This document shows positions 1 to 64,000 of a stretch of DNA of 64,000 nucleotides, one piece after another. Position numbers and translations under genes: made by a program. Origin of the DNA: Thiorhodococcus drewsii AZ1 (lineage in GTDB: Bacteria; Pseudomonadota; Gammaproteobacteria; Chromatiales; Chromatiaceae); the NCBI RefSeq assembly GCF_000224065.1, contig NZ_AFWT01000010.1, forward strand, positions 62,001 through 126,000, written 5' to 3'. The notes beneath the pieces are model-generated. The model was given only the letters and a program-made list of their open reading frames with translations. It was not told where the DNA came from and did no database searches. Within the stretch, counting starts at the first letter, position 1; each line of letters begins with the position of its first letter.

Positions 1-1290
1 TCGCTGGCGGCTGCGATCGTCTCGCGCGTACCTGACCCCGGCGAACGGGTCGGGCTCATGCGGGCGCTGGTCGAGCGTTTTCCCGAGAGTGCCGATGCCC
101 AGCAGGCTCTGGCGATGGTGGCGGCGAGCGCCTCGCATTTCGAGGCGGCGGACAAGGCGTCGCGCCGAGCGATGGCGTTGCGTCCCGAGTGGGATGTTCC
201 GCGCCTCTTCCTGGTGCGCATGAAGTTGTCGCAGGGGCAGAGGGATGAGGCGAGGTCGCTTCTCGAGGACTTTGTCGCTCAGCGTCCGGACGACCAGGCG
301 TTGCGTAAGCTCTATGGCCAGTTCCTGGTCGAGGACCAGGAGTTTGCACGTGCGCGCGATGTCTTCGAGCGTCTATTGAGTGATCGTCCGAATGAGCCCG
401 ATGCCCTGTTCGCTGCAGGCGTGTTGTCGCTTCAGCTTGATGATCTGGATGGCGCGCGGACCTATTTCACCCGTCTCCGCGAGACCGGCGAGCGCCAGGA
501 CGAGGCCGCCTTCTATCTCGGGCAGACGGAGGAGCGCGCCGACGATCCGCAGGCCGCGCTCGGCTGGTACGCCAAGGTGAGCGGCGCCAACGCTTCCGAT
601 GCCAAGGTGCGCATGGCGTTGCTCCTGGCTAAGGACGGGGACGTGGTCAAGGCGCGCGAACTCCTGCAGCGGCTGCGGGATCGGTCTCCCGAGGATGCGG
701 TCTCGCTCTATATGGTCGAGGCGGAGATCCTTGACGAAGTGGGACAGCGCGACGAGGCCATGTCGGTCTATACGTCGGCGATCGAGAGCCGCAGCGATGA
801 CCACACTCTGCGCTACGCGCGTGCGCTCTACGCGGTCAAGCTCGGCCGGCTGGCGCTCGCCGAGCGGGATCTGCGGCGCATCATCGCCGAGGATCCCGAG
901 CATGCCGATGCATTGAACGCGCTGGGCTATACCCTGGCCGATCGGACCGATCGCTATCGCGAGGCGCTGGGCTTCATCGAGCGCGCCTACGCGCTCAAGC
1001 CGGATGAGCCCGCGATCCTCGATAGTATGGGGTGGGTGAATTTCCGTTTGGGCAACTATGAGGTGGCCCGCGATTTTCTGCGTCGGGCGCTGGACAAGAT
1101 GGACGATGGCGAGATCGCCGCGCATCTGGGCGAGACCCTCTGGGCCTTGGGGCGTCGCTCCGATGCCTGGGCGGTTTGGGACGCCGCAGCCAAGGAGCAC
1201 CCTGATCATCAATATCTGCGGGAGGTGATTGGGCGTCACCGTGTCTCCAGGACCGATGTCGAGCCGCCCGCAGCAAACACGAAGCCTTGA
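1..1290 (+). CDS. Tetratricopeptide repeat protein, 5' end outside window
   Basis: The frame is open from the first base, so the gene begins upstream of the window; at least 429 residues are present. The visible part is a chain of degenerate TPR helix pairs, with the clearest repeat near the C-terminus (A-L-N-A-L-G-Y-T-L, then A-I-L-D-S-M-G-W-V-N-F-R-L-G). Proteins of this kind are usually lipoproteins or periplasmic scaffolds, but the N-terminus that would show an export signal is missing. ispE starts 13 bp downstream, suggesting co-transcription. In many gammaproteobacteria lolB lies between such a TPR gene and ispE; it is absent here. No specific partner can be named. Confidence 0.85.
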   Translation, partial: SLAAAIVSRVPDPGERVGLMRALVERFPESADAQQALAMVAASASHFEAADKASRRAMALRPEWDVPRLFLVRMKLSQGQRDEARSLLEDFVAQRPDDQALRKLYGQFLVEDQEFARARDVFERLLSDRPNEPDALFAAGVLSLQLDDLDGARTYFTRLRETGERQDEAAFYLGQTEERADDPQAALGWYAKVSGANASDAKVRMALLLAKDGDVVKARELLQRLRDRSPEDAVSLYMVEAEILDEVGQRDEAMSVYTSAIESRSDDHTLRYARALYAVKLGRLALAERDLRRIIAEDPEHADALNALGYTLADRTDRYREALGFIERAYALKPDEPAILDSMGWVNFRLGNYEVARDFLRRALDKMDDGEIAAHLGETLWALGRRSDAWAVWDAAAKEHPDHQYLREVIGRHRVSRTDVEPPAANTKP

Positions 1291-1303
1291 AGGAATCCTC
1301 TAG

Positions 1304-2197
1304 ATGACTGAACGATCGACTGCCGGTCTCGGCACGCCCTGGCCCGCGCCGGCAAAGCTCAACCTGATGCTGCGGGTCGTTGGCCGGCGCCCGAATGGGT
1401 ATCACGAGTTGCAAACGGTCTTCCAATTCATCGATCGATGCGATCGTCTCTGGTTCGATGTCCGTGATGACGGGCGGGTTAGGCGTCTGACCAGCGTATC
1501 GGGGGTTCCGGAGGCCGAGGATCTGACCGTGCGCGCGGCGCGCGCGCTCCAGGAAGCGACCGGTTGCGGGCTTGGGGTCGATATCCGCTGCGAGAAGATG
1601 CTTCCGATGGGCGGGGGGCTCGGTGGCGGAAGTTCCGATGCGGCGACGACCCTGGTCGCCTTGAATCAGTTGTGGGGAACCGAGCTGGACGAGGATGCCT
1701 TGTCCGAGATCGCCTTGCCACTTGGGGCTGATGTGCCCGTTTTCGTGCGGGGTCGCGCTGCCTGGGCGGAAGGGGTCGGTGAGCGCCTTTCGCCGGTTGA
1801 ACTCCCTCAACCCTGGTATCTGGTGTTGGCTCCGCCTTGCTCGGTCTCGACCAGGGATGTTTTTTGTCATCCTGAATTGACAAGGGATTCCGTTTGCATC
1901 AAACTAGAGGACTTCTTGAGCGGGAATGCTGTCAACGATTGCCTTCCTGTCGTGCGTCGGGGATACCCTCCGGTTGAGGCTGCGCTCGCGTGGCTCGATC
2001 ATTGGGGTGGTGGTCGGTTGACTGGAACCGGTGCCTGTGTCTTCGCCGTGTTCGATGACCGCGAGCGGGCATTGGATGTCAGTCGACAGGCACCTGCGCA
2101 TCTGCAGGCGTTCGTCGCTCGAGGTTTGAATCGATCGCCATTGCTCGATCGGCTCGATCAAGAAGTCGCCAGTTCGTCGCTGGTCGCTGACTCATGA
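1304..2197 (+). CDS. ispE: 4-diphosphocytidyl-2-C-methyl-D-erythritol kinase
   Basis: GHMP-family kinase of 297 residues that phosphorylates the 2-hydroxyl of CDP-methylerythritol with ATP in the MEP (non-mevalonate) isoprenoid pathway; cytosolic. Family signatures are the N-terminal substrate motif P-A-K-L-N-L-M-L with R-R-P-N-G-Y-H-E-L, and the glycine-rich ATP loop [12 protein letters not shown] at about residues 103-114. The C-terminal motif [10 protein letters not shown] is also intact. Start ATG 1304 has AAGGA just upstream. The gene sits between the TPR gene and tRNA-Gln/prs, a common gammaproteobacterial arrangement. Length is normal for the family. Confidence 0.96.
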
Positions 2198-2252
2198 AGC
2201 GGCCTGTCTCGTCGGCTGGTACGGACTCCTCTCGTGGGTCCAAATCAAATAT

Positions 2253-2327
2253 TGGGGTGTCGCCAAGTGGTAAGGCACCGGGTTTTGATCCCGGCATTCC
2301 CAGGTTCGAATCCTGGCACCCCAGCCA
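2253..2327 (+). tRNA. tRNA-Gln (TTG)
   Basis: A cloverleaf can be drawn by eye: acceptor TGGGGTG pairs with CACCCCA, the anticodon stem CCGGG/CCCGG encloses loop TTTTGAT with anticodon TTG, and the T-loop is TTCGAAT. The 3' CCA is encoded (2325-2327). It lies between ispE and prs, as in many gammaproteobacteria. Confidence 0.97.
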
Positions 2328-2373
2328 ATCATTCCAGACCTCGCCTTATCGTCGAGTCGACAGGAAAGTGCCC

Positions 2374-3327
2374 GTGCCCGCCAGCCAACTGATGGTTTTC
2401 TCCGGGAACTCCAACCCGGGGCTGTCCGCAGAAATTGTCTCTCACCTTAATCTTCCGCTTGGCAAGGCCGTCGTCGGTCAGTTCAGCGATGGCGAGGTGA
2501 TGGCCGAGATCCAGGACAATGTTCGAGGTCGCGATGTCTTCATCGTGCAGCCGACCTGTGCGCCGACCAACGACAACCTGATGGAGTTGCTGGTCATGGT
2601 CGATGCCCTGCGTTGGGCCTCGGCCAAGCGGATCACGGCTGTGGTCCCCTATTTCGGCTATGCCCGGCAAGATCGCCGTCCGCGCTCGGCGCGCGTGCCG
2701 ATTACGGCGCGACTGGTCGCGAAGATGATCTCTCAGTGCGGCGCGGATCGCGTGCTGACTGTGGATTTGCATGCCGACCAAATTCAGGGCTTCTTCGATA
2801 TCCCGGTCGACAACGTCTATGCCTCGCCGATTCTGCTGGGCGATGTCTGGCGTCAGGAATACGAAAATCTGATGGTGGTGTCGCCCGATGTGGGTGGCGT
2901 GGTGCGCGCTCGCGCACTGGCCAAGCGTCTCGACGATGCCGATCTGGCGATTATCGATAAGCGTCGGCCGCGTGCGAACGAGGCGCAGGTCATGAACATC
3001 ATTGGCGATGTCAGTGGTCGGACCTGCGTGCTGGTCGACGATTTGGTCGATACGGCCGGTACACTGTGCCGTGCGGCCGAGGCGCTCAAGGCGCACGGCG
3101 CTCGCAGGGTCGTCGCCTATTGCACCCATCCGGTGTTGTCCGGACCGGCGGTGGACAATATCTCGGCCTCCGAACTCGACGAGCTGGTCGTCACCAATAC
3201 CATTCCGCTGCGTCCTGCGGCGGCAGCGTGCGGAAAGATTCGTCAGTTGAGCATCGGCGAATTGTTAGCTGAGACGATGCGTCGAATTTCGAACGAAGAG
3301 TCCGTCAGTTCACTGTTTGTGGATTGA
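2374..3327 (+). CDS. prs: Ribose-phosphate pyrophosphokinase
   Basis: Makes PRPP from ribose 5-phosphate and ATP, feeding purine, pyrimidine, histidine, tryptophan and NAD synthesis. The protein begins [11 protein letters not shown] and carries the R-Q-D-R ATP loop within [11 protein letters not shown], the metal-site region [12 protein letters not shown], and the PRPP-binding motif [12 protein letters not shown]. The open frame extends back across tRNA-Gln, so the start is set by the Shine-Dalgarno AGGA at 2362: GTG 2374, spaced 8 nt, gives 317 residues, close to the usual 315. GTG 2368 is a less well spaced alternative. Confidence 0.95.
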
Positions 3328-3404
3328 GATTGCGCGCGGACTGACGTTTCGCGCGGATAGAGCAGCCGAGGCTGTTGCGGGTCGTCGCTGACGCTCGCGT
3401 TATA

Positions 3405-3440
3405 GCGCCGGGTCCTGGTCGCGGGATCCGGCGCCTTTCG
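3405..3440 (+). terminator. Probable terminator hairpin after prs
   Basis: Arms GCGCCGGGTCC (3405-3415) and GGATCCGGCGC (3424-3434) form an 11-bp stem with one G-T pair and an 8-nt loop. The stem is followed by CTTTCGTTTC, which is only moderately T-rich. It sits between prs and rplY, so it may end or attenuate the upstream transcript. Confidence 0.5.
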
Positions 3441-3463
3441 TTTCATTCAAGTGGAGAACGCCA

Positions 3464-4084
3464 ATGAGCGTGAATTTCGACGTTATCGCGCAACCTCGTG
3501 AGACGGCAGGGAAGGGTGCGAGCCGCCGCCTGCGTCGCACGGGTCAGGTGCCGGTCATTCTGTACGGGGCCCATCAGGAGCCCGAGATGCTTTCCGTTGC
3601 ACACAACGAACTGCTGAAGCATCTTGATAACGAGGCGTTCTACTCGCACGTCCTGGATCTTAAGGTTGGCGACAAGGCCACCAAGGTCGTGCTCAAGGAC
3701 ATGCAGCGCCATCCTTCGAAGCCCTTCATTCTGCATGTGGACTTCATGCGCGTTTCTCAGGACGAGAAGCTGAAGATGGTCGTGCCCTTGCACTTCCTGA
3801 ATGAAGAGACTTGCGCGGGTGCCAAGGCGGGCGGCCTAGTCTCGCACAACATTACTGAGGTCGAGATCGTCTGTCTGCCGAAGGATCTGCCTGAGTACAT
3901 CACCCTCGATCTGGCCGAGCTCGAGATCGGTGCCGTCGTCCATCTGTCTGAACTCGTGATGCCGGAAGGTGTTGCGCTGTCGCACGCCCCTGAGTCGGAT
4001 GAGCCGGTGGTCGCCATCCATGGCCCGCGTGGCGGTGACGAAGGGGAGGAAGGCGAAGCGGAAGGTGAGGAAAGCCCTGCCTGA
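3464..4084 (+). CDS. rplY: 50S ribosomal protein L25, Ctc/TL5 long form
   Basis: Binds 5S rRNA in the large subunit. At 206 residues it is the long, two-domain (Ctc-type) form: an N-terminal L25 beta-barrel (about residues 6-95, with R-E-T-A-G-K-G-A-S-R-R-L-R and V-P-V-I-L-Y-G) plus a C-terminal TL5 domain. E. coli L25 has only the first domain. The tail is very acidic (G-D-E-G-E-E-G-E-A-E-G-E-E). Start ATG 3464 follows GGAGAA. prs lies upstream and pth downstream, the usual neighbours of this gene. Confidence 0.95.
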   Translation: MSVNFDVIAQPRETAGKGASRRLRRTGQVPVILYGAHQEPEMLSVAHNELLKHLDNEAFYSHVLDLKVGDKATKVVLKDMQRHPSKPFILHVDFMRVSQDEKLKMVVPLHFLNEETCAGAKAGGLVSHNITEVEIVCLPKDLPEYITLDLAELEIGAVVHLSELVMPEGVALSHAPESDEPVVAIHGPRGGDEGEEGEAEGEESPA

Positions 4085-4189
4085 TCCGTGTCTTGGCGGT
4101 CTTTTTGATCGCGGATCGAAACGGCGTCTTGCGAGGTTGCCGTTTCGGTCTTCTCCCGAGTCTTTAATCGATCTATTGGTTCAGAAGCG

Positions 4190-4774
4190 ATGGCAGATGT
4201 AGGGATTCGGCTCATTGTGGGTCTTGGTAATCCTGGGGCTCAGTATGAGGCGACGCGCCATAATGTGGGCTTCTGGTTCGTGGACGCCCTGGCCGAGGGT
4301 TTTCGCGAATCCTTTCGGACCGAGTCCAAATTTCACGGCGATCTCTGTCGGGTCACGCTAGCGGGTTCGGATGTCCGTCTGCTCAAGCCGATGACCTATA
4401 TGAATCGCAGCGGCCAGTCCATTGCGGCTGTCGCGCGCTATTTCGATATCCTTCCCGAGCAGATTCTCGTCGCCCACGACGAGCTGGATCTTCCTGTTGG
4501 TGCGCTGCGTCTCAAGCAGGGAGGCGGGCACGCCGGCCACAACGGTCTGCGCGATACCATCTCCGCGCTCGGAACTCGTGACTTCTGGCGTTTGCGGATC
4601 GGCATCGCGCACCCTGGCGACCGAACGCTCGTGACCGGCTATGTGTTGGGTCATCCGTCGCGTGAAGATGCCGCGAGCATTCGGGATGTCCTGATCGATG
4701 CCGATCGCCGCCTTCCAGACCTCGTCGACGGCAAGTTCCAACTCGCCATGAACGCGCTGCATTCGCAGCGTTAG
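4190..4774 (+). CDS. pth: Peptidyl-tRNA hydrolase
   Basis: Recycles peptidyl-tRNAs that drop off the ribosome by cleaving the ester bond between peptide and tRNA. The 194-residue protein has the family opening I-V-G-L-G-N-P-G, the catalytic-histidine region T-R-H-N-V-G-F-W, the M-T-Y-M-N-R-S-G-Q-S motif, the H-D-E-L-D-L-P segment and the G-G-G-H-A-G-H-N-G-L-R region. Start ATG 4190 is directly followed by the conserved N-terminus. In many relatives ychF follows; here a long non-coding stretch and a fadL-type gene follow instead. Confidence 0.96.
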   Translation: MADVGIRLIVGLGNPGAQYEATRHNVGFWFVDALAEGFRESFRTESKFHGDLCRVTLAGSDVRLLKPMTYMNRSGQSIAAVARYFDILPEQILVAHDELDLPVGALRLKQGGGHAGHNGLRDTISALGTRDFWRLRIGIAHPGDRTLVTGYVLGHPSREDAASIRDVLIDADRRLPDLVDGKFQLAMNALHSQR

Positions 4775-5233
4775 CGTTCGTTTTCCGTTCCCGGGCAACA
4801 GTCGGTTCGGCTTTGCCTATTTGGTGTCGCCGGGCTTCTTCGGGGCTGTTCGCTTGGCCCTTGTTCCTGGCCGCTGATTCCTCCTCGCGACCCCTCGCGC
4901 TTCGTTTCCCCTCCCTCTCTCTTTTTTATTGTTGCTTGCGGTTGTGTTTCTGCTCGGTCGGGGACGTTGCGACCCCTAACTATATAAGTATCAAATAAAG
5001 CTCGAATATTTTGATGTTTTGATCGCTTTGACAAGATGTCTTGGTGCATCGAACATCAGCTGATAGATGGCGTTGCGTGTTCGTGTGTTCGGTCGTTGCG
5101 ACCGGAAAGGATGCGTCTCGTTGATGCTGTCTTGCGCGATCCGGCCTCTTGAGGTCCGGTCGTGAGTTGATCGGCTAAAAACATAATTCGAGCGCTCGAA
5201 CGGGGTCGCTCATATCCGAGGGGGCAGTGTTGT
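4775..5233. other. Intergenic region between pth and the FadL-type gene
   Basis: About 460 bp without a supportable gene. It contains an AT-rich patch near 4975-5025, unusual for this GC-rich genome, and a TTGACA at 5028-5033 without a good -10 at 17 bp. The promoter-proximal part close to the next gene holds a perfect palindrome, annotated separately. Confidence 0.6.
5182..5200 (+). promoter_or_regulatory. Palindrome with -10-like box upstream of the FadL-type gene
   Basis: TTCGAGCGCTCGAA (5187-5200) is a perfect 14-bp palindrome ending 33 bp before the ATG at 5234. It overlaps by one base a -10-like CATAAT (5182-5187); no convincing -35 is visible. The layout suits a dimeric repressor, possibly of a TetR-type fatty-acid regulator, but the protein is unknown. 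Confidence 0.4.
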
Positions 5234-6715
5234 ATGAAATCAAGAGTTAAGGGTGCGCTGGCTGTGGCCGTCACCGTTGTGGTCGGGTTGCCGACTACGG
5301 TGTCGGCGACGAACGGGTACTTCTCGCACGGCTGGGGCGTGAAGTCGAAAGCGATGGCTGGAGTGGCGACGGCGTTGCCCCTGGACACGCTGGTTTCGGC
5401 GACCAATCCGGCCGGTATGGCCTTCATTGGTGACAGCTTCGACGTTGGTGTGGCCTTTTTCAGTCCCTCGCCCCGAGGATACGAAGCGAATTCGGACTAT
5501 GCGACGCAGCAGGTTCAGACCCCAGGTGGATCGATCACTATGCCGGCGGGGAGTTTCGTGACTCCAGGCGACTACGAGAGCAGTGGCGATTGGTTCCTGA
5601 TCCCCAGCTTCGGCTACAACCACCGGCTCGATGAACGGAGCTCGATCGGCGTGAGTGTGTTCGGCAATGGCGGGATGAACACCAAGTACAAGCAGCGTGC
5701 GCCGTTTGAGAATTTCGCGGCCTATCCGAACCAACGTATCGGCGCCTATCCTGATGGGAGCATGGGGCCGCTCTATGATTTCTCGTCGGGGCGCCCGGTG
5801 CCTGTTACGGATCCGATCGAGGGGACCGTCAATGGCAATCCGAACGGTGTCTATTCGGCCACGACCCCGACCGGGATCAATCTCGAGCAGCTGTTCATTG
5901 AGGTTCCCTATTCCTACAGGCTGAGCGATGGCAAGCAATCGATCGGCATCGCGCCGGTTTTTGCCATCCAGCGCTTCGAGGCAACGGGGTTGGAGCCCTT
6001 CAAGCAATTGTCCGTCAGGCCGGACAAGGTCACCAACAATGGCGTCGACTGGAGCTACGGGGTTGGTCTGCATCTCGGCTGGTACGGCGAGATCAATGAC
6101 CGGCTTGCGCTCGGCGCTTCTTATCGAACGACCGTGTGGATGTCCAAGTTCGACGACTATGCGGGTCTGTTCGCCGATGGCGGTTCCTTCGACATCCCGG
6201 CGATGTTCAATTTCGGTCTGGCCTTCAAGGCTCGGCCGAATCTCACCCTGGCATTCGACTATCAGCACATCTTCTATGACGAGAGTCACTCGATCGCCAA
6301 CTCGAACGATGTCGACGTTTCTGGCTGTCAAGGTGGGGCGCCCAAGCCTTCCTATTGTCTTGGAGCCAACTCCGGTGTTGGGTTTGGCTGGGAAAGCATG
6401 GATGTGTTCAAGCTGGGTGTGAAATACGACCCGAACGACCGCCTCAGTTTAATGGCCGGGGTCAGCTACAACACGGATTTTCTTCGGTCCGATCGTCAGG
6501 GGCTGTTCAACATCCTGGCGCCGGCGACCGTACGCTGGCATTTGACCGCCGGTGCTGCCTATCGCGTGAACGATCGGGATGAGTTCTCCTTCTCGGTCGC
6601 CTACATGCCGAAGGAAACCTTCGACGGCAGTAGTCCGGCGCTGACTCAGACCCAGACCGGCAGTCTCTATATGGAGCAGTTGGAGCTGGGAGTGGGGTGG
6701 TCGCATCGCTTCTGA
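5234..6715 (+). CDS. Outer-membrane transport protein, OmpP1/FadL/TodX family
   Basis: Predicted 493-residue outer-membrane beta-barrel for hydrophobic substrates such as long-chain fatty acids. The first ~25 residues are a signal peptide with likely cleavage after V-S-A. The mature protein begins T-N-G-Y-F-S-H-G, the N-terminal hatch sequence typical of FadL-like proteins, followed by A-T-N-P-A-G-M-A. The chain then alternates strand-like segments and ends with aromatic Phe (S-H-R-F), as in outer-membrane proteins recognised by BAM. It is a single gene in front of a strong hairpin. The substrate cannot be read from sequence, so no gene symbol is given. Confidence 0.9.
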   Translation: MKSRVKGALAVAVTVVVGLPTTVSATNGYFSHGWGVKSKAMAGVATALPLDTLVSATNPAGMAFIGDSFDVGVAFFSPSPRGYEANSDYATQQVQTPGGSITMPAGSFVTPGDYESSGDWFLIPSFGYNHRLDERSSIGVSVFGNGGMNTKYKQRAPFENFAAYPNQRIGAYPDGSMGPLYDFSSGRPVPVTDPIEGTVNGNPNGVYSATTPTGINLEQLFIEVPYSYRLSDGKQSIGIAPVFAIQRFEATGLEPFKQLSVRPDKVTNNGVDWSYGVGLHLGWYGEINDRLALGASYRTTVWMSKFDDYAGLFADGGSFDIPAMFNFGLAFKARPNLTLAFDYQHIFYDESHSIANSNDVDVSGCQGGAPKPSYCLGANSGVGFGWESMDVFKLGVKYDPNDRLSLMAGVSYNTDFLRSDRQGLFNILAPATVRWHLTAGAAYRVNDRDEFSFSVAYMPKETFDGSSPALTQTQTGSLYMEQLELGVGWSHRF

Positions 6716-6720
6716 CTGAA

Positions 6721-6753
6721 TCGCCAGGCGACGGTTGATCCGTCGTCTGGCGA
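6721..6753. terminator. Strong hairpin between convergent genes
   Basis: Arms 6721-6734 and 6740-6753 pair over 14 bp (one G-T) around loop TTGAT, just after the stop of the FadL-type gene. There is no T-run, so simple intrinsic termination is uncertain. It may protect the 3' ends of the convergent transcripts. Confidence 0.5.
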
Positions 6754-6786
6754 CGCGACCGGGCTGCTGCTCCGGTCGTGGCCGGC

Positions 6787-8124
6787 TCAGGAGGGGGTTC
6801 GGGGGCGCCTGCCAATGGAAACATAGGTCAATCCGGCAGCGTTGGCCTGGAGTCCATCCACGGCGTTGCGACCGTCGAAGATGACCGGGTGTTTCAGGTT
6901 GGCCTTCAATGCAGGGAAATTTGGGCTTCGGAATTGAGCCCATTCGGTCACGATCACCAGTCCATCGGCGCCCTCTGTGGCCGATATGGCGTCCTCTGTC
7001 AGGGTCAGGTCAGGGCGCTCCCCATAGATGCGGTTGGTCTCTTCCGAGGCGACGGGATCGAAGGCGCGGACCTTGGCGCCGGCTTTCCAGAGCGACTCCA
7101 TGAGGACGCGACTCGATGCCTCGCGCATGTCATCTGTGTTGGGCTTGAAGGACAGGCCCCAGATGGCGAAGGTTCGACCTGCGAGGTCGCCGTCGAAATG
7201 GGCCTTGATCTTATCGAACAGGATTTCCTTCTGGCGGAAATTGACCGCCTCGACGGCGTGCAGCAGTTGAGCGTCGTACCCCAGGCTTTGGGCGGTCTGC
7301 TCCAAGGCGCGGACGTCTTTGGGGAAGCAGGAGCCGCCGTAGCCGCAGCCGGGATAGATGAACTGGTAGCCGATGCGTGGGTCCGAGCCGATTCCGACGC
7401 GGACACTCTCGATGTCGGCTCCGACGGTTTCGGCGATGTTCGACAGCTCGTTCATGAAGCTGATCTTGGTCGCCAGCATGGCGTTGGCCGCGTATTTGGT
7501 CAGCTCGGCGGACTTGATGTCCATCAGCATGAGGCGGTCATGGCTGCGGTTGAAGGGTGCGTATAGCGCCCGCAGCAGTTCGGCGGTCCGGGGGTTGTCC
7601 GTGCCGACGATGATGCGGTCGGGGCGCATGAAATCGTCGATTGCTGCGCCTTCTTTGAGAAATTCCGGGTTGGAGACGACATCAAACTCGACGTCCGCGC
7701 CGCGTGCGGCCAGTGTTTCGCGCACGACTGCGGAAACCTTGTCGGCGGTTCCGACGGGGACGGTCGATTTGTCCACCAGGATGCGGTAGGAATCCATATG
7801 CTCGGCGATGCTCTTGGCGACGGCGAGCACATATTGCAGGTCGGCCGAGCCATCCTCGTCCGGCGGGGTCCCGACGGCGATGAATTGGAAGAGCCCATGC
7901 TTGACGCCAGCCTCTGCGTCGGTCGAGAAGGTCAGTCTGCCGGCCTCCCGGTTGCTCTTGATCAGCTCTTCGAGGCCGGGTTCGTAGATGGGCACGCCGC
8001 CGCTGTTGAGTAGGTCGATCTTCTTGGGGTCGATGTCGATACAGAGTACATTGTTGCCGACCTCGGCCAGGCAAACTCCAGTGACGAGGCCAACATAGCC
8101 GCTGCCAAAAATCGTGACATCCAT
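6787..8124 (-). CDS. ugd: UDP-glucose 6-dehydrogenase
   Basis: Oxidises UDP-glucose to UDP-glucuronate with two NAD+, supplying sugar precursors for capsule, exopolysaccharide or LPS. The 445-residue protein starts [12 protein letters not shown], the Rossmann NAD motif, and contains the catalytic cysteine in [10 protein letters not shown] at about residue 266. The central E-L-T-K-Y-A-A-N-A region and the C-terminal [15 protein letters not shown] motif are intact. The open frame continues upstream, but AGGAGA sits 8 nt before ATG 8124, which fits the family N-terminus. It is transcribed toward the FadL-type gene. Confidence 0.96.
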
Positions 8125-8182
8125 CGGGTTCGATTCTCCTGGTGCGGAGCTGTGATTGATTCGAGTCGTGGATGTTAACAGC

Positions 8183-8199
8183 TCATCATGACATGATGA
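8183..8199. promoter_or_regulatory. Perfect 17-bp palindrome upstream of ugd
   Basis: TCATCATG-A-CATGATGA, a perfect inverted repeat with a single central base, lies 59 bp upstream of the ugd start in the gap between ugd and the tRNA operon. It has operator geometry. No regulator is encoded next to it. Confidence 0.4.
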
Positions 8200-8356
8200 C
8201 GGTTCTGCGCTGCCTGTCGGTGGCGTGTTTGGCGCCCGGTGTGTGGTGTCACCGACGGATGATTGAGGTGGCGTTCTCCCGTTCGTTTGGGGCGCCTGTC
8301 TGGCCTGCTCATTGCGGCCGGTCGGACGGTTGAAAAAAATTGGTGCGATTTTTCTG

Positions 8357-8385
8357 TTGACGAAACGCTGAAGGGTCATTAGACT
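8357..8385 (+). promoter_or_regulatory. Sigma-70 promoter of the tRNA-Tyr operon
   Basis: TTGACG (8357-8362), a 17-bp spacer and TAGACT (8380-8385) place the start near 8392, a few bases before the mature 5' end of tRNA-Tyr. The GC-rich stretch after the -10 (GCGCAGC) resembles a stringent discriminator, which would suit a stable-RNA promoter. Confidence 0.75.
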
Positions 8386-8398
8386 GCGCAGCTCGTTT

Positions 8399-8483
8399 GG
8401 AGGGGTTCCCGAGCGGTCAAAGGGATCAGACTGTAAATCTGACGGCTCAGCCTTCGGAGGTTCGAATCCTCCCCCCTCCACCA
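8399..8483 (+). tRNA. tRNA-Tyr (GTA)
   Basis: Class II tRNA with a long variable arm. Acceptor GGAGGGG pairs with CCCCTCC, the anticodon loop holds GTA, the T-loop is TTCGAAT, and CCA is encoded at 8481-8483. First gene of the tRNA-tuf-secE transcription unit. Confidence 0.97.
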
Positions 8484-8582
8484 AGTTAGAAGGCCAAGCG
8501 TCGGCCCTGTGGTGCGTTGTTGACGATGCCGTTGCGAGGTTTTGATCGCCTGCGATCGTTGAGTTTGCGGTTGGCGTGCCTT

Positions 8583-8656
<74 letters not shown>

Positions 8657-8693
8657 TGTTTGCGTGTTAGACGTTGAAGTGGTTTGTAGTTTT

Positions 8694-8769
8694 GCCCATG
8701 TAGCTCAGTTGGTAGAGCACACCCTTGGTAAGGGTGAGGTCACCGGTTCGACTCCGGTCATGGGCTCCA
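8694..8769 (+). tRNA. tRNA-Thr (GGT)
   Basis: Acceptor GCCCATG pairs with CATGGGC; stem CACCC/GGGTG encloses loop TTGGTAA with anticodon GGT; T-loop TTCGACT; encoded CCA at 8767-8769. Lies 66 bp before the first tuf gene, presumably in the same transcript. Confidence 0.97.
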
Positions 8770-8835
8770 TTATCTGAGGACCCTGGCGTACTCTGGGGTG
8801 CGACTTGTCGATTTGAAACATGCGGGGAGCCGTTC

Positions 8836-10026
8836 ATGTCCAAAGAAAAATTCCAGCGTAGCAAGCCCCACGTCAACGTCGGCACCATCGGCCACGTCGA
8901 CCACGGGAAGACCACGCTCACGGCAGCGATCACTACGCACCAGGCGCGTAAGTTCGGTGGTGAAGCGCGGGGCTACGGTCAGATCGACAATGCTCCGGAA
9001 GAGCGCGAGCGCGGCATTACCATCGCGACCGCTCACGTCGAGTACGAGACCGAGAACCGTCACTATGCGCACGTCGACTGCCCCGGGCACGCCGACTACG
9101 TGAAGAACATGATCACGGGTGCGGCGCAGATGGACGGCGCGATCCTGGTGTGCTCGGCGGCCGATGGCCCCATGCCTCAGACCCGCGAGCATATCCTGCT
9201 CTCGCGTCAGGTTGGTGTGCCTTACATCGTCGTGTACCTGAACAAGGCCGACATGGTCGACGATGCCGAGCTCCTGGAGCTGGTCGAGATGGAAGTGCGC
9301 GAGCTGCTCTCCAGCTACGACTTCCCCGGTGACGACACCCCGATTGTCACCGGTTCCGCCAAGTTGGCGCTTGAGGGCGATACCTCCGACATCGGTGGTC
9401 CCTCGATCGACAAGCTGATGGAAGCGCTCGACAGCTACATCCCCGAGCCCGAGCGTGCCGTCGACGGCGCCTTCCTGATGCCGATCGAAGACGTATTCTC
9501 GATCTCCGGTCGCGGCACCGTGGTGACCGGGCGTGTCGAGCGCGGGATCATCAAGGTTGGCGAGGAAGTGTCCATCGTTGGCATCAAGGACACCGTCAAG
9601 ACCATTTGTACCGGTGTCGAGATGTTCCGCAAGCTGCTCGACCAAGGTCAGGCTGGCGACAACATCGGTGCGTTGCTGCGTGGCACCAAGCGTGAGGATG
9701 TCGAGCGTGGTCAGGTGTTGGCCAAGCCCGGTTCCATCACGCCGCACACCCACTTCGAGGCTGAGGTGTACGTGCTGAGCAAGGAAGAGGGCGGACGTCA
9801 CACCCCCTTCTTCAACGGCTATCGTCCGCAGTTCTACTTCCGGACGACCGACGTCACCGGCGCTTGCGATCTGCCCGAAGGGGTCGAGATGGTTATGCCT
9901 GGCGATAACGTCAAGATGACGGTCAAGCTGATCGCGCCGATCGCGATGGAAGAAGGCTTGCGCTTTGCGGTACGTGAAGGTGGTCGTACCGTCGGTGCCG
10001 GCGTCGTTTCCAAGATCATCGAATGA
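8836..10026 (+). CDS. tuf: Elongation factor Tu (first copy)
   Basis: GTPase that carries aminoacyl-tRNA to the ribosomal A site. 396 residues with G1 G-H-V-D-H-G-K-T (residues 19-26), the switch I effector region, D-C-P-G-H-A-D-Y and N-K-A-D, then beta-barrel domains 2 and 3. An upstream in-frame extension runs through tRNA-Thr and is not used; the start is ATG 8836 with GGGGAG before it. The protein is identical to the second copy (26169-27359) except at residue 48, where this one has Gly (GGT) and the other has Asp (GAT). Residue 48 lies in switch I and is Asp in E. coli. It belongs to the tRNA-tuf-tRNA-secE unit. Confidence 0.97.
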
Positions 10027-10094
10027 TCTTGTGTTTTACCGGCGCGTGATTCGGGTTGTTCTCGGAAAACGCGCCGTGAGTTGATATCGATTTT

Positions 10095-10170
<76 letters not shown>

Positions 10171-10204
10171 TTTAACCCATCGCTTAAGCGGCAGGCGATT
10201 TTTC

Positions 10205-10582
10205 ATGAATTCACGTGCAGAGGCCCGTGGCGCCAGCTTGGATTCGATCAAGCTGGCCGTCGCCGCATTTCTGTTGGTAATTGGCATCTTTGCTTTTTAC
10301 TACTTTTCGAGTGTGTCGACCCTCTTGCGTGTCGTCGGTCTGCTGGCAGTCAGTGGGGCGGCGATCGCTGTCGCCTTCCGGACCGAGCGTGGTCATATCC
10401 TTTGGCAATTCGTCTCTGACGCGCGGATGGAAGTTCGCAAGGTCGTATGGCCAACGCGTCAGGAAACGCTGCAGACGACGCTCGTTGTCGTCGTTATGGT
10501 GCTGATTCTCGGCATCGTTCTGTGGCTGTTCGATATGGTCTTGATGACGATTCTGCGATTCCTGACCGGCCAAGGGGGCTGA
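10205..10582 (+). CDS. secE: Preprotein translocase subunit SecE
   Basis: Small essential clamp subunit of the SecYEG channel in the inner membrane. The 125-residue protein has three hydrophobic segments, at about 16-35, 40-58 and 92-117, as in E. coli-type SecE. Between the second and third lies the conserved amphipathic stretch [13 protein letters not shown], which packs against SecY. It lies 34 bp after tRNA-Trp and only 2 bp before nusG, so it is translated in a secE-nusG unit. SecY is encoded at 36578-37930 in this window; SecG is not here. Confidence 0.96.
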
Positions 10583-10584
10583 AG

Positions 10585-11118
10585 ATGTCGATGCGTTGGT
10601 ACGTCATCCATGCCTACTCGGGCTTTGAGGGGCAGGTCAAGCGTTCGCTAGAGGATCGCATCAAACGGGCTGGGCTTGACGATCAGTTCGGCATGATTCT
10701 CGTCCCGACCGAAGAGGTCGTCGAGATGCGTGGCGGTCAGCAGCGCAAGAGCGAACGCAAGTTCTTCCCCGGTTACGTCCTGATCAACATGGAAATGACC
10801 GACGAGACTTGGCATTTGGTCAAGAGCGTCCCCAAGGTCATGGGCTTTATTGGCGGAACCGGTGATCGTCCGGCTCCCGTGCCCGATTCTCAAGCTCAGG
10901 TGATTCTTCAGCGTCTGGAAGAGGGTGGCGAGAAGCCCCGTCCAAAGGTGCTCTACGAACCTGGCGAGGTGGTGCGCGTAGTCGATGGTCCCTTCACCGA
11001 TTTCAATGGTGTCGTCGAGGATGTCGATTACGACAAGAGTCGGGTCAAGGTCTCCGTGCTGATCTTCGGGCGTTCGACACCGGTTGATCTCGAATTCTCC
11101 CAGGTCGAGAAAGGCTAA
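10585..11118 (+). CDS. nusG: Transcription termination/antitermination protein NusG
   Basis: Binds RNA polymerase through its N-terminal domain and Rho or ribosomal S10 through its C-terminal KOW domain, coupling transcription to translation and Rho termination. 177 residues: NGN domain from [13 protein letters not shown], including the F-F-P-G-Y-V-L-I motif, and a KOW domain at about 125-177 ([11 protein letters not shown]). Start ATG 10585 follows the secE stop by 2 bp; ATG 10591 is an alternative. Longer upstream starts overlap secE and are unlikely. Confidence 0.96.
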
Positions 11119-11281
11119 TCGGCGGAGGTGCCCGCTCGGGTGCCCTCCAAACCAGGATCCTTAAATGAAGCGTGACCGAGCCTGGTTTCCGGTTCGGTCT
11201 TCATATCCTGTCCCCGTCGTGGGGCACTTCCGGGGAGCCAGGGCTTCCGTCTCTGGCGATCGCACCCATTGGAGACATATC

Positions 11282-11716
11282 GTGGCAAAGAAAATCAATG
11301 CCTACATCAAGCTGCAGGTCAAGGCGGGCGAGGCCAATCCTAGCCCTCCGGTCGGCCCCGCGCTTGGTCAGCATGGCGTGAACATCATGGAGTTCTGCAA
11401 GGCGTTTAACGCGCGCACGCAGGACATGGAAAAGGGGCTGCCGACGCCGGTCGTCATCACCGTCTATTCCGATCGCAGCTTCACCTTCATTACCAAGACC
11501 CCGCCTGCTTCGGTTCTGCTGAAGAAGACGTTGGGCATCCAGAAGGGCAGCTCGAATCCGAACACCAGTAAGGTCGGTACCGTGACTCGCGAGCAACTCG
11601 AGCAGGTCGCGACCATCAAGATGCCGGATTTGAGCGCGGCCGATATGGACGCCGCTGTCCGTACCATCGCGGGCAGTGCTCGGGCGATGGGTCTCAATGT
11701 CGAGGGGGTGAACTAA
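11282..11716 (+). CDS. rplK: 50S ribosomal protein L11
   Basis: Forms the stalk base with 23S rRNA helices 43-44, where translation factors and RelA act. 144 residues beginning [12 protein letters not shown], with the proline-rich linker [13 protein letters not shown] and an RNA-binding C-terminal domain. The start is GTG 11282; an open frame reaching back to 11165 has no family similarity before this point. The stop shares one base with rplA, so the two are translationally coupled. The 163-bp gap after nusG is a leader without a clear promoter. Confidence 0.96.
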
Positions 11717-12411
11717 TGGCTGGTCTGTCCAAGCGTGTTCGTGCGATCCGCGAACGGGTCGAGCCGGGCAAGGCATACCCCGCCGAGGAGGCGTTCGCGC
11801 TTCTGAAGGAGTTGTCTCAGGTCAAGTTCGCCGAAAGCGTCGACGTTGCGGTCAATCTGGGTGTCGATCCGCGTAAGTCCGATCAGGTCGTGCGTGGTTC
11901 CACCGTGCTGCCCCACGGCATTGGCAAGACCGTTCGGGTCGCCGTGTTCGCTCAGGGCGCCGGTGCCGAGGCAGCGAAAGAAGCTGGCGCGGATCGTGTC
12001 GGTTTCGAAGATCTGGCCGAAGAGATGAAGGCCGGTCAGCTTGATTATGATGTCGTCATCGCCTCGCCTGATGCGATGCGTGTCGTCGGTCAGCTGGGTA
12101 AGGTGCTGGGTCCTCGCGGTCTCATGCCTAACCCCAAGGTCGGCACCGTGTCGCCGGATGTCGCCGAGGCCGTGCGCAATGCCAAGGCCGGTCAGGTTCG
12201 TTATCGGACCGACAAGGGCGGCATCATCCACTGCCCGCTCGGCAAGGTCGACTTCGAGCCGGAGAAGCTGCGTGAGAATCTGGAGGCGTTGCTGGGCAGC
12301 CTGATGAAGGCGAAGCCTACCTCGGCGAAGGGTGTTTATATGCAGCGGGTGACCGTTTCCAGCACCATGGGTCCTGGTTTGACGGTCGATCATTCCGGCC
12401 TGAGCATGTGA
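11716..12411 (+). CDS. rplA: 50S ribosomal protein L1
   Basis: Builds the mobile L1 stalk that helps release E-site tRNA; in gammaproteobacteria it also represses its own operon by binding the rplK leader mRNA. 231 residues, normal length, with the family motifs [12 protein letters not shown] and the conserved G-K-V-D-F near residue 175. The ATG overlaps the rplK TAA by one base. A 276-bp gap with leader hairpins separates it from rplJ. Confidence 0.96.
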
Positions 12412-12687
12412 TTTTACGATCCCGGTGCCTGTGTGCCGGGACGTTCTAGGTTTCTTTGAGGTCTCGGCAACCGCCGGAGGCCGTCAAAGACCGCAGGTGT
12501 CTCGTTGACCGATCGGAGTGACGTCGATGGGACTTAATGCATCCGCCGCCTGCGCAGACGGTGCTCCCGAGTCAGGTTGTATTGCTGATGAAGGCGCACA
12601 TTTCAGGCGTGCCATGGAATCGCGGGATGCGGTTCGCGGGAGCGCCGCCCGACCTCGGTCGGGTTATCTAGTTCAGAGGTGACGACA
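12412..12687 (+). promoter_or_regulatory. rplJ leader (likely L10-L12 autoregulatory region)
   Basis: This 276-bp gap between rplA and rplJ holds two visible hairpins: TCCCGG/CCGGGA (12420-12441), and CCCGAC-CTCG-GTCGGG (12648-12663), the latter ending 11 nt before the Shine-Dalgarno. In E. coli the equivalent leader binds the L10-L7/L12 complex to control rplJL translation. Assigning that role here rests on position and structure only. Confidence 0.45.
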
Positions 12688-13215
12688 GTGGCGCTAAATT
12701 TTGCGCAAAAAGAAGCAATCGTCGCCGAAGTCGCGGAAGTCGCTAAAAGCGCCTATTCGGCCATCGGTGCCGAATACCGGGGCTTGACCGTCGAGCAATT
12801 GACCAAGCTGCGCGTGGAAGCACGCAAGTCTGGCGTCTATGTTCGTGTGGTTAAGAATACCCTGGCGCGGCGCGCGCTGGAAGACACAGATTTCGCCTGC
12901 ATGCGAGATGGGCTGACCGGCCCGATGATTCTCGCCTTCTCGCAGGAAGATCCTGGTGCCGCAGCACGCGTTGTCGAGGCATTTGCGAAGGAGCACGGCA
13001 AATTCCAGGTGCGCTTGGTCGCCCTGGGCGGCAAGCTGCTTGATCCATCGGATATTGGCGCTCTCGCCAAGATGCCGACCTACGATCAGGCTGTCAGCAT
13101 GCTGATGTCGGTCATGAAGGCTCCAGTGCAGAAGCTCGCAGCGACCATCAACGAGGTGCCGGGCAAGCTGGTCCGCACCATTGCCGCGATTCGCGATGCC
13201 AAAGAGGCCGCCTGA
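12688..13215 (+). CDS. rplJ: 50S ribosomal protein L10
   Basis: Anchors the L7/L12 dimers on the ribosomal stalk and binds 23S rRNA beside L11. 175 residues beginning A-L-N-F-A-Q-K-E-A-I-V-A-E-V, with the conserved Y-R-G-L-T-V-E-Q-L and N-T-L-A-R-R-A motifs. GTG 12679 would add three residues. GTG 12688 matches the usual N-terminus and is preceded by AGAGGTGA, so it is preferred. It is followed 59 bp later by rplL, its stalk partner. Confidence 0.95.
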   Translation: MALNFAQKEAIVAEVAEVAKSAYSAIGAEYRGLTVEQLTKLRVEARKSGVYVRVVKNTLARRALEDTDFACMRDGLTGPMILAFSQEDPGAAARVVEAFAKEHGKFQVRLVALGGKLLDPSDIGALAKMPTYDQAVSMLMSVMKAPVQKLAATINEVPGKLVRTIAAIRDAKEAA

Positions 13216-13274
13216 TCGGCGTCCTCAATTCATCAGCAATCCGATTACCCCGATTTAGACTTTAGGAGAAACCC

Positions 13275-13652
13275 ATGGCCGTTTCGAAAGAAGATATTCT
13301 CGAAGCGATTGGCAACATGACCGTGCTTGAGGTCGTCGATCTCATCAGCGCGATGGAAGAGAAGTTCGGCGTGACCGCCGCTGCCGCCGTCGCCGTCGCC
13401 GCTCCTGGCGCGGGTGCGGATGCCGCTCCTGCTGAAGAGCAGACCGAGTTCGACGTCATTCTGACCTCCTTCGGCGCAAACAAGGTTGGCGTCATCAAGG
13501 CTGTTCGCGGTCTCACCGGTCTCGGCCTGAAGGAAGCGAAGGACGCCGTCGAAGGCGCCCCGACCACCCTGAAGGAAGGCATCTCCAAGGCCGAAGCCGA
13601 AGCGGCCAAGAAGGAGCTCGAAGAGGCTGGCGCCAGCGTCGAAATCAAGTAA
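13275..13652 (+). CDS. rplL: 50S ribosomal protein L7/L12
   Basis: Multicopy stalk protein that recruits EF-Tu, EF-G, IF2 and RF3. 125 residues in the normal three-part layout: a helical dimerisation domain (residues 1-35), an Ala/Val/Gly hinge (about 36-52, [13 protein letters not shown]), and the C-terminal factor-binding domain with G-A-N-K-V-G-V-I-K and G-L-G-L-K-E-A-K. A strong AGGAGA precedes ATG 13275. The stalk genes are transcribed into rpoB through an attenuator-like hairpin. Confidence 0.97.
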
Positions 13653-13690
13653 CGGCGCATTGCGTCGCTACGTCTTCGACGAAGCGTTCG

Positions 13691-13719
13691 GGCTGGCGGC
13701 GACAAGCCGCCGGCCTTTT
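13691..13719 (+). terminator. Attenuator/terminator hairpin between rplL and rpoB
   Basis: GGCTGGCGGC (13691-13700) pairs with GCCGCCGGCC (13706-13715; one T-G) around loop GACAA and is followed by TTTTC. E. coli also has a partial terminator here that lowers rpoBC expression relative to the stalk genes; the same role is likely. Confidence 0.7.
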
Positions 13720-13883
13720 CCCGTTGGGTCGAGACAGTCCGACGGCGTACCCTGTTTTGGGGACGTCGCCGAGCGCGGCGCTGATCACGCTATCGGTTTG
13801 ATGCTCGTACCTTGCCGTCTGCAACCCGCATCAGAGTTCACGCCCCGTCAGGGACCCAAGCAAGCACCTCGAGGGAAGGCATA

Positions 13884-18059
<4,176 letters not shown>

Positions 18060-18070
18060 GGAGAAGGCTC

Positions 18071-18096
18071 CGAGGTGCGCGTTCCTGCGCACCTCG
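18071..18096 (+). other. Perfect 10-bp hairpin in the rpoB-rpoC gap
   Basis: CGAGGTGCGC (18071-18080) and GCGCACCTCG (18087-18096) pair perfectly around GTTCCT, 11 nt after the rpoB stop. There is no T-run behind it, so it is more likely an RNA-processing or stability element than a terminator. Confidence 0.6.
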
Positions 18097-18283
18097 TGAA
18101 TGGATAGGTTTCCGCGGGAACGATCGGACCTTGCCGATTGGCGTTTTACGTCTTGGTGGTCCTTGGAGCGTTTCGTGGCTCCTGTTCGTTTGCGTTCTTC
18201 TTGGGTGTGGCGTTGCCCGGAGCCACATCAGGCGAATTTAGGGCCAGCGTTTAGCCGGTTATCCCAGGCAGGAGATAAAGGTC

Positions 18284-22816
<4,533 letters not shown>

Positions 22817-22858
22817 GGTGTCGCGAGCCCGAGCCTGTCATTCATCCGTGATAGGATG

Positions 22859-22887
22859 TTGACAGGTAAGGGGTAGCTCCCTATACT
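22859..22887 (+). promoter_or_regulatory. Sigma-70 promoter of the str operon
   Basis: TTGACA (22859-22864), 17 bp, then TATACT (22882-22887): a near-consensus promoter 43 bp after the rpoC stop, with a predicted start near 22895. The -35 overlaps an inverted repeat, CCTGTCA (22834-22840) with TGACAGG (22860-22866). It would drive rpsL-rpsG-fusA-tuf independently of rpoBC. Confidence 0.8.
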
Positions 22888-22899
22888 GCTCTGTCTCAG

Positions 22900-22922
22900 C
22901 TAGCCGGCGATCTGCCGGCTAG
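22900..22922 (+). other. 5'-leader hairpin of the str transcript, or rpoBC terminator
   Basis: CTAGCCGGC-GATCT-GCCGGCTAG is a perfect 9-bp stem followed by TCTCATTTTCTT. It begins about 5 nt after the predicted str start. It could end rpoBC transcripts, attenuate str transcription, or shield the 5' end of the str mRNA. Confidence 0.6.
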
Positions 22923-23089
22923 TCTCATTTTCTTAGTCCGGTTCCTTGGTCTGGGCTCATCGCCCGGTCCCCGAGTCGATCGATTGCATTCGTGCGTCAA
23001 GCTGGTGGTGTTTGGCCGGCTGGGTTTCGTGCAGGTATTCGTTTGACTCTCGTGATTATGGCGCGAGGGCGCCGCTGGAGACTGATTGC

Positions 23090-23464
23090 ATGGCAACGAT
23101 CAACCAACTCGTCCGGAAGCCTCGCCGGCGCAACGTGGCCAAGTCCAACGTGCCCGCGTTGGAGGCATGCCCGCAGCGCCGCGGCGTTTGTACGCGTGTC
23201 TATACCACGACCCCGAAGAAGCCGAACTCGGCTCTGCGTAAGGTCGCCCGCGTACGCCTGACCAACGGCTTCGAGGTCGCTTCCTATATTGGTGGTGAAG
23301 GACATAATCTTCAGGAGCACTCGGTGGTCCTGATTCGCGGTGGCCGCGTCAAGGACTTGCCTGGCGTGCGCTATCACACCGTGCGCGGCACGCTGGACAC
23401 GTCCGGTGTCGAGAAGCGGCGTCAGGGTCGCTCCAAGTACGGCGCCAAGCGCCCGAAGAAGTGA
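23090..23464 (+). CDS. rpsL: 30S ribosomal protein S12
   Basis: Decoding-centre protein of 124 residues, exactly the E. coli length. It starts [12 protein letters not shown] at ATG 23090; a longer frame to 22946 is not conserved. Lys43 in [11 protein letters not shown] and the Lys in [10 protein letters not shown] are unmutated, so streptomycin sensitivity is predicted. The Asp after that second Lys is the RimO methylthiolation site in E. coli. First gene of the str operon; rpsG follows after 61 bp. Confidence 0.97.
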
Positions 23465-23522
23465 TCGTCGCTGTAGCGACCCCTAGCAGCTAACTAGTTA
23501 ACGACCAAGGTCGGAGTCTTAA

Positions 23523-23996
<474 letters not shown>

Positions 23997-24050
23997 CGTT
24001 TTTTCTAGCGGTCTTTACGATCTTTAAGATTCATCAGGGCGGATTCAGTC

Positions 24051-26147
24051 GTGGCACGTAGCACACCCATCGAGCGGTATCGCAATCTTGGCATCATGGC
24101 TCACATCGATGCTGGGAAGACCACCACTACAGAGCGCATCCTTTTCTATACGGGTGTCTCTCACAAGATTGGCGAAGTGCACGATGGCGCTGCCACCATG
24201 GACTGGATGGAGCAGGAGCAGGAGCGTGGTATTACCATCACCTCTGCGGCGACGACCTGCTTCTGGAAGGGCATGGGCCACGACCGTCCCGAGCACCGTA
24301 TCAATATCATCGACACCCCCGGACACGTCGACTTCACCATTGAGGTTGAGCGTTCGCTGCGTGTGTTGGACGGCGCCTGCGCGGTCTTCTGCGCGGTCGG
24401 CGGTGTTGAGCCTCAGTCAGAGACCGTCTGGCGTCAGGCCGACAAGTACGGCGTCCCGCGTCTTGCGTTCGTCAACAAGATGGACCGCATGGGTGCGAAC
24501 TTCTTCCGTGTCGTTGGGCAGGTGAAGGACCGTTTGGGCGGCAATCCCGTTCCGATTCAGGTTCCGATCGGTGCCGAGGAAGACTTCAAGGGCGTCGTCG
24601 ACCTGGTGAAGATGAAGGCCGTCTATTGGGACGATGCCTCGCGCGGCATGGAGTTCGAGCTGCGCGATATCCCCGAGGATCTCGTCGCAACCTGCGCAGA
24701 GTGGCGCGAGAAGATGGTCGAGGCAGCCGCCGAGGCCAGCGAAGAGCTGATGGAAAAGTATCTCGAGGGCGTCGAGCTGACCCTGGAGGAAATCCAGTTT
24801 GGTCTGCGCGCTCGTACGCTCAAGAGCGAGATCGTGCCCATGCTCTGCGGTACGGCCTTCAAGAACAAGGGTGTTCAGGCCATGCTGGACGCCGTGATCG
24901 ATTACATGCCGTCGCCGATCGACGTGCCCGCGATCAAGGGCATTCTCGACGACAAGGACGAGTCCGAGGGTGAGCGTCACGCCTCCGATGAGGAGCCGTT
25001 CGCCTCGCTCGCGTTCAAGATCGCGACCGACCCCTTCGTCGGCACCCTGACCTTCTTCCGTGTGTACTCGGGTGTGATCCGTTCCGGTGACACCGTTTAC
25101 AACCCGGTCAAGCGTAAGAAGGAGCGCGTCGGTCGTATCCTGCAGATGCACGCCAACGATCGTCAGGAGCTCAAGGAAGTCCACGCGGGCGATATCGCCG
25201 CCGCCGTCGGCCTCAAGGACGTCACCACCGGTGACACCCTGTGCGATCTCAACAACATCATCACCCTGGAGCGCATGGAGTTCCCGGAGCCGGTTATCTC
25301 GGTTGCGGTGGAGCCCAAGACCAAAAGCGACCAGGAGAAGATGGGTATCGCCCTGCAGAAGCTGGCGCAGGAAGACCCCTCCTTCCGTGTGCATACCGAC
25401 GAGGAATCGGGGCAGACCATCATCTCCGGTATGGGTGAGCTGCACCTGGAGATCATCGTCGACCGCATGCGTCGCGAGTTCAAGGTCGAGGCCAATGTGG
25501 GTGCGCCTCAGGTCAGCTACCGTGAGACCATTCGTGCGACCGTCGAGCAGGACACCAAGTTCGCTCGCCAGTCCGGTGGCCGCGGTCAGTACGGTCACGT
25601 TCTCATCCGTGTCGAGCCGCAGGAGGCGGGCGGCGGTTACGAATTCGTCAACGCGATCGTTGGCGGTGCCGTGCCGAAGGAATATATCCCCGCTGTTGAT
25701 AAAGGTATTCAGGAGGCCATGAAGAACGGCATTCTCGCCGGGTTCCCCATGGTCGACGTTAAGGTCACGCTCTACGACGGTTCCTATCACGAGGTCGATT
25801 CGAGCGAAATGGCCTTCAAGATCGCAGGCTCCATGGCGATCAAGGAGGCGGCAGCTAAGGCCAAGCCAGTACTGCTTGAGCCCATCATGAAGGTCGAGGT
25901 CGTGACGCCAGAGGAAAACATGGGTGATGTCATGGGCGACTTGAACAGTCGTCGCGGCATGATTCAGGGAATGGATGACGCGCCTTCCGGCAAGATCATT
26001 CGTGCCGAGGTTCCTCTGTCCCAGATGTTCGGATATGCGACCGACCTGCGGTCGGCGACCCAGGGTCGCGCGACCTACAGCATGGAGTTCAGTAAGTACA
26101 ACGAGGTGCCCGCCAGCATTGCCGAAGCGGTCTCCAAGAAACAGTAA
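24051..26147 (+). CDS. fusA: Elongation factor G
   Basis: Translocase GTPase that moves tRNAs and mRNA after peptide bond formation and, with RRF, recycles ribosomes. 698 residues, normal length. It has the P-loop [11 protein letters not shown] at residues 17-27, D-T-P-G-H-V-D-F and N-K-M-D-R-M-G, and the domain IV motif G-R-G-Q-Y-G-H-V. Start is GTG 24051, in the A-R-S-T-P-I-E-R-Y context typical for the family. It is followed after 21 bp by the second tuf gene. Confidence 0.97.
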
Positions 26148-26168
26148 TTCAGTTATAGGTAGAGCGGG

Positions 26169-27359
<1,191 letters not shown>

Positions 27360-27363
27360 GGAC

Positions 27364-27675
27364 ATGACGAACCAGAGAATTCGTATTCGATTGAAGGCTT
27401 TCGATCATCGTCTGATCGATCAGTCCGCCCGCGAGATCGTGGATACCGCCAAGCGCACTGGCGCTCAGGTGCGTGGTCCGGTCCCGCTGCCCTCGAAGAA
27501 GGAGCGTTTCACCGTTCTGGTGTCGCCGCACGTCAACAAGGACGCGCGCGACCAGTACGAGCTGCGGACCCACAAGCGCCTGATGGATATCGTCGACCCG
27601 ACCGACAAGACGGTCGACGCGCTGATGAAACTGGATCTGGCCGCCGGTGTCGACGTCCAGATCAAGCTGAGCTGA
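27364..27675 (+). CDS. rpsJ: 30S ribosomal protein S10 (NusE)
   Basis: Head protein of the small subunit that also acts as NusE, contacting NusB in antitermination complexes and the NusG KOW domain. 103 residues from ATG 27364, the same length as E. coli S10. The conserved loop [13 protein letters not shown] and the segment R-T-H-K-R-L-M-D are present. Only 4 bp separate it from tuf, so there is no room for an independent S10 promoter or the long L4-regulated leader of E. coli. Confidence 0.97.
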
Positions 27676-27685
27676 GGACGATACG

Positions 27686-28336
27686 ATGACGATTGGAGTT
27701 ATCGGCCGCAAAGCCGGCATGACGCGCCTCTTCACCGAGACCGGCGAGAGCGTTCCGGTCACCGTGATTGAGGTGACGCCGAATCACATCAGCCAGGTGA
27801 AGTCCGCCGAGACCGATGGCTATTGCGCCATTCAGGTTGCATTCGGTGCGCGTCGCGCCTCTCGGGTGACCAAGCCGATGGCTGGTCACTACGCTAAGGC
27901 CGGCGTCGAGGCCGGCGAGGTGTTGAAAGAATTTCGTCTCGAAGGCGAGGAAGGTGCGGACCTACAGGTCGGACAGGAGATTTCGGTCTCCATCTTCGAA
28001 CCTGGCCAGAAGGTCGACGTGCGTGGCGTGACCAAGGGTCGCGGTTTCGCCGGCGTCATTCGCCGTCACCACTTTGCCGGACAGGATCGGACCCATGGTA
28101 ACTCGCTGTCGCACCGCGCGCCGGGTTCCATCGGTCAGAACCAGACCCCTGGTCGTGTCTGGAAGGGTAAGAAGATGGCTGGTCACCTGGGTGCGGCCAA
28201 TCGTTGTCAGCAGAACCTAGAGGTAGTGCGGGTCGATACCGACCGTAACCTGCTGCTGGTCCGTGGCGGTGTGCCGGGACCGACCGGCGGGCGATTGATC
28301 GTGCTGCCGTCCGTGAAGCAAAAGAACAAGGGCTAA
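27686..28336 (+). CDS. rplC: 50S ribosomal protein L3
   Basis: Early-assembling 23S-binding protein whose loop reaches toward the peptidyl transferase centre. 216 residues starting [14 protein letters not shown]. The central [16 protein letters not shown] motif contains the Gln methylated by PrmB in E. coli. Followed after 6 bp by rplD. Confidence 0.97.
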
Positions 28337-28342
28337 GCACTC

Positions 28343-28954
28343 ATGGAACTCGCCATTCGAAACCACACTGGCTCGGCCAGTGTGCAGGTTTCAGACGCCG
28401 TGTTCGGCGTCGAATATAAACCAGGTTTGGTTCATCAGGTCGTGGTCGCCTATCTCGCGGGTGCGCGCGCTGGAACCAAGGCTCAGAAGAATCGTTCTGC
28501 CGTCTCGGGTGGCGGTGCCAAGCCGTGGCGTCAAAAGGGAACGGGGCGTGCTCGTGCCGGTACGTCGCGCAGCCCGATCTGGCGCTCCGGTGGTGTCACC
28601 TTCGCAGCCCAGCCGCGCGATTACTCTCAGAAGGTGAACCGCAAGATGTATCGTGGCGCCGTGCGCTCGATCATCTCCGAGCTGGTCCGTGCCGAACGTC
28701 TGATCGTTGCGCCGGAGTTGTCGCTCGAAGCACCCAAGACCAAGGAATTGCTCGCGCTGTTGAAGACCTACGACGTTCGGGATGTGCTCATTCTGACCGA
28801 CGGCTTCGATGACAAGCTCTTCCTGGCTGCGCGCAATCTTCCGAATGTCGATGTCATGTCGGCTCAGGAAGTGGATCCGGTGAGCATGGTGACCTTTGAT
28901 TCCGTGCTCGCAACCGAAGCGGCCATCAAGCAGCTTGAGGAGCGACTGGCATGA
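28343..28954 (+). CDS. rplD: 50S ribosomal protein L4
   Basis: Globular domain on the subunit surface with a long loop into the exit tunnel. The loop sequence [15 protein letters not shown] with the preceding P-W-R-Q-K-G-T-G is intact, a region where macrolide-resistance mutations arise in other bacteria. 203 residues. In E. coli L4 represses the S10 operon, but the leader it binds is not obvious here. The stop overlaps the rplW start (ATGA). Confidence 0.97.
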
Positions 28955-29250
28955 GCAGCAATGAGCGTCTGATGAAGGTGCTGGTTGCGCCAATCATCTC
29001 CGAGAAGTCCTCGCGTCTGGCGGAAACCGCTGGACAGGTGGCCTTCCGCGTCACGACCGATGCGACCAAGCAGGAAGTGGCGAGTGCCGTTGAGCTGCTC
29101 TTCGAGGTTCAGGTCGATACCGTCCAGATCCTCAACGTGAAGGGCAAGCAAAAGCGCCACGGGCAACGCCTGGGCAAGCGGCAGGACTGGCGCAAGGCGT
29201 ATGTGCGCTTGAAAGCCGGTCAAGATATCGACTTCGGCGGCGGCGCGTAA
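28951..29250 (+). CDS. rplW: 50S ribosomal protein L23
   Basis: Sits at the tunnel exit and is the docking site for trigger factor and SRP. 99 residues with the conserved segment P-I-I-S-E-K-S and an extended loop [12 protein letters not shown]. It starts at ATG 28951, overlapping the rplD stop by 4 bp, so translation is coupled. Length agrees with proteobacterial L23 (about 100). Confidence 0.97.
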
Positions 29251-29282
29251 GCGCGGCGGCGGACAGCAACGGATAGACCAAG

Positions 29283-30110
29283 ATGCCAATCGTAAAGACT
29301 AAACCGACGTCTGCCGGGCGCCGCTTTGTCGTCAAGGTGACGACTCCGGACCTGCACAAGGGTGCGCCTTATGCGCCCTTGATCGAGAAGAAAAGCAAGC
29401 ACGGCGGCCGTAATAATCAGGGACGCATTTCTGTGCGTCATCAGGGCGGTGGCCACAAGCAGCGTTACCGCGTTATCGATTTCAAGCGCAACAAAGAGGG
29501 CGTTCCGGCGACCGTCGAGCGCCTGGAATACGATCCGAATCGCTCTGCGCACATCGCCCTGCTCAAGTATGCCGATGGTGACCGCGCCTATATTATCGCC
29601 CCGAAGGGGTTGAAGGCGGGTGACACGGTGCAGGCTGGTGAGGCTGCGTCGATCTCTGTCGGCAACTGCATGCCGCTGCGCAATATTCCGGTCGGTACTC
29701 AGGTGCATTGCATCGAGATGCGTCCCGGAAAGGGTGCCCAGATGGTGCGTTCCGCTGGTGCCTCGGCTCAGCTTGTCGCACGCGACACTGGGACCGCGAC
29801 TCTGCGTCTGCGCTCGGGCGAGATGCGCAAGGTGCACGCCGACTGCCGCGCCGTTATCGGCGAGGTCGGCAACGCCGAGCATAGCCTGCGCAAGCTGGGC
29901 AAGGCCGGTGCGACCCGTTGGCGTGGTGTGCGTCCGACCGTCCGCGGTGTCGTCATGAACCCGGTCGATCACCCGCATGGTGGTGGCGAAGGCCGCACCT
30001 CCGGTGGTCGTCATCCGGTCACTCCTTGGGGCGTACCGACCAAGGGTCATAAGACGCGCAAGAACAAGCGGACCGACAGCATGATCGTGCGTCGTCGCGG
30101 TCGCAAGTAA
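29283..30110 (+). CDS. rplB: 50S ribosomal protein L2
   Basis: One of the most conserved 23S-binding proteins, close to the peptidyl transferase centre and the inter-subunit bridge B7b. 275 residues, beginning [13 protein letters not shown]. The C-terminal motif [12 protein letters not shown] includes the His linked to peptidyl-transfer activity in E. coli. The basic C-terminus ends R-R-R-G-R-K. Gap of 32 bp after rplW, 19 bp before rpsS. Confidence 0.97.
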
Positions 30111-30129
30111 ATAAGGCGAGGTTGAGCAA

Positions 30130-30408
30130 GTGCCACGTTCGATTCGAAAAGGACCCTTTGTGGACCACCACCTGGTCAAAAAGGTGGAAGAGGCGGTCGC
30201 CCAAAACAGTAAGCGACCGATCAAGACCTGGTCGCGTCGGTCCATGATCCTGCCGGAGATGGTTGGTCTGACCATTGCAGTCCACAACGGGCGTCAGCAC
30301 GTGCCAGTGCTCGTCAATGAAAACATGATCGGCCATAAGCTCGGCGAATTCGCGATGACCCGCACCTATCGCGGTCACGCTGCCGATAAAAAGGCCAAGA
30401 AGCGCTAG
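30130..30408 (+). CDS. rpsS: 30S ribosomal protein S19
   Basis: Head protein that contacts S13 and the A-site finger region. 92 residues beginning [14 protein letters not shown], with the motif N-G-R-Q-H-V-P-V and the C-terminal R-T-Y-R-G-H. GTG 30130 is the start, shown by the conserved second residue onward. Length matches the family (91-93). Confidence 0.97.
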
Positions 30409-30421
30409 TCGGAGATCGGGG

Positions 30422-30754
30422 ATGCAAGCCGAAGCAACACTCAAATACGCCCGCATCTCGGCCCAAAAGGCACGACTGGTGGCGGATCTGATTCGTGGCC
30501 GTCATGTCGAAGAGGCCTTGAATACACTCACGTTCAGCACCAAGAAGGGCGCCGAGATCATCAAGCAGGTCCTGGAATCCGCTATTGCCAATGCCGAGCA
30601 CAACGCGGGTGCGGATATCGACGAGCTCAAGGTCGCGGCCATTCAGGTCAATGAAGGCCCGACCATGAAGCGAATCCATGCGCGGGCCAAGGGTCGCGCC
30701 AATCGCATCATGAAGCGCACCAGTCACATTACGTTGACTGTGGCAGAAGGCTAA
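30422..30754 (+). CDS. rplV: 50S ribosomal protein L22
   Basis: Binds all six 23S domains, and its beta-hairpin lines the narrow part of the exit tunnel with L4. 110 residues, starting [16 protein letters not shown] after the initiator and Gln. The hairpin segment carries [15 protein letters not shown] with no sign of the deletions known to cause erythromycin resistance. Followed by rpsC. Confidence 0.96.
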
Positions 30755-30773
30755 GGTAGCCCAGGAGACCAGC

Positions 30774-31451
30774 ATGGGACAAAAAGTTCATCCGAATGGT
30801 ATTCGGCTTGGCATCGTCAAAGACTGGACGTCCAAGTGGTATGCCAATTCGAAAGATTATGCGGATCTGCTCAACACTGACCTGCAAGTGCGTGACTTCC
30901 TTCGTAAGGAACTCGCCAAGGCATCGGTGAGCCGTATCCAAATCAATCGTCCGGCCAAGAATGCCCACATCACCATCCATACCGCCCGTCCGGGCGTGGT
31001 GATCGGCAAGAAGGGCGAGGACATCGACAAGCTGCGCACCAAGGTGTCGGCGATGATGGGCATCCCGGTGCATATCAGCATCGAGGAAATCCGCAAGCCG
31101 GAACTGGACGCGCAACTCGTCGCCGAGGGCATCGCCCAGCAGCTCGAACGTCGCATCATGTTCCGTCGCGCGATGAAGCGTTCTATCCAGAACACCATGC
31201 GCTTGGGTGCCGAGGGCATCAAGGTCAACGTCGCCGGACGTCTGAACGGTGCCGAGATCGCGCGCAGCGAGTGGGCTCGTGAGGGTCGTGTGCCGTTGCA
31301 TACTCTGCGTGCGGACATCGACTACGGATTCGCCGAGGCCAAGACGACCTACGGGATTCTGGGTGTCAAGGTCTGGATCTTCAAAGGCGAGGTTTTCGGC
31401 GAGCAGCTTCCCGAAGAACCGGCGCCGAAAGCGGCCGGAAAGAAGGGTTAA
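30774..31451 (+). CDS. rpsC: 30S ribosomal protein S3
   Basis: Forms the mRNA entry pore with S4 and S5 and contributes to helicase activity of the ribosome. 225 residues: an N-terminal KH domain with the G-x-x-G loop [10 protein letters not shown] at about residues 75-85, and a C-terminal domain with [10 protein letters not shown]. The start [11 protein letters not shown] is canonical. rplP starts 3 bp later. Confidence 0.97.
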
Positions 31452-31454
31452 GAC

Positions 31455-31868
31455 ATGCTGCAACCGAAACGTACCAAGTTCCGAAAGCAACAGAAGGGGC
31501 GCAATCGCGGTCTGGCTCAGAGCGGAAACCGCGTGAGCTTCGGCGAGTTCGGTCTCAAGGCGACCGGGCGTGGACGTCTGACCGCCCGCCAAATCGAGGC
31601 GGCGCGTCGTGCCATCACCCGTAGCGTCAAGCGTGGCGGCAAGCTGTGGATTCGCGTCTTCCCCGACAAGCCCATTTCGAAAAAACCTCTCGAAGTGCGT
31701 ATGGGTAAGGGTAAGGGTAACGTAGAATACTGGGTTGCCCTTATTCAGCCGGGCCGCATGCTCTACGAGATCGAGGGTGTCAGCGAAGAACTCGCCCGTG
31801 AGGCATTCAAGCTGGCTGCGGCCAAATTGCCGGTGCAGACCACCTTTGAAAAGCGGACGATTCTCTGA
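31455..31868 (+). CDS. rplP: 50S ribosomal protein L16
   Basis: Late-assembling protein near the A-site tRNA elbow. 137 residues with the canonical [12 protein letters not shown] opening and [10 protein letters not shown] segment. The Arg-rich stretch ahead of the latter includes the region hydroxylated by RoxA (YcfD) in E. coli. The stop shares one base with the rpmC start, giving tight coupling. Confidence 0.97.
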
Positions 31869-32068
31869 TGAAGGCGAACGAACTTAGAAACAGCAGTGTC
31901 GAGGATCTGCAGAAGCAGATGATGGATCTGCTTCGCGAACAGTTCAATCTGCGCATGCAGCGGGGCACCGGGCAGTTGTCCAAGCCCTCCCAGATGAAGG
32001 CCGTGCGCCGGGATATCGCCCGGATCAAGACGGTGATGGCTGAAATGACGGCGGGCGGGAAATCATGA
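31868..32068 (+). CDS. rpmC: 50S ribosomal protein L29
   Basis: Small two-helix protein at the tunnel exit beside L23. 66 residues beginning K-A-N-E-L-R-N, with the conserved [10 protein letters not shown] and I-A-R-I-K-T segments. It overlaps rplP by 1 bp and rpsQ by 4 bp (ATGA), so all three are translated in sequence. Confidence 0.96.
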
Positions 32069-32325
32069 GCGACGAGAACAACATCAATCGCACACTGGAA
32101 GGCCGCGTCACCAGCAGCGCCATGGACAAGACCGTGACAGTGCTGATCGAGCGCCGCGTCAAGCACCCGCTCTACGGCAAGTTCCTGCGTCGGTCCACCA
32201 AGATCCATGCGCACGACGAGTCCAATGCGTGTGGCGAAGGCGATCTCGTCCGGGTCGAGCAGTGCCGTCCGCTGTCCAAGACGAAGACCTGGCGCCTACT
32301 TGAAATCATCGAGAAGGCACGCTGA
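32065..32325 (+). CDS. rpsQ: 30S ribosomal protein S17
   Basis: OB-fold primary binder of 16S rRNA in the 30S body. 86 residues, with [14 protein letters not shown] and H-P-L-Y-G-K-F. ATG 32065 overlaps the rpmC stop. A 104-bp gap follows, the widest in this stretch and the boundary between the S10 and spc operons in E. coli; no promoter is obvious in it. Confidence 0.96.
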
Positions 32326-32429
32326 GCGCCTAGGCGTCGCGCGTATCAGGCACACGCCCGACCTCGCGACCACTCGCAGAGCAGCCGGAATCAACCCCCG
32401 GATCAGCAACAAGCTTTAGGTATAAGACA

Positions 32430-32798
32430 ATGATTCAGATGCAGACGAATCTCAGCGTCGCTGACAATAGCGGCGCCAAGAGCGTGATGTGCATCAAGGT
32501 GCTCGGCGGGTCGCATCGGCGCTACGCGGGCATCGGTGATGTCATCAAGGTCTCCGTCAAGGATGCCATTCCGCGCGGTAAGGTCAAGAAAGGCGACGTC
32601 TACAATGCTGTCGTGGTACGCACCCGTAAGGGCGTGCGTCGTCCCGACGGCTCCTTGATTCGCTTCGACGGCAACGCCGCCGTTTTGCTGAACAACCAGC
32701 TTCAGCCGATCGGTACCCGTATCTTCGGACCCGTGACCCGCGAACTTCGCGGTGAGCGTTTCATGAAGATCATTTCTCTGGCGCCGGAAGTGCTGTAA
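32430..32798 (+). CDS. rplN: 50S ribosomal protein L14
   Basis: Inter-subunit bridge protein (B5/B8) and the docking site of the silencing factor RsfS. 122 residues, the usual length, beginning [15 protein letters not shown]. The family signature [11 protein letters not shown] is present. It is the first gene of the spc-type group, with rplX 13 bp downstream. Confidence 0.97.
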
Positions 32799-32811
32799 GG
32801 GAGTCGACGTC

Positions 32812-33129
32812 ATGCAGAAGATCAAAAAAGGCGACGACGTCATCGTTATCGCTGGGAAAGACAAGGGCAAGCGCGGTACCGTGCTGCGGGTGGTCGACGA
32901 GAACAAGCTTCTTGTCGAGAACATCAACATCGCGCGCAAGCACAAAAAAGCCAATCCTCAGGTCGGCGAGCCGGGTGGAATCGTCGATCAGGCGATGCCA
33001 ATTCATGTGTCCAACGTGGCGCTCTACAACCCTCAGAAGGGTTCAGGCGATCGGGTGGGCTTCAAGATCCTGGAAGACGGTCGCAAGGTTCGCGTGTTCA
33101 AATCGAACAGCGAAGTCGTCGACGTCTGA
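32812..33129 (+). CDS. rplX: 50S ribosomal protein L24
   Basis: Assembly initiator of the large subunit at the 5' end of 23S rRNA. 105 residues with a KOW motif ([12 protein letters not shown]) at about residues 12-25 and the conserved N-I-A-R-K-H segment. In E. coli S8 represses the spc operon near the rplX-rplE junction. The 14-bp gap here ends in GAAGGAAGCGAA, a good ribosome site. Confidence 0.97.
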
Positions 33130-33143
33130 CCGAAGGAAGCGAA

Positions 33144-33683
33144 ATGTCCAGATTACACACAGAGTATCAAGAGCGCATCGTTGGGCAGCTCAAGGAGCGC
33201 TTCAGCTATAAGAGCGTCATGCAGGTGCCGCGCATCGAGAAGATCACGCTCAATATGGGTGTGGGCGAGGCCGTCGCCGATAAGAAGGTGATGGATCATG
33301 CCGTCGCCGACATGCGCGCCATCGCCGGTCAGCAGCCGATCGTGACCTATGCCCGCAAGTCGGTCGCCGGCTTCAAGATCCGTGAAGGCTGGCCGATCGG
33401 TTGCAAGGTGACCCTGCGTCGCGAGCGGATGTACGAGTTCCTCGATCGTCTGATCAGCGTCTCGATCCCGCGTATCCGCGACTTCCGCGGTCTGAGTGCG
33501 AAGGCGTTCGACGGTCGCGGCAATTACTCGATGGGCGTGCGTGAGCAGATCATGTTCCCGGAGATCGATTACGACAAGATCGATGCCTTGCGTGGACTTG
33601 ATATCACGATCACGACCTCGGCGCGTACGGACGAAGAGGGGCGGGCACTGCTCGAGGCCTTCAACTTCCCATTCCGCACCTAA
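33144..33683 (+). CDS. rplE: 50S ribosomal protein L5
   Basis: Binds 5S rRNA in the central protuberance and contacts P-site tRNA and S13. 179 residues, same as E. coli. Conserved elements are [22 protein letters not shown] and P-R-I-R-D-F-R-G-L. Followed by rpsN after 23 bp. Confidence 0.97.
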
Positions 33684-33706
33684 TAGCACGGACCTGAGAC
33701 AGCACT

Positions 33707-34012
33707 ATGGCGAAGAAGAGCATGATTGCGCGCGACCTTAAGCGCACCCAGACCGCAGCCCGGTTGAGCGCGAAGCGTGCGGCCCTGAAAGCTGTGATCA
33801 ATGATCGTAGCGCTAGCCCGGAGCAGATCGACGAGGCCGTGCAGAAGCTGCAGAAATTGCCGCGCGACGCGAGTCCTTCGCGTCAACAGCGTCGCTGCCG
33901 CGTCAGCGGGCGTCCGCACGCCGTCTATCGCAAGTTCGGGCTGTCGCGTATCAAATTGCGTGAAGCCGTGATGCGCGGGGATGTCCCCGGCGTCGTTAAG
34001 GCGAGCTGGTAA
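33707..34012 (+). CDS. rpsN: 30S ribosomal protein S14, zinc-independent form
   Basis: Late-binding head protein of 101 residues. This is the long, cysteine-poor form: the two C-x-x-C pairs of zinc-binding S14 are absent (one Cys is seen, in [10 protein letters not shown]). The C-terminal segment Y-R-K-F-G-L-S-R-I is canonical. Gap of 88 bp before rpsH. Confidence 0.96.
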
Positions 34013-34100
34013 GCACGCCCTTTTGGGCCGGCCTTCGGGATCGGCCCGATTACACAGCGGGTATCGCGTCGCAAAGGCGGACTGACCCAGGAGAAGCACA

Positions 34101-34496
34101 ATGAGTATGTCTGATCCGATTGCGGATATGCTGACACGCATCCGCAACGGCCAGCAGCGCGGTAAAATCACCATCGTGATGCCTTCCTCCAAGCAGAAGG
34201 TCGCGATCGCGAACCTGCTCAAGGAAGAAGGGTATATCGCCGACGCAACGGTCGAAGCCAATGGTGCCAAGCCTGAACTGGTCATCAAGCTGAAGTACTA
34301 TCGCGGCAAGCCGGTCATTGAGGTGCTGAAGCGCGTCTCCCGTCCCGGTCTTCGCATCTACCGCAATAAGAACGAGCTGCCCAACGTTTGGGCCGGTCTC
34401 GGCATTGCGATCGTCTCCACCTCGAAAGGTCTGATGACCGACCGCGCGGCCCGTCAAGCTGGCCACGGCGGCGAAATCATCGCCTACGTCGCGTAA
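34101..34496 (+). CDS. rpsH: 30S ribosomal protein S8
   Basis: Primary binder of 16S helix 21 and, in E. coli, the translational repressor of the spc operon. 131 residues with [12 protein letters not shown] near the start and the C-terminal motif [15 protein letters not shown] 34101 has GGAGAAG well placed; ATG 34107 is an alternative that trims two residues. rplF begins 10 bp later. Confidence 0.97.
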
Positions 34497-34506
34497 GGAG
34501 GCGAAG

Positions 34507-35040
34507 ATGTCACGAGTTGCAAAGGCACCGATCGCGCTGCCAAAAGGCGTCACCGTCGAGATTGCTGGTCAGAACGTTACCGTCAAGGGGCCTAAGGGCA
34601 CCATGGGCTGGACCGTTCATTCGACCGTTGCCGTCTGCCAGGATGAGGGGGCGATCAAGGTTGCTCCCGCCGAAGGCAGCAATAACGCTTGGGCGATGGC
34701 CGGTACCACCCGCGCGCTGCTCAACAACATGGTTGTAGGTTGCGGTACGGGTTTCAGCCGCAAGCTGAACCTGGTCGGCGTTGGTTACCGTGCGCAGGCC
34801 AAGGGCAATGTGCTCAACCTGAATCTGGGCTTCTCCCATCCGATCGATTATCCGATGCCCGAGGGCATCACGATCGAGACCCCGAGCCAGACCGAAATCG
34901 TCGTTTCCGGCGCCGACAAGCAGCAGGTCGGTCAGGTCGCCTCGGAGATCCGGGGATTCCGTCCTCCGGAGCCTTACAAGGGCAAGGGTGTTCGTTACGC
35001 GGACGAAAACGTCCTGCGTAAGGAAGCCAAGAAGAAATAA
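34507..35040 (+). CDS. rplF: 50S ribosomal protein L6
   Basis: Two-domain protein near the sarcin-ricin loop and factor-binding site. 177 residues. The C-terminal signature [11 protein letters not shown] is intact, as is the internal V-G-V-G-Y-R-A-Q. A strong AGGAGG lies 6 nt before ATG 34507. Length equals E. coli L6. Confidence 0.97.
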
Positions 35041-35052
35041 GGGGTCTCATCA

Positions 35053-35409
35053 ATGGATAAGAAACAGGCACGCCTGCGCCGCGCCACGCGCGCACGCGCC
35101 AAGATCCGGGAACTCGGTGTTTACCGTCTGTGCGTTCATCGCACGCCCCGGCATACCTATGCCCAGATCATCGCTCCGACGGGTGACAAGGTCGTTGCTA
35201 GCGCCTCCACGCTGGACAAGGATCTGCGTCAGGCAATCGAGGGCAATAAGGCGAACGTCACGGCTGCTACCGTCATCGGTAAGGCCATTGCGGAGCGCGC
35301 GCTCGCCGCTGGAGTGGATTCCGTCGCGTTCGACCGTTCCGGCTTCCGTTATCACGGCCGTCTCAAGGCGCTGGCTGATGCCGCGCGCGAGACCGGTCTG
35401 AAATTCTGA
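35053..35409 (+). CDS. rplR: 50S ribosomal protein L18
   Basis: 5S rRNA-binding protein of the central protuberance. 118 residues, with the basic N-terminal arm [12 protein letters not shown] and the core motif [14 protein letters not shown]. The C-terminal [11 protein letters not shown] segment is typical. rpsE follows after 10 bp. Confidence 0.97.
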
Positions 35410-35419
35410 GGGCTCGATC

Positions 35420-35926
35420 ATGGCGAACTTCAATCCAAAAGCGGAAGGCGACGAGCTTCTCGAAAAGCTGGTCCAGGTCAATCGCGTTGCCAAGGTAGTC
35501 AAGGGTGGCCGTCAGTTCGGCTTCGCGGCCCTGACCGTCGTCGGCGACGGCAAGGGTCGTGTCGGCTTCGGTCGCGGCAAGGCTCGTGAGGTGCCGATCG
35601 CGATCCAGAAGGCGATGGAAAGCGCACGCAAGAACATGATCGATGTCAAGCTGAATGGCACCACGCTGCAGTATCCGCTGCAGGGGCGTCACGGCGCGGC
35701 CAAGGTCTTCATGCAGCCGGCCTCCGACGGTACCGGAATCATCGCGGGCGGTGCCATGCGCGCCGTGTTCGAGGTTCTGGGCGTGCAGAACGTGCTTGCC
35801 AAGTGTATCGGCACCAACAACCCGATCAATGTCGTGCGCGCGACCGTCAACGGTCTGCGGGCGATGAACGATCCTGAGACCGTTGCGGCCAAGCGTGGCA
35901 AGACGGTCGACGAGATTCTGGGGTAA
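35420..35926 (+). CDS. rpsE: 30S ribosomal protein S5
   Basis: Contributes to the mRNA entry site and translational accuracy. 168 residues: an N-terminal double-stranded-RNA-binding-type domain and a C-terminal domain containing G-I-I-A-G-G-A-M-R. The spectinomycin loop region [12 protein letters not shown] looks wild type. rpmD starts 3 bp after the stop. Confidence 0.97.
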
Positions 35927-35929
35927 CCA

Positions 35930-36118
35930 ATGTCCGACAAGAAGATGATGAAGGTGAAGCTGGTGCGTAGCGCCAACGGTCGCCTCGAAAAGCATCAGGC
36001 TTGCGTGCGCGGGCTCGGTCTGCGCCGGATGCACCAGGTGGTCGAGGTCGAGGATACGCCCTGTACGCGCGGCATGGTCAATGCCGTCTACTACATGGTC
36101 AAGGTCGTGGAGGACTGA
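35930..36118 (+). CDS. rpmD: 50S ribosomal protein L30
   Basis: Small large-subunit protein present in most but not all bacteria. 62 residues, with K-V-K-L-V-R-S, then [11 protein letters not shown], then the family-typical M-V-N-A-V-Y-Y-M-V. It follows rpsE by 3 bp and precedes rplO by 5 bp, in the universal spc order. Confidence 0.96.
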
Positions 36119-36123
36119 AGACG

Positions 36124-36558
36124 ATGAGACTCAATGATCTTCATCCAGACGCAGGCAGCCGCCCTTCGGCTAAGCGCGTTGGTCGTGGTATCGGTAGCGG
36201 CCTGGGCAAGACCTGCGGACGCGGCCACAAGGGCCAGAAGTCGCGTAACGGCGGCTTCCACAAGGTCGGTTTCGAAGGCGGTCAGATGCCGCTGCAGCGT
36301 CGTCTGCCGAAGGTGGGCTTCCGCTCGCACAAGGCACAGTCGCGTGCAGAGGTCCGTCTGAACGAGCTGAACGCGGTTGCCGGTGATACGGTCGATCTCG
36401 AAAGCCTGAAAGCGGCTGGGATCCTGAATCGCAGCATCAAGACGGCCAAGATCATCGCCTCCGGCGAAGTGGCTCGTGCGCTGACGATCCGTGGTCTCTG
36501 TGTGACCAAGGGCGCTCGTTCCGCTATCGAATCGGTCGGCGGCAAGATCGAAGACTAA
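36124..36558 (+). CDS. rplO: 50S ribosomal protein L15
   Basis: Late-assembly protein binding 23S rRNA with an extended basic N-terminal tail. 144 residues from ATG 36124 (M-R-L-N-D-L-H-P). The glycine-rich segment [17 protein letters not shown] is characteristic, and F-E-G-G-Q-M-P-L follows. A longer open frame back into rpmD is not used. Confidence 0.97.
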
Positions 36559-36577
36559 ATCAGAAGGCGCGAATCGG

Positions 36578-37930
36578 ATGGCTAAAAACGTCGGATCCAT
36601 GGGGAAAGCGCTCGGTGGGATGGGGCAGCTGACAGAGTTGCGGCAGCGCTTGCTGTTCCTGCTTGGGGCCTTGCTAGTCTACCGGATCGGTACCTTCATC
36701 CCGGTCCCCGGGGTGAATCCAGAGGCACTGGCCATCCTGTTCGACCAAAATCAAGGCTCTATCCTGGGCATGTTCAACATGTTCTCGGGTGGTGCTCTGA
36801 AGCGGGCGAGTCTATTCGCGCTCGGCGTCATGCCGTACATCTCGGCCTCGATCATCGTTCAGCTGATGACCTCCGTGGTGCCTCAGTTGGAACAGTTGAA
36901 GAAGGAAGGGGAGTCGGGTCGGCGCAAGATCACCCAGTACACGCGCTACGGCACCGTGTTCTTGGCGACCTTTCAGGCGGTGGGTATCTCCATGGCCCTG
37001 CAGAGTCAGACGGCTGGTGGTTCGGCCCTGGTGAGTCATGCCGGCGTGGGCTTCGTCTTCACGGCGACCGTGACGCTGGTAACCGGGACCATGTTCCTCA
37101 TGTGGCTTGGCGAGCAGATTACCGAGCGCGGTATCGGCAACGGTATCTCGATGATCATCTTCTCGGGTATCGTCGCGGGGCTTCCGGCCGCGCTGGGCGG
37201 GACCCTGGAGTTGGCCCGTACCGGTGAGATGAATTCGCTTGCGGTACTGGCGCTCTTCGCCATGGCGCTGGCGGTGACCGCGTTCGTCGTCTTCGTCGAG
37301 CGTGGACAGCGGCGGATCACGGTGAACTATGCCCGTCGTCAGCAGGGGCGTCGGATGATGCAGGCTCAAAGCACGCATCTTCCGCTGAAGCTCAACATGG
37401 CTGGTGTCATTCCGCCGATCTTCGCATCGAGTATCATTCTGTTCCCGGGGACGCTCGGCCAGTGGTTCGGCAGTAGCGAGAATTACCGCTGGATCGCCGA
37501 TATCACTTCCAAGCTGGCACCGGGCGAGCCGATTTACGTCATTCTCTATTCGGCCGCGATCATCTTCTTCTGCTTTTTCTACACCGCGCTGGTGTTTAAC
37601 GCGAAGGAGACGGCGGACAATCTCAAGCGCTCCGGCGCCTTCATTCCGGGCATCCGTCCGGGTGAGCAGACGGCGCGCTACATCGACGGTGTCATGACCC
37701 GGCTGACCGCAGCTGGTGCCATCTACATCACGGCGGTGTGTTTGCTGCCGGAGTTTTTGATCGTTGGTTACAACGTGCCCTTCTACTTTGGGGGCACCTC
37801 GCTGTTGATCGTGGTCGTCGTGGTTATGGACTTCATGGCGCAGGTTCAGGCCCATTTGATGTCGCATCAATACGAAGGCCTGATGAAAAAGGCCAACCTG
37901 AAGTCGCCGGGCGCCGGCATGTTGCGCTAG
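36578..37930 (+). CDS. secY: Preprotein translocase subunit SecY
   Basis: Central pore subunit of the inner-membrane SecYEG channel. 450 residues with ten hydrophobic segments. The first is preceded by [11 protein letters not shown], and the plug/pore region holds [11 protein letters not shown] and P-Y-I-S-A-S-I. The cytosolic loop G-I-R-P-G-E-Q-T is conserved. It is encoded in the spc group after rplO, and its partner SecE is at 10205-10582. Confidence 0.97.
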
Positions 37931-37975
37931 GTCCATCTTCAAGCGCTGGGGCGCTCGAGTCTTAAGGAGACAACA

Positions 37976-38089
37976 ATGAAAGTGCGTGCATCAGTTAAAA
38001 AATTGTGCAGAAACTGCAGAATCATCCGTCGCAATGGGGCAGTGCGGGTCATTTGTACCGATCCTCGCCACAAGCAGCGCCAGGGTTGA
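37976..38089 (+). CDS. rpmJ: 50S ribosomal protein L36, zinc-binding form
   Basis: The smallest ribosomal protein, 37 residues ([10 protein letters not shown]...R-Q-G). The zinc ribbon ligands are complete: Cys11, Cys14, Cys27 and His32. Many bacteria carry a zinc-free paralogue for zinc limitation; none is in this window. A good TAAGGAG lies before ATG 37976, 45 bp after secY. Last gene of the spc group. Confidence 0.95.
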
Positions 38090-38101
38090 TCAGTTCTTTG
38101 G

Positions 38102-38129
38102 TTGACCTAGGCCAACCGTTTGATATACT
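38102..38129 (+). promoter_or_regulatory. Extended -10 sigma-70 promoter of the alpha operon
   Basis: TTGACC (38102-38107), a 16-bp spacer, then TATACT (38124-38129) with an upstream TGA forming an extended -10. It lies between rpmJ and rpsM. The -35 is embedded in a near-perfect palindrome, GGTTGACCTAGGCCAACC (38100-38117), which could be an operator. Confidence 0.7.
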
Positions 38130-38174
38130 ACGCGGTTTACCCGCTGAGCATTTAGGACAAAGGGGTTCGTAAAT

Positions 38175-38531
38175 ATGGCCCGTATCGCCGGCGTCAATAT
38201 CCCGGATAAGAAACACGCCGTGATCGCGTTGACCGCGATTTATGGCATTGGTCGCACCCGTGCGGGTCTGATTTGCGATTCAGCGGGTATTCCGCGTGAC
38301 ACGAAAGTCCAGACCCTAACGGAAGAAGAGGTCGACAAGCTGCGCAACGAGGTGGCGAAGTATGCCGTCGAAGGTGATCTGCGCCGCGAAGTGTCGATGA
38401 ACATCAAGCGCTTGATGGATCTCGGTTGCTATCGTGGCATCCGTCATCGTCGTGGGTTGCCGCTGCGTGGTCAGCGGACTCGCACCAACGCCCGGACCCG
38501 TAAGGGCCCGCGTCGTCCGATCAAGCGCTAA
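38175..38531 (+). CDS. rpsM: 30S ribosomal protein S13
   Basis: Head protein forming bridges B1a/b and touching P-site tRNA through its basic tail. 118 residues with A-R-I-A-G-V-N-I-P and the C-terminal [16 protein letters not shown]. First gene of the alpha operon, behind a strong promoter. In E. coli S4 represses this operon at the rpsM leader. Confidence 0.97.
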
Positions 38532-38567
38532 GCGTGCACGCCAAGCAGATGAGCTGGATTACTTCGA

Positions 38568-38957
38568 ATGGCTAAACCGATTCGCAACACGAAAAAGAAG
38601 ATTAAGAAGCAGGTGGCGGACGGAGTCGCCCACGTCCACGCTTCTTTCAACAATACCATCATCACCATTACCGACCGGCAGGGTAATGCCCTGGCTTGGG
38701 CGACTTCTGGTGGTTCCGGTTTCCGGGGCTCGCGTAAGAGCACTCCGTTCGCCGCGCAGGTCGCAGCGGACAAGGCTGGTCAGATCGCCAAGGAGTACGG
38801 GCTACGCAACCTGGATGTCAACGTCAAGGGGCCGGGGCCGGGTCGTGAATCCGCTGTGCGTGCACTGAACAACGCCGGATTCAAGATCACAAGCATCACC
38901 GACGTGACGCCGATCCCCCATAACGGCTGCCGTCCGCCCAAAAAGCGGCGCGTCTGA
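38568..38957 (+). CDS. rpsK: 30S ribosomal protein S11
   Basis: Platform protein near the E-site mRNA. 129 residues with [15 protein letters not shown] and the C-terminal signature [16 protein letters not shown]. In E. coli the Asn-Gly in this tail can form isoaspartate. Followed by rpsD after 26 bp. Confidence 0.97.
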
Positions 38958-38983
38958 CGTCTGACAGTTCAACAGGAAGAGAC

Positions 38984-39604
38984 ATGGCACGTTACACAGG
39001 CCCAACCTGCAAGCTGGCACGGCGCGAAGGGACCGATCTTTCGCTCAAGAGTCGTGCGCGCTCAATCGATACCAAGTGCAACCTGGAGAAGCAGCCGGGG
39101 CAGACGACCGATCGTCGCCGCCGCCTCTCCGACTACGGCGGTCAGCTGCGCGAGAAGCAGAAGGTGCGCCGTATCTATGGTGTGCTGGAAAAACAGTTCC
39201 GCAATTACTACAAGAAGGCTGCTCAAGCGAAGGGCGCGACGGGTGAGAACCTGCTGCAGCTCTTGGAGCGTCGTCTCGATAACGTCGTCTATCGGATGGG
39301 CTTCGGTGCCACCCGTGCCGAGGCGCGTCAGCTGGTGAGCCACAAGGGCATCCTGGTCAACGGTCGTGTCGTGAACATCCCCTCCTATCAGGTCACCATG
39401 GAAGACCAGGTCGAGGTCCGTGAGCCGGCCAAGAAGCAGGTGCGCGTTCAAAACGCAATGGCTCTGGCCGAGCAGTACGGTTTCCCGGATTGGGTCGAGG
39501 TCGACACCAAAGGTCTGAAGGGTGTGTTCAAGCGCATCCCAGATCGTTCCGATCTTCCAGCAGACATCAACGAATCGCTGATCGTCGAGCTGTACTCCAA
39601 GTAA
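38984..39604 (+). CDS. rpsD: 30S ribosomal protein S4
   Basis: Assembly initiator of the 30S body and accuracy determinant. 206 residues, same as E. coli. The S4 RNA-binding domain (about 96-160) includes [11 protein letters not shown] and [10 protein letters not shown]. In E. coli it autoregulates the alpha operon and also acts as an antiterminator of rRNA operons. rpoA starts 23 bp later. Confidence 0.97.
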
Positions 39605-39627
39605 GGGAGCTTTCTGAGAGGCACAGA

Positions 39628-40638
39628 ATGACTGACGCTATTGGCGAATTTTTAAAACCGCGTATCGTAAAGGTCGAGCTGGTCAACGACAGTTCGAGTC
39701 ACGCCAAAGTCTCGCTGGAACCCCTCGAACGCGGTTTCGGGCACACGCTTGGGAACGCGCTCCGGCGGATTTTGCTGTCTTCGATGGACGGTTGCGCCGT
39801 AACGGAAGTCGAGATTCAGGGCGTTCTCCACGAATACACCACCCTTGAGGGTGTCCAGGAGGATGTGCTTGAGATTCTTCTGAATCTCAAGCAGCTGGCC
39901 ATTACCCTGAAAGGCAAGGACGAGGCAACCTTCACGCTGAGCAAGCGTGGTCCGGGGCCGGTGACGGCGGCCGATATCGCCATCGATCACACGGCCGATA
40001 TCGCCAACCCGGATCTGGTCATCGCCAACCTGACCGAGGGCGAGCTGAGCATGACGCTGACGGTGCGTCGTGGTATCGGTTACGAGCCGGCGACGCAGCG
40101 CGAACTGGAGTCCGCTGAAGACCGTCCGATCGGCAAGTTGCCGATCGATGCCTCCTTCAGCCCGGTGCGCCGGGTTGCGATTGAGGTGCAATCGGCTCGC
40201 GTCGAGCAGCGTACCGACCTTGACCGTTTGGTGATCGATCTGGAGACCAACGGCACTATCGACCCCAAGGAAGCGATTCAGCGCTCGGCGACCATTCTGC
40301 GCGATCAGCTGTCGAGCTTCGTCGCGCTGGAGGGAACCGGTCCCGCAGAGAATCAGGTGCTGGAGGCGCGTGACGAGTCGCCTTACGATCCGATCCTGCT
40401 GCGTCCGGTGGACGATCTTGAGCTGACCGTGCGCTCGGCGAACTGTCTGAAGGCCGAGAACATCTATCTGATCGGCGATTTGATCCAGCGGACCGAGGTC
40501 GAGCTGTTGAAAACTCCGAATCTCGGCAAGAAGTCCCTGACCGAGATCAAGGACGTGCTGGCGACCCGCGGTCTTTCGCTTGGCATGCGCCTGGAGAACT
40601 GGCCTCCAGAGAACATCGCCGAGCTTAGCATTCGATAA
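39628..40638 (+). CDS. rpoA: DNA-directed RNA polymerase subunit alpha
   Basis: Dimerises to scaffold beta and beta', and contacts UP elements and activators through its C-terminal domain. 336 residues from ATG 39628. The N-terminal domain has [18 protein letters not shown]. The C-terminal domain contains [10 protein letters not shown], matching the DNA-contacting region around E. coli R265. A longer open frame overlapping rpsD is not conserved. Usual position between rpsD and rplQ. Confidence 0.97.
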
Positions 40639-40716
40639 CGGCCGATGCGGACCCTGCTGTCCGCAGCCGTCATCTCATGAATACGATCGATTTAACGAAC
40701 ATTCGGGATCAGGACC

Positions 40717-41109
40717 ATGCGTCACCGCAAAGCCGGAAGGCAACTCAACCGTAACAGCTCGCATCGCGAAGCCTTGTTTCGCAACATGACCTCTTCGCTG
40801 ATTCATCACGAGCTGATCAAGACTACCCTGCCGAAGGCCAAGGAGCTGCGTCGCATCGCCGAGCCCCTGATCACCCTGGCGAAAGAGGATTCCGTCCACG
40901 CGCGTCGTCTGGCCTTCGCCCGTCTGCGCGACAAGGACGCCGTTGGCAAGCTGTTCGTCGAGCTTGGGCCGCGTTATCAGACCCGTCCGGGTGGCTATCT
41001 GCGCATCCTCAAATGCGGTTATCGCGCCAGCGACGCAGCGCCCATGGCCTACGTCGAACTGGTCGACCGTCCCGCCGTCTCCTCGGCGGTCGAGGTCGAT
41101 GAGGATTGA
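40717..41109 (+). CDS. rplQ: 50S ribosomal protein L17
   Basis: Tunnel-exit-side protein of the large subunit. 130 residues with the start [17 protein letters not shown] and the middle motif [11 protein letters not shown]. Last gene of the long ribosomal block, with a strong terminator 25 bp after its stop. Confidence 0.97.
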
Positions 41110-41134
41110 GATGACCCTTGCTGGTTGTCGATAC

Positions 41135-41162
41135 AAAAAACCGGGCATATGCCCGGTTTTTT
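41135..41162. terminator. Intrinsic terminator after rplQ
   Basis: A perfect 28-bp palindrome: A6, stem CCGGGCAT/ATGCCCGG, T6. It is U-rich on both strands, so it could work in both directions, but the next gene is also on the plus strand. It ends the ribosomal-protein block. Confidence 0.93.
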
Positions 41163-41227
41163 GTTGGTGCGCCCAAAACTCCGGGTGCGTCGCTTCGTCT
41201 TGCCCATTCTGATTCGAGGTGTTGCCC

Positions 41228-41980
41228 GTGCCTCCGGTCCAGATCGCGCGCGTTCTATTGGTGACCGATTTCGGTCCTGGGATCTATGTCGGTCAGATGC
41301 GCGCGATCTTGGCGGCGTTGGCGCCCGATCTGCCCGTGATCGATCTGGTGCAGGACCTCCCACCGTTTCGTCCGGATCTCGCGGGTCGTCTTCTGCCGGG
41401 GCTTGTGCGCGACATCCCAGCGGAAAGTCTCTTCATCTGCGTCGTAGATCCAGGGGTCGGCGGCGAGCGTGCGCTTCTGGCGGCCCGGATCGACGGCAAC
41501 TGGTTTATCGCCCCCGATAATGGCCTATTGGTGCCGTTGGTTCGGCGATCGAAGAGCGTTTCGCTGTGGCGGATCGGTTGGCGGCCGGAACGCATCTCGT
41601 CCAGCTTCCATGGACGCGATTGGTTCGTGCCCGTTGCGGTTCGGCTCGCCCATTCCGAGGATCTAGCGCTGACGCCCTTGCTCCCGGAGTCGTTGGTCGG
41701 CTTCGATCGGTCATCCGCGTGTGACCGCGTGCTCTATGTGGATCATTTCGGTAACCTCATGACGGGCTTGAGCTTGCCGAAGACGGTTTCATTCCCCCTG
41801 TTGATGGCCGGTTCGTGGCGCTTGCCGTTTGCGCGGACCTTCTGTGAAGTGGATCCTGGTCAACCCTTCTGGTATGAAAACGCGCTGGGCTTGGTCGAGA
41901 TCGCGGTCAATCAGGGGCGGGCCGACCACTTGCTGGGGTTGGCTGCTGGGGATGAGGTCGGGCCTTTTATCTCCCGTTGA
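41228..41980 (+). CDS. SAM hydroxide adenosyltransferase family protein (DUF62)
   Basis: Member of the family that includes fluorinase, chlorinase and the common SAM hydrolases, which attack S-adenosylmethionine with water to give adenosine and methionine. Diagnostic segments are T-D-F-G (about residues 13-16), V-D-P-G-V-G-G, A-P-D-N-G, F-H-G-R-D-W-F, D-H-F-G-N-L-M-T and the C-terminal W-Y-E-N-A-L-G-L-V-E-I-A-V-N. No long chlorinase/fluorinase-type insertion is obvious, so hydrolase activity is more likely than halogenation. About 250 residues. GTG 41228 is chosen for its spacing from GAGGTG; GTG 41219 is an alternative. It appears monocistronic after the rplQ terminator; its physiological role is unclear. 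Confidence 0.85.
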   Translation: MPPVQIARVLLVTDFGPGIYVGQMRAILAALAPDLPVIDLVQDLPPFRPDLAGRLLPGLVRDIPAESLFICVVDPGVGGERALLAARIDGNWFIAPDNGLLVPLVRRSKSVSLWRIGWRPERISSSFHGRDWFVPVAVRLAHSEDLALTPLLPESLVGFDRSSACDRVLYVDHFGNLMTGLSLPKTVSFPLLMAGSWRLPFARTFCEVDPGQPFWYENALGLVEIAVNQGRADHLLGLAAGDEVGPFISR

Positions 41981-42318
41981 AATCGGAGTGCGTTTCCGGC
42001 TTGAGGCGCGGGTTCTCGGTCCTGGCGGCCATGTTGGAACTATATCGCCAAGTTGGATGGTCCGATCGACCTCGATGGGGTCCACAACCCCGAATGGTCT
42101 GCCGAGATCTGCGCGGCATCCTTGCTCGCCGTTGAGGTCGACACCCAGGCCGAGCGCTGCGACTGTCTGAGTGCGTTCGTGGCCAAGGCGGGGTTGCGTC
42201 CCCAGGTCGTCGGCATCTCCATCACTCCCTCGGGGTGCCTCTGTAGCTGGGGCGATCTCCGGAAACCAGGCATCCCTGTCGATGCGGCGAGCGTGCAAGC
42301 CGCATCTCTTGGGCGGTC
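41981..42318. other. Gap between SAM hydrolase-type gene and helicase gene
   Basis: About 340 bp between converging genes. A plus-strand frame is open from 42053 through this stretch, but it runs on antisense into the helicase gene and resembles no family I know. I see no terminator or RNA gene here. It could hold a decayed gene. Confidence 0.4.
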
Positions 42319-43674
42319 TTATTCCTGTGTCGGCTTGCGCTTGGTGAGCGGTGCGTGTCCTGCCTCGACGGCGGTGCCCGAGGGCTTGCGGCGATTGCCG
42401 ATATTCTTGCGGTCGCGCAGTCGGTTCTTGACCTTGGGTGCGTCCTTTTTGTTCGCCGAAGCCTGTTTCTTGCGGGCAGCGGGCGAGGGTTTTTTGGTGC
42501 TCTTGGTCTGGCCGGAGAATTTCGCCTTGAGTCCCTCGATGATACGTGGCTCGAAGGTGAGATTGAGATAGCGTGAAATGCTCTCCATGCGGTTCCATTC
42601 GGGTGGACTGACCAATGAGATGGCCACCCCGCATTCGCCCGCACGTCCGGTGCGGCCGGTTCGATGCAGATAATCGTCTCCGCTGCGGGGCAGATCGAAA
42701 TTGATGACCCGCTGAATCCCCTGGACATCGAGTCCGCGCGCGGCCAGGTCTGTTGCGATCAGGATCTTCACCCGTCCGCTATGCACCAGACCCATGACGC
42801 GATTGCGCTCACGCTGCTCTAGCTCGCCGTGAAGGGCGGCGACGCGCAGTTGGCGCCCCATCATGGCGTTGGTCAGCGCGATGGCGCTATCGCGGGTATT
42901 GGTAAAGACCACAGCCTTGTCGAACGCTTCCTGTTCCAGCAGCCAGGTTAGCTGCTCCTGTTTGTGACCCAGGTCGTCGCTCAGAATGACCTGGTGTCTG
43001 ATGTCCGGGTGCTGCTCTCGCACCGGGTTGATCACCAATACATGGGGTTCGCGCAGGAAGGAATCGGTCAGTCGGCTCAGCCCCTTGTGGTGCAGTGTCG
43101 CCGAGAACAGCATGGATTGGCGCTCTGGGTTGCTGCTGCGGATGATCGCGAGTACATCCTCGACGAATCCCATGTCGAGCATGCGATCGGCCTCATCTAA
43201 GATCAGGATCTCCAGATCGCTCAGATCAGCCTCGCCGGTTTCGAGGAACTCCAGTAATCGGCCGGGAGTCGCCACCAGGATTTCCGGATTCTTGCGCAAG
43301 TCCGAGATCTGGTGGCCCTTCGAGTCGCCGCCCGTGATGACCTCTGCCCGCAGCCGGGTATAGCTGCCAATGCGCATGAAATGGGTGTGGATCTGTCTGG
43401 CCAACTCCCGGGTCGGAACCAGAATCAGGGCACGCGTGCCTCCTTCATGGACAGGGGTGTCGATCATGCGTTGCATGATCGGAAGCAGGAATGCAGCCGT
43501 CTTGCCGGATCCGGTCGCGGCCGAGACCAGCAGGTCCGTGCCGTCCATCGCCAACGGAATGACCTGCGTCTGCACCGGAGTCGGGGCCTCGTAGCCCGCG
43601 CTGGCGAGGCCGCGCATGAGTGCGTCGGGCAAGAGGAATTCGGAAAAGGCGTCTGTTGGGGCGTCTGCGTTCAT
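42319..43674 (-). CDS. DEAD-box ATP-dependent RNA helicase
   Basis: RNA helicase of about 451 residues with all core motifs: Q motif (P-T-P-V-Q), motif I A-T-G-S-G-K-T (residues 53-59), P-T-R-E-L-A, D-E-A-D (in I-L-D-E-A-D-R-M-L-D-M-G-F), S-A-T, T-D-L-A-A-R-G-L-D and H-R-T-G-R-T-G-R. The last ~80 residues are a Lys/Arg-rich tail, probably RNA binding. It resembles the SrmB/RhlE/RhlB group used in ribosome assembly and RNA decay; the exact subfamily is not resolved. Start ATG 43674 (M-N-A-D-A-P) is preferred over ATG 43683 because of the AAGG spacing. It stands alone, with non-coding DNA on both sides. Confidence 0.92.
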   Translation of the reverse strand: MNADAPTDAFSEFLLPDALMRGLASAGYEAPTPVQTQVIPLAMDGTDLLVSAATGSGKTAAFLLPIMQRMIDTPVHEGGTRALILVPTRELARQIHTHFMRIGSYTRLRAEVITGGDSKGHQISDLRKNPEILVATPGRLLEFLETGEADLSDLEILILDEADRMLDMGFVEDVLAIIRSSNPERQSMLFSATLHHKGLSRLTDSFLREPHVLVINPVREQHPDIRHQVILSDDLGHKQEQLTWLLEQEAFDKAVVFTNTRDSAIALTNAMMGRQLRVAALHGELEQRERNRVMGLVHSGRVKILIATDLAARGLDVQGIQRVINFDLPRSGDDYLHRTGRTGRAGECGVAISLVSPPEWNRMESISRYLNLTFEPRIIEGLKAKFSGQTKSTKKPSPAARKKQASANKKDAPKVKNRLRDRKNIGNRRKPSGTAVEAGHAPLTKRKPTQE

Positions 43675-44239
43675 GGGCGGCATACCTTGGGTGGCTGGGA
43701 TGACCCTTGCGCTGGATTTGGCCATTTGGGGATTGGAATCGCCCGTTCGCGAGCAGAGATTCTGCGCGAGACCAGCGGTTTGATCGGATCGTCGACGAAG
43801 GTGGAGGAGGCGAGCGGAATGCGCTATTGGTCCGTTGCGGACGCTGCTGGAAGCGATAGGGCTGATGAGCAGATTCAAACCGCTGGCCCACGCATTACGA
43901 ACGCGTGTCTCCTGCCCTTAGGCCCAAGCATTTCAGGCGATTCCACCTGTGAGGTGACACTACAGGCGAAACTGCATTGCACACGTCCTCGTAATGTACC
44001 ATGCGGTCAGAGTGAGTTCACGCGCAGAATGACTTTCCCGAGGCAGGGGCGTATTGATCGGTGTCACGTCGTTCGGGCGCCGACTCAAGGCCGACGATAT
44101 CCTCTAGAGGCTCGACGAGGAGCCACCCTCCCATGTGTTGCGCCGAAGGAGAACCGGGTGAGACTTCTCCAGCCACCGGCTCGCTTCGTCCTTGCTCTTC
44201 GGGAATCCCCTGGTGATCGAGCCTTGGCCGACGATCTCC
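43675..44239. other. Non-coding stretch upstream of the helicase gene
   Basis: About 565 bp between the helicase start and the exporter stop, both on the minus strand. Open frames here are antisense or composition-driven and show no family similarity. One small inverted repeat, CACCT-GTG-AGGTG (43944-43956), is visible. The helicase promoter must lie here, but I could not place it. Confidence 0.5.
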
Positions 44240-45226
44240 TCACCGCGCACCCTGATCCTGCTTCGAAGCAGCGGCGCCTCTCATCACGACCAGCAAGATG
44301 CCTAGCGCCACGGGGACGACCCCGACGGCCTCGAACCAGTAGACCGGTTCGGCGAGCAGCAACCAGGCGATGACGAGACCGAAGACCGGGGTCATGAAAT
44401 GGAAGGAACTGGCGGTACTGGCACTCGTCAGGCTCAGTATCCTGAGCCATAGCAGCACGGCACCGACGGAGACCACGAGTACCAGATAGATCAGCGACAT
44501 CAGGAGCCTGGTGTCGAACGCGACGGATGAGACGTCCTCGAGCGCCAGGGCGAACGGCAGCAACAGCAACCCGCCCAGCAGGGTCTGGATGGCGTTGACC
44601 GAGAGCAGGCTCATCTCGACCCGCATGCGCTTGAACAGGATGGTCCCGAGCGACAGCGCCAGTGTTCCCAGCACCACATACCCGATCCCCAGAGGGCTGA
44701 TGTCGGCGACATCCGAGACGCTGCGGTGAAAGATGAAGAGCACGCCGCCGAACCCCAGCATCAGGCCGATCAGTTGCCGAACGGCGATGCGCTCGCCGAG
44801 CAGGAAGATGGCCAGTACCATGGTCATCAGCGGGGTCGTGGCCGCAATAATGGTGACCAGCCCGGACGGCACCGTGGCGAGCCCCGTGAAACTTAGCCCG
44901 AGATAGGCGGTATTGTTCAGGAAGCCGAGTAGCAGCAGGTTGATGAATGTGCGTCCGTCGACACGCAAGCGCTCGCCGAGCAGCCATGCAAATAGCAACA
45001 TGACGACCCCGGCGAGGACGAAGCGCATCACCAGCAGGGTCAAAGGCGGCGAGGACTCGAGCGCGATCTTGCCGGCGACGAAGGCGGAACTCCAGATGAT
45101 GCAGAAGACGAGCGCGAGCCAGAGGATGTAGAACGTGCTCGTCGATGCCGCTCGCTCGCGTGGCTCATGATGTCCCCCGAGCGGGGCGTCCATCACGTTC
45201 GCGTCGTCGGTGTGGCTGCTGCTCAT
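44240..45226 (-). CDS. EamA/DMT-family transporter
   Basis: Inner-membrane protein of about 328 residues with ten hydrophobic segments arranged as two EamA repeats. Typical family segments include W-S-S-A-F-V-A-G-K at the first helix, the G-L-A-T-V-P-S-G-L-V turn and P-V-F-G-L-V-I-A-W-L-L-L-A-E-P near the ninth helix. Members export amino acids, nucleobases or other metabolites; the substrate here is unknown. ATG 45226 is preferred but has a weak ribosome site; ATG 45283 is possible and would place the palindromes inside the gene. It is divergent from a LysR regulator, which probably controls it. Confidence 0.88.
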   Translation of the reverse strand: MSSSHTDDANVMDAPLGGHHEPRERAASTSTFYILWLALVFCIIWSSAFVAGKIALESSPPLTLLVMRFVLAGVVMLLFAWLLGERLRVDGRTFINLLLLGFLNNTAYLGLSFTGLATVPSGLVTIIAATTPLMTMVLAIFLLGERIAVRQLIGLMLGFGGVLFIFHRSVSDVADISPLGIGYVVLGTLALSLGTILFKRMRVEMSLLSVNAIQTLLGGLLLLPFALALEDVSSVAFDTRLLMSLIYLVLVVSVGAVLLWLRILSLTSASTASSFHFMTPVFGLVIAWLLLAEPVYWFEAVGVVPVALGILLVVMRGAAASKQDQGAR

Positions 45227-45262
45227 GATCGTCGTTGGGTTTGCTCGATGGGTGGAGCAGAA

Positions 45263-45288
45263 GGGTACGTACCCGCCCCTCATGAGGG
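45263..45288. promoter_or_regulatory. Two adjacent perfect palindromes in the divergent exporter/LysR gap
   Basis: GGGTACGTACCC (45263-45274) and CCCTCATGAGGG (45277-45288) are each perfect 12-bp palindromes, two bases apart, in the 101-bp gap between the exporter and the LysR-type gene. This layout suits regulator sites controlling both genes. Neither is a classic T-N11-A LysR box. Confidence 0.5.
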
Positions 45289-45327
45289 AAAATGAATTCT
45301 TCGGACCAAAAGGAATAAGGAGTCGTT

Positions 45328-46251
45328 ATGGGTGCCCCGAGCCTCAACGTCGAGCTTCTGAGAACCTTCGTCACGGTGGTCGAGGCGCAGGGCTTCACCC
45401 AGGCGGGTGAGCGTCTCCATCGCACCCAGCCCGCCGTGAGCATCCAGGTCAAGCGTCTGGAGCAGCTGATCGAGCGCCAGCTGTTCGTGCGCCGCAAAGG
45501 CCGCTTGTGCGGTCTGACCGAAGCAGGCGAGGTCCTTCTGGGATACGCGCGTCACATGCTGCGGATCAATGACGATGCGCTCCAGGCCGTCGCTGCGTCC
45601 GGACTCGCGGGCAAGGTGCGCTTGGGGACACCGGAGGACTTCGCCAGCAAGTATCTCCCGCTCGTGCTGTCGCACTTCGCCGCGATGCATCCCCGGGTAC
45701 AGTTGGAGGTCTACTGCGACCTCTCCGTGAAACTGCAGGAATCCGTGCGCAGCGGCGAGCTCGACCTGGCGTTGATCCGGCGCAATCTGGGCGCCAAGGA
45801 CGGTTGTGGACTGTATCGGGAACCGCTGCAGTGGGTTGGCAGCCGCATGTGCCAAATGATCAAGACGGATCCCTTACCCCTGGCGGTGTTCCCGGAGGGA
45901 TGCGCCTATCGGGCCCATGCCATCGACGCACTCGCGGCGAGCGGGCGTGCCTGGCGGCTGGCCTACGTCAGCCCCAGTCTCGTCGGGGTCCAGGCCGCCG
46001 TTTTGGGCGGGCTCGGGGTCTCGGTGCTGCCGGACAGCGCCTTGTTGCCGGGCCACCGGACATTGGGCACGACCGAGGGATTCCCGCCCTTGCCGAGCGT
46101 CGAGCTGGTCCTCGAGATCGCCCCAGCCGGGCTGTCGCACGCGGGGGAATCCCTCGTCGACTATATCCTGGAGCGGGTAGAGACCGGATTCGAATCGCTC
46201 GATCCAGGGGTAGAGCCAACACGTGTGCCACCAGCCACCATTTCCGCGTAG
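45328..46251 (+). CDS. LysR-family transcriptional regulator
   Basis: 307 residues: an N-terminal winged helix-turn-helix (about 5-64; F-V-T-V-V-E-A-Q-G-F-T-Q-A-G-E-R-L, then Q-P-A-V-S-I-Q-V-K-R-L-E) and a periplasmic-binding-protein-like effector domain (about 90-290). GGAG lies 8 nt before ATG 45328. Divergence from the EamA exporter gene suggests it senses the exported compound or a precursor and regulates both promoters. The effector is unknown. Its stop is followed within 20 bp by a transposase remnant on the other strand. Confidence 0.93.
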   Translation: MGAPSLNVELLRTFVTVVEAQGFTQAGERLHRTQPAVSIQVKRLEQLIERQLFVRRKGRLCGLTEAGEVLLGYARHMLRINDDALQAVAASGLAGKVRLGTPEDFASKYLPLVLSHFAAMHPRVQLEVYCDLSVKLQESVRSGELDLALIRRNLGAKDGCGLYREPLQWVGSRMCQMIKTDPLPLAVFPEGCAYRAHAIDALAASGRAWRLAYVSPSLVGVQAAVLGGLGVSVLPDSALLPGHRTLGTTEGFPPLPSVELVLEIAPAGLSHAGESLVDYILERVETGFESLDPGVEPTRVPPATISA

Positions 46252-46266
46252 ACCGTAACTTCTCAA

Positions 46267-46561
46267 TATGTCCGGGCGCAGGAGCGCCAGCAACAGCTCG
46301 CTCTGGTGGCGATGCAGACGCTTCAAGGTTTGGTCGAGGGTAGCCCTGCGGTCTTCTGCGTGAATATCGCCTCGAAGCGCGCACGCAGTGGGGCAATGGC
46401 CGCCGGATCCGGGGCGCGTTGATAGGCCTTGAGGTCGGCGTAGAGCGTCCAGATCTGATCGCGCACCTGCTGTTGAGCGGCACGTTGCCGATCATGGAGC
46501 GAGGTGAGTGTATGCACGAGGCGCTCGGCTGCACCCCGAACGGGATCCGGATCCGTTCGGA
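46267..46561 (-). pseudogene. Transposase remnant, frameshifted
   Basis: Minus-strand fragment of a transposase of the kind whose C-terminal part reads ...YADLKAY...LRARFEAIFTQ...TLxRLHxxQxELLLxLxRPxI. Here the first piece reads L-V-H-T-L-T-S-L-H-D-R-Q, then Q-Q-V-R-D-Q-I-W-T-L-Y-A-D-L-K-A-Y. It breaks after F-T-Q-K-T and resumes in another frame as A-T-L-D-Q-T-L-K-R-L-H-R-H-Q-S-E-L-L-L, ending at R-P-D-I. No catalytic core or terminal repeats remain. Family assignment is from memory of related transposases, so moderate confidence. It marks an old insertion between the LysR gene and the heme locus. Confidence 0.6.
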
Positions 46562-47542
46562 TCAGTCGGTCAGCGAGTTGATGAGCGTGCGCCAGAGAGG
46601 TGTCTCGGTTTCGCAGAACCCAGGCAAATCTTCAAGAATGGCCCATGTTCGACCGCGCGGAGTCCTCAGCCACACTTGGCGATGTCGGCCGCTATGCGTT
46701 CGATGTTCGGCGATGTGTGCCGAGCCCATCCGCGACGGGTGCAGGTGGAATTCGACCGCATCCCCGATGAGCGCGAGCGATCCGTCGTCCTTGTGTTCGA
46801 GGCGCTGGAACGCGCCATCGAAACGCTGGGCGGCGCCTGGCGTCCCCGTCAGCAGGCGGATCGGTAGGGCCTGGTCGGCGACGATACGCAGCAGTTCGAG
46901 CGTCGATGCGGCAGCGAGCGCTGTGGTGTTGCGATCGAGCGAGCGGTCCATGCCGACGTCGAGTGGCCATTCGCAGACCCGCGCGACGTCGATCATCTCA
47001 TGGGTGCCGCAGTCGGAGCGCCATTTGCAGTCCATGCAGCCGAGGTTCGATGGCGCGGCCGGCGGTGTGTTGCGCCAGCCGAACGGCTGATGCGGCAGGA
47101 TACGCGCGGGTTCACTGTGATAGCGGTCGAGCAATTCGGCGAGTGTCGAGCGATCCTCGTCGGAATCGACCCTCAGATCGAGCAGTGCTCGGTGGTTCGT
47201 GTCCTCAATGCGGATTCCGCTGACCGCTAGACTTTGCTGGTCGACGAGCGGACGCAGTCGATGCCAGCGTTCCAGCAGGGCATGCAATCTGAAGTGCCGC
47301 CCGACCGCCAGACCAAATCCATTCTGAACCCGTATCCCCTGGAGGTGTACGGACTGGCGCAGTTGGGCGCACTGCATGGCCGTTTCGATCCTCATGTGAT
47401 CGAGATTGGTCAGATCGCGGAGGAGATCCGACCAATCTCGACGAGGACCCGATCGGGGACGCCCGAGCACGACGAGGGATTGGTTCTCGATCGATCCCGC
47501 TTGGGGTCGATGACTGCTGGCGAGGCGGTTGGCGGCGGTCAT
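46562..47542 (-). CDS. Diverged HemS/HmuS-type heme-utilisation protein
   Basis: 326-residue cytosolic protein. The pattern fits the two-repeat HemS/HmuS (hemin-degrading factor) family: a segment ending F-R-L-H-A-L-L-E-R-W-H, a spacer with D-S-D-E-D-R-S-T-L-A-E-L-L-D-R-Y, then A-A-S-T-L-E-L-L-R-I-V-A-D-Q-A-L-P-I, and the C-terminal E-T-E-T-P-L-W-R-T-L-I-N-S-L. Members bind, transfer or degrade heme. Identity is low, and the usual F-F-D-A-x-G and H-K-V-Y-L motifs are altered, so function may be changed. hemP lies 10 bp upstream, which supports the call. ATG 47542 has GAGG 7 nt upstream. Confidence 0.6.
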   Translation of the reverse strand: MTAANRLASSHRPQAGSIENQSLVVLGRPRSGPRRDWSDLLRDLTNLDHMRIETAMQCAQLRQSVHLQGIRVQNGFGLAVGRHFRLHALLERWHRLRPLVDQQSLAVSGIRIEDTNHRALLDLRVDSDEDRSTLAELLDRYHSEPARILPHQPFGWRNTPPAAPSNLGCMDCKWRSDCGTHEMIDVARVCEWPLDVGMDRSLDRNTTALAAASTLELLRIVADQALPIRLLTGTPGAAQRFDGAFQRLEHKDDGSLALIGDAVEFHLHPSRMGSAHIAEHRTHSGRHRQVWLRTPRGRTWAILEDLPGFCETETPLWRTLINSLTD

Positions 47543-47552
47543 GTGTGCGCCT

Positions 47553-47741
47553 CTATTTCGTCAGGATCAGCTTGTTGTTGCGGGTCATGCGCAGGTAATA
47601 CTGATGCCCCGCGTGCTCGATCATCAGGAGGTTGTCGCCTCCCATGAGGCTGTTGCTGTCGATCCGGCGCGGGTGCGCGCCAGGGCTTCTGTCACGGGGG
47701 CTGATCTGTGAACGGCTATCGGTCGAGGCTACGGGTGGCAT
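47553..47741 (-). CDS. hemP: Hemin uptake protein HemP
   Basis: Small protein of 62 residues. Its C-terminal half matches the HemP family: R-I-D-S-N-S-L-M-G-G, then L-L-M-I-E-H-A-G-H-Q-Y-Y-L-R, ending in the characteristic K-L-I-L-T-K. In other proteobacteria HemP is Fur-controlled and needed for heme receptor expression or heme uptake. A strong GGAGGAG precedes ATG 47741, and a Fur-box-like site lies 57 bp upstream. It is followed by the HemS/HmuS-like gene, forming a two-gene heme locus; no TonB-dependent heme receptor is in the window. Confidence 0.88.
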   Translation of the reverse strand: MPPVASTDSRSQISPRDRSPGAHPRRIDSNSLMGGDNLLMIEHAGHQYYLRMTRNNKLILTK

Positions 47742-47797
47742 CGCTGATCTCCTCCGAACGCGGGTTGGGCTTGGTACATCATCAGGGTTTTTGTGTT

Positions 47798-47816
47798 AAT
47801 AAGAATTGTTCGTAAT
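47798..47816 (-). promoter_or_regulatory. Fur-box-like site upstream of hemP
   Basis: AATAAGAATTGTTCGTAAT (19 bp) matches the hemP-type Fur site AATGAGAATGATTCTCATT at 13 of 19 positions by eye. It lies in a notably AT-rich patch between hemP and the cupin gene. Iron-regulated control of hemP is expected from the family. Confidence 0.55.
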
Positions 47817-47898
47817 TAGATTAGATCTGCACTGCCACTCTGTCAACGTCCGCGAGCTCCCATCGCTGCATCGAACGACGTTTTCCGCACTCGACGCC

Positions 47899-48285
47899 TT
47901 AACGTCCTCGTAGATGGCGTATTGGGGCGCCGAAGAAGACCAGCGCCGTGATGTTCTCCTCGACGTCGAAGAAGGTGTGATCGCAGGCGGCCTGGACGTA
48001 CATGATGGAGCCCTTCGTGACCTGTTGTTCGCTGTCGCCTACGCGTAGCCGGCCGCAGCCGTCGAGGATGAGATAGAGCTCGTCCTCTTCGTGCGCGCTG
48101 GCCATGTCCTTCGACCCGGCGGGAACGTGATAGATGGAACAGCTCAGGGAGGGGGTGCGCAGGAATTCGCGCATCGAGAGCGTGCCATTTTCGACCTTGG
48201 ACACCAGGTTTTCGAGTTGGAAAACCTGCCAGTCGGTCGCGCCGCTGACCGTTGACTGACCGCTCGCTTCTGATTGATTGTGCAT
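47899..48285 (-). CDS. Cupin-domain protein
   Basis: 128-residue single-domain cupin. The core runs S-I-Y-H-V-P-A-G-S-K, then S-A-H-E-E-D-E-L-Y-L-I-L-D-G-C-G-R-L, then G-S-I-M-Y-V-Q-A-A-C-D-H-T-F-F-D-V. Possible metal ligands are the His and Glu of the first motif and the His of the second. The H-x-H pair of the classic motif is not present, so metal binding is uncertain. GGAG lies 9 nt before ATG 48285; an upstream in-frame ATG (48345) is less likely. Substrate unknown; it is separated from hemP by the Fur-like region and may or may not share its regulation. Confidence 0.75.
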   Translation of the reverse strand: MHNQSEASGQSTVSGATDWQVFQLENLVSKVENGTLSMREFLRTPSLSCSIYHVPAGSKDMASAHEEDELYLILDGCGRLRVGDSEQQVTKGSIMYVQAACDHTFFDVEENITALVFFGAPIRHLRGR

Positions 48286-48714
48286 GCTGATTGACTCCGC
48301 GTTCTGAATGGATTTCAAAAAATTGCAATGGACTTTGAAAAACATCGAGGCTCAGGCGCTCGACGTTCGGTTGGTTTTTTGTGGCTGCGCACCCGTTCGT
48401 CACGGCTCGCTCGGCGCAAGGGACTGGATAGTATCTTGACTGCGAAGAATTCGCATTGACAAGCTGATGCGTGGATTGGGCCGGCATCCGCGAATTCGGT
48501 GCGTTTTTCGTCTCTCCTTTCGTATAAAAGCGGCGTATGACCTCGCCTCGCATTGGGACAGGGGTGCACTCTTGTGGTGCGCATGGGGTCGTTCCGGTTT
48601 GGTCGGGCATCTCCCAGAGTCACGCTCCGTCGGGTGCGGGTCAGTCTCGTTTGTACGGCGTGGTTATTGCATTGGCTTTGCGAACATAGGGCAGGACTGA
48701 GGAGTATCCTCGCC
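48286..48714. other. Divergent gap upstream of the ATP-grasp cassette
   Basis: About 430 bp between divergent genes. No supportable coding sequence. It contains the palindrome annotated at 48436-48461, and GAGGA-GTA-TCCTC (48699-48711), a small hairpin that includes the ribosome-binding site of the next gene. Confidence 0.55.
48436..48461 (+). promoter_or_regulatory. Palindrome flanked by two -35-like boxes
   Basis: TGCGAA-GAA-TTCGCA (48441-48455) is a perfect 15-bp inverted repeat. TTGACT (48436-48441) and TTGACA (48456-48461) flank it directly. No good -10 was found at 17 bp from either box, so this is a candidate operator rather than a proven promoter. Confidence 0.35.
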
Positions 48715-50187
48715 ATGCTGAAGCAATTTCAATCCGGTGCCACCGGCGTGCTGCGGGATCCCACCGAGGGATCCACAATGGCCTACCACGAGTTTTATTA
48801 CGACGATTTTCGCCCGCGCGACCACTATTTTCCCATGTGGGATCATATTCAGGCCGTCGGGCAGCAGTCCCTGGCGGCCAAGGCCAGGGAAGCGCACCTG
48901 GCGCTCCACACCGAAGGGGTTACCTTCAGGGTCTATGCCGATGAGAAAGAGGGCGTCGAGCGGGTTTGGCCCTTCGATATCCTGCCGAGACTCATCACGG
49001 CAGCCGAGTGGCATCAGGTCGAGGCCGGACTCAAACAGCGCGTGCGCGCGCTGAATCTCTTTCTGAAGGACCTCTATCACGGTCAGCGTATTCTCAAGGA
49101 CGGCGTAGTTCCGGCCGAGCTGATCTATCGTGGCAAAGGCTTCTGCCGCGAGATCATGGACGTGGATCCGCCGCACGACATCTATACCCATATCGCCGGG
49201 GTTGATCTGATCCGCGACGAAGATGGGCGCTATCTGGTGCTCGAAGACAATCTGCGCACCCCCTCCGGCGTTTCCTACATGATCGAGAATCGGATCATCG
49301 AGCGCCGCATACTGCCCGAACTCTTCTCGCGTTACCGGGTGCGCCGGGTCGAGCATTATCCCGAGATGCTGTTGCAGGCGCTGCGCTCGCTCTCGCCGCG
49401 CGGCGAGGAATCGGCGGTGGTCGTGGTCCTGACGCCGGGTGTCTTCAACTCGGCCTATTACGAGCATACCTTTCTGGCCAAGGAGATGGGTGTCGAACTG
49501 GCCGAAGGACGTGACCTCGTTTGCAAGAATGACAAGGTCTTTCTCAAAACCACCCAGGGATTGCAGCGGATCGATGTGGTCTATCGGCGCATCGACGATG
49601 CCTACCTGGACCCATTGGTATTCCGCTCCGACTCGATCCTCGGTGTCCCGGGGCTCATCAACGCCTGGCGCGCCGGCAACGTGGCGCTGGCCAATGCCCC
49701 GGGAACCGGCATCGCCGACGACAAGGCAGTCTATGCCTATGTCCCGGATATCATCCGTTACTATCTGGGCGAGACGCCCATTCTGGCCAATGTGCCCACC
49801 TACCAGATGACGGATCATCAGGATCGCACCTATGTGCTTGAGAACATCGAGCGCATGGTGATCAAGGCGGTCGCCGAATCCGGCGGTTACGGCATGCTGA
49901 TGGGGCCCGCGTCGACGGCACGCCAGCGTAGCGACTTCGCCCGGCGTATCGAGGCGGATCCGCGCAATTATATCGCGCAGCCAGTCATTCAACTGTCCCG
50001 GCATGTCTGCTATCTGGAGGGCGAACTGGAGTCGCGCCATCTGGATCTGCGTCCATTCGTCATCAGCGGCCGCGAGAGCCAGGTCGTTCCGGGCGGTCTG
50101 ACCCGCGTGGCCATGACCAAGGGCTCCCTGGTGGTGAATTCCTCTCAGGGCGGGGGCAGCAAGGATACCTGGGTGTTGGCGGAATGA
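48715..50187 (+). CDS. Circularly permuted ATP-grasp protein (CP_ATPgrasp_2)
   Basis: About 490 residues, of the DUF404/DUF407 type. ATP-grasp enzymes join a carboxylate to an amine through an acyl-phosphate. Recognisable segments: L-I-Y-R-G-K-G-F, D-V-D-P-P-H-D-I, G-V-D-L-I-R-D-E-D-G-R-Y-L-V-L-E-D-N-L-R-T-P-S-G, then L-T-P-G-V-F-N-S-A-Y-Y-E-H, K-A-V-A-E-S-G-G-Y-G-M-L and R-P-F-V-I-S. The E-D-N-x-R region is a likely ATP/metal site. ATG 48715 has AGGAG at 10 nt; ATG 48778 (M-A-Y-H-E-F-Y-Y) is a reasonable alternative. The gene overlaps the alpha-E gene by 4 bp. The substrate is unknown; such cassettes are predicted to make or modify peptides. Confidence 0.9.
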   Translation: MLKQFQSGATGVLRDPTEGSTMAYHEFYYDDFRPRDHYFPMWDHIQAVGQQSLAAKAREAHLALHTEGVTFRVYADEKEGVERVWPFDILPRLITAAEWHQVEAGLKQRVRALNLFLKDLYHGQRILKDGVVPAELIYRGKGFCREIMDVDPPHDIYTHIAGVDLIRDEDGRYLVLEDNLRTPSGVSYMIENRIIERRILPELFSRYRVRRVEHYPEMLLQALRSLSPRGEESAVVVVLTPGVFNSAYYEHTFLAKEMGVELAEGRDLVCKNDKVFLKTTQGLQRIDVVYRRIDDAYLDPLVFRSDSILGVPGLINAWRAGNVALANAPGTGIADDKAVYAYVPDIIRYYLGETPILANVPTYQMTDHQDRTYVLENIERMVIKAVAESGGYGMLMGPASTARQRSDFARRIEADPRNYIAQPVIQLSRHVCYLEGELESRHLDLRPFVISGRESQVVPGGLTRVAMTKGSLVVNSSQGGGSKDTWVLAE

Positions 50188-51149
50188 TGCTGAGTCGAAT
50201 TGCCGAATCGCTCTATTGGATGGCACGCCAACTGGAGCGTGCGGACAACACGGCGCGCGTGCTCGACATCAACCTGATCCATATGCTGGAGGCCGACGAG
50301 GGACTGACCGAGGAAATGCAGTGGAAACCGCTGCTGACCATCGTCGGCGCCGACGATGGATACGAGGCTCTCTATCCTGACGGTCGGGTCACGGTGCAGC
50401 GGGTGATCCATCTCCTGACCCAGGATCCCCGCAATTCAGGTTCGATTCATGGCAGTCTTCGCATGGCGCGCGAGAATGCCCGTGTGGTCCGCGACCGCAT
50501 CTCGAACGCCATGTGGGAGACGCTCAACGACTTCTGGCTGAAAACCGACGCACATCTTCAGGCGACCTTGCCGCCCTGGCGCGCCGCCGAGTTCTATGAC
50601 TCCATCCACCGCGAGGTCGCGACCTTCTTCGGTCTCGCCCAAGGCACCATGATGCGCGGCGAGGCCTACGGTTTCGCCAGTCTCGGCAGTCTGCAGGAAC
50701 GTGCCGACATGAGCACCCGCATCCTGGACGCGCGCTATCATCTGCTGTTGCCGGACCCCTCCATGGTCGGATCGCCGCTCGATTACTACCAGTGGCGTGC
50801 CTTGCTCAAATCGCTTTCTGGATTCGATGCCTATCGCCGTCAATATCAGAGTGGCATCCGTCCAATCGATGTTGTGGAATTCGTGATCCTGAACCCAGAT
50901 TTCCCGCGTTCGCTCATCTACTGTATCCATGGTATGGAGCGAGCACTCGAGCGTGTGGAGCGGAAGGCGGAGACGCCGGTCACGATCAAGCTGCAGGCCT
51001 TGCGTCGTCATCTCACCGGCATTGGCGCCGGGGAGATACTGGAGCAGGGGCTGCACGAGTATCTGGATGCCTTCCTCGCTCGGCTGGCCGAGTTCGGTGC
51101 TGCGCTACAGGCCGATTACTTCGACGCCTATCTGGAGGATGGTCAGTGA
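50184..51149 (+). CDS. Alpha-E domain protein (DUF403)
   Basis: 321 residues, all-helical, starting M-L-S-R-I-A-E-S-L-Y-W-M-A-R-Q-L-E-R-A-D, the family opening. Further conserved stretches are S-I-H-G-S-L-R-M-A-R-E-N-A-R and G-M-E-R-A-L near the C-terminus. Alpha-E proteins are nearly always encoded next to CP_ATPgrasp and transglutaminase-like genes and presumably act in the same complex. Their biochemical role is not established. ATG overlaps the upstream stop (ATGA), and its own stop overlaps the next start (GTGA). Confidence 0.92.
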   Translation: MMLSRIAESLYWMARQLERADNTARVLDINLIHMLEADEGLTEEMQWKPLLTIVGADDGYEALYPDGRVTVQRVIHLLTQDPRNSGSIHGSLRMARENARVVRDRISNAMWETLNDFWLKTDAHLQATLPPWRAAEFYDSIHREVATFFGLAQGTMMRGEAYGFASLGSLQERADMSTRILDARYHLLLPDPSMVGSPLDYYQWRALLKSLSGFDAYRRQYQSGIRPIDVVEFVILNPDFPRSLIYCIHGMERALERVERKAETPVTIKLQALRRHLTGIGAGEILEQGLHEYLDAFLARLAEFGAALQADYFDAYLEDGQ

Positions 51150-52021
51150 GATACCACATCGAGCGCGCTTGTCGCATGCGTTTTTCGACGCCCGCGCGCG
51201 AGCATCAGGTTCAGGTTCGACTCGCCCCCTGGGATGACGAGACGCAGTCCCTGATGCGGGTTGCACTCCGGGTCGAGCCCAAGGCCGAACCCGTCGCTGG
51301 CTACGACTGTTTTGGTAATCTGGCGCACCATTTCTCCGTGCTCGGCGCGCACAAGGAACTGTCCTTTTCGCTGGTCGCAGAAGTCGAGACCCGTCGCGAG
51401 AACCCCTTCGATTTCGATCTGGTGCCGCCCGAGCGTGAGCGCGCATGGATCGACGACAGCCTGCGCCAGGCGCCACGGTTGTGGGATTTCGTCCTGCATC
51501 GCAGTCCGCTGACGCCCGATTTACCCGATCTTATCTTCGGTCGGGCGACCCCGGATTTGAGTGAGGGCGTGCCGATCATCGAGCAGGTGCAATCGGCCTT
51601 TGGCTGGATCCGCGAGGCCTTGCGTTACGACCCGAGGCTGGAGCCGTCCGGCGATCTTTCCAGCCTGTTTGCGACCGGGCGTGGCTCGGCGGCGGATCTC
51701 GCCCATCTGATGATCGCACTGGTGCGGCGCTGGAAGATTCCCGCGCGCTTCGTCTCCGGTTATCTGGATGCGGACTATCTGGACGATCTGGATGGCGGCG
51801 ATACGCGTCTCCAGCGGCCCCATTACTGGGCCGAAGTACTGATCCCGGGAGGAGGGTGGCGCGGTTTCGATCCCGTGCTCGAACTGGCGGCGGATGCCAC
51901 CTATGTGCGCGCTGCGGTCGGGCGCGATGCCGACGACATCCAGCCCCTACGTCATGCCTGTCTCGGCGATGGCAAGCGGCCCGAGATGGACGAGACGCTC
52001 AGCGTCTCGCGTCTGTCCTGA
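51146..52021 (+). CDS. Transglutaminase-like protein lacking the catalytic Cys
   Basis: 291 residues from GTG 51146, with GGAGG upstream. It has an N-terminal beta domain (about 1-150) and a transglutaminase-core fold. In active members the core reads G-V-C-Q-D-F-A-H; here it is G-S-A-A-D-L-A-H, with Ala182 in place of Cys. The His (H226 in P-H-Y-W-A-E-V) and Asp (D242 in G-F-D-P) of the triad are kept, as is the following L-M-I-A-L-V-R-R-W-K-I-P-A-R-F-V-S-G-Y. It is therefore probably not a thiol hydrolase or transferase, but may bind substrate for the ATP-grasp partner. Longer upstream starts overlap the alpha-E gene and are not used. Confidence 0.88.
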   Translation: MRYHIERACRMRFSTPAREHQVQVRLAPWDDETQSLMRVALRVEPKAEPVAGYDCFGNLAHHFSVLGAHKELSFSLVAEVETRRENPFDFDLVPPERERAWIDDSLRQAPRLWDFVLHRSPLTPDLPDLIFGRATPDLSEGVPIIEQVQSAFGWIREALRYDPRLEPSGDLSSLFATGRGSAADLAHLMIALVRRWKIPARFVSGYLDADYLDDLDGGDTRLQRPHYWAEVLIPGGGWRGFDPVLELAADATYVRAAVGRDADDIQPLRHACLGDGKRPEMDETLSVSRLS

Positions 52022-52044
52022 GCGCTGGATCTCGGCGCGTCGTC

Positions 52045-52467
52045 TCAGTTGCTGACGCGTGAGGCGCGCGTCAATTCGGCGAAGCGCACCCCGCGTAGCC
52101 CGCCGATCTCCAGGCTGAGACGTTCAATCTCGGCCGGCATGCCTCGGATGATGATGGTCTCCAGGCAGTTGTGATGATCCATATGCACATGGGTCGATGC
52201 CACGACATGGACGTACTGGCGATGCTGAATGTCCAGGATGTGCTGCGTCAGCTCGCGCTGGTGATGGTCGTAGACGATCGTCAGCACACCGGCGACCTCT
52301 TCGTCGCCGCGCTCCCAGGTTTCCTCGACGATCCGTTCCCGGATCAGGTCCCGGACCAACTCCGAGCGCGAGGCGTATCCCTTTCGGACCACCCTCCGGT
52401 CCAATTCGTCGAGAAGCGGCTTGGGAAGCGAAACGCTGAAACGGATGGTCTCTTCGGGGTTGGTCAT
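52045..52467 (-). CDS. nikR: NikR-type nickel-responsive regulator
   Basis: 140 residues: an N-terminal ribbon-helix-helix ([16 protein letters not shown], then [11 protein letters not shown]) and a C-terminal ACT-like nickel domain. The nickel-site residues are present: a His in I-Q-H-R-Q-Y, H-V-H in [13 protein letters not shown], and the Cys in that motif, corresponding to E. coli H76, H87, H89 and C95. Nickel-bound NikR represses nickel importers in other bacteria; no nickel transporter or hydrogenase gene is in the window. No clear Shine-Dalgarno is visible before ATG 52467. Confidence 0.88.
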
Positions 52468-52506
52468 CGGAGGCGGTTCTGATGGTTGAGTTTTCTGGAT
52501 GCTAAC

Positions 52507-52540
52507 AAAAAATGCCTTGGCGCATGAGGTGCCAAGGCAT
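52507..52540 (-). terminator. Intrinsic terminator of the small membrane-peptide gene
   Basis: On the minus strand ATGCCTTGGC and GCCAAGGCAT pair over 10 bp around a 9-nt loop and are followed by a T-run (TTTTTTGTT). It sits 27 bp downstream of the stop codon at 52567. Confidence 0.88.
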
Positions 52541-52566
52541 ATGTATAGGGCGAGAGATTCGCTGTT

Positions 52567-52725
52567 TCAGTTGCCGCGTTGGGTCGCGTCCGGTTGGATT
52601 GCCTGGACCTCAATGACCGGGGTCGATTGGGATGTCCCGGAATGATCCGCATCGGCGAGGTTCATCGTCGACTGTACGCCGCCGATCAGTAGAACGACTG
52701 CTGCAAGAATACCTAATGCACCCAT
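52567..52725 (-). CDS. Small predicted membrane or secreted peptide, 52 residues
   Basis: Short gene supported by its complete surroundings: a near-consensus promoter (52765-52792), GGAG 7 nt before ATG 52725, and a strong terminator after the stop. The peptide starts M-G-A-L-G-I-L-A-A-V-V-L-L-I-G-G-V, one hydrophobic segment that could be a membrane anchor or a signal peptide. A polar tail of about 32 residues follows, containing A-D-A-D-H-S-G-T-S and ending Q-P-D-A-T-Q-R-G-N. I recognise no family. A monocistronic, strongly promoted peptide suggests a stress or envelope role, but this is inference. Confidence 0.7.
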   Translation of the reverse strand: MGALGILAAVVLLIGGVQSTMNLADADHSGTSQSTPVIEVQAIQPDATQRGN

Positions 52726-52764
52726 GATACATCTCCGTACTTCGGATGGTTGCTGAATAATTTA

Positions 52765-52792
52765 ATTATATAAGCAACCTCTAATTTATCAA
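52765..52792 (-). promoter_or_regulatory. Near-consensus sigma-70 promoter for the small peptide gene
   Basis: On the minus strand TTGATA (52787-52792), a 16-bp spacer and TATAAT (52765-52770, perfect -10). The start is expected near 52758, giving a 5' leader of about 33 nt that contains the GGAG. It lies in a locally AT-rich segment. Confidence 0.8.
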
Positions 52793-52939
52793 GGTGCATG
52801 CGGTTCTTCCGATCAACGGTCGGTTTCACGCAGCGGTCCCATGAAATCTCCGCGCTCGACCCGATCCTGCTAGGATTCCGCCTAGGACGGGCATTCAACG
52901 GACCGTCCGCTGGTTTGCGCAACAGGGGGTGAAACCGTC

Positions 52940-54628
52940 ATGTCCACGCCAGACTCCAGTTTGATCGGGCGCGTCATCGACATCCAAAGCGGCTGTTTGG
53001 TCGTCAGCATCTTTCCTTCCGACGAGGGTTTTCCTTCATCGGTCAACATGGGCGAGGAGACGCTTCCGGTTGGTCAGTTGGGGTCGTTCGTCGAGGTGCG
53101 CGACCGCGCCGGACATCTTTTGGCCGAGGTGGGCCGTATCCGGGAGGAGGCCGTCGAGACCCGCTCTGTTCCGGATCCAGCTGCGAGCGGTGGCAGCCGG
53201 CGCGTGACCATCCGCGAGCGCCGTCTGGAGCTCACCCCGCTGGCCGAGATCAACCGGGACGGTCGTCTCGAGCCTGGTGTCAGTCGCTATCCGGTGATCG
53301 GTGCTGCGGTCCATGTCATCGGCAGTTCCCGGCTCGCGGCACTGCTGACGCGTGAGAAGGCCAGCGGACTCGAACTGGGGCGTCTGTCGGTGCGTCCATC
53401 GCTCAAGGCGACGCTCGATCCATCGGCGCTCTTCGGTCGCCATCTCGCCATTCTGGGGCAGACGGGCGCGGGCAAATCCTGGACGCTGTCGAGCCTGCTC
53501 CAGCGTGTCGTCAGCACCATGCCGCACTCGCACATCATTCTGCTCGATCTGCACGGCGAATATGGCTGGAAGGGGAATGACGGCAACTTCCATGGCATCT
53601 TTGGACCCGAGGCCGCGCGCCACATCGATGCCCGCGAGCTGGAGATCCCCTATTGGCTGCTGACCTACTCGGAGTTCGTGGACCTCTTTGTCGATCGCAC
53701 CGACTCCAACGCCACGGTCCAGATCGCCTTCCTGCGAGAAACGCTCTTCAGTCTGCGCCAACAGTCCAACCAGCATCTGGGCTTGCAGCGGCTTTCGGTG
53801 GATTCACCGGTCTATTTCTCGATCGAGGATCTCTATCAGCGGTTCAAGAAGGCCAACGAGGAGAAGCTGGAGTTCGGTAAGGTCAAGGGGCCGCTCTACG
53901 GCGCTTTCGACGACTTCCTGGTGCGTTTCCAGTCGCTCTACAACGACGCGCGCTACGACTTTTTCATGCGTCCGCGCAAGAACGCGAGTTCCGCGAGCCT
54001 GGAGGGCTTGCTGCGCGATTTTGTCGGTCTGGGCGAGCCCAAGCGTCAGGTGACGGTGATCGATCTGAGTCCGGTTCCGCTCGATCTGCGTCCGGTCGTG
54101 TCGGCCCAGATCGGTCGGCTCGCCTACGAGTTCAATTACTGGAATCCGCAACGACACGAGTTTCCGGTCCTCTTGGTGTGCGAGGAGGCGCACCAATACA
54201 TCCCGCGTGAAGCAGACACCCAGTTCGTCGGGACGCGCCGGGCGATGGAGCGCATCGCCAAGGAAGGGCGCAAATACGGCGTCACGCTCTGTATCGTCAG
54301 CCAGCGGCCGACCGAACTGTCCGAGACCGTCCTCTCTCAGTGCGGAAATTATTTGTGCCTCAAGATCTCCAACGCCGACGACCAGGAATACGTGCGGCGT
54401 CTCTTGCCGGAAGGTGCCAAGAACCTGGCCGATCTGTTGTCTTCGCTACGTCGCGGTGAGGTGCTCGCGGTCGGTGACGCGGCCATGCTGCCCTCGCGTA
54501 TCCTGGTGCATCCGCCCAACCCGGCACCGGCCAGCCGCGATGCGCCACTGTCCGAGAGCTGGGTCCATGGCCCGGACGACCTCAATGTCTCCGAGATCGT
54601 CAACAACTGGTGGCGTCAGGTGCGCTGA
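52940..54628 (+). CDS. HerA-type DNA-translocating ATPase (DUF87)
   Basis: 562 residues. An N-terminal HAS-barrel-like domain (about 1-140) is followed by a RecA-like hexameric motor of the FtsK/HerA group: Walker A L-G-Q-T-G-A-G-K-S-W near 173-181, D-L-H-G-E-Y, Walker B V-L-L-V-C-E-E-A-H-Q-Y near 410, and C-I-V-S-Q-R-P-T-E-L sensor and H-P-P-N-P C-terminal elements. HerA pumps DNA with NurA in archaea and pairs with SIR2, DUF4297 or other nucleases in bacterial defence. No nuclease gene is adjacent; the next gene (15 bp later) is a membrane-anchored protein and then a protease. Confidence 0.9.
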   Translation: MSTPDSSLIGRVIDIQSGCLVVSIFPSDEGFPSSVNMGEETLPVGQLGSFVEVRDRAGHLLAEVGRIREEAVETRSVPDPAASGGSRRVTIRERRLELTPLAEINRDGRLEPGVSRYPVIGAAVHVIGSSRLAALLTREKASGLELGRLSVRPSLKATLDPSALFGRHLAILGQTGAGKSWTLSSLLQRVVSTMPHSHIILLDLHGEYGWKGNDGNFHGIFGPEAARHIDARELEIPYWLLTYSEFVDLFVDRTDSNATVQIAFLRETLFSLRQQSNQHLGLQRLSVDSPVYFSIEDLYQRFKKANEEKLEFGKVKGPLYGAFDDFLVRFQSLYNDARYDFFMRPRKNASSASLEGLLRDFVGLGEPKRQVTVIDLSPVPLDLRPVVSAQIGRLAYEFNYWNPQRHEFPVLLVCEEAHQYIPREADTQFVGTRRAMERIAKEGRKYGVTLCIVSQRPTELSETVLSQCGNYLCLKISNADDQEYVRRLLPEGAKNLADLLSSLRRGEVLAVGDAAMLPSRILVHPPNPAPASRDAPLSESWVHGPDDLNVSEIVNNWWRQVR

Positions 54629-54643
54629 GGCTGGAGGGTCGGG

Positions 54644-55153
54644 TTGAGTTTCGGCGGCGATCGGTCGGCCAGAAAGGCGGGGCAGCCGTCTTGGTTGCCT
54701 CTGCTCTGGGGTGTTTCTGGGGTCTTGGCGGTCCTTTTGGTCGTCGCTTTGGTGCTGCGTCTCTGGCCACTGTTGCATCCGACGGTCGTTGCCCTGGCTC
54801 AGCCCGAGTCCCCTTGCGATTTGCGTTTAGGCGATTGTCGGGCGTCCTTCCTAGATGGCGCGCACGTGACCTTCGGTATTCTGCCCAGAGCTATTCCCAT
54901 CATGACCCCGTTGAAGCTCGACGTGCGGATCGAGGCTGTCGAACCCACCGCTGTCGAGGTGGACTTTGTCGGTGTCGATATGAATATGGGCTTCAATCGG
55001 GTCAAGCTGACCGCGCTCGGTGAAGGTCGCTATCGAGGGCAGGGCATGTTGCCCGTCTGCGTTCGGGCGAGCATGATCTGGGAGGCGCGGGTTCTGCTTC
55101 ATACCAGCCGAGGCATCATGGCCGCACCCTTTCGTTTCGAGACCCGGCGGTAA
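54644..55153 (+). CDS. Membrane-anchored protein with a FixH/YtkA-like beta domain
   Basis: 169 residues with one N-terminal hydrophobic helix (about 18-45, L-L-W-G-V-S-G-V-L-A-V-L-L-V-V-A-L-V-L) and an outward domain of beta strands. The segment V-D-F-V-G-V-D-M-N-M-G-F-N, then G-E-G-R-Y-R-G-Q-G-M-L-P, resembles the copper/oxidase-assembly FixH or YtkA fold, where Met-rich turns are common. The Met ligand pattern is only suggestive. The start is TTG 54644, supported by GGAGG at 7 nt and 15 bp after the HerA stop. The link to HerA is by operon position only. Confidence 0.6.
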   Translation: MSFGGDRSARKAGQPSWLPLLWGVSGVLAVLLVVALVLRLWPLLHPTVVALAQPESPCDLRLGDCRASFLDGAHVTFGILPRAIPIMTPLKLDVRIEAVEPTAVEVDFVGVDMNMGFNRVKLTALGEGRYRGQGMLPVCVRASMIWEARVLLHTSRGIMAAPFRFETRR

Positions 55154-55195
55154 ATCCGGTCTCCGGCTGAATTCCGCCCTGAATGCCCCCTATCG

Positions 55196-56119
55196 ATGCG
55201 TTCCATACTGAGAACCCTGCCCATCTTCTTGCTGCTCTGGTCGTCCTCGGCTGCTGCCCTGCTCGGCGGACGGATCGATGACGCGGGGCGTTACCCGTCG
55301 GTCGTCGCGTTGGGGGACGGGCCGAACCTGCATTGCTCGGCGACCAAGATCGGTCCGGATCGTTTCCTGACCGCCGCGCACTGCGTCGTCGATACCAGCA
55401 AGGGCGGATTGGACGATGCCTTTCGGACCGGGCAGCGGCTCTTCATCAGTAATCGCGTGGAGCCGAAAGTGCCCGAGGACCTGGTCGCGGTCACCGTGCG
55501 CGAGATCCGTTTGCATCCGAGCTACGAGCAGGCATTGAGACGCTTCTATGCCTATAAGGAGTCGAAACTTCGCGACTATCGCGAGCGCTATTCGGGCGAG
55601 GATTTGACGCGTCGCATTCGCGCCCTGGAGCGCGACAACCACTTCACCCCCCGTTTTCCCGATGTCGCCATCCTCCTGGTCGCCGAGTCCACCCCGGAGA
55701 TCCCCATCGGAAAGGTTGATTGCACGCCCCTGCATGCCGGCGATTCCGTTGAGATCCTGGGTTATGGGTATGAGAGCCTCAAAGGCATGGCGCTGTCGCG
55801 CCACATGAGACCCTATGGTCGGCGCAATCGGGGCCGCAGCCAGGTGATCCGGGTCGATGCGGTCAATTTCTACAGCTATGGGGGTGAGATGCGTCCAGGC
55901 AGCGCGTCGCTGAGTCCTGGTGATTCGGGCGGCCCGGTGCTGCGAAACGGTCGGATCGTTGGGGTCAACGGAACCGTCTACGGTTTGAGCCGGCTGGATA
56001 TGGCCCGCTCGAACATGTCGGTCAACCTAAGCGGCTTGGGCAGTAACTCTGGGATTGGTTGCAGACGCTTTTTCGGGCTCTCTTCCGGTTCCGTCTCAGC
56101 CGCTAAGTCAGCTGATTGA
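55196..56119 (+). CDS. Secreted trypsin-like serine protease (S1 family)
   Basis: 307 residues with a signal peptide (about 1-21, cleavage near A-A-A) and mature start G-G-R-I-D-D-A-G-R-Y-P-S. The catalytic triad is intact: His62 in T-A-A-H-C, Asp156 in F-P-D-V-A-I-L, and Ser244 in G-D-S-G-G-P. Between His and Asp there is a long charged, probably helical insert of about 35 residues (from R-R-F-Y-A-Y-K-E to A-L-E-R-D-N), unlike standard trypsins. No pro-domain with a basic activation site is clear. It lies 43 bp after the FixH-like gene on the same strand, followed by a terminator. Probably periplasmic or extracellular. Confidence 0.9.
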   Translation: MRSILRTLPIFLLLWSSSAAALLGGRIDDAGRYPSVVALGDGPNLHCSATKIGPDRFLTAAHCVVDTSKGGLDDAFRTGQRLFISNRVEPKVPEDLVAVTVREIRLHPSYEQALRRFYAYKESKLRDYRERYSGEDLTRRIRALERDNHFTPRFPDVAILLVAESTPEIPIGKVDCTPLHAGDSVEILGYGYESLKGMALSRHMRPYGRRNRGRSQVIRVDAVNFYSYGGEMRPGSASLSPGDSGGPVLRNGRIVGVNGTVYGLSRLDMARSNMSVNLSGLGSNSGIGCRRFFGLSSGSVSAAKSAD

Positions 56120-56179
56120 GGTGCGGTGCTGACCTTCAAACAATGGCCTGCCTTACCAGTCACAGGCAAGCCATCACGC

Positions 56180-56209
56180 AAAAGGCCCCGGCGAATGCCG
56201 GGGCCTTTT
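56180..56209. terminator. Intrinsic terminator after the protease gene
   Basis: AAAAGGCCCCGGC (56180-56192) and GCCGGGGCCTTTT (56197-56209) form a 13-bp perfect stem around GAAT, with T-runs on both strands. It can serve the protease transcript and, in the other direction, the convergent tRNA-Arg. Confidence 0.92.
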
Positions 56210-56228
56210 GGTTTGAAGCAGCGGATTT

Positions 56229-56305
56229 TGGCGCGCCCGACAGGATTCGAACCTGTGACCCCTGCCTTCGGAGGGCAGTACTCTATCCAGCTGAGCTACG
56301 GGCGC
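56229..56305 (-). tRNA. tRNA-Arg (CCG)
   Basis: Minus strand: acceptor GCGCCCG pairs with CGGGCGC, the anticodon loop CTCCGAA contains CCG, the T-loop is TTCGAAT, and CCA is encoded at 56229-56231. It is a single tRNA gene with its own promoter upstream and a shared terminator downstream. Confidence 0.97.
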
Positions 56306-56314
56306 CTTAGACGA

Positions 56315-56343
56315 ATTATCGCGTCAGACTGCGCGGTCGTCAA
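56315..56343 (-). promoter_or_regulatory. Sigma-70 promoter of tRNA-Arg
   Basis: On the minus strand TTGACG (56338-56343), a 17-bp spacer and GATAAT (56315-56320). The predicted start lies a few bases before the mature tRNA 5' end at 56305. Confidence 0.8.
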
Positions 56344-56398
56344 AAGCAAGTTGCGAACTATACCTTAGATGGTTGGTTCGGTGTCGAGATTTTTGCCG

Positions 56399-58408
56399 TC
56401 AGTCGTCGCTCAGGAGTCCTTTCATCATGTGCAGGTGGCTGAGTCCTCTGGCCTTGCGTTCCACGGCAGAGTCGTCCGGGGTGCGATCGCCCCAGTCGAG
56501 CGCGTCCTTGGGTAGTTCGTTGAGGAATCGGCTTGGCTCGCTCGGTATCCACTCTCCGTAGCGTTTGCGCCGCCGGGTGAGTGTGAATGTGAGTGTTTTG
56601 CGGGCTCGGGTGATGCCGACGTAGGCGAGGCGGCGTTCCTCCTCGATGCTGTCCTCTTCGATGCTGGTGCGGTGGGGTAGCAGTTCCTCCTCCATGCCGA
56701 CCAGGAAGACCTGGGGGAACTCCAGCCCCTTGGCGGCATGCAGTGTCATGAGGTGGACACGGTCTCCGCCCGACTCCTCGTCCTGGCGGTCCAAGACGTC
56801 CATCAGCGTCAGGTGGTTGACCATGTCCGCCAGACGTTTGTTCTGGAAATCCCCTTTGTGCAGTTTGCCGAGCCAGCCGATGAGGTCGGTGACGTTCTCG
56901 AACCGGCGATCGGCGACTGCCTGGCTGGAGGCGTTCTCGCGTAGCCATCCCGCATAGCCGATCGCGTCGACCAGATTACGCAGACCGCCAGCGGGGTCTG
57001 CCGTAACGCTTTGGCGATGGGTGTCAGTCAGGCGAACGAAGGCGCCGAGCCGGTCGCGTTGACGTTCTCCGAGATGCGCGTTCAGTCCCGCCGTCTCGCA
57101 GGCGGCCAGCAGGCTCGTTTCTGTTGTACGCGCGTACTCGGCCAGTCGCTCCAGTGTGGTCGGCCCGATCTCGCGGCGAGGTGTGTTTACGATTCGCAGG
57201 AAGGCGGCGTCGTCTTCCGGATTCGCCAACAGGCGCAGATAGGCCATGACGTCCTTGATCTCTGTGCGCGCGAAGAAGGATGTCCCTCCGCTCAGGAAGT
57301 AGGGGATGTTGTATTCGCGCAGAACCTTCTCGAATTGACGCGCCTGATGATTACCTCGATAGAGGATGGCCATGTCGCCGAATGGCATGTTTTCCGCGTA
57401 CTTGAGATGGAGGATCTCTGAGGCGACCGTTTCGGCTTCGTGCGTCTCGTCCTTGCACTGGATCACGCGCGGTTTCTCGCCCGGTCCGTGCTCGCTCCAG
57501 AGCCGTTTCTTGAAGACGTGTGGGTTGTTGGCGATCAGTGTGTTGGCCAGTCCGAGGATGCGCGCGGTCGAGCGGTAGTTCTGTTCCAGCATGATGACCT
57601 TGAGGGTCGGATAGTCATCCTTGAGCCGGATCAGATTCTCGGGGCGCGCGCCGCGCCAGGCATAGATGGACTGATCGTCGTCGCCCACCACGGTGAAGGC
57701 GCCCTCTGGACCCGCGAGATGACGTACCAATTCATATTGGGCGCTGTTCGTATCCTGATATTCGTCGACCAAAAGGTAGCGGATGCGATCGCGCCAGTGT
57801 TGCAGCAGATCCGGTTGGGTGCGGAACACTTGAGCAGGCGTCAGGATGAGATCGTCGAAATCGACTGCGTTGTAGGCCTTCAGGCTCCGCTCGTAATCGG
57901 CGTAGAGCGCGGCGAGCCGTGCCTCGAAATCGTCCTCCGCCTGACTCAGCGCCTGCGTTGGATCGATAAAGTCGTTCTTCCAGCGCGAGATGCGGTGCTG
58001 GAGCGCTGGTGGGCTGATGGCATCGGCATCCTGTGCGTGACGGAGGTGCTCCTTGATCAATGCCTCCGAGTCCTGTGCATCAAGTAGTGAAAAGCCTTGA
58101 CGCAGGCCGACGCGCTCGGGTTCGCGGCGCAGGATGTTCAGTCCCAGGGTGTGGAAGGTGGAGATGGTCAGGCCGCGCGTTTTGACATCGGTGAGCTGTT
58201 GGCCCACGCGCTCGCGCATCTCGCGGGCCGCCTTATTGGTGAAGGTGACGGCGCAGATGTGACGCGGCGCGATCCCCTTCTGTCCGATCAGGTGAGCGAT
58301 CTTCTGGGTGATGACGCGCGTCTTGCCCGAGCCGGCGCCGGCGAGAACCAGTAGCGGACCGTCGGTGTAGCGAACGGCTTCGAGCTGTCGGGGATTGAGT
58401 CCGGACAT
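56399..58408 (-). CDS. rep: ATP-dependent DNA helicase Rep
   Basis: SF1A helicase (UvrD/Rep/PcrA group) that helps replication forks pass bound proteins. 669 residues (E. coli Rep 673) from ATG 58408, which gives M-S-G-L-N-P-R-Q-L-E-A-V. Motifs: G-A-G-S-G-K-T (24-30), T-F-T-N-K-A-A, D-E-Y-Q-D-T-N, G-D-D-D-Q-S-I-Y-A-W-R-G, Q-N-Y-R-S, T-L-H-A-A-K-G-L-E-F-P and Y-V-G-I-T-R-A-R. Rep rather than UvrD is chosen for the F-T-V-V-G-D-D-D-Q context and the length. It stands alone, divergent from the DUF2782 gene, with a weak ribosome site. Confidence 0.92.
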   Translation of the reverse strand: MSGLNPRQLEAVRYTDGPLLVLAGAGSGKTRVITQKIAHLIGQKGIAPRHICAVTFTNKAAREMRERVGQQLTDVKTRGLTISTFHTLGLNILRREPERVGLRQGFSLLDAQDSEALIKEHLRHAQDADAISPPALQHRISRWKNDFIDPTQALSQAEDDFEARLAALYADYERSLKAYNAVDFDDLILTPAQVFRTQPDLLQHWRDRIRYLLVDEYQDTNSAQYELVRHLAGPEGAFTVVGDDDQSIYAWRGARPENLIRLKDDYPTLKVIMLEQNYRSTARILGLANTLIANNPHVFKKRLWSEHGPGEKPRVIQCKDETHEAETVASEILHLKYAENMPFGDMAILYRGNHQARQFEKVLREYNIPYFLSGGTSFFARTEIKDVMAYLRLLANPEDDAAFLRIVNTPRREIGPTTLERLAEYARTTETSLLAACETAGLNAHLGERQRDRLGAFVRLTDTHRQSVTADPAGGLRNLVDAIGYAGWLRENASSQAVADRRFENVTDLIGWLGKLHKGDFQNKRLADMVNHLTLMDVLDRQDEESGGDRVHLMTLHAAKGLEFPQVFLVGMEEELLPHRTSIEEDSIEEERRLAYVGITRARKTLTFTLTRRRKRYGEWIPSEPSRFLNELPKDALDWGDRTPDDSAVERKARGLSHLHMMKGLLSDD

Positions 58409-58541
58409 CCAGTGGGGTGAGCTTCGGTGGGAAGGGCGGTGTGACCGCAGGTGCTGGATTATGCCCGAGATCGTATGGCGATGCTCGGCGAGCAATCCGG
58501 CGACGTTCGTACTACCATGCGGATCTGTCCTTCGCCACGCA

Positions 58542-58904
58542 ATGGTGACCCTTGTGTTCAGCCGAGTTTTCATCACCCTGGTCCTGTCCGTCGCGTTCGG
58601 GACCCTCTATGCCCAAGACGAGGAGAGGCAGTCAGCAGAAAGCGAGTTTCTGCAGGCACCGACCGTCGTGCCTTCGCCTGTGACCGGGGATCCGGTCGAG
58701 CCGGATATCACCATCAAGGAGTCGGGAGACGAGGTGATCTACGAGTATCGGGTGCGAGGCGTGCTCTACATGGTGAAGGTGCAGCCCCAGATCGGGCCGC
58801 CTTACTATTTCTACGACCTCAATGGGGACGGTAAGATCGATGCCGAGGATCGCTCGCCACGCAATACGTCCGTGCCTCAATGGATTCTCTTTCAATGGGA
58901 TTGA
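58542..58904 (+). CDS. DUF2782-family periplasmic protein
   Basis: 120 residues with a signal peptide (about 1-25, ending L-Y-A-Q). The core reads V-E-P-D-I-T-I-K-E-S-G-D-E-V-I-Y-E-Y-R-V, then L-Y-M-V-K-V-Q-P and G-P-P-Y-Y-F-Y-D, as in the small DUF2782 proteins of gammaproteobacteria. It continues with D-L-N-G-D-G-K-I-D, which resembles a calcium-binding EF-hand or dockerin loop. Function unknown; in relatives it is often encoded near polA or rep. ATG 58542 is favoured because it begins the signal peptide; an in-frame ATG at 58461 is less likely. Confidence 0.75.
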   Translation: MVTLVFSRVFITLVLSVAFGTLYAQDEERQSAESEFLQAPTVVPSPVTGDPVEPDITIKESGDEVIYEYRVRGVLYMVKVQPQIGPPYYFYDLNGDGKIDAEDRSPRNTSVPQWILFQWD

Positions 58905-59094
58905 GGGGCGTATGGCGCGTGACGCGCCAGCGCCGGAGCCTCTCGGCCGAACAGCCGTGCCGGATCGGTCCGCTGCGGTCGAGAGCTGATCGCCTCTGGT
59001 CTCGCGACCCGGTTGCCGATCGTGGTACGGCGGGTTCATCTTCCGCTGGATTGATAGGAGCGGCGGTTCCTCGCGTGTTGCCGGACGCTTCTGA

Positions 59095-59448
59095 TCAGGC
59101 TCCGGCCATCCGTCCGGCATAGGCCTCGCTGTGACCCATCAGCTGGCCGGGCAGCTCGGTGAGTTGCACGAGTTGGAAAAGATCTGGCTGCGGGTCGAGA
59201 AAGGTGACACTGATTCCAGCGGCGTCGTGATGCGCCACGATGGCATCGACCGCCCAGTCACGGCCCCCCGCCTGAAAGTCGAGCGTGACCATGGTTCCTT
59301 TCGGTAGGGTTAGGTTGCGAACCGCCAGATACATTCCCTGATCTGAGATATTGCGTCCCTGAGCGCTGAAGAAGCGCCGCTTGCGGTATTCGATGTGAAC
59401 CTCAATGCCGGTGGGATGGCGGGAGCTGTAACGGTGTTCGACGGTCAT
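59095..59448 (-). CDS. PilZ-domain protein (c-di-GMP receptor)
   Basis: 117-residue single PilZ domain. Both c-di-GMP motifs are present: R-x-x-x-R as R6-Y-S-S-R10, and the N-x-S-x-x-G motif in G-R-N-I-S-D-Q-G-M-Y. Binding of the second messenger is therefore likely, with output through an unidentified partner. AGGAGA lies 8 nt before ATG 59448. It is divergent from the ATPase-fold/GNAT gene, and both promoters must lie in the 353-bp gap, but a functional link is only positional. Confidence 0.9.
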   Translation of the reverse strand: MTVEHRYSSRHPTGIEVHIEYRKRRFFSAQGRNISDQGMYLAVRNLTLPKGTMVTLDFQAGGRDWAVDAIVAHHDAAGISVTFLDPQPDLFQLVQLTELPGQLMGHSEAYAGRMAGA

Positions 59449-59801
59449 GATGGCATTCTCCTGCAGGTCTCTCTCATTTGATGTCTTTCGGTGTCCGGCT
59501 AATGGTAGGCATCGATCTTGACCGCCCGATGCAGTCCATATGACAGAAATGTGAACCTTCAGTGTCGATCCTGTTGATGCTTCGCTGTTACGCACGGCTT
59601 CCTGCTGCTCCAGGTCAGTGAGAAAGGAGCAGCGGCTCACATCGCGTCTTTGGTGGTATCCCCTAATATTTAGGTTCACCATTTCGCGTGTCCGCCTCGG
59701 TCGTCGAATGTTTGGGCGCCGACGCATGGGCTCGAATCGAACGGGTTGTTATCGTCGTGTCGTCGCGATCCTCAGCCCGCATACAGGGGAACGGAAAGAG
59801 C
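59449..59801. other. Divergent gap between the PilZ gene and the GH3 operon
   Basis: 353 bp with no supportable gene. CCTAA-TAT-TTAGG (59662-59674) is a perfect inverted repeat in an AT-rich spot 128 bp before the operon start, a candidate operator. No convincing -35/-10 pair was found for either gene. Confidence 0.5.
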
Positions 59802-61265
59802 ATGCGGTTCGCGTTGAAGACCTATTATCGGTTGGAATTCCTTCCCGCCGTCGTGTCCTTCGTCGGCGAGATTGCTCGCTGTCTGGGGGCGACGACAAAG
59901 GAAATCTCAGAATTGTCGATGGCCTCGGAGGAGGCCGGCGCCTACATCATCGAGCGTTATCCGAATCAGGGTTCCGAGGAACAGTTCGAGGTGGTTTGCG
60001 AGGTGCTGGAGGACGGGCTGCGCGTCGTCTTCAGCAACATGGGATTGCCTGTCGACCCGGGTGGCCTGCCCAAATACGAGGTGACTCAGCCCGAGGAGAC
60101 GATCGATGGTCTCGGACTCTTTCTCATCGAGAAACTGGTCGACCACTTCGAGTTCGTCAATCAGGGGCGGGCCGGCTGGCGCACGGTGCTGCTCAAGCGG
60201 CTCTCGAACCCCAAGGTCCTGGTGGCACCACCTGCGGGCCCGGATCAAGCCCCCGCGTCCAGCCGCGAGAAGCTGCAGGTCCGTCTGGCGGGCGTCGAGC
60301 ACGTCCCCGGTATCGTCGAGCTGGCCTATCGCAACTACGGATACTCCTACAGCAAGGAGGTCTTCTATTACGCCGACCGCTTGCAGGAAGCCATGGAGGA
60401 TGGGCGCGTTACGTCCTACGTCGCGCTCAATGCCGAAGGGAAGGTGGTCGGGCAGATGGCCATCCTGCGCGCCACTGGAGATGCCGAGGTGGCCGAATAC
60501 GGCGCGCTCATGGTGCAGCCCGAGTACCGTCGCAGCATGGGGCTCCTACAGCTCATCAAGGCGGTCGCACGCACGACCAAGGGGGGCGATGATCGGGTTG
60601 CGGTCGGTGAAGCCAATCTAGTGACCACCCACACCCAATCACAAAAGGTCTGCAGTCTCTTCAACTTCAGCCCGATGGCGCTGAAACTTTCGGTGCACGG
60701 CCGGGCGCGGTTCGTCAAGCTGGCCGAGGAGGACGATGCCCAGCGTGAGACCCTGTTGCATGCCGTCACCGTCACTCGTGACGTGCCTCCCGTTCGGCTC
60801 TTCGTCCCTTCCTCCCATGTCGAAATCAGCCGCCGCTTGTTCGAGAATTCCGGGCTGTCCCTAGAGATCCCGGTCGAATCTCCTTCGCTCGCGGAGCACA
60901 CCGATCTGGCGGTCGAAACCCATGCCGAATCGGAGCTGGCCGTGCTCTCGCTCAGGGTGACGGGCGAGGATTTTGCCAGCGTTCTGCGCCGACAGCTCTT
61001 CGATCAGGAGTCCGACGGTATCAAGACCGTTTTTGTCCGCTTTCCCGCCTGGCTCGCGCTGCCCGAGACGCTGGAGGATGAAGTGCGTCGTATGCGTCTC
61101 TTCTTCTGCGGTTGGGTGGTGGAGTCACCGGACCGCTGGTGGTTGCTCTACACGCGACTCTATGCACAGCGGTTCGATTTCAGCCGTATTCAATTGTGCG
61201 ATCCGGTTGCGATCGAACTCCAAACCTATGTCGAACGCTGTTACCAAGAGGCGATTTTTTCATGA
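59802..61265 (+). CDS. RsbW-like ATPase-fold / GNAT two-domain protein
   Basis: 487 residues from ATG 59802 (M-R-F-A-L-K-T-Y-Y-R-L). Residues about 5-130 resemble anti-sigma/RsbW-type HATPase_c_2 domains (E-I-S-E-L-S-M-A-S-E-E-A, then D-G-L-G-L-F-L-I-E-K-L), but the N-box Asn and a D-x-G Asp seem to be replaced, so kinase activity is doubtful. Residues about 155-300 form a GNAT acetyltransferase fold (G-Q-M-A-I-L-R, then V-Q-P-E-Y-R-R-S-M-G). A less recognisable C-terminal part of about 190 residues follows. The stop overlaps the next gene by 4 bp. A role as a regulator or acyl-transferring partner of the ATP-grasp-GH3 enzyme is inferred. Confidence 0.8.
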   Translation: MRFALKTYYRLEFLPAVVSFVGEIARCLGATTKEISELSMASEEAGAYIIERYPNQGSEEQFEVVCEVLEDGLRVVFSNMGLPVDPGGLPKYEVTQPEETIDGLGLFLIEKLVDHFEFVNQGRAGWRTVLLKRLSNPKVLVAPPAGPDQAPASSREKLQVRLAGVEHVPGIVELAYRNYGYSYSKEVFYYADRLQEAMEDGRVTSYVALNAEGKVVGQMAILRATGDAEVAEYGALMVQPEYRRSMGLLQLIKAVARTTKGGDDRVAVGEANLVTTHTQSQKVCSLFNFSPMALKLSVHGRARFVKLAEEDDAQRETLLHAVTVTRDVPPVRLFVPSSHVEISRRLFENSGLSLEIPVESPSLAEHTDLAVETHAESELAVLSLRVTGEDFASVLRRQLFDQESDGIKTVFVRFPAWLALPETLEDEVRRMRLFFCGWVVESPDRWWLLYTRLYAQRFDFSRIQLCDPVAIELQTYVERCYQEAIFS

Positions 61266-63844
61266 AGAGTTCGGTCACGATGCACGGATGGATTCTCTAT
61301 ACCGGGAAGGAGGTGCGCGAGCTGACACGCGCCTGCGAGGAGGCGGCGACGGCGGGAGTCGAGCTGCAGGTGGTGGCGCCCAAAGAGGTGCAGCTGATCC
61401 TGGATCCGGACGACTCGGCGCGCTTCTATCTCCGGGGTGACTTCGTTCCGGCCCCGATGTTTGCCATCGCCGCCTTCGTCGAGGAGGCGGATGACTATAA
61501 CCTGGCCCTCTTGCAACAACTGGAGACTCAGGGCGTCTTCTGCGTGAACCGCGCCGAGACCCTGAAGCGAACCAGCGACAAGCTGCTCACGCTGCAATTG
61601 CTCACGGCACACGGCATCCCGGTTCCCAAGACCATTCTCGTGCGTCCGGACACCTCTCCCGAGTTCATCTGCGAACGTTTGGGTTTGCCGGTCGTGCTCA
61701 AGGTCCTGGATGGATCCAAGGGGCATGGCGTGACTCTGGTCCAGACCCAACAGGAGCTCGCCAGCCTGTTGGAGATGCTCGATGCGGCCCAGTGTCCGAC
61801 GGGGCTCCTGGCGCAGGAGTTTATCGCTGACAGTCGGGGGCGCGATTTGCGCGTGCTGGTGATCGACGGTCAGCCGCGTACCTGCATGCTGCGCAGCAAC
61901 CGTTCGGCCGACGGCTTCAAATCGAACGTCTCGGCCGGTGGCGGCGCGGACGCCTATCCGTTGAACGAGACGATCATCGCACTCTCCAAGCGGGTGATCG
62001 AGGTCATGGGGCTCGACATCGGCGGGATCGATCTGCTGTTCAAGGGAGGCGGCTTCGTCGTCGGAGAGGCCAACTCCATTCCCGGTTTCCAGGGCATCGA
62101 ATCCTGTAGCGACATCAATGTGCCCGCCGAGATTCTCCAAAGCATCCGGCGTCGATTCAAGGCGCGGATCGCTGCGCGTTATCAGACCCTGGCCTCGGAG
62201 ACCTGGGGGCTGGATGAGTGGCGGCTGAAGCAGGATCTGGAGCTGGTCCAGACCTTCATCGGGGCCTGCTCGCTGGTCGAGGAGACCCAGCAGCGGGTGC
62301 TGCTGGACATCCTTCGGCAGGGGGCTCAGACCGAGTACGGTCGCGCGAACGGTTTCGAGGCGATCGACTCGATCGATGCGTTTCGACAGGCTGTCCCCGT
62401 CTCCCAATGGGCCGATTTCGAGCCCTATGCCCAGCGCATGGAGCTGGGCGAGGGCGATCTGCTGTTCTCTGGGCAGCCGACCCATTTCATCAGCACCAGC
62501 GGCACCACCGGACACTTCAAAAACATCCCGGAAAGCGCCGCTGGCGAGCTCGCTAAATCGCTGGTCAGCCGCGCCCGTACCGCGCTGCTGATGAAGATGA
62601 TGCCGGATCTGCTCGACGGCTATTTCATCCCGCTGTCCAACGTCGCCGTCATGGGCGAGACCGCCGGGGGCATCCCTTTTGGCTATGCCTCCGGCCTCAC
62701 GCTCGCCGGCGCACCGCCGGAGATCCGGCGGCGCTTGGCCTTTCCTCCCGAGGTGTTGGGCGCGACCGATGCTGCCACGCTCGATTATCTGACCATGCGT
62801 TTCGCCATGGCTCAACCGCTGGTTCGGCTGCTGGTCGGCAACAATCCGGGACGCATGACCGCGCTGCTGGAGGCCGCCGATCGGCGGCGCGACGAGATCA
62901 TCACCGACATCGAGCGCGGCACCCTGTCCCAGGATCTGGAGCTGGACGCGGAGTTGCGCCGGCAGTTGGAGGGGTATCTGAGCCCGGACCCAGAGCGCGC
63001 CGCCGCGCTGCGCAGCATGCTGGCCGGACGCGGGCGCTTGGAACCGCGCGACTACTGGCCGGGGCTCAAGATGATCTCCTGCTGGCTCGGTGGCACCATC
63101 GGTCGCTATCTGGAGGGACTGATCCCGTGGCTGCCCGAGAACGTGATCTTCACCGACTGCGGGTACGGTGCCAGCGAGGGCAAGTTCAACGTCCCTATGC
63201 GTCCGGGCGCGCCCGAGGCGCCGCTCGCCATCTTCGGCTATTTCTTCGAGTTTCAGCCGCTGGCGGGTGGTGAGCCGCTGCTCGCTCATGAGCTTGAGGA
63301 CGGGGCCGAATACGGTCTGATCGTCACCAGCTATTCCGGACTCTACCGCTACGATCTGCACGATATCGTCAAGGTCAAGGGCTTCACCGGCGGGAACCCC
63401 AACATCCAGTTCCTGAGCAAGAGCCGCGATATCGCCAACCTGGCGGGCGAGAAACTCGCCGGGGCGGTGATCTCGGACGTGGTGCGCCGCACCCTGGCCG
63501 AGCGCGATCTGCGCTGGCGGCATTTTTGCGTGGTCGCCGACAGCGGCGCGCACCGCTACGACTTCTGCATCGAGCCGGAAGGGGATGCCGTGCCTGATGC
63601 CGACTGGCTCGCCGCCATGGACGCCGCGCTCGCCGAGGCGGCCGATGGCTTCAAGCTGCTGCGCGAGCAGGGGCTCATCGAGGCGCCGCGACTGATCCTG
63701 ATGGGCACGGGTTGGCTCGACCGGCTCTACGAGGGCCATCTGCGTCCAGGCGTCACCAGCGCTCAGATCAAGCTGCCGCTGGTGTGCGACCAGGTCCCGC
63801 TGCCCGACCTGATCGAGCGCCACGTCGAGTTGCGTGCCCGCTGA
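61262..63844 (+). CDS. RimK-like ATP-grasp / GH3 amido synthetase fusion
   Basis: 860 residues from ATG 61262, which lies in the ATGA overlap. Residues 1-300 are a RimK-like ATP-grasp ligase (T-S-D-K-L-L-T-L-Q-L-L, then P-V-V-L-K-V-L-D-G-S-K-G-H-G-V, Q-E-F-I and G-G-F-V-V-G-E-A-N-S-I-P-G-F). Residues about 305-860 are a full GH3 domain, an adenylating acyl-acid amido synthetase known from plant hormone conjugation. It has the ATP loop S-T-S-G-T-T-G-H-F-K (about 411-420), Y-G-A-S-E-G (about 634) and Y-R-Y-D-L-H-D-I-V (about 695). Two carboxylate-activating enzymes in one chain suggest two successive amide bonds on one substrate. It is followed immediately by an exporter gene. Confidence 0.88.
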   Translation: MKSSVTMHGWILYTGKEVRELTRACEEAATAGVELQVVAPKEVQLILDPDDSARFYLRGDFVPAPMFAIAAFVEEADDYNLALLQQLETQGVFCVNRAETLKRTSDKLLTLQLLTAHGIPVPKTILVRPDTSPEFICERLGLPVVLKVLDGSKGHGVTLVQTQQELASLLEMLDAAQCPTGLLAQEFIADSRGRDLRVLVIDGQPRTCMLRSNRSADGFKSNVSAGGGADAYPLNETIIALSKRVIEVMGLDIGGIDLLFKGGGFVVGEANSIPGFQGIESCSDINVPAEILQSIRRRFKARIAARYQTLASETWGLDEWRLKQDLELVQTFIGACSLVEETQQRVLLDILRQGAQTEYGRANGFEAIDSIDAFRQAVPVSQWADFEPYAQRMELGEGDLLFSGQPTHFISTSGTTGHFKNIPESAAGELAKSLVSRARTALLMKMMPDLLDGYFIPLSNVAVMGETAGGIPFGYASGLTLAGAPPEIRRRLAFPPEVLGATDAATLDYLTMRFAMAQPLVRLLVGNNPGRMTALLEAADRRRDEIITDIERGTLSQDLELDAELRRQLEGYLSPDPERAAALRSMLAGRGRLEPRDYWPGLKMISCWLGGTIGRYLEGLIPWLPENVIFTDCGYGASEGKFNVPMRPGAPEAPLAIFGYFFEFQPLAGGEPLLAHELEDGAEYGLIVTSYSGLYRYDLHDIVKVKGFTGGNPNIQFLSKSRDIANLAGEKLAGAVISDVVRRTLAERDLRWRHFCVVADSGAHRYDFCIEPEGDAVPDADWLAAMDAALAEAADGFKLLREQGLIEAPRLILMGTGWLDRLYEGHLRPGVTSAQIKLPLVCDQVPLPDLIERHVELRAR

Positions 63845-64000
63845 TGACCGATGCCATCCTCAAGCCGCGCGACCTGGGCGGTCGCGCGCTGCTCATGCTG
63901 AGCGCCTATCTGATCCTGGTCACCGCCCTGGTTCGACTCGGCACCAGTCTCTATCTGCCGGCCCTTCCGGCGATGGCCGACGACTTGGGGCTCTCGGCTC
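63844..64000 (+). CDS. MFS exporter, Bcr/CflA type, 3' end outside window
   Basis: The first 52 codons only. ATG 63844 overlaps the GH3 stop (TGATG). The visible part has a first transmembrane helix (A-L-L-M-L-S-A-Y-L-I-L-V-T-A-L) and then G-T-S-L-Y-L-P-A-L-P-A-M-A-D-D-L-G, the typical start of Bcr/CflA drug-efflux transporters. As the third gene of the operon it probably exports the product of the ATP-grasp-GH3 enzyme, or protects the cell from it. The rest of the gene is needed to confirm the subfamily. Confidence 0.8.
   Translation, partial: MTDAILKPRDLGGRALLMLSAYLILVTALVRLGTSLYLPALPAMADDLGLSA

Follow-up and report, generated by a model that had tools for sequence, protein, structure and literature searches.

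RimK, which glutamylates ribosomal protein S6, belongs together with LysX, MptN and CofF to the RimK-family alpha-L-glutamate ligases. The bacterial GH3 enzyme OlsH uses free fatty acids to acylate an amino acid, producing N-acyl-ornithine in Singulisphaera acidiphila, and an earlier note on the DNA analyzed here, which held that the roles of bacterial GH3 enzymes are poorly known, has to be corrected in this respect (accessible part of PMC12493201). In the fungal E-64 pathway, which does without an NRPS, an ATP-grasp enzyme works in succession with an amide bond synthetase (accessible part of PMC12568646). AcuA/Pat-type GNATs acetylate adenylating enzymes, and in Bacilli they are encoded alongside them (accessible parts of PMC11255334, PMC13121692 and PMC4053389).

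Every part of the locus described below is of a known kind, and in the open-licence papers searched, judged by listed titles and abstract starts, we found no description of the fused enzyme, of the four-part module or of this combination.

An operon of three overlapping genes

The window, i.e., the whole analyzed stretch of 64,000 nucleotides, corresponds to C132:62001-126000 in the 5.5-Mb genome (141 contigs) of a purple sulfur bacterium from the family of Thiorhodococcus minor, which NCBI assigns to Chromatiaceae. The features of the operon, which starts near the end of the window, are the following:

59802..61265, + strand: HATPase-fold/GNAT-like gene (P0001, 487 aa), ATG at 59802; start matches the L030 and L033 orthologues
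59832..60167, + strand: HATPase_c_2 domain of P0001, residues 11-122 (Pfam HATPase_c_2, 6e-13)
60279..60605, + strand: GNAT-like domain of P0001, residues about 160-268 (signature YRxYGYSY...FYY)
60789..61262, + strand: C-terminal region of P0001 (residues 330-487), which can be aligned throughout the family
61262..63844, + strand: RimK ATP-grasp-GH3 fusion gene (P0002, 860 aa), ATG at 61262; called on Pfam domains
61289..61561, + strand: RimK pre-ATP-grasp domain of P0002, residues 10-100 (25.7 bits, slightly below the cut-off of 26.4)
61571..62146, + strand: RimK ATP-grasp domain of P0002, residues 104-295 (Pfam RimK, 4e-33)
62264..63121, + strand: GH3 N-terminal domain, residues 335-620 (Pfam, 8.9e-55)
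62492-62512, + strand: GH3 motif I, STSGTTG, aligned with relatives and JAR1
63164..63178, + strand: GH3 motif II, YGASE, residues 635-639, aligned with relatives and JAR1
63236..63418, + strand: GH3 central domain (GH3_M), residues 659-719 (Pfam, 4.2e-16)
63338-63364, + strand: GH3 motif III, GLYRYDLHD, aligned with relatives and JAR1
63476..63787, + strand: GH3 C-terminal domain (GH3_C), residues 739-842 (Pfam, 1.9e-5)
63770-63772, + strand: conserved Lys837 (QxK) of P0002, from the alignment
63844..64000 (part inside the window), + strand: Bcr/CflA-family MFS exporter gene, 410 aa, ATG at 63844; MFS_1 match

The exporter gene ends at C132:127076, equivalent to window position 65076 (L029 9845-11077), 1,076 bases beyond the window. 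As the earlier note had it, the three genes overlap on one strand by 1-4 bp: P0001 and P0002 by 4 bases, P0002 and the exporter gene by 1 base, and the start codons are consistent with those of most orthologues. The same gene order, with 60-74% identity, is found in two metagenome-assembled genomes (MAGs) of other phyla, which makes a chance origin of the gene set untenable. In L029 5300-11500, no sigma-70-like promoter was found (1.2 in shuffles), and the two terminator-like sites detected there are no excess over the 3.4 obtained by chance. None of the three operon proteins matched PADLOC at E 0.001, which leaves a defence role without a hint. AlphaFold2 models of two operon proteins, made from five-row alignments, had mean pLDDT values of 45.7 and 43.7 and were excluded from fold searches. 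On the minus strand, an open frame of 860 aa (61241-63823) lies opposite the fusion gene; it probably just mirrors the GC-rich coding sequence on the plus strand.

Two ligase halves in one chain, followed by an exporter

The earlier note's reading of P0002 as a RimK-like ATP-grasp ligase joined to a complete GH3 domain is borne out by the Pfam domains and by intact motifs. The GH3 N, M and C domains score 186.5, 59.2 and 25.7 bits, all above the cut-off of 23.6, and P0002 is the sole GH3 match in its genome at E 0.001. The best structure matches for the first half are RimK-family enzymes, and compared with the RimK-family structure 7qyr, this half conserves K107, K147, E186, R197, R211, N222, D257, E269 and N271, of which we take the aligned Lys, Glu, Asp and Asn residues to be ATP-grasp ligands. 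Judged by alignment, the nucleotide motifs of both halves are intact in P0002, so that the dead active sites reckoned with in the earlier note were not encountered in this genome.

Like the RimK-family ligases, P0002 passes the family model TIGR00768 (187.9, subfamily cut-off 143.4) and aligns with the 7qyr residues; it differs from them in being fused to GH3 and in staying below every equivalog cut-off among the 25 matches listed. It scores 118.4 against the RimK S6 ligase equivalog PRK10446 (cut-off 331) and 45.9 against the OlsH equivalog NF052613 (cut-off 620); against the N-acetylglutaminylglutamine synthetase model TIGR03103 it scores 27.4 (cut-off 569). The nearest solved structures for the GH3 half are plant acyl-acid amido synthetases, a benzoate-glutamate ligase among them. 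OlsH and P0002, both bacterial, have in common the GH3 fold and the three nucleotide motifs, and the motif I serine shown to be necessary in OlsH corresponds by motif to S413 of P0002; by contrast, OlsH has no ATP-grasp fusion, and its partner is the alpha/beta-hydrolase OlsI (accessible part of PMC12493201). There is no OlsI hydrolase gene in the operon, whose overlapping genes encode the HATPase-GNAT protein, the fusion and the MFS protein. The E-64 pathway combines an ATP-grasp ligase with an amide bond synthetase, as proposed here for the halves of P0002, but its enzymes are separate fungal proteins making another product, and their identity as GH3 is not stated in the accessible part of PMC12568646.

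The assignment of the third gene to the Bcr/CflA efflux type also holds: its product scores 214 against TIGR00710, above the family cut-off of 200.9, and it lies below the specific drug-pump cut-offs among the 25 matches listed. An MFS gene of the same kind is located directly downstream of the fusion gene in four loci, at a spacing of -1 to 55 bases, and the three fusion-linked homologues of the exporter are 78, 61 and 54% identical to it.

Distribution of the fusion and its neighbours

The gene set is rare: six non-redundant fusions were found, four in Chromatiaceae, one in a Lentisphaerae MAG and one in a Desulfobulbaceae MAG. The family, class and phylum genome sets searched with the fusion overlap partly. 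In the family, 4 of 146 genomes encode it (the genome under study, G486, G422 and G488; E 1e-40). The class search (369 genomes, E 1e-60) matched this genome and G304, the latter with a GH3 protein carrying a fatty acid hydroxylase domain, and the phylum search (299 genomes) matched this genome alone. In the phylum of the Desulfobulbaceae MAG (G514), 2 of 247 genomes match, namely G514 itself and G655, which has a split form; in that of the Lentisphaerae MAG (G512), the matches are G512 itself and G973 (2 of 240), the latter with a lone GH3 gene and no recognisable partner in the region at the contig start before it. A pattern scan of genome contigs returned Thiorhodococcus minor (G486, same contig as L030), an uncultured Chromatium MAG (G422) and the two MAGs G512 and G514, a count that is a lower bound because just two peptide patterns, both from the N-terminal part, were used. 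Among viral contigs, one stretch fit a pattern and none encoded a relative. Among plasmids, 44 records matched, none covering more than 80% of the fusion, and the 20 of them listed match in the RimK part or the GH3 part.

The homologue search and neighbour table suggested in the earlier note show the partners staying together across phyla, and once as separate genes. A HATPase-GNAT gene is located immediately upstream of the fusion gene in five of the six cases (this genome, T. minor, the Chromatium MAG and the Lentisphaerae and Desulfobulbaceae MAGs), with an overlap of 1-8 bases. An MFS gene follows immediately in 5/5 assessable fusions, four of the same kind as the exporter and one, in G488, of the MFS_3 type, 37 bases downstream; the contig of the Chromatium MAG, which stops before the downstream gene, is excluded from this count. 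No HATPase-GNAT gene was seen in the 20 kb inspected at the G488 locus, and G488 is absent from the 12 of 146 family genomes matching the HATPase-GNAT protein at E 1e-10. The three family matches to P0001 with more than 60% identity all accompany a fusion, and a search of 249 phylum genomes with P0001 gave only this genome and one partial match of 23%. Of the outcomes that the earlier note named as speaking against its proposal, a fusion mostly without its partners and a fusion already assigned to a characterised pathway, neither was found for this genome.

A block of ~5.5 kb including the operon (L029 5556-11088; window 59555 to window-equivalent 65087) is present here and absent from the same-genus genome G414, where the two flanks are collinear and only about 100 bases apart, a clean empty site. 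A search of G414, the single other genome of the genus compared, found no fusion at E 1e-40. The GC content of the operon is unremarkable in this genome (64%; flanks 61 and 63%), T. minor (68%; 66 and 65%) and the Lentisphaerae MAG (60%; 62 and 54%), and in the Desulfobulbaceae MAG it is 54% against flanks of 61 and 65%. The high identity across phyla suggests transfer, with mis-binning a possibility since the distant carriers are MAGs. Comparison of two insert-edge stretches by exact words of 9 bases gave no direct match longer than 10 bases and a single inverted match of 9 bases, so that no transposition mechanism is claimed.

Past the window end, L029 11060-19786 contains a minus-strand, regulator-rich cluster which, called by eye, presumably comprises response regulator, histidine kinase, PP2C-like, two RsbT-like, STAS, chemoreceptor-like and CheY- and CheA-like genes. 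It is also collinear in G414, which lacks the operon, and it was dropped as a candidate controller of the operon.

A putative pathway for amide synthesis and export

We give an even chance to the reading that these genes form a horizontally spread module which synthesizes and exports an amide, with an N-acylated amino acid or (di)peptide as its product. According to this proposal, the GH3 half would adenylate a carboxylic acid, the most likely substrate being a fatty acid or a comparable acyl acid; transfer of the acyl group to an amino acid would then give an N-acyl amide. The RimK half would activate a carboxylate as acyl phosphate and add an amino acid, glutamate-like to judge by its family, and the product would leave the cell through the MFS pump. 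The type of product is suggested by the chemistry of OlsH and the two-enzyme succession of the E-64 pathway. The fatty acyl part is proposed not from the operon itself, but from OlsH, the neighbours of related GH3 genes (MFS_3 and patatin) and the GH3 protein to which a fatty acid hydroxylase domain is fused. Weighing against the proposal are the low score of P0002 with the OlsH model, the missing ATP-grasp core in the Desulfobulbaceae MAG, the G488 fusion with no HATPase-GNAT gene seen beside it, the 15 HATPase-GNAT loci at which no adenylase operon was detected, the uneven GC content in G655 and the unremarkable operon GC of this genome, T. minor and the Lentisphaerae MAG. Such a module would be a compact, testable case of bacterial GH3 function outside ornithine-lipid synthesis, in which two ligase chemistries in one chain are combined with dedicated export, and expression of one operon would allow a mass spectrometry readout.

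A different role for the same enzymes would be the disposal of a harmful acid, for instance an aromatic one of environmental or endogenous origin, which the fusion would, in the manner of plant GH3 enzymes, couple to an amino acid such as glutamate, the Bcr/CflA pump expelling the conjugate. The plant synthetases closest in structure to P0002 would suit this role, and so would the relatives of the exporter, which are mostly named as drug and metabolite efflux pumps; an accessory trait would also fit the sporadic presence of the operon and the empty site in G414. However, simple conjugation needs no second, fused ligase, and the GH3 relatives in the own bacterial family adjoin patatin phospholipase genes, and we regard conjugation for detoxification as unlikely.

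The HATPase-GNAT partner

The earlier note's description of P0001 as an ATPase-fold/GNAT protein stands as far as the HATPase_c_2 fold is concerned. The ATPase label itself is doubtful: in the alignment, all five fusion-linked HATPase-GNAT proteins have Tyr or His in place of the N-box Asn and Asn in place of the G1 Asp (Tyr48 and Asn79 in P0001), two positions that we take to be functional residues of the fold, and the HATPase site of P0001 thus looks degenerate. RsbW anti-sigma kinases have the HATPase_c_2 fold in common with P0001, which differs from them in lacking both residues, in scoring below the equivalog cut-off and in being fused to a GNAT-like part. The GNAT assignment is sub-threshold: P0001 scores 19.5 bits against Acetyltransf_1 (PF00583), slightly below the cut-off of 20.7, a distant homologue in L046 exceeds it with 33.3 bits, and the L031 and G655 proteins gave no GNAT match at E 0.01. 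Residues 330-487 have no Pfam match.

The part that we propose for P0001, the weakest step of the scheme, is that of a regulator acting on the adenylating enzyme, a reading based on distant family members that share an operon with adenylating enzymes of unrelated types (LuxE-like and PaaK-like). Besides those of this genome, G486 and G422, nine HATPase-GNAT matches were found in the family (E 1e-10). Contexts were inspected for seven of them (G464 and G491 were left out), and three, those of G504, G468 and G393, are LuxE/LuxC/AMP-binding operons, with G393 assigned by its likeness to G468 of the same genus. In the phylum of G514, 26 matches were found in 25 of 247 genomes. Leaving six partial ones aside, 18 contexts were inspected besides G514 and G655, and tblastn with a query set placed three of these in such operons, bringing the distant members found there to six; at the other 15 loci, where short contigs may hide neighbours, these queries detected no adenylase operon. 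The recurrent arrangement (L046, L048 and L049 in the own family; L077, L078 and L081 in the phylum of G514) consists of genes for a LuxE-like acyl-protein synthetase, a LuxC-like reductase, AMP-binding-type enzymes and a HATPase-GNAT protein, the AMP-binding-type enzymes being presumably PaaK-like, and in L048, L049 and L078 an MFS gene comes after the HATPase-GNAT gene. The N-box Asn is absent in 11 of 12 members from adenylase or GH3 operons and in 3 of 19 others (Fisher 8.8e-5; 0.0086 once close relatives were collapsed), an association that is partly post hoc because the idea arose from the first 12 sequences.

AcuA/Pat-type enzymes provide the parallel of a GNAT acting on an adenylate-forming enzyme, as proposed for P0001, which in turn has a HATPase-type N-terminus and a GH3 target that is putative (accessible parts of PMC11255334, PMC13121692 and PMC4053389). 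Regulation by acetylation is to be taken as a lead only, and that K837 of P0002 might be equivalent to the acetylated catalytic Lys of AcuA/Pat targets is a guess. A bolder version, in which a single-chain, two-step amide synthase would yield an acyl-(di)peptide that is exported as a signal or surfactant, and P0001 would belong to a widespread pseudo-HATPase/GNAT family switching GH3, LuxE-like and PaaK-like enzymes by lysine acetylation, strikes us as improbable. In any case, the operon draws attention to a HATPase-GNAT family found repeatedly next to adenylating enzymes of different kinds.

P0001 could instead be biosynthetic, as the earlier note implied, and acetylate or acylate an amine of the product, comparable to N-acetylglutaminylglutamine synthesis; all three proteins would then build or move the metabolite. 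The GNAT-like domain is present and conserved, the genes overlap and ATP-grasp/GNAT pairs are known, with TIGR03103 being a weak match. Nevertheless, the same family occurs in LuxE/LuxC operons of different chemistry, the GNAT match is sub-threshold in P0001 and was not seen in L031 and G655, and none of its genes was seen with the G488 fusion. We consider a biosynthetic P0001 to be unlikely, and a regulatory rather than metabolic GNAT is weakly favoured.

The split form and the contribution of the two halves

In G655, five adjacent separate genes encode RimK, GH3, GH3, a Bcr/CflA-like MFS protein and a HATPase-GNAT protein, an order that differs from that of the fusion operon. The products are 43% (RimK), 38 and 36% (GH3s), 36% (MFS) and 36% (HATPase-GNAT) identical to those of the genome under study, and the MFS protein scores 191 against TIGR00710, slightly below the cut-off of 200.9. 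No recognisable partner was found at the contig start before the RimK gene, the HATPase-GNAT partner being located downstream. In a midpoint-rooted GH3 tree, the GH3 parts of the fusions form one group (93/95), nested in a clade with the GH3s of G655 and G973 (99/100), and in the HATPase-GNAT tree the G655 protein joins the five fusion-linked proteins (100/100). These trees fit a single fusion event within a pre-existing module; given the long branches, the finer order is unsure. The GC content of the G655 HATPase-GNAT gene is 52%, compared with 33-35% for its four neighbours and 49% for the stretch beyond, and this unevenness may reflect a different origin of the gene or an erroneous contig join, although it is unlikely that a chance join would have brought in exactly this member of the family.

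The ATP-grasp core is complete in five of the six fusions. In the Desulfobulbaceae MAG (L033 8004-10040), residues about 106-285 are lost in frame and the RimK Pfam match is gone, while the GH3 part and both partner genes are retained, which indicates that both halves are not always required. This deletion raises the possibility that the GH3 half alone performs the chemistry and that the RimK half is being lost, and five relatives of G488 have a lone GH3 gene before MFS_3, flanked on its other side in two of the five by the radical SAM gene also found in G488. Against a vestigial ATP-grasp half stand the complete cores of the other five fusions, the 7qyr-aligned ligands conserved in P0002, and the retention of RimK as a separate gene in G655; moreover, L033 is from a MAG, and its deletion could be a misassembly artefact. 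We consider a vestigial RimK half improbable. The split form and the apparent natural deletion would let each half of the proposed amide synthase be tested.

In a protein-modifying role, the RimK half would add amino acids to the C-terminus of a protein and the GH3 half would cap or modify this end, the exporter being incidental. The RimK-family structure matches and the S6 glutamylase activity of RimK speak for such a role; we regard it as very improbable because an MFS gene comes next in 5/5 assessable fusion operons as well as in the split form, small acids are the substrates of known GH3 enzymes, and the RimK equivalog score falls short of its cut-off (118.4 vs 331).

The surroundings of other GH3 genes were also recorded. 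The G488 fusion gene is flanked by a radical SAM gene and MFS_3; at this place, L023 and L025 have a lone GH3 gene of 548 aa, and in L024, L026 and L028 a lone GH3 gene likewise precedes MFS_3. Across L022-L028, five family genomes (G397 with two contigs) have a cassette in which the GH3-MFS_3 pair is convergent with a GH3-patatin pair, and G488 has the same convergent cassette, with the fusion replacing the first GH3 gene. The gene for GH3 with an N-terminal fatty acid hydroxylase domain (L004 1243-3810) adjoins an enolase-superfamily (MR_MLE) gene. Finally, GH3 genes lie near radical SAM and GNAT-like genes in the Lentisphaerae MAG (L057 191-7054; radical SAM called by eye) and on an IncF plasmid of Citrobacter portucalensis (L063 7953-15902; radical SAM annotated).
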